This document shows, piece after piece, positions 1-22,708 of a stretch of 22,708 nucleotides of DNA (position 1 is the first letter of the stretch; every line of letters begins with the position of its first letter). Below the pieces are notes generated by a model. It was given only the letters and a program-made list of their open reading frames with translations. It was not told the origin of the DNA and did not search any database. A program made the position numbers and the translations under genes. This stretch comes from Amoeboaphelidium occidentale (taxonomy: Eukaryota; Aphelidiomycota; Aphelidea). The stretch lies in assembly GCA_023515795.1 (NCBI GenBank), contig JALGPX010000087.1, positions 31,998 through 54,705 of the forward strand. Direction: 5' to 3'.

Positions 1-2
1 TT

Positions 3-449
3 ACCGAGAGTGAAACTGCCATGGAAGAGCAAACTGAAGAAAACAATCCAAGAGGACAACCTAAAAGGCTGAAAACTTACACAGACCGCCAAAAGGCCAT
101 GAAAAAATCCAAAGAATTCGTTGAAAATTCCAGGATAGACGCCCTCATTATTTCAAGCAATTACAGCTGCGATGGAATTCTGGATGTTTTTGGCAAGTAC
201 CTGTCTCCATCAAGACTACTGATAATTCATGCAAACTACGTGGAAGAACTTTACGATACGTACATGAAGCTGAGAAATGACAAGAATTTTATTAACGTGA
301 ATATCAGCGAGAACTTTACCAGATATTATCAGATCTATCCGAAGCGAACTCACGCCGAGAATAACATGACATCAGCAACTGGCTTTATTTTAACTGCGAT
401 AAAAGTCGATGGCTCCAAGTCCGTATGTGTGGACGATCTCATGGGCTGA
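3..449 (+). CDS. TRM6: tRNA m1A58 methyltransferase non-catalytic subunit Trm6 (3' end, cut by window edge)
   Basis: The frame is open to the left edge of the window, so only the last 148 codons are present. The visible protein has a charged linker followed by the Trm6/Gcd10 C-terminal fold, with a DALIISSNYSCDGIL strand-helix, then LSPSRLLIIHANYVEEL, then an SENFTRYYQIYPKRTHAENN segment and a TGFILTAIKV terminal strand. This order matches the end of human TRMT6 (post-SAM-domain region with a W/TR-YQVLP-R-H motif and a final G-x-L/I-L strand). In the known complex Trm6 binds tRNA and partners catalytic Trm61 to methylate A58 in the nucleus. The internal ATG at 21 is not the start. An AATAAA at 460-465 follows the stop, and the next gene begins only 58 bp downstream on the same strand. 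Family recognition is from memory of motifs, not a search. Confidence 0.85.
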   Translation, partial: TESETAMEEQTEENNPRGQPKRLKTYTDRQKAMKKSKEFVENSRIDALIISSNYSCDGILDVFGKYLSPSRLLIIHANYVEELYDTYMKLRNDKNFINVNISENFTRYYQIYPKRTHAENNMTSATGFILTAIKVDGSKSVCVDDLMG

Positions 450-459
450 AGATGCTTTC

Positions 460-465
460 AATAAA
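460..465 (+). terminator. AATAAA poly(A) signal of TRM6
   Basis: A canonical AATAAA hexamer lies 10 bp after the TRM6 stop and 42 bp before the ATG of the VPS9-domain gene. It is the only such signal in this 58-bp gap, so cleavage of the TRM6 transcript probably occurs inside the leader of the next gene. Confidence 0.5.
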
Positions 466-507
466 GGTTGTGGATATTTTGAGATTTTCGTTTTGCTTTA
501 CCGAGTG

Positions 508-2082
508 ATGGATGAAACAGTCGAGCAAAATCAGAAACCAAATGAAGCTGATAACCCGAAACCTTTGGAAGAATCTACGGATAAACTAAAAGACAGCCTC
601 GCTATCGAAGCGCAAATGGAGTTCGATCCTCTCGTTCAGGAAGAGTCAAAGTCAAAAGCTGAATCTGTGACATCCAAAGATGAGAACAGTGCAGCCCAGG
701 ATGCCATCAACGATATCAATGACGGGCACCAGTTGGAGGAGTCTGAAGAGCACAAGGGAGAGGAGCAGCGAATACAAATTGGAGGACTGAGCTTGGATAA
801 GACAAAATTCAGCGATTTGCCTCCGCTAGATTTCGATCTGTTCATTCAGAGGCTACGGCATCCTTCTTCGTACATTTTGGTCAGATTCTTTAAGAGCTTT
901 TTGAAAGAATTTGAAAAGAAGCCATGGAACGCAGAGCAACAGGTTAAAATTGTCACTGACTTTTTGGTTTTCATCAACGCACAACTACGAAAGACTGGAC
1001 AGTGGAAGACTGAGGCGGAAGAAGTTTTCGAAATGGCAGAGGAAGGCTGGGAAAAGCTTGTGACCAGGAAAGTATATCCCGCGCTGTTTGGGCACATGGA
1101 CGATTTGAAACAAGATGCCCTGATACGAGAAAAGATTTACTTTCACGATTGGGTGGAGGAGAAGCATCTTGATATTCCGTCACTAGGAGATGAGCATAGA
1201 GATACTTTTATTGATTTGGTGTCGCAAGAGTTCATAAAAATGGATCATGACTTCAGAAGTCCTAGAGACAAACTTGTGTGTGTTCTAAATGCATGCAAAA
1301 TTATTATGAGTTACATTGAGCAAGAACATATTCACGCATCTGCTGATGACTTTCTACCGGTGTTAATTTTTGTGATTATGCGGTCAGCTCCGATAAAGAT
1401 CAAGTCAAATGCGTTATTTATAAGTCGGTTTAGGAGTCCAGCTAAATTAAACTCTGAGGCTGGATACTACTTGACGAACATTATGGGTGCTCTGTCTTTT
1501 ATTGAACAGCTTAGTTCGAAATCACTCACTATTCCTGAGGAAGAATATGAAGAGCGCATAAATGCTAAACAAGAGTCATGGCAAGCGGACAAGGATGAAA
1601 TATTGAAAAATATCCTGCCTAAACCACCTGCAAGGCCTGCGCTTCCTCCTAAAGACACGACTGTCAAAAGAGCAGACTCATCTGTGTCTGAAATTCTAAG
1701 CGAGGCCACACAGAATGCCAAGAATTTACTTGCTTCAAGAATGAGCTACTTCAACAAGTTTTTCAATGATCAAATACTAGACGAGGGATCTTCTTCATCA
1801 AGACAACGATCATCATCTCAGCCGCATGCATCACCTCAGCCAAGCACGATGTCTTCGCGAGCATCTTCCGCTTCTGCAACATCACCGAAAAAGGAAAGCA
1901 ACAAAGTGAAATCTCCACAATCTCAGACGCAGAACCCTGTTCTCACGAATGATCACTCAGAATTTTTATCTGACCTCACAAATCAAGACAGAGAACTGCT
2001 TGGCGATTATGAGATGCAATTAGCTTTAGCACTAAGTATGTCCGAGGAAGAGCATCGGAAAGAGTTAGACAAGGACATCTAA
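508..2082 (+). CDS. VPS9: VPS9-domain Rab5-type guanine nucleotide exchange factor with C-terminal UIM
   Basis: This is a 524-residue intronless gene. Residues 1-105 are acidic and disordered. Residues ~145-345 form a helical bundle plus VPS9 domain. The hallmark ADDFLPVL stretch carries the catalytic Asp (D280/D281), and GYYLTNIMGALSFIEQL carries the conserved Tyr (Y320/Y321). The alignment to Rabex-5 is close by eye. A Ser/Pro/Gln-rich linker follows (~425-485). The last 28 residues contain LGDYEMQLALALSMSEEE, an acidic-hydrophobic-Ala-x-x-Ser pattern typical of a ubiquitin-interacting motif. Yeast Vps9 instead ends in a CUE domain. Family members activate Vps21/Rab5 on endosomes and use ubiquitin binding for recruitment. 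The frame extends upstream to an ATG at 409 inside TRM6, but those codons look non-coding, so the ATG at 508 was chosen. The stop lies 50 bp from the convergent claudin-like gene. Confidence 0.88.
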   Translation: MDETVEQNQKPNEADNPKPLEESTDKLKDSLAIEAQMEFDPLVQEESKSKAESVTSKDENSAAQDAINDINDGHQLEESEEHKGEEQRIQIGGLSLDKTKFSDLPPLDFDLFIQRLRHPSSYILVRFFKSFLKEFEKKPWNAEQQVKIVTDFLVFINAQLRKTGQWKTEAEEVFEMAEEGWEKLVTRKVYPALFGHMDDLKQDALIREKIYFHDWVEEKHLDIPSLGDEHRDTFIDLVSQEFIKMDHDFRSPRDKLVCVLNACKIIMSYIEQEHIHASADDFLPVLIFVIMRSAPIKIKSNALFISRFRSPAKLNSEAGYYLTNIMGALSFIEQLSSKSLTIPEEEYEERINAKQESWQADKDEILKNILPKPPARPALPPKDTTVKRADSSVSEILSEATQNAKNLLASRMSYFNKFFNDQILDEGSSSSRQRSSSQPHASPQPSTMSSRASSASATSPKKESNKVKSPQSQTQNPVLTNDHSEFLSDLTNQDRELLGDYEMQLALALSMSEEEHRKELDKDI

Positions 2083-2132
2083 CAACTAGTTCTTGAACAA
2101 AATATAAAATTACTTAATTTATTTGAACGAGC

Positions 2133-2774
2133 TTAAGCATCTTCTTGTGATACTTCAGACAATGGAACTTGATTGTTTTGAGACATCTTGTCCATCTTAC
2201 GCATTTGCAAAATAGAGTCAACAGCATAACCAACAACACAAACCCAAACAATAATGAGCGCTGCTAAAGCACAAGAAGATCCGTAACTGGCTGTCAAGTT
2301 AACAACGTTTGAAACAGGTTTGATGCTGTTGAAGAACGCTGCAGCACAAGCGTAACCAATGGTGTAACAAATTGCAGGGAAGAGAAGGCCAATAGCAAGA
2401 ACGCCACTTCCACCAGCACAAACGCACATCAAACCAAGATTGAAGAATACACCAATGATGTAGAAGGCCTGAGCTGCAGCAATCTGGGAAGGAGTGAAAT
2501 CGTAGTAAACAAAGGACCCAAAAACAACAGGCTGACCAGCCGTAGATACTGTCAATGTAGGGCTGGCGTAAGACCAAGCGTAACCACAAACAGATTGCGT
2601 ACAAGCTTGCCATAATCCTACTTGGAAATAGCGATCACCCTTTTGAGGGTTTGTAGCAGTGAACTGGATCCATGGACCAGACAAAGCAACAATAACCAAA
2701 GTAAAAGCGGTAAGAGCCAAAAGAGAAAACACGACCTGTGCAGGGCTAATGCGAAATTTATCCTCAGAAGCCAT
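2133..2774 (-). CDS. Claudin/SUR7-like four-helix membrane protein, paralogue A
   Basis: This is a 213-residue intronless protein with four hydrophobic segments at about 11-33, 100-119, 122-148 and 166-189. The first extracellular loop holds the claudin-superfamily signature: W35, then GLW at 53-55, then C58 and C63 (GLWQACTQSVCG). The short hydrophilic C-terminal tail has Ser and acidic residues. In fungi this superfamily includes SUR7/PalI/Fmp45-type plasma membrane proteins of eisosomes and pH sensing. Which of these jobs applies cannot be read from sequence. It aligns without a single gap to the neighbouring paralogue B (about 59% identity by hand count over 208 residues), so the pair arose by tandem duplication. 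Each gene has its own 105-176 bp upstream spacer. Confidence 0.85.
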   Translation of the reverse strand: MASEDKFRISPAQVVFSLLALTAFTLVIVALSGPWIQFTATNPQKGDRYFQVGLWQACTQSVCGYAWSYASPTLTVSTAGQPVVFGSFVYYDFTPSQIAAAQAFYIIGVFFNLGLMCVCAGGSGVLAIGLLFPAICYTIGYACAAAFFNSIKPVSNVVNLTASYGSSCALAALIIVWVCVVGYAVDSILQMRKMDKMSQNNQVPLSEVSQEDA

Positions 2775-2950
2775 TTTCAGAACGAGGAAAATTTTGCAAA
2801 CCGACGATCCGGTGGCAACTAAGTTAGTTTGCAGATCCTCAGCAACCTAAAAATCATCCCGATCTAGCAGTGCATAAAGAAGCTTGAGCCCGGAGCTCTG
2901 TGCGATAAAAAATCGTTCAATTTATTTCAATTAAATTAAGCATGTTTACA

Positions 2951-3577
2951 TCAAACTCCAGACAATGGAGCTTGGGAGTTACGGTTTAATCTTTGTCTTG
3001 TGCGTTTTTGCAACAAGTAATCAATGAAATAACCAATGACAGTGATCCAACCAATGATGAGTGCTGCCATACCAGAACCATAACCAAAAGTAGTTGCTAA
3101 ATCGGAAACATTTGGAATGGGTTGGACATTCAAAAAGAATGATGCAGCACAAGCAAAAGCAATAGTGTAACAAATAACAGGAATGAGCAAGATAAGAGCG
3201 ATAATACCACTTCCACCGGTGCAAGCGCATAGTGCACCAAGATTGAAGAGAACACCAATGAGGTAGAACGCTTGGGCTGACGAAATCGTGGAAGGAGTGT
3301 AGTCGTAATAAACGAACGATTCATAAACAACAGCCTGGCCACCTGTCGTTATTGTGTATGTAGGGCTGCTTCTAGCCCATGCATAACCACAAACAGATTG
3401 CGTACAAGCTTGCCACAAACCAACTTCGAAATAGCGTTTACCCTTTTCAACGCTTGTAGCATTAAAGTAAATCCATGGACCAGACATGGCAACAATAGCC
3501 ATGGTGAAGGTGGTAAGAGCCAGCAAGGAAAGCAAAATCTGAAGAGGACCAATATGATATTTTTCTCCAAAAGCCAT
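2951..3577 (-). CDS. Claudin/SUR7-like four-helix membrane protein, paralogue B
   Basis: This is a 208-residue protein with the same topology as paralogue A: helices at about 11-33, 100-119, 122-148 and 166-189. The loop signature W35 / GLW 53-55 / C58 / C63 sits at identical positions. The extracellular loop and the first three helices are best conserved. The region around residues 150-170 before helix 4 and the cytoplasmic tail (K/R-rich, ending APLSGV) have diverged most. The tail difference suggests separate cytoplasmic partners or trafficking, which is inference. No intron is needed. The start ATG at 3577 is preceded by a 105-bp spacer to the third family member. Confidence 0.85.
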   Translation of the reverse strand: MAFGEKYHIGPLQILLSLLALTTFTMAIVAMSGPWIYFNATSVEKGKRYFEVGLWQACTQSVCGYAWARSSPTYTITTGGQAVVYESFVYYDYTPSTISSAQAFYLIGVLFNLGALCACTGGSGIIALILLIPVICYTIAFACAASFFLNVQPIPNVSDLATTFGYGSGMAALIIGWITVIGYFIDYLLQKRTRQRLNRNSQAPLSGV

Positions 3578-3682
3578 TTTGAGTTATCGGAAATTATTGA
3601 AACAGATGATCGGGCGACGCTTTTTATGTTGCTGAGATCTGTGGGAACTTAAGTTTCCCGGCATTGTGTTCCATAAACAAAC

Positions 3683-4342
3683 TCAATCTTCTATTGCGTT
3701 GTCATCTAACGGCATCCTGGCCTGTTCTAGGATACTTTCTTTGTATTCACCTTCTGCATTCTGTATTTGTTGTTTATTACCATTACGGTAATCATTACGG
3801 TCTTTAAAGAAGAGGATAATAAAACCAATAAGAGATGCATACATAAGAAATAAAGAAACTAGCCCAGAGTAAAATGCCGCACCATAGTTGAAGTCAAATC
3901 CAAGAGATGATGAATGATACATGAGCCAAGTGAAATATGCAGTTGCGCAGGCAAAAGCGACCGTACTGAATAATGTTGGTGCAGCAAGACAGAACAGTAT
4001 TCGCTTCGTGCCGTTATACCAATAATAGCAAGTCGACAATATGAAAGGTATACATAGAAAATAGAATACGACAGCGGCCATTACAAGCTCTGGTACTCCA
4101 TTCTCAATAAGCCGAGGGTCTGTAGGTGCGTCTACTTGAATATATTCATTATCGTACCATGTGTCGTCGCATTTTGCGTCAAGGCATGCATCGAAAAGAC
4201 CCACGACTTTCCTTCCTTTCGACACTTCCTGATACAGCCAAGAGGGAATAGCAAGCGCGCATATTAGAAGTATAAATGAAGCAAATGTAGAAAGAAAGAG
4301 AAGAGAACCCGCGTTTTCTCGGGAGCCAAAGTATGGGCGCAT
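3683..4342 (-). CDS. Divergent claudin/SUR7-like membrane protein, paralogue C
   Basis: This is a 219-residue protein from the ATG at 4342 (MRPYFGSRENAG). The open frame extends 12 codons further to a GTG, but an in-frame TAA immediately precedes that and no other ATG exists. There are four membrane segments. The first loop reads PSW...VVGLFDACLDAKCDD, so the tryptophan of the GLW signature is replaced by Phe while the Cys pair is kept. The tail is longer and polar, with an acidic end (LDDNAIED). It lies in the same orientation directly upstream of paralogues B and A and shares their fold, so it is probably the oldest member of a three-gene tandem array. Function is unknown beyond the claudin-like superfamily. 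A 5' exon cannot be excluded. Confidence 0.7.
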   Translation of the reverse strand: MRPYFGSRENAGSLLFLSTFASFILLICALAIPSWLYQEVSKGRKVVGLFDACLDAKCDDTWYDNEYIQVDAPTDPRLIENGVPELVMAAVVFYFLCIPFILSTCYYWYNGTKRILFCLAAPTLFSTVAFACATAYFTWLMYHSSSLGFDFNYGAAFYSGLVSLFLMYASLIGFIILFFKDRNDYRNGNKQQIQNAEGEYKESILEQARMPLDDNAIED

Positions 4343-5014
4343 TCTCGAACCAACAAAAAGATCAGCATTCAACTTCACTTATTGTGATTTGCAAAAACGA
4401 GCTCGTGCAGTCCGAGTTAGCTCCTCATGCGAGAAAACGTAATAAAAACGCTAGAAAAAGTCCTCTCACCTTCTTTTATTGCTTCTATCGGACTGAAAGT
4501 CGATTAACATTATGATATTGCACAATGAGCAGCCGTTCAGAGTCACGATACTGATGATACTACAGCCCTGAGACCTAATTGGTGACTTGTAGCCACAGAT
4601 CTACTCCGCATCATCAGGCTCCGCTGTTTCAAGTTCATATTGGAGAGATCAAATGGTCTGTATGGAGTACACGCTAATGGAACCTGCCTCTAATTGACAC
4701 AGAATTATACAGAGATTTCAATGAACGTTTGAAGCTCAATGCACCTTGCTATCTCTGTGGAACTTTTATGCTTCTATCTTTGGAAATAAACATTTTGAAA
4801 GTCTGCTTGAACCACGCTGCACTCAACACTTTGTTACACTCTTACACCGTCTTCCCGCGCTCGAATGGTTGTTTCAACACCTCGCTAGCACAGTAAGCGC
4901 CAATGTATGCGATGTCGTTTCTTGTTGAGACTCTGCAACTGTTTCCGTCAGAAAATTTCTTCTACTTTTTGTACTCTTAAGATTCGAGCCAAAATCAAAG
5001 TTCCTAAAGAATTA
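4343..5014. other. Gene-free stretch, nothing recognised
   Basis: I find no ORF with protein-like composition, no tRNA-like cloverleaf and no repeat shared with the rest of the window here, apart from isolated TGTTTCA heptamers at 4625 and 4870. The first ~200 bp presumably hold the promoter of the claudin-like gene C. Confidence 0.5.
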
Positions 5015-5270
5015 CATTATAACATGGAAAGGAAACGATATCATAATTTAGTTGCTCTGGAAGTCCATGCCAAAGTTTCAGCTTTACAGCGTCAGCGCAT
5101 CATTTATGCGCGAAAAGTGGTTTCAACGAGATATCCGAGCCAGCTCTAAAGCGCTTCCTCTAGGAGACATAGACGTGAGTCTAGCTTTATTAATCTATCG
5201 ACTGACGCTTTAATTGTGGCATTTGGTTGCGTGTTGGTGTTGTTGTTTCAGACTGATATTTGATCTCATG
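5015..5270 (+). repeat. Diverged, older copy of the TGTTTCA repeat family
   Basis: The order of short matches parallels the repeat that begins at 5730: a gtttcagctt block, then a gtggtttca-cgagatat block, then a tctatcga-tga block, then a g-tgttg-tgtttca block. The sequences between the matches have drifted strongly. This looks like an old copy of the same dispersed element. The call rests on eye alignment only. Confidence 0.4.
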
Positions 5271-5729
5271 CACAAACTTGATGGGTGACTACTGGAACAT
5301 CCTTATCGCATGACTCTATTCCTTTATCCTTGACAGGTAAAGAACTCTATATGCTATTTTGGAGCTAAACAAACTCTAACTGTAAGAAAGTTCACAATCA
5401 GAGAAACAATTGGCAATAGCATTCTCAAGACTTACGCTTGAGAGTTGAATTTCGCGCATAGGAAACTTCACATGATGAACTTTCAGAATCATCCATTAGA
5501 TTTGGCTTAAGTTGTTGGGACGCAAGCTATGCCGCCATGTTTTGATCGCGATCGCGCTGTTTCAATCAAAGAAGGAAGGATTATCAAGAACATTCTAAAT
5601 AAATTGCGTTTCAGACCATCAGAATTCAAATTATCGTTTATTCCCTAAGCCGCTTGATTTTCTGCGTAAGAATAGTAGCTTTTTCTGAGGGCTGTTTGAT
5701 ATTGCAGCAAATCTCGACCACGAGCGAGC
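5271..5729. other. Gene-free stretch, nothing recognised
   Basis: This is AT-rich DNA without a supported ORF or RNA gene. It contains one TGTTTCA heptamer (5558-5564) and leads into the repeat array. Confidence 0.4.
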
Positions 5730-6219
5730 GAAGACCGAATCAAACATCGAAATGTGCTGAAAACGTAACAACCAAGACGAATAGAGGTATAAGAAGCATG
5801 GATATCATAAAAGGATCACTCAAAGGGCTCGATGCTCGAGTTTCAGCTTCGTGGCATAAGCAGCACATATAAGTGGGCTAGGTGGTTTCAGCGAGATATA
5901 TTCAACAGTTCTAACTATTTTAGTCTGACCTTCCATACTGGTCGTCTTTACTCTATTGTCTATCGATTGATATTGATATTATAGGTGTCTGTGACGTTTA
6001 GGTGTTGTTTCACGATAGCTCATTTTCATAGTGGACTAAAAATTCATGATACTACTCTAAAACTCAATAAAATCTATACCTAGAGAAAGGAAAAAATACG
6101 CCCTTTCTATTGGTACCTCAACTGTTCCCACTGGTGCCTGAATCATGGAGCTATATGGTCGGATAACAAACGGGTCTGAAATTTCTCAGACCGCATTACT
6201 CCTCCAGTTTTGAAGTAGA
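5730..6219 (+). repeat. Repeat array, segment 1 (5' part of unit)
   Basis: The segment starts gaagaccgaatcaaacatcg and ends tgaagtaga just before a single N. It matches 6221-6538 over its first ~320 bp and 6540-6700 over its last ~160 bp, with only scattered substitutions. It carries TGTTTCA at 6006-6012. No intact ORF is present. On the minus strand a stretch around 6080-6210 reads protein-like (PFV-RPYSSMIQAP) but with a stop, so it could be a remnant of a transposon gene. Confidence 0.75.
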
Positions 6220-6220
6220 N

Positions 6221-6538
6221 GAAGATCGAATCAAACATCGAAATGTGCTGAAAACGTAACAACCAAGACGAATAGAGGTATAAGAAGCACGGATATCGTA
6301 ATAGGAACACTCAAAGGGCTCGAAGCTCGAGTTTCAGCTTCGTGGCATAAGCAGCACATATAAGTGGGCTAGGTGGTTTTAGCGAGATATCTTCAACAGT
6401 TCTAACTTTTTTAGTCTAACCTTCCATAATGGTCGTCTTTACTCTATTGTATATCGATTTATATTGATATTATAGGTGTCTGTGACGTTTAGGTGTTGTT
6501 TCACGACAGCCCATTTTCATAGTAGACTAAAAATTCAT
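6221..6538 (+). repeat. Repeat array, segment 2
   Basis: This is a second copy of the first ~320 bp of segment 1, bounded by N at 6220 and N at 6539. Differences are mostly single substitutions (for example accgaa to atcgaa at the start). The join at 6539 lacks about 15 bp present in segment 1, which fits a gap of unknown size written as one N. Confidence 0.75.
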
Positions 6539-6539
6539 N

Positions 6540-7053
6540 CTCAATAAAATCTATACCTAGAGAAAGGAAAAAATACGCCCTTTCTATTGGTACCTCAACT
6601 GTTCCCACTGGTGCCTGAATCATGGAGCTATATGGTCGGATAACAAACGGGTCTGAAATTTCTCAGACCGCATTACTCCTCCAGTTTTGAAGTAGACGAG
6701 GATTTGAAGCTACCATTGTCTTTCTCTAAGCTTACGTTAGCGTGATAGAATCGTGGTTTGATTGAAAACCTCTCGAGGCTAGAGATTTTTACAATTGCCG
6801 GTGGAGGTCAATCTGGCAATTTTCTTGAATCAAATAACTGAGATGCAAGTATTAAATCGAAGATTATTCAACAAAGATGAAAGATCTTTATTAACAAGAC
6901 ATATATTCTTCATCAGGAAGTCATCAGACTCCTTGCTGTAGCTCGTTGTGTCTGTAGCATCAATGCGCAAAAACGTTTTAAGCACCTTTGGCCGTTACAG
7001 GCAGCGCATACAAATACCATAAATGTCTTCTAGACTCTAGCAGTTGATGTAGT
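6540..7053 (+). repeat. Repeat array, segment 3 (3' part of unit)
   Basis: It begins with ctcaataaaatctatacc, which matches the end of segment 1, and runs on into the 3' part of the unit (cggtggaggtcaatctgg, catcaggaagtcatcagac) before an N at 7054. Together with segments 1 and 2 it defines a unit of roughly 1.3 kb. Confidence 0.75.
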
Positions 7054-7054
7054 N

Positions 7055-7455
7055 GTTTAGGTGTTGTTTCACGACAGCCCATTTTCATAGTAGACTAAAA
7101 ATTCATGATACTACGCTAAACCTCAATAAAATCTACATCCAAACTAAAGATAAAGTACGCCCTTTCTATTGGTACCTCAACTGTTACAATTGGTGCCTGA
7201 ATCATGGAGCTATATGGTCGGAGAACAAACGGGTCTGAGATTTCTAAGACCGCATTACTCCTCCAGTTTTGAAGTAGACGAGCATTTGGAGCTACCATTG
7301 TCTTTCTCTAAGATTACTTTAGCGTGATAGCATTGTGGTTTCATTGAAAAGCTCTCGAGGCTAGAGATTTTTACAATTGCCGGTGGAGGTCAATCTGGCA
7401 ATTTTCTTGAATCAAACATTTCAGATCCAAGTATTAAATCGAAGATTATTCAACA
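7055..7455 (+). repeat. Repeat array, segment 4
   Basis: This is a third copy covering the middle of the unit, from gtttaggtgttgtttcac to the aagattattcaaca block, ending at N 7456. It is more diverged than segments 1-3. Unlike them, it has an open minus-strand frame at 7116-7298, which is probably a decayed element ORF or chance. Confidence 0.7.
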
Positions 7456-7456
7456 N

Positions 7457-7770
7457 TAGCGTGATAGAATCGTGGTTTCATTGAAAAGCTCTCGAGGCTA
7501 GAGATTTTTACAATTGCCGGTGGGGGTCAATCTGACAATTTTCTTGAATCAAACAACTGAGATAGAAGTATTAAATCGAAGATTATTCAACATAGATGAA
7601 AGATCTTTATTAACAAGACATATATTCTTCATCAGGAAGTCATCAGACTCCTTGCTGTAGCTCGTTGTGTCCGTAGCATCAATGCCCAAAAACGCCTTAA
7701 GCGCCTTGGGCTGTTACAGGCAGCGCATACAAATACCATAAAAGTCTTCTAGACTTCAGGCGTTGATCCA
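7457..7770 (+). repeat. Repeat array, segment 5
   Basis: It repeats the 3' part of the unit seen at about 6740-7050 (tagcgtgatagaatcgtgg through the cagcgcatacaaataccat block). After 7770 the sequence becomes unique and leads into the Fanzor gene, so the Fanzor lies directly against the repeat array. Confidence 0.7.
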
Positions 7771-7994
7771 AACCAGTGAATATGAGTGTTTAACATCATT
7801 AGCAAGCTATATCATCGTGAAAATCCGTGAATTCCATGTCCCTTGGTCGTTTAAGAGTAAATAAGATACCATCGAGTTCAACACGAACCGCGTTGTTTCA
7901 ACTCGACCCAAGCAGGGAAATCATACGCCACACGCATAAACAATCTTTCAAGGCGTTCTTCTTTCGTAAGCTAGCTCGCTTTTTCTCTTTTTGT

Positions 7995-10172
7995 ATGACT
8001 ACGGATTCTATAAGTATTTACGAACATAAGAACAAGTTTCATTTACTACGAGTTGAGGACACTATGGACTTAGATTAAAATATGAGAGTTTATGAGAATG
8101 AGATGCCAAAGACATTTACTACGGAAGAGTTTTTGGGTATGAGTATGGTTGAGCATTCTGGAGTAGCAGTTGATGTGGGCGATTCTAGTGGCATTGGGCC
8201 AAGTGCAGGAGGAAAGAAACGGAAGGAACCAGAAGGCGGCAAAAGGTGTAAGTGTGGCAGTACGGAGCATCAGAGAATCTCCAACAAGAACTGTCCACTG
8301 AACAAGCCTAGGTTGAAACTTCAGTATCGAGATACTGAGTTGCCTGAAAAGACCGTGACGACTACAACTGGTTTGAACTCAGAATTGCGCATTGCTCCTC
8401 TAAAAGACATTATTATGGACGCTGTTGCATGCTGTAATGACATCCAAGTAGAAGTTTCACGCTTGCTGAATGGATACGTGATTTGGATGATTGAAGAGAA
8501 CAGACCCATTCTAGACTTAAGATTTAGTGATGGGATTATGAGAGAGTTCTATCAAGCAGTATGTTCCATTGATGCAGTTAAAAATCCACACCAGCATAAA
8601 GTTGTTTCAACTCCTTCTATTAATGAGTATATGGATGAGGTATACTCGAGGTGCAGGCCTGATCATTTGGCGTGGAATGATGCCACCAAATTAACGCAGC
8701 TCATTTCAAATATGGCGAAAATGCATTCCACAAACTGTCAAAACCATGTGTTCACTAATCGTTTGAAGTGGATAAAGAAATGGTTGATTTGAAAACTTGG
8801 TAAACAATTGAGAGCGTTCTTGAGTGCAGATGATTCTAACCAAGTAGTTACAGTAGCAATGAATGAAATCACACGAACAGAAGAGGACGAAGGATTCTAC
8901 GCTATTCCGCTAAACATCATTGAGGCTGTTACTCCGGAGTAACTGAATCTGATATATGATCGAATTAATCATTACTACGAAAAACTGAGAATTATTCTGA
9001 ATAATCAGCCTTTAGACGAGGACTCTCTTAAGACATCATGATGGACATACTTGAAACCGATGTCCAGGCTTTTGAAAACGTTTGTTAATAATTATAAGCA
9101 AGATGCTCAGAATCGCTTGGAGAATGGGATTCACGGGAGAGGTTTGAGATTGTTTAGTCTCACTCCCATCAGTACTTTTAAACAGAAGTTCATAATCATT
9201 GATACTGACGCTCTACATGATCTAATGACTTCTGAGAATATTGGGATTGTGGTTCCTAGAGATCAAGTGGTTTTCAGAGTTAATGCTATGGAATGGTGGC
9301 GCCGAGCATTCAACGTAGACAAACTCACTACGGCTACAAAGCGTTTTGGTTTCTCTGTCTCTACTAATGGTGTTGAGTATCATCAGCATAACATAAAACA
9401 GTTTGAGAGATCTGAGATCAATGATTGGGGTTACAACTATGAGGGAGAATTTATACCGTTGGAAATTAATGGGCAGACTCGTGTTGTTGCTTTGGACTCG
9501 GGAAGAAACTCTCTATATGTGGCTGTGTCTGGGAATACCGCTGCTGATGTTTTGGAATGTTCAAACAGTCGCTGGCAAGAGATATCAGTGACAAGATACT
9601 CTACCAAGAAGGCCAACACTTGGATAACAGCTGATCGTGACAGGCATATGGAGATTACTTTAACTCCAACACCGTGCTGTTATAATACAGATGATTACAT
9701 TACACACTTGTTGCATGTTTTGGAATATCGCGATGAGTTTCTTGGGCTCTACCGGGCCATGCGTTGGAGAAGACTTCGGTGGAAGACGCGAATTAAACGA
9801 CAGAAGGCGTATGATACTTTATATAAGGAACTTGCTGCTGGTGCTGAAGATGTTGTGATTGCTCATGGTGGTAGAGGTTTCATTCACAACTCCAGAGGAC
9901 ATCCACCCACTCCAAACAAACATCTGTTCTTGGAATTGAAACGAAGAACAAGGTGCAGGTTGGTTCCTGAATTTAGGACAAGCAAATTGTGCTCGCTGTG
10001 TGATAATGAATTGGTTCAATCCGAAGTCTGGTCGATCAAGAGTTGCAACAATAACAACTGCTGGACCCGCTGGAATCGAGATGTGAATGGAGCAAGGAAT
10101 ATCAGAAGAGTTTTCTTACACATGAATGCCAATGGTGGTGAAAAGCCGGAAGCGTTCCGTAGGGGAAACTAG
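7995..10172 (+). pseudogene. Fanzor (eukaryotic TnpB/OrfB-like RNA-guided nuclease), broken by four in-frame stops
   Basis: A single reading frame runs from the ATG at 7995 (or 8082) to the TAG at 10170 with no frameshift. It is interrupted by stops at 8076 (TAA), 8790 (TGA), 8940 (TAA) and 9039 (TGA). The N-terminal part (8082-8789) carries a zinc knuckle CKCGSTEHQRISNKNCPLN. The C-terminal open part (9051-10169, 373 codons) has the nuclease core: RuvC-I VVALDSGRNSLY (Asp codon 9495), VPEFRTSKLCSLC with a glutamate at codon 9969, zinc ribbon CxxC...CxxxxC, and RuvC-III WNRDVNGARNI (Asp codon 10080). The usual RuvC-II site reads VVIAHGG without Glu. The displaced Glu in (V)PEFRTSK is the rearrangement known for Fanzors. 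TnpB/Fanzor proteins cut DNA guided by an RNA made from the element end. As it stands, full-length protein cannot be made, so this is a young relic. Confidence 0.85.
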
Positions 10173-10290
10173 TCTGATGTTTCAACACAACTTGATCATG
10201 GTGCAGGTACTTGAGAGGATTTCCAATTGGGTAGCTGGGAAAGCCATGATCAGCGATAGCCCGAATTCGCATTAGGGCAATTTCGTGTAT
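10130..10290 (+). ncRNA. Candidate Fanzor guide (omega-type) RNA region
   Basis: TnpB/Fanzor guide RNAs are usually encoded at and beyond the 3' end of the nuclease gene. Just after the stop, TGATCATGG (10193-10201) pairs perfectly with CCATGATCA (10244-10252). Inside that stem TTTCC (10220-10224) pairs with GGAAA (10238-10242). A second hairpin follows, GCCC (10259-10262) with GGGC (10275-10278). This is much more structure than the neighbouring AT-rich spacer shows. The boundaries and the assignment as guide RNA are inference from position and pairing. Confidence 0.4.
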
Positions 10291-10447
10291 TGAGTCTTGT
10301 TGCATTAATGATCGCGCGAGTACGAATTATGTCAGTTTTTTCGTTGATCATTTTGCTTGAAAAGCACAATATATCAAACTGATTAGATTTATGAAACAGC
10401 TGACTAATAGTCAATAACACACTTAGCGTCATAATATTGTATCATAT

Positions 10448-10826
10448 TTATTCCTTTACAAGAGCCTCAACCATAACTCTATCCCTGCTAGCTGAACCTT
10501 TTCGATCTTGCAGAGTTGGTGCAAGAGGCTCACATCGAATAGCACTGCCAATAGCCAAGAAGAACCCAAAGGACAATGCGCTTCCAGTCATAATTTTAGC
10601 CAAACCCTGCACTCTCTGTCCGGCTGATAATCCTCTTACGCTATAAGTGACATTTAATCAGAATAAATCCAAAGCGCGATCACATACGTTAACATGGAAA
10701 ATCCACCGTATAATGTTCCTATACACAAACCGACAACGCTTCCAGTAACTGCGCCAGCCTACAGTATTCATTAATAGGATAAATACCACAAATATCATTT
10801 ACTTTTACACGATCCCAGCAGCTCAT
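10448..10826 (-). CDS. MGR2: Mgr2/ROMO1 family mitochondrial inner-membrane protein (three exons)
   Basis: Exons on the minus strand are 10809-10826, 10688-10758 and 10448-10640, giving 93 residues. Introns of 50 nt (GTAAAA...TGTAG) and 47 nt (GTATGT...TATAG) keep the frame. The protein starts MSCWDRAGAVTGSVVGLC, has two glycine-rich helices (about 8-28 and 46-64) and reads FFLAIGSAIRCE. These match ROMO1/Mgr2, including the two conserved cysteines (C3 and C66). In yeast Mgr2 is a lateral gatekeeper of the TIM23 import complex. A hydrophilic tail of ~27 residues follows, longer than in human ROMO1. The start codon lies 35 bp from that of the divergent RRM gene, implying a shared promoter. The stop codon overlaps an AATAAA (10447-10452). 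Confidence 0.85.
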
Positions 10827-10861
10827 TTCAATTTTTTGATATTCGTGACTTCACAGAGAAA
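10827..10861. promoter_or_regulatory. 35-bp bidirectional intergenic region between MGR2 and the CPSF6-like gene
   Basis: Only 35 bp separate the two divergent ATG codons. It is AT-rich with a T6 run. Core promoters for both genes must sit here or inside the opposing genes' first exons and introns. Confidence 0.55.
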
Positions 10862-11507
10862 ATGGATGATTTAGATTTTCTTTACGGAGCAGACCATTAC
10901 GACAATGATGTAATCCACGCAAAACCCTCTGATGCATTATAATACGTTGTAGAATGAAACCTTTCAGGAAGATCTGACCAAGGGCGCGGTTGCTACAGAT
11001 GCAACCGTCAAAGGCATAATATCAGACATGTACACATCGAAAGCACTTTATATAACAGACCTGGACTGGGTAAATTTAATCATTGCTTCCGTATGATGAT
11101 GAATAACCTTTGGCTAAGTGGACCTCTGATTTGGATCTGTTAAACATCAGCAAGGAAATCAAGATGGAAAGCGCAGTGAAATCTCTGGAATTTCTCACAA
11201 GCACATTGAATGGTCGATCATTGGGCGTGGCCTATGTGGAATTTGAGAATCCTGAACAGGCAAAGCTGTATATGGAACAATTAAGGAAAACGTAACAGTC
11301 GATCAAATGATATGAAGCTAACAGTAAGACCACAAATAGGAGCGCGCGCTAAAGTGCACCACGTCCACCCTGATCAAGTCGGAATACCCTTTCAGTCGAT
11401 ACCAAAAGGTTTTACTTGCAAGAGATCAGACTAATGTGTTATTAGATCCCAAAGGTGTTGTGGTAGTAAATGAGAAAATTGAGAAGATGTTTCAAAGCAA
11501 CAAGTAA
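10862..11507 (+). CDS. CPSF6/CFIm68-like single-RRM protein, with two apparent frameshifts at A4 runs
   Basis: Exons are 10862-10909, 10968-11069 and 11119-11507, with introns of 58 and 49 nt. The spliced RRM reads KALYITDLDW (RNP2) joined to WTSDLDLL, then LNGRSLGVAYVEF (RNP1). The WW at the exon joint and the following T-x-D match the CPSF6/CPSF7 RRM (NLTWWTTDEDL), which acts in pre-mRNA 3' cleavage and polyadenylation. The frame breaks at 11287-11290 and again at 11404-11407, both AAAA. Reading AAA at each gives one continuous protein of about 178 residues ending EKIEKMFQSNK at the TAA 11505. As printed the ORF stops at 11293. Sequencing error, a decaying gene, or ultra-short introns (31 and 28 nt) are all possible. 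Error or decay is favoured because the alternative introns would delete part of RRM helix 2. An AATAAA lies at 11522-11527. Confidence 0.7.
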
Positions 11508-11675
11508 TTTCTTATGGAAGTAATAAAATTTCAGTCTTTAAGGACCTCATAATTTTCCCTTTCGATCGTCGTCATAAATCAGCAAAGTTGTTTGGAAACA
11601 ATTTTCTAGCGAGCTTTTTGTTTCAGCTCTTCATTTCATAATTTGCACTGCACTTAGTTAATAGACACAAAGGAC

Positions 11676-13009
11676 ATGTTGGTAAAATCTAAATCACTTT
11701 CTTCAGTCGCATTGCAGTCTTCTTCTTCTGGTTCTACTTCTAAAAGGCATAAGAAACTCAAGGAACAACAAGAGGATTCGAGGGATGATCATAGAAATCC
11801 CATGGGACAAATGGAAAGAGCTGACTCTGAGCCATTCATAGCTGATCATGACGGTCGATCTGGTTCTCCAAAGCCTATTAAGATGAGAAGGAGAATCGAC
11901 GGTGGTTATGTTTTGGTTGAGAACTTGTTGCCTGGGCTCTACTGGCATGAGGTTAAGGATTTCATGAAGTTGGCAGGGGATGTTATTTTTGTTGATATGG
12001 TAGATTCTGATGATGGGAGATGCAGGTTGGCTTTTCTTTTAGTTTTAGTTTATATTGTAACTGTTCAGGGGCACCGCAGTCGTTAAGTTTCGTAGCCGAG
12101 ACGATGCAACAAACGCTGTCGAGAAATTAGACGGCATCATTTTCAGAGGGCAAAAGCTTCAGGTCTCACATCACCAATTGAAAAAGGTAACCGCAGAGCT
12201 GAACATGGATTTGTATTTGGGCCGTCAATTGTTGGTCAAGAACTTGAGTTTGAGTGTTTCATGGTATGTTGCTTGTTTTAATGAGGGGTTTTATTTCTGT
12301 GTGTTTTTAGGCAAGATCTAAGGAATTTGTTTGAGCAGTGCGGTGTTATTGATAAGACATTTGTGTTTCGTGATGAGAATGGTCGATCTCGTGGTGTTGG
12401 TATTGTCTGTTTTGATAAGAAGGAAGATATGATGGCAGCTTACGATCATTTCCAGAGTTACGAACTTAATGGGAGCAAAATTGTTCTTGAAGAGGTTTCA
12501 TATTATTTTAAAGTTCATATGGCTAAACAGTTTCATAGGATTTTGATATTGAACCTTTAAAAGCATGGCAAAGAGTCAGGAATCCACATCCTTCTCAGGT
12601 TTCACTTGATGGTTCATCGCCTAGTCTTTCACATCCACCGCCACCTCCTCCTCCGCCTTCTCAACAAGGCTCTCAAAGACAGCGATACACTCCATACGAG
12701 CGACAGCATCATCGCTCTCGAAATGTTTCATCTGCTCCGAGTGGGATTGAACGTCGAAGGTTTGTAGCTCCTGAAGCTTATTATGAGTATCCACCTGTAC
12801 CTTCTATGTATCCTGGCGAATACATGCCACATCCTTATGCTCCGCGAATGAGATATGCACCACCGCCTCCTCCACCACCAGGTACTTCAATGGGTTCTCC
12901 AGGTCAAGCTTATCAACAAGGAATGCCTCCACCACCACCGCCTCCACCTCATATGGATCCTTATTACTATGACAGGTATTATGAGGATATGTATTATGGT
13001 TACTATTGA
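11676..13009 (+). CDS. Two-RRM hnRNP-like RNA-binding protein with Pro/Tyr-rich tail (four exons)
   Basis: Exons are 11676-12025, 12069-12263, 12311-12494 and 12539-13009, with introns of 43, 47 and 44 nt (branch-like GGCTAAAC in the third). All joins keep frame and give 399 residues. A Ser/Lys-rich N-terminus is followed by RRM1 (~78-150; YVLVENLL as RNP2, RGTAVVKF as RNP1) and RRM2 (~170-243; LLVKNLSLSVSWQDLRNLF as RNP2 and helix, RSRGVGIVCF as RNP1). The last ~155 residues hold polyproline runs and a Tyr-rich end (YYYDRYYEDMYYGYY), a low-complexity type common in mRNP proteins. The SWQDLRNLF helix recalls Gbp2/Hrb1 hnRNP-M-type RRMs that load on poly(A) RNA, but orthology is not certain. 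An AATAAA at 13092-13097 is the likely poly(A) signal. Confidence 0.85.
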
Positions 13010-13091
13010 TTATTCATGGGATAATCTTTGTGGCACATCTTTTGTACGTAATTCAGTGATTTTCGATTAAGGTTTTCATTCATGTATTCAA

Positions 13092-13097
13092 AATAAA
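13092..13097 (+). terminator. AATAAA poly(A) signal of the two-RRM gene
   Basis: A canonical hexamer lies 82 bp after the stop codon in AT-rich DNA. The rest of 13010-13301 holds only the leader and promoter of EAF7, with nothing else recognisable. Confidence 0.5.
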
Positions 13098-13301
13098 AAT
13101 TTCTTCTTTATGTGGTATCAAGGGTGTAGTTCAAAATTGGGAACTGAGACGAGAAGGATCATTGCTTCTAATGTACTATCTGAAGGGTTCCAGCAAGATC
13201 CGAATTAAAACAGAACTGATAAATAATAGATACGATACTTCCGTATGCATTCCATGAAACTCAACATCTTTACTATCTCACTCGTCCTTTTTGTACCAGA
13301 G

Positions 13302-14173
13302 ATGATATTTGATTGGAGTCCGGAACAAGATTTACTCTTGATGGAATGCATGGATGGTTTGAAACCAACAGGTGCCTTTGATATTTTTAAAATGCTGATG
13401 CCATTTAATTGCAGGCGTTCATAGGCACTTTCGAATGGTCAGCATTACAAAGAAGTTCAACGAAAAGAGCGAAACTAAAGTGACACCTTTGGATATTTGG
13501 AAGCATTTAAATACTCTGTGGGACATGGCGGAAGTAGAGCGGCTGGTAAATCATTTGGATTTCTTTGTATGGCTTATTTCTACAGGAGGGCTTGGATATA
13601 AAAACGCTGGGATTTCAGTGTCTTAATGAATATTGGGAATTCGCTTTGAATCCAATTGAGGAATTTGACGGAATGGTTAAAGAGATACCACAAGAACAAG
13701 AAGAAACAACTACGGCAGAGCCACAAAAGGAAGCAGAAGCTCCAACGGAGGCAGTTCCAGTTTCATCAGAATCCAAATCAACAACTGCAAAGACTCGACG
13801 TCAAGCAGCGCGAAGAGCAAGTTCACGATTAAATGTCAACACAAGCGGTGTGGACGTAACTGGTGCCTCAGCTAAGAGCTCGGCTGTTGAAGACACAGGT
13901 TCACAAAATGAAGTGGAATACGCCTCAGAAGCATCATTAGCTTCGCATATCGACACTCACCAAGATGATGAAGACAGGGGCAGCTCAACAGGAAACATAA
14001 AGCGACAGAGATCACTGAGGCGAACGTCATCTCGGGAAGTCTCACCCGTTTCAAAGGAACCTCCTCCAGAACCTGCTTCATCACCAGCAAGAGCAACGAG
14101 ATCTGGAAGCACGAGAAAGGACCAAGGCAGCGGGTCATCTAATACTAAGAAGAAACGCAAATCTAATTTATAA
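13302..14173 (+). CDS. EAF7: Eaf7/MRGBP (CT20 family) subunit of the NuA4 histone acetyltransferase
   Basis: Exons are 13302-13371, 13415-13545 and 13586-14173, giving 262 residues with introns of 43 and 40 nt. The N-terminal ~75 residues are diagnostic: FDWSPEQDLLLMECMDGLKP, then GVHRHFRMVSITKKF, then TPLDIWKHLNTLWDM. They parallel MRGBP's WSPE-EVALF / KPVGVNKHFHM / IW-HLSTMYDM. The remainder is a low-complexity tail with acidic, Ser/Thr and basic blocks and a KKKRKSNL end. Eaf7 works with Eaf3/MRG15 in NuA4 and in the TINTIN submodule. A second acceptor at 13615 (TTTCAG) would remove 10 residues. The chosen one (CTACAG, 13585) is closer to the other intron sizes and has a CTTAT branch. An in-frame upstream ATG at 13254 would add 16 hydrophobic residues, unlike the family. 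The stop shares TTATAA with CDC123. Confidence 0.85.
14168..14173. other. Shared palindromic stop TTATAA of convergent EAF7 and CDC123
   Basis: The six bases TTATAA are read as TTA-TAA on the plus strand (last sense codon and stop of EAF7) and identically on the minus strand for CDC123. Both coding regions therefore overlap by six bases, and each 3' UTR lies antisense inside the other gene. Confidence 0.85.
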
Positions 14174-15145
14174 ATTTAATTCTGCCTTTTCCAACTCCTC
14201 ATAAAAATCTCTAGCAAATTCCTGCAATGTTCTGCCCTCCGACAAAAGCGTTGCCTCCAGTGGCATTCTGTTCATGGAATATTTTGGCATTGATGTCCCT
14301 CTTATGTCTTCTTGACACAAAACAATTCTAAAATCAAGTTGATCATCCTCATTAATGCATTCTAATTCGTCCCACGTAAACAAACAAGTTTCTGTGTATT
14401 CTACCCAAGGATTAAAGTCGATAAGAACTATTGAACTTTTTAAAGAATTGAATTCTAAATCCTTGACCCAGACATCAAACACGAAATTATTCTCTGTGAA
14501 TTTGCCCTTAATGAACTGGTTGAAGAATTCTACAAGGTTTTCTTTGATATCGCTGGCCTTGTGTAACAGAAACGAATAAAAGTTGAAAATATCCCTCTGA
14601 CAGCAAGCGACGAGTGAGCCATTCTTTACAAAACATCGAAACTCCGTTGAAGGGAGAATATGCTCCCACTTTTTCAATACCAAATGGAACTGATGATCGT
14701 CGGAGCTCTGGGTAAGGTCGTGCGTAACAAAATCTGAACTCTTAAGTAACAGCAGAATATCGTTTGGCTTTGAGCATTTCAGCGTACCGTCAAATGTCAT
14801 GAAGGCAGCGTCCTGTGGTGCAGACCAGTCCAACTTTGGAAATACAGCGCAATCCAATTCTTCAATAGCGTCACTAACGCGACTGTGGAAATCAGGATAC
14901 CACGGATATTCTTCTTGTGGAGCCGCTTGCTCTTCACTTTCGTCCTCATTGTCTGTGTCGTCGTAATCGCTGTCAGGCATTCGTTCATAAGGCAAGTCTG
15001 AACCATTTAAATCGCTTGGAAGGATGATGCCATCGGATAAAATGTACTCCACGATTTCCTTTTGCAGAGGGATAGATTTCGTTGGGATGGTTATGTCTTT
15101 GAACTGTTTGTACCAATTCACCGTGCTAAAAGCTTTTCGATCCAT
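14168..15145 (-). CDS. CDC123: Cdc123 (D123 family), eIF2 complex assembly factor, ATP-grasp fold
   Basis: This is a 325-residue protein, no intron, from the ATG at 15145 (MDRKAFSTVNWYKQF). The open frame extends upstream into the transporter gene but without conserved sequence. Conserved blocks in order are an acidic insert at ~58-80, PKLDWSAPQDA (103-113), KSSDFVTHDL (135-144), WEHILPSTEFRCFV (160-173), CCQRD (181-185), FVFDVWV (221-227) and LIDFNPW (241-247). The EFR, QRD and DFNPW motifs are the nucleotide and metal-binding positions of the Cdc123 ATP-grasp fold. In yeast Cdc123 binds eIF2-gamma and promotes assembly of the eIF2 heterotrimer, so it links translation initiation to cell cycle entry. 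It lies 37 bp downstream of the transporter stop and ends in a 6-bp overlap with EAF7. Confidence 0.93.
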   Translation of the reverse strand: MDRKAFSTVNWYKQFKDITIPTKSIPLQKEIVEYILSDGIILPSDLNGSDLPYERMPDSDYDDTDNEDESEEQAAPQEEYPWYPDFHSRVSDAIEELDCAVFPKLDWSAPQDAAFMTFDGTLKCSKPNDILLLLKSSDFVTHDLTQSSDDHQFHLVLKKWEHILPSTEFRCFVKNGSLVACCQRDIFNFYSFLLHKASDIKENLVEFFNQFIKGKFTENNFVFDVWVKDLEFNSLKSSIVLIDFNPWVEYTETCLFTWDELECINEDDQLDFRIVLCQEDIRGTSMPKYSMNRMPLEATLLSEGRTLQEFARDFYEELEKAELNL

Positions 15146-15182
15146 TTGATGTTCAGCAAAAAAAGATGAACGAGGGATTAAT

Positions 15183-16764
15183 CTATTCTTCAGATTCTGG
15201 TTTCTCCTCATAGAGTAATGGCTTTGTATCTTCATTATCTTCTCCATTAGTTATATCACGGCTAGCTTCAAGAGCATCACGTTCTAGCTTCAAGAGATAG
15301 AATGGGAACGTTGATGCAAGCATCAATGTCCCGATGGTCATTCCAAGGTTTATCACAAAGTATCCTTCATAAATATTCTTAGCGCCGAACTTCAATAATT
15401 GCTGGAAAAGATTAATGCTTCCAGCTATTAACATCACTAATCCATAAACTTTTCCAAATGTTTTCACGCCAAATGTGTGCAAACAGAACTCATTTGCTGC
15501 AGAGTAAATTAGAGGGCGCATTATGACAAATATCATAATTGAAACATATTGTAGATTCAGAACAGGGACCAGCGATAGAACTCCGAACAATAGCAGAAGA
15601 ACATTAATGAGCATAAAAGTTATTCCGAATGATAAATAATCCAATAGATAAACAGAAGGAGGAACTGATAAAAGGCCACCAATAGGAAGCATTATGTTGA
15701 AGAATGTGCGCATACGCTCTGTTCCGTCCTTATCATTATCACTAGAAGTCCTACTCACTATTTCAGTCAGCTGCTCCGAAACTGTCTCAATGTAGAAATT
15801 CAGTCTAAGCATAGCTAAGCATATGAAAGTCGTGAGCAGTATAAACGATGGAGTGAAAAGCTGTCTCACAAAACTCAAGTCTTTCACATATGCAAATGCT
15901 TTCCTGTCTTGGCGAATCAAATTCTTGTCGCCAGCATTTGAACCAGAATCCTCTAGATTATCAATAAGATCTTGGCTCTCTGTCTCTTCTCCTACACGTC
16001 TATACGGTGACATTGGAATCATAATGAGAGCGAATATAGCGGCCAAGACGGGAACTAATGTGTAGCATAGAAACAGCCAGAATATGTCGATTTGACCTTG
16101 TGACTCTTTGTATAACAAGCCGAAGAAAAAGAATATCAAAGAAGAAGTATCGAACGCTGCAGTTAGAACAGATACCACTAGGCCACCGTGTTTTGGAAAC
16201 AACGCAGAGAAGTTCAAGGCACTAATGAACATGAAGGGGCCACCGACACCAATTAGAGTGTAGGCAGCAACGTAAAGATCCAGTTGTAGTTTCCAAGATA
16301 GCGCCATACCTAAAGTACCCAAAGAGAACAGTAAACAACCGGTAAATGCAGCAATCTTTGGTCCAAAGTGATCAAGAATGCTTCCAATGGGCAATGCCGC
16401 AATATTTGTGGCAGCCACAGTAACTGAGAACAGGAATCCAAATTTCAATTCTCTTTCATTGCATGCGGTGCCATTATCTGTTGAGCTATCAGAAGGCGGC
16501 GGGCACACATCCTTATACACTCCAGATGGAATCAAGATCTCCTGCTTTAATGCTACGATATGTTTAGTTCAAGAACGCGTCTAAAGTACCTGAATATCCA
16601 AACACAATCCCTGCCATAAGAAAGCAAAAGAGTGTCGCTAATGACACTAACGCGACTCTGTGGCATAGCGAAAGGCTTGTCATGTTTTTGTGATTGAGAA
16701 AAGGAATCTGTGCCACCATTACCTCCAAAGAACGCAAAACAAATGAAGTCCTTCTCAAAATCAT
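15183..16764 (-). CDS. Major facilitator transporter, SLC43/Fmp42-like (two exons)
   Basis: Exons are 16590-16764 and 15183-16552, giving 514 residues. A 37-nt intron (GTACTT...CTAAAC...GTAG) joins GIVFGYS to ALKQEILIPSGVYKDVCP. That junction reproduces the helix-1/loop signature of the LAT3/LAT4 (SLC43) and yeast Fmp42 group (FG-ALKPVLI-EGVY-DLC). About twelve hydrophobic helices are visible, with GSILDHFGPKIAAFTG as the MFS helix 2-3 loop motif. A long hydrophilic central loop (~235-270) and an acidic C-terminus (EEKPESEE) follow. SLC43 members move neutral amino acids across the plasma membrane. The substrate here is not deducible. The start lies 31 bp after VPS53, so M16 or M28 are alternative starts. 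Confidence 0.88.
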
Positions 16765-16795
16765 ACTCTAGAACATGAGAAGTTCTCGTTTTATT

Positions 16796-19302
16796 TTACT
16801 TCTTTGGTGGACTTGATGTGCTGCCTGTGAAAGACGTCCACTTTTTGAAACTGTCAGAAATCTTGGCTCCAGCATCGTTGACACTTGTTTTGATAGTATT
16901 GCCTGTTTGCTGGTTAAGTTGCGCGAGTCCAGTTGCAAACGAAGACAATGCAGCTTGAGTTGCATGTGCTGCTGTGTTGGTTGGAGCTGGAGACTGAGCT
17001 AATTGTGCCAATAAAGATGGAACAGCGGCACCTCTGTTTGAAGATAACCTGCTATTCAATAAATCCACTAGAACTTGTTGATCTTGCTTTTTGACGCCTT
17101 TCAAATCCAGAACTTTGATCAAGTTTTCACGTAATTCAGCAATCTTCTGAACAGTGAGAGCCTCCTTCTTGTTGTCTTCATCAGCAGATGCTTCCACATA
17201 CAGAATTAGATAGTTCTTAATGATGCCTTCAGGAGGATCAAGAGGAGTCAGAACAACTTTAAGCAGAGTCTCAACTTTTGAAATTCCCTTGTTTACAAAT
17301 CTCGTGTAAACTGCAGAGACAGGTTGTTTCTCCTCAGCTCCCATGTTTGGTAGTTCCAACAATAGAGTCTTAATCGCCATGGTGTCAAGCAGCAATTGTT
17401 CTGCTCCGGCTTCTGATATCGGTTTACAATTGAAAATGTTCTTTCGGAACCAAGGAACAAAAGAATCGACAAACTTATCACAAAACCACTTGAAATGTTT
17501 GGGACTCCTTACAATCTTTCGGATTAGCTTCACATTTGTGAACAAAGAATTGGACATCATGCTGACATACTCAGACTGGTCACCGACTGCTTGAAACGTA
17601 GACCACGGAATCTTTGTCATTGATTGAACAGCAACATAAACACAAGAATTGACTTCTCTAACAAGAGCCTGAACTGCATTTGTTGCTGCGACAAGATACA
17701 TTTCTCTTTCACTATTCAAACTGATTTGGTCCTTGTACTCAGCATCACACTTTTCTTTTAGTTTATCTTCCAACTGCATGATAGTATTGAAGCAGAAATC
17801 TACAGTGTTCAATAAAAAGCAAGTAAGTTTGATTTCTTCTGCAGTAGCAGCACGCTTTTCCTCTTTTGGTATTTTAGAAGATAACACTTCGCAGAAAGCA
17901 ACCAAATACTTTCCAAAGATCTTTGATAATTCAAGAAAAGGTTTACCAGTGTTCAATTCAGCCATACTCTTAAGGGTTTGCCGGTAAAGATTAAATAAAT
18001 CCAATGATGCTGAGAGAACTCCTTCCTCTTCTGCAAGTTTGTTTTGTGATTTGGACTTTTCAATAATTGAAGCCAAAGCTTTATCTTCGACGTCAAGATA
18101 AACCTTCATGAAAGGTTCAAAGCTGCTGGATATTTTCCCATTGAAAATAGTAGGCGTTTGCAAAGCGGATTGCCCTCCGCTCTCATCTTGCCTTATTGTC
18201 GAAAATCTCCTATTCAAACTTGCTTCAAATTTCAAAGTTTCCGTAAGATTTGAAATGAGAAGCTTAACATCAATATTTGGGGATTTAGACAGAAGAGTGT
18301 GAACGTCATCTTTAGTTATGGAGCAGAAACGTTCACTCAATAGTTCCGAAACATTCCAAGACTTTGGAAAGATTGCAGCTTGCTCTTCGTCATACATTCT
18401 GATAATCTTTTGAAATTTGGTAAATCTTCGAGTTATATTTTCAAAGTTGCCAACCTCATCAGATGGCCTGAATACGGAGCGGTACTCTTTCAATAGCAAT
18501 TCACAATACCAGTCAAGAAACTGCTTTTTACCATCGCCCTCCAATACATCCAAAACTAAACACGCTTCCTGCAAAGAGGAAACATTACCAGTTAATTGGC
18601 CATACGGCGTGAAACTGCCTTCAAATTCACTAAATATCAAACGCTTGACATCTGCCAATAAGCTCGAGGTTCTATCCAAAAGATCGCTAATCTGTTTGAT
18701 GTTGCGATAAGACTTGAATTGTCCACTAAGCTGAACTACAGCAGGAATTAACCGAGACATTTCGGCGTACTGTCTCTTTGTCATTATGGAATGCAGCTGA
18801 TCGACTGCGCTTGACATCATCTGTAGCCGCTTGAGGATTGTGATCGAGGATATCATATTCTTCTTGGCACAGTCCAAAGATTTTATATCTTTCGTAATGT
18901 CTTGAACCGTTTGCTCTGCGTGCTCTGCTTTCTCTTTGATGTCTTTAATATCTTGAACCAGAGAGCTGAGTGAGTTGCGAGCGATATCAAGCTCCCTCCT
19001 TCCACCATCGCCCTCTGTCTCAGTCTGCTCCCTCAATAAATCCCTTACACCCTTGTCGATGGTTTTAATTTTTGCTCTGAGCTTAGCAAGGAATATATCC
19101 GATTGTGCAAATGATTGCTCTATAAGGTTATTTAGTTTTTAGGGCACTGAAACGAACCAGTAGGGAATATCCCGTTGATAAAGACTACAGGCTCGAAATC
19201 ATTGGAATCTAATGGGTCCGGGCTCCCAAGGATCGCATTCATGTGAGCATCAAGCTCAGCCGGAATGTTCAGAAAATCTGCTGAAGCTTCCTGTTTCAAC
19301 AT
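16796..19302 (-). CDS. VPS53: Vps53, GARP/EARP tethering complex subunit (two exons)
   Basis: Exons are 19158-19302 and 16796-19119, giving 822 residues, the usual size. A 38-nt intron (GTTCGT...ACTAAAT...TATAG) splices FINGIFPT to EQSFAQSDIFLAKLRAKI, matching the Vps53 N-terminal FPTEQSL motif. Next come a coiled-coil region (SLVQDIKDIKEKAEHAEQTV) and the hallmark SLDCAKKNMISSITILKRLQ, followed by DQLHSIMTKRQYAEMSRLI. The helical C-terminal half is typical of CATCHR tethers. A Ser/Thr/Ala/Gln-rich tail (~700-822) ends SSPPKK and is probably disordered. GARP (Vps51-54) tethers endosome-derived vesicles to the trans-Golgi. It therefore shares the endosomal pathway with the VPS9-domain gene at the other end of the window, although they are not adjacent. 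The gene starts 30 bp after its upstream neighbour ends. Confidence 0.93.
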
Positions 19303-19332
19303 CACGGGAAAAAAGGTCTTTATGAATTACTG

Positions 19333-21261
19333 TTATTTTAAAAGCGTTTCGACTTGCTTCAAAAAGTCTTCAGCTTGCGTTGCAGCGGTTTGGGCTGATA
19401 CCACAGCTGCTTCGTGATTGTTACTGTTCTTCTGCTTCTCCGAGGAATTGATCTTTCGATACTTTCGCTTCAACCATTCTGTTAACATGTTTTCCACTTT
19501 GTTCTTTTGGTCTTTGGTTAGATTCAAAGAAGTTCGAGGCTCATGCAATCTCTCCATGCAGACCTTCATTGCTGAAGCGAAATCGAGACCATTTTTGTTG
19601 ATTAAAGCCAAGACGAGACTTCTTATTGAATTGAATCTTGATACTGCTGGATCTTTAGATTCTTTGGCCTTTTCCTTCTTTCCTCCGTTATCTTTAATAA
19701 TATTCGATGAAATGCTGTGAACTTCCTGTGAATCTGGAACCACAACAGTCGGAGGTTCAGGTTCCACCAAGTCTGACATCAAAATTTGCTCGTTCTTGGT
19801 AACAGAATTGAATGATGGTATTCTGATTTGTTCAACATTATTTTGATTAAGTAATTCAGGAGCCACAGTCAATGGATTTGCCGCATTAGCCATTACAATT
19901 TCTCGGAGTTTTGCAGCCATGTCCATAGCTTGAGCCCGAGAGTGAGTTCTAAGCGTTTCAGGTGCATTAGAGTTAACGCTTGCACTTCTTAGCGTATTTT
20001 CAGCTGTGCTAAAAGGAACTGGGTCGCTATGTACAGTTTGTAGGAACGGATTGAAAGCAGGAGGAGCACCACGAACATAAAGCATCAAAGGCTCCGTCTG
20101 CACTTCTGCGTCAACCATCTTAGCAGTATTATGTCGATCTGATCTTTCTCCGCGATGTATCGTTTGAGTATAAGTAGATCTGCAAGATCTTTCTTTTGAT
20201 TCCACTTGATGATCGTTGCTTTCATTTTCATTAGGTTGAGTTGTAGTAATTAATGGTTCTTCTTCATAAATATCATCAAGAAAGAGGGATTCAAAGAACT
20301 TTTCACTATCCGAAGGGTGTGGAATAGGCGCATGGGCTCTTCGTTCATGCACAGCCTCTGTTCTACCTGCCTCGAATTCCGGATTCTCGATATCTACGTT
20401 TTGCTCATTTTCTATATCTTCATCTTCGCTGTCAGAAATAACTAGGGATTTCTTTTTCTGTTTTACCTCAATTGAATCTGCAGTGCCTTCATCATCAATA
20501 TCTTCAACAGGTTTATGTTCGCGCAACTTCATTTCTCTTTGCTGTTTCAATATAGCACTGTCAATTTTATCCAATAAATAATCCTCATTGGCTGTTGATG
20601 TTGTGAATTTGAATCCGCTCTCTGCCAATGAGGCAGATGGCTTTGTGTGCCTGCTTTGAACTGATTCTGATTCCGATCGCATCTTTACGTCTTCAGACCG
20701 AACTTGTGAAGTCTTGGCCTTCTTTTTTAAATTATTTCCATTTGATGTTTTGTTATCGTCTGCCCTCTTTACAGTCTTAGCCTTATAACGCTGATCATCA
20801 TCGATATCCTCTTGGGTGTGACCCATCTGAATTTTACTAAGCATTTTATCCCAAAGAGTCTTCACCTTGACCTCATCAATATCTATCGCAGAGGAGCTCG
20901 AGCTCTTAATAAGCTTTTCTTCTTTAAGGCGTTGTTTCTCTTTTCGCCGCTGACGTCTTGCTTTGCGGTCAGCTTCCTCCTGTTCCTCGGAAGGATTCAA
21001 AGATGATATCGAAGAATCTCTAGAGTCAACTGAATTATCATCAAGACGGGGTCGTTTAGCCTGCCGTCCAGTATTCCTCCTCTTGTGTCTAAGAGATATC
21101 GACAAGCGGTTTGGTTTATCTTGGTCTGATCCGCTCAAGCTTTCAGTATCAGATGATGCATTCCTTCCACCTAAACCTTTTGCTCTGTTTTTCTTATCAT
21201 CGACTATTGGCTGGTTTAGATAGCCTCTTTCGTCCGTCGGAACCTTCTCCGTGAAAACCAT
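19333..21261 (-). CDS. Unrecognised nuclear-type protein, largely disordered, with a conserved-looking C-terminal helical domain
   Basis: This is a 642-residue protein from the ATG at 21261 (MVFTEKVPTDERGYL). The open frame extends 20 codons further to a GTG, and a 5' exon is possible. I do not recognise the family. Residues 1-120 are basic and Ser-rich with nuclear-localisation-like clusters (RHKRRNTGR, KRPRLDD, RRQRRKEKQRLKEEK). The middle has acidic Ser stretches (ISDSEDEDIENEQ), resembling CK2 sites or SUMO-interaction motifs. Residues ~545-642 are different: FNSIRSLVLALINKNGLDFASAMKV and then an amphipathic helix NKVENMLTEWLKRKYRKI, ordered by composition. This end is probably the functional domain. 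The composition suggests a chromatin or DNA-repair scaffold, but that is only inference. It is the first of four tightly packed minus-strand genes. Confidence 0.7.
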   Translation of the reverse strand: MVFTEKVPTDERGYLNQPIVDDKKNRAKGLGGRNASSDTESLSGSDQDKPNRLSISLRHKRRNTGRQAKRPRLDDNSVDSRDSSISSLNPSEEQEEADRKARRQRRKEKQRLKEEKLIKSSSSSAIDIDEVKVKTLWDKMLSKIQMGHTQEDIDDDQRYKAKTVKRADDNKTSNGNNLKKKAKTSQVRSEDVKMRSESESVQSRHTKPSASLAESGFKFTTSTANEDYLLDKIDSAILKQQREMKLREHKPVEDIDDEGTADSIEVKQKKKSLVISDSEDEDIENEQNVDIENPEFEAGRTEAVHERRAHAPIPHPSDSEKFFESLFLDDIYEEEPLITTTQPNENESNDHQVESKERSCRSTYTQTIHRGERSDRHNTAKMVDAEVQTEPLMLYVRGAPPAFNPFLQTVHSDPVPFSTAENTLRSASVNSNAPETLRTHSRAQAMDMAAKLREIVMANAANPLTVAPELLNQNNVEQIRIPSFNSVTKNEQILMSDLVEPEPPTVVVPDSQEVHSISSNIIKDNGGKKEKAKESKDPAVSRFNSIRSLVLALINKNGLDFASAMKVCMERLHEPRTSLNLTKDQKNKVENMLTEWLKRKYRKINSSEKQKNSNNHEAAVVSAQTAATQAEDFLKQVETLLK

Positions 21262-21783
21262 GAGCAAAGCAAACAAAAGGGGTTTAGGTATTCGGCACTT
21301 CAGCGCTGGCTTATTTGGCACTTTGGATAAAATCGTTCCAAAAGTTTCGGTTGATCAAGAAGCTTCTATTGCCACATACCATCACAAGTAATGGTATTTG
21401 CCTAATTTCCAGCAAACTGTGTTATAAGAGGCAATCGCGAGAACGTATATTCGGTTCGAAATGTCAGGCTTCCACTATGAGGCTTTTATCGTCTAATAGC
21501 TTTACCGTGAAGACCATGCTTGATCATTCACATGTGCATTATGCTCGAGCAAATGAAGAGTTATCAAGGAGAATGGATCTGAAACAGTCCAGGGAACCAT
21601 CACGACAAGAGAAAGACAAAATCGATTATCTGATCGAGCTTTGATAGTAATTTAAGGATATTGTTGAGACAGAATGGTCTTTGGTGGGGTCAGAGTTAAT
21701 TGAAACTGGTTTACCACGAAACAGAATCTATGGCTCGCAGGAAGCGTGAATTGAAACAGGGACATCTCAGCATGAAACAGCTA
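21262..21783. other. Non-coding stretch with several TGAAACA heptamers
   Basis: This should contain the promoter of the unrecognised 642-residue gene. No supported gene is present: the plus-strand open frame at 21315-21644 lacks an ATG start and protein-like composition. TGAAACA (the complement of TGTTTCA) occurs at 21580, 21752 and 21773. Confidence 0.5.
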
Positions 21784-22238
21784 AAGTCTTCCTTCTACGA
21801 AATAAAACTTCTTCTTTCATATAAAAGCTTCTTATTTTCACGAACACGATTAGCGTGAGTTATTAAGTATAGGGATCGGAACGCGGAATGGTTGAAACAG
21901 AGTATGAAAGTAGAGATGCAAGTAGCTATCTATACTAATTGATCGTTACTGCGGCTCGTGTAACCTTTGGCATACTGTTATTGCTAGACTCTACTGTGAA
22001 CTCTTTGTGAAGCGTTGTTTCAGTGAATGTTTCAGGCAAGGGCATGCAAGGAGGAGAGTGTAATTGGTGTAAAGATGAGCTCGGGTGCTGTTTCATACTC
22101 TACATTGATGGGTTGTTTGAATGCGTGTCTCATTTACTGCGAAAATAGAAAATGGATCGAATCTCCCTTAGGACAAAATCTGTAGAAATTGTCCTAAGGG
22201 AGATTCGATCCATTTCCTATTTTCGCAGTAAATGAGAC
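21784..22238 (+). repeat. 455-bp repeat, copy 1, ending in a long hairpin
   Basis: It begins aagtcttccttctacgaaat and is repeated at 22240 with a constant offset of 456 bp and few substitutions. It contains TGAAACA at 21893 and TGTTTCA at 22016, 22028 and 22089. The last 112 bp are a large inverted repeat. No coding potential was seen. Confidence 0.85.
22127..22238. repeat. Near-perfect inverted repeat, 50-bp arms, 12-bp loop
   Basis: The left arm 22127-22176 and right arm 22189-22238 are reverse complements with one mismatch (49 of 50). The loop is aatctgtagaaa. Arms start gtctcatttactgcgaaaat. The right arm ends directly at the N at 22239, so the arm may be longer in reality, or the structure may reflect an assembly join at a transposon terminal repeat. 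Confidence 0.9.
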
Positions 22239-22239
22239 N

Positions 22240-22668
22240 AAGTCTTCCTTCTACGAAATAAAACTTCTTCTTTCATATAAAAGCTTCTTATTTTCACGAA
22301 CACGATTAGCGTGAGTTATTAAGTATAGGGATCGGAACGCGGAATGGTTGAAACAGAGTATGAAAGTAGAGATGCAACTGGTTATCTATACTAATTTTTC
22401 GTTACTGCGGCTCGTGAAACCTTTGGCATACTGTTATTGCTAGACTTTACTGTGAACTCTTTGTGAAGCGTTGTTTCAGTGAATGTTTCAGGCAAGGGCA
22501 TGCAAGGAGGAGAGTGTAATTGGTGTAAAGATGAGCTCTGGTGCCTTTTCATACTCTACATTGATGGGTTGCTTGAATGTGTGTCTCATTTACTGCGTAG
22601 AATAGGAAATGGATCGAATCTCCCTTAGGACAATTTCTACAGTTTTTGTCCTAAGAGAAATCTTTCGA
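22240..22668 (+). repeat. 455-bp repeat, copy 2, with a decayed hairpin
   Basis: This is the direct copy of 21784 onward. Its hairpin starts at 22583 (gtctcatttactgcg), keeps a perfect core cttaggacaa / ttgtcctaag, and then diverges in the right arm. The loop tttctacagttt is the reverse complement of the copy-1 loop apart from one base. Sequence after ~22669 has no match in the window. Confidence 0.8.
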
Positions 22669-22708
22669 TTGGATTTATGGTGACTGAAAAGCCATGAAAC
22701 TACTGCAG

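Follow-up and report, generated by a model that had tools for sequence, protein, structure and literature searches.

The aphelid Amoeboaphelidium occidentale very probably carries, in the stretch of DNA analysed here (hereafter the window: 22,708 nucleotides of contig JALGPX010000087.1, positions 31,998 to 54,705 of the forward strand, assembly GCA_023515795.1), a defunct Fanzor1 element whose active ancestors would have encoded an RNA-guided nuclease. The frame at 7995..10172 on the forward strand is a real, correctly named and broken Fanzor1: a pseudogene interrupted by in-frame stops at 8076, 8790, 8940 and 9039, with the final stop at 10170. Its open part, 373 codons at 9051..10169 (+), holds the RuvC domain and the zinc ribbon (TNB), as recognised by Pfam PF07282, an AlphaFold model and PDB matches. 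Upstream, at 8247..8294 (+), lies an N-terminal Cys/His cluster, CKCGSTEHQRISNKNC, with similar clusters found in the relatives P0002, P0005, P0011 and L022.

The window copy is unable to make a whole protein. In the other aligned pieces, the codons at the positions of its stops are sense codons in 13 of 13 cases at 8076, 10 of 14 at 8790, 14 of 14 at 8940 and 15 of 15 at 9039; the stop at 8790 is common to four of the 14 pieces, and the other three stops occur in none of the pieces aligned. A working Fanzor gene, with the in-frame stops lying in introns or being read through, could be argued for on the grounds that introns occur in eukaryotic genes, that the final 373 codons are open and that the recurrence of the 8790 stop might be expected of a tolerated or recoded stop. 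However, protein homology continues straight through the stops, each of the four positions is occupied by sense codons elsewhere in the proportions given above, and the 23 changes seen in the window copy alone look neutral: the 21 that fall in frame are spread over codon positions as 9, 6 and 6, and comprise 4 synonymous changes, 15 nonsynonymous changes and 2 stops. We consider a working gene very improbable.

Mismatches across the copies amount to 7.2, 4.5 and 13.3% at codon positions 1, 2 and 3 (the cells are not independent), a bias showing that the protein was under selection while the Fanzor1 element family spread. The window copy itself decayed mostly after insertion. The 8790 stop in other copies represents either inherited breakage or recurrent change and, because it is common to four of the 14 other pieces, part of the decay may predate insertion: some breakage may be inherited, as if partly broken elements had moved with outside help. 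RIP favours the CpA context; among the 23 private changes, C>T and G>A together account for eight, five of these in CpA context, which is too few to tell whether RIP-like mutation was involved. The initial annotation had proposed a search of the same genome for intact copies. Copies proved to be many, but none of the 12 loci checked in the window’s subfamily has an unbroken frame (stop-free cover of 725 codons in 0 of 12): the longest mainly Fanzor frame among them is the window’s own, with 376 codons, and in the 407-codon frame of L010 the Fanzor match spans just 59 residues. Elsewhere in this genome, the more distantly related L022 (C90) is open across 751 codons, and relative P0013 is identical to the frame in C90.

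Assignment to the family rests on both domain and profile searches. PF07282 (Cas12f1-like_TNB) is matched at 31.3 bits against a curated cut-off of 26.3. The same genome yields at least 127 protein matches, with the best outside the window at E 2.1e-206; this count is inflated by joins of overlapping contigs, some matches being redundant assembly pieces, and lowered by the limit on scored candidates (110 of 217). A database search returned 12 relatives: A. occidentale proteins, one from A. protococcarum and others from other sources. When a profile of 14 rows, hand-chosen among relatives and copies, was compared to the PDB, the strongest matches were the Fanzor1 proteins of Spizellomyces (1.8e-20), Parasitella (1.3e-13) and Guillardia (7.6e-6), followed more weakly by mimivirus Fanzor2 (1.2e-5) and TnpB (6.9e-4); on this ranking we therefore assign the protein to Fanzor1. 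A prokaryotic-type TnpB or a Fanzor2 would have the same fold, and NCBIfam TnpB models do touch the zinc ribbon, albeit far under their cut-offs; given the PDB ranking, we regard either identity as very improbable. The profile and sequence searches suggested by the initial annotation as a check thus lead to Fanzor1 and to no other transposase family. Four gp41-type chains in the PDB search also pass 0.01, lacking a matched stretch of their own, and were set aside as chance. As to a viral origin, one profile scan of viral contigs returned no relative. Separately, an open frame of 335 aa in L020, at 4794-5798 (+), has a TNB domain (PF07282 at 1.3e-8) and is by its letters of another Fanzor-like lineage, lying head-to-head with a Fanzor1 of the window’s kin.

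The AlphaFold model of the open part, which is of moderate confidence (pLDDT 71.7, pTM 0.65), agrees with the PDB matches on a Fanzor1 fold. All the core motifs claimed for the 373 codons are where they were said to be, with ALDSG, VVIAHGG, VPEFRTSK and NRDVNGARN starting at residues 147, 268, 305 and 342 of the open part. In the 14-row alignment the RuvC-I aspartate is D149 (9495..9497, +, in DSG) and the RuvC-III aspartate D344 (10080..10082, +), aligned with D383 and D606 of the Spizellomyces punctatus protein SpuFz1, respectively. At the canonical RuvC-II position stands Ala271 (9861..9863, +), and 36 residues on, as had been noted, the alternative glutamate E307 (9969..9971, +). A, I or V occupies the canonical position in 14 of 14 rows and Glu in none. 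In the model, E307 sits between strand 301-305 and the zinc ribbon; its aligned counterpart in SpuFz1 is E541. This favours the reading of the initial annotation, for which a structural check had been proposed. The zinc ribbon, read from the letters as CxxC-x14-CxxxxC (9990..10061, +), has its cysteines at 314, 317, 332 and 337; its second knuckle is CxxxxC, and the Fanzor expression in PMC10711439 has CxxC there. The pattern D...[TS][TS]..C4 zinc finger...RD, given as the Fanzor definition in PMC3627910, is present in full (D149, TS 310-311, the four cysteines and RD 343-344).

The initial annotation called the displaced glutamate a published hallmark of Fanzors, and it is indeed one. E307 lies six residues before the zinc ribbon (C314), without a Glu at the canonical site, an arrangement alike in 14 of 14 rows; a RuvC-II Glu six residues ahead of the zinc ribbon is described as a Fanzor trait in PMC10711439. 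The displaced Glu is thus the rule among Fanzors, already known and not unusual, and that the switch should be a recent oddity confined to the window’s copy has, for all that this copy is in decay, next to no chance given the published trait, the Glu in every aligned row and a motif survey of proteins and loci in which 40 of the 43 matches have E (some genes counted twice, the other three judged different motifs). What is unusual in the window copy is DSG at RuvC-I instead of DPG, the latter being described as near exclusive to Fanzors in PMC10711439. DPG is found in 11 of the 14 aligned rows, and the rest have DSG (the window), DGG and DPN; because most aligned relatives have DPG, we take the DSG as decay. 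The WED motif is TNG in the window copy and TDG or TNG in relatives, the described Fanzor motif being TDG.

Among known systems, SpuFz1 (PDB 8gkh; PMC10432273) resembles the window’s protein in fold, in the aligned D-E-D triad and in the alternative Glu beside the zinc ribbon. Its elements, as described in PMC10432273, are likewise multicopy; many of the copies are partial, and noncoding sequence at their right end is conserved. The two nevertheless share only about 17-20% identity, and the window copy is broken; moreover, the SpuFz1 locus is described in the same source as about 2.1 kb long with 30-nt inverted repeats, whereas the window’s element measures about 4.8 kb, some 2.4 kb of it before the gene. 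Identity is similarly low, at 15-16%, between P0013 and PpFz1, the Fanzor1 of Parasitella parasitica (PDB 9cf0/9cf1; PMC11423790). MIR68_006730 of A. protococcarum (P0004) is 54% identical to the window’s protein over 90% of the query and has the same triad, but differs in its length of 442 aa and in having DGG at RuvC-I.

The element runs from 4380 to 10371 (+) as judged by homology limits among copies and terminal motifs, its length of about 4.8 kb being counted without overlaps. The left end is TATTGTG (4380..4386, +; perhaps a TA target duplication followed by TTGTG), a motif that recurs, unchanged or as a variant, where other copies begin among unrelated flanks, and the right end is CACAATA (10365..10371, +; perhaps CACAA followed by a TA target duplication), as seen in the right-end rows of the copies. 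Copy homology starts at 4388-4409 in four loci and stops at 10371 in seven and at 10375 in one; in two loci of a diverged kind it is lost at 10188. The last letters of eighteen right-end rows, from 17 places, are CACAATA or CGCAATA, after which unrelated flanks follow, and several left ends are degenerate. Genome matches number 31 for the right-end query and 40 for the left-end query, redundant pieces included. Multicopy, with defined ends and unrelated flanks, this is a transposable element. TA stands at both outer ends and may be the target site; in the window and C123 copies no duplication extends beyond it. The C202 copy (L012) has ATAGAGAT on both sides, like an 8-bp target duplication; this is absent at the window and C123 copies. 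Just outside the element, the window holds three adjacent minus-strand frames (2133-2774, 2951-3577 and 3683-4378) resembling related membrane proteins; the last is weakly claudin-like, below the cut-off, and the element’s left end lies just upstream of it.

In having a Fanzor between short inverted ends with TA at both, the element is like the mariner-type Fanzor1 elements described by Bao and Jurka (2013), some of which, according to PMC3627910, have no internal transposase. For those elements TA duplications are in print (same source), whereas for the window’s the TA duplication is possible and no matching transposase turned up at the three candidate loci examined. Ahead of the gene, some 2.4 kb of the window’s element (overlaps discounted) contain short frames without a recognised domain: a further gene was looked for in the left parts of L023 and L014, which gave just short frames (longest 178 aa), and a Pfam scan of six left-part frames produced a single match, below cut-off at E 0.06 and taken as chance; a decayed gene may nonetheless lie there. 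A search of the genome for a Tc1/mariner partner gave five DDE_3 matches; at the three of these loci examined (L054, L055 and L057), neither TATTGTG or CACAATA nor inverted repeats flanking the frame were found, and these three were set aside as lacking any tie to the element’s ends.

The locus had also been described as a repeat-rich island. The repeats are there in the letters, but they are mostly an assembly artefact. At 5730..7767 (no strand) the apparent tandem repeats fall on contigs that single Ns connect (at 6220, 6539, 7054 and 7456), and three of these four joins overlap. Since copy L014 crosses the same stretch with neither an N nor repeats, since the right piece begins before the left piece ends in 42 of the 44 single-N joins testable on two gap-free rulers (in the window and ten other loci), and since in C202 the right end is present twice with the same flank, we take the apparent repeats to be mainly overlapping contigs. 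In this assembly, scaffolding with single Ns creates spurious tandem repeats within multicopy elements, and repeat and copy counts need care.

Between the gene and the right end lies a 199-nt 3’ noncoding stretch (10173..10371, +), a putative omegaRNA/reRNA scaffold whose helices are kept among copies. We aligned thirteen rows of this end (C202 twice) out of the 31 right-end matches. Six helices with 34 pairs in total make up their consensus structure, and 98.6% of 442 cells pair, as compared to 22-52% when the partners are slid one to three columns. The number of cells changed on both sides, 23, exceeds the 9.2 of shuffles, as does the covariation score (0.238 versus 0.172); two of the five counts are not above shuffles, with 5 pairs showing double changes versus 4.8 and 14 further pair types versus 18.0, few lineages being represented among the rows. 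The best conserved hairpin, helix 5 near the right end (10307..10352, +, in the consensus structure), says little on covariation because nine of its 11 pairs never vary. The single-sequence fold is not significant (z -1.46; other strand -1.27), and Rfam at gathering scores returned no match. We had expected stronger conservation of the 3’ stretch than of the gene, but its mismatch (8.4%) is no better than that of the remainder of the element. SpuFz1 uses a 75-nt scaffold and 14-15 nt of flank as guide (PMC10432273), and viral Fanzor1 RNAs are predicted to form three stems (PMC10711439). By analogy with SpuFz1, the candidate 14-15 nt guide of the window copy would lie at 10372..10386 (+).

The ends of the element also occur with a different Fanzor. 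In C38 the left end, a gap-free stretch, is 86.8% identical to the window’s over 287 nt, and the Fanzor, also broken, is just 32% identical. C82 is the same chimera, 91% identical to C38 over 3.5 kb in a different flank; across the two, left ends have 86-87% DNA identity to the window’s and the Fanzors about 32%. We left out the right end of C82 as evidence for common right ends because it lies behind a single-N join. Past about 350 nt the chimera runs into a repeat that also occurs at C35 and C183, no more than a few kb from Fanzor matches, and is probably the front part of another Fanzor family. Similar chimeras, with one end common and a different Fanzor part, have been described (PMC3627910). 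At 21987-22204 and 22443-22708, on either side of a single N at 22239, the window holds a portion of a second repeat family with 86-89% identity to the C38 element. We tentatively raise the possibility, at rather less than even chances, that one set of transposon ends served distant aphelid Fanzor1 cassettes, ends and genes being exchanged as modules, and that the 199-nt stretch is an omegaRNA whose guide comes from the neighbouring host DNA, with aphelids a host phylum not previously linked to Fanzors.

How the active ancestral element may have worked can be outlined by analogy. It would have produced a Fanzor1 protein of about 700-750 aa. Transcription of the 3’ noncoding stretch and the right end would have yielded an omegaRNA whose guide, some 15 nt, came from the adjoining host DNA, as in SpuFz1, and the protein would have bound this RNA. 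A RuvC site consisting of D149, D344 and the displaced E307 would cut matching DNA. In the case of TnpB and other Fanzors, cutting of the emptied site has been proposed to favour the element’s persistence, and it may have done so here; movement itself would have depended on a transposase supplied from elsewhere.

The kind of element is known and the member is new: in the open-licence literature searched we found no Fanzor paper on aphelids or Opisthosporidia. If our reading is true, RNA-guided Fanzor nucleases extend to the aphelids, relatives of fungi and killers of algae, and this genome offers many related elements, right-end stretches and flanks for comparison.
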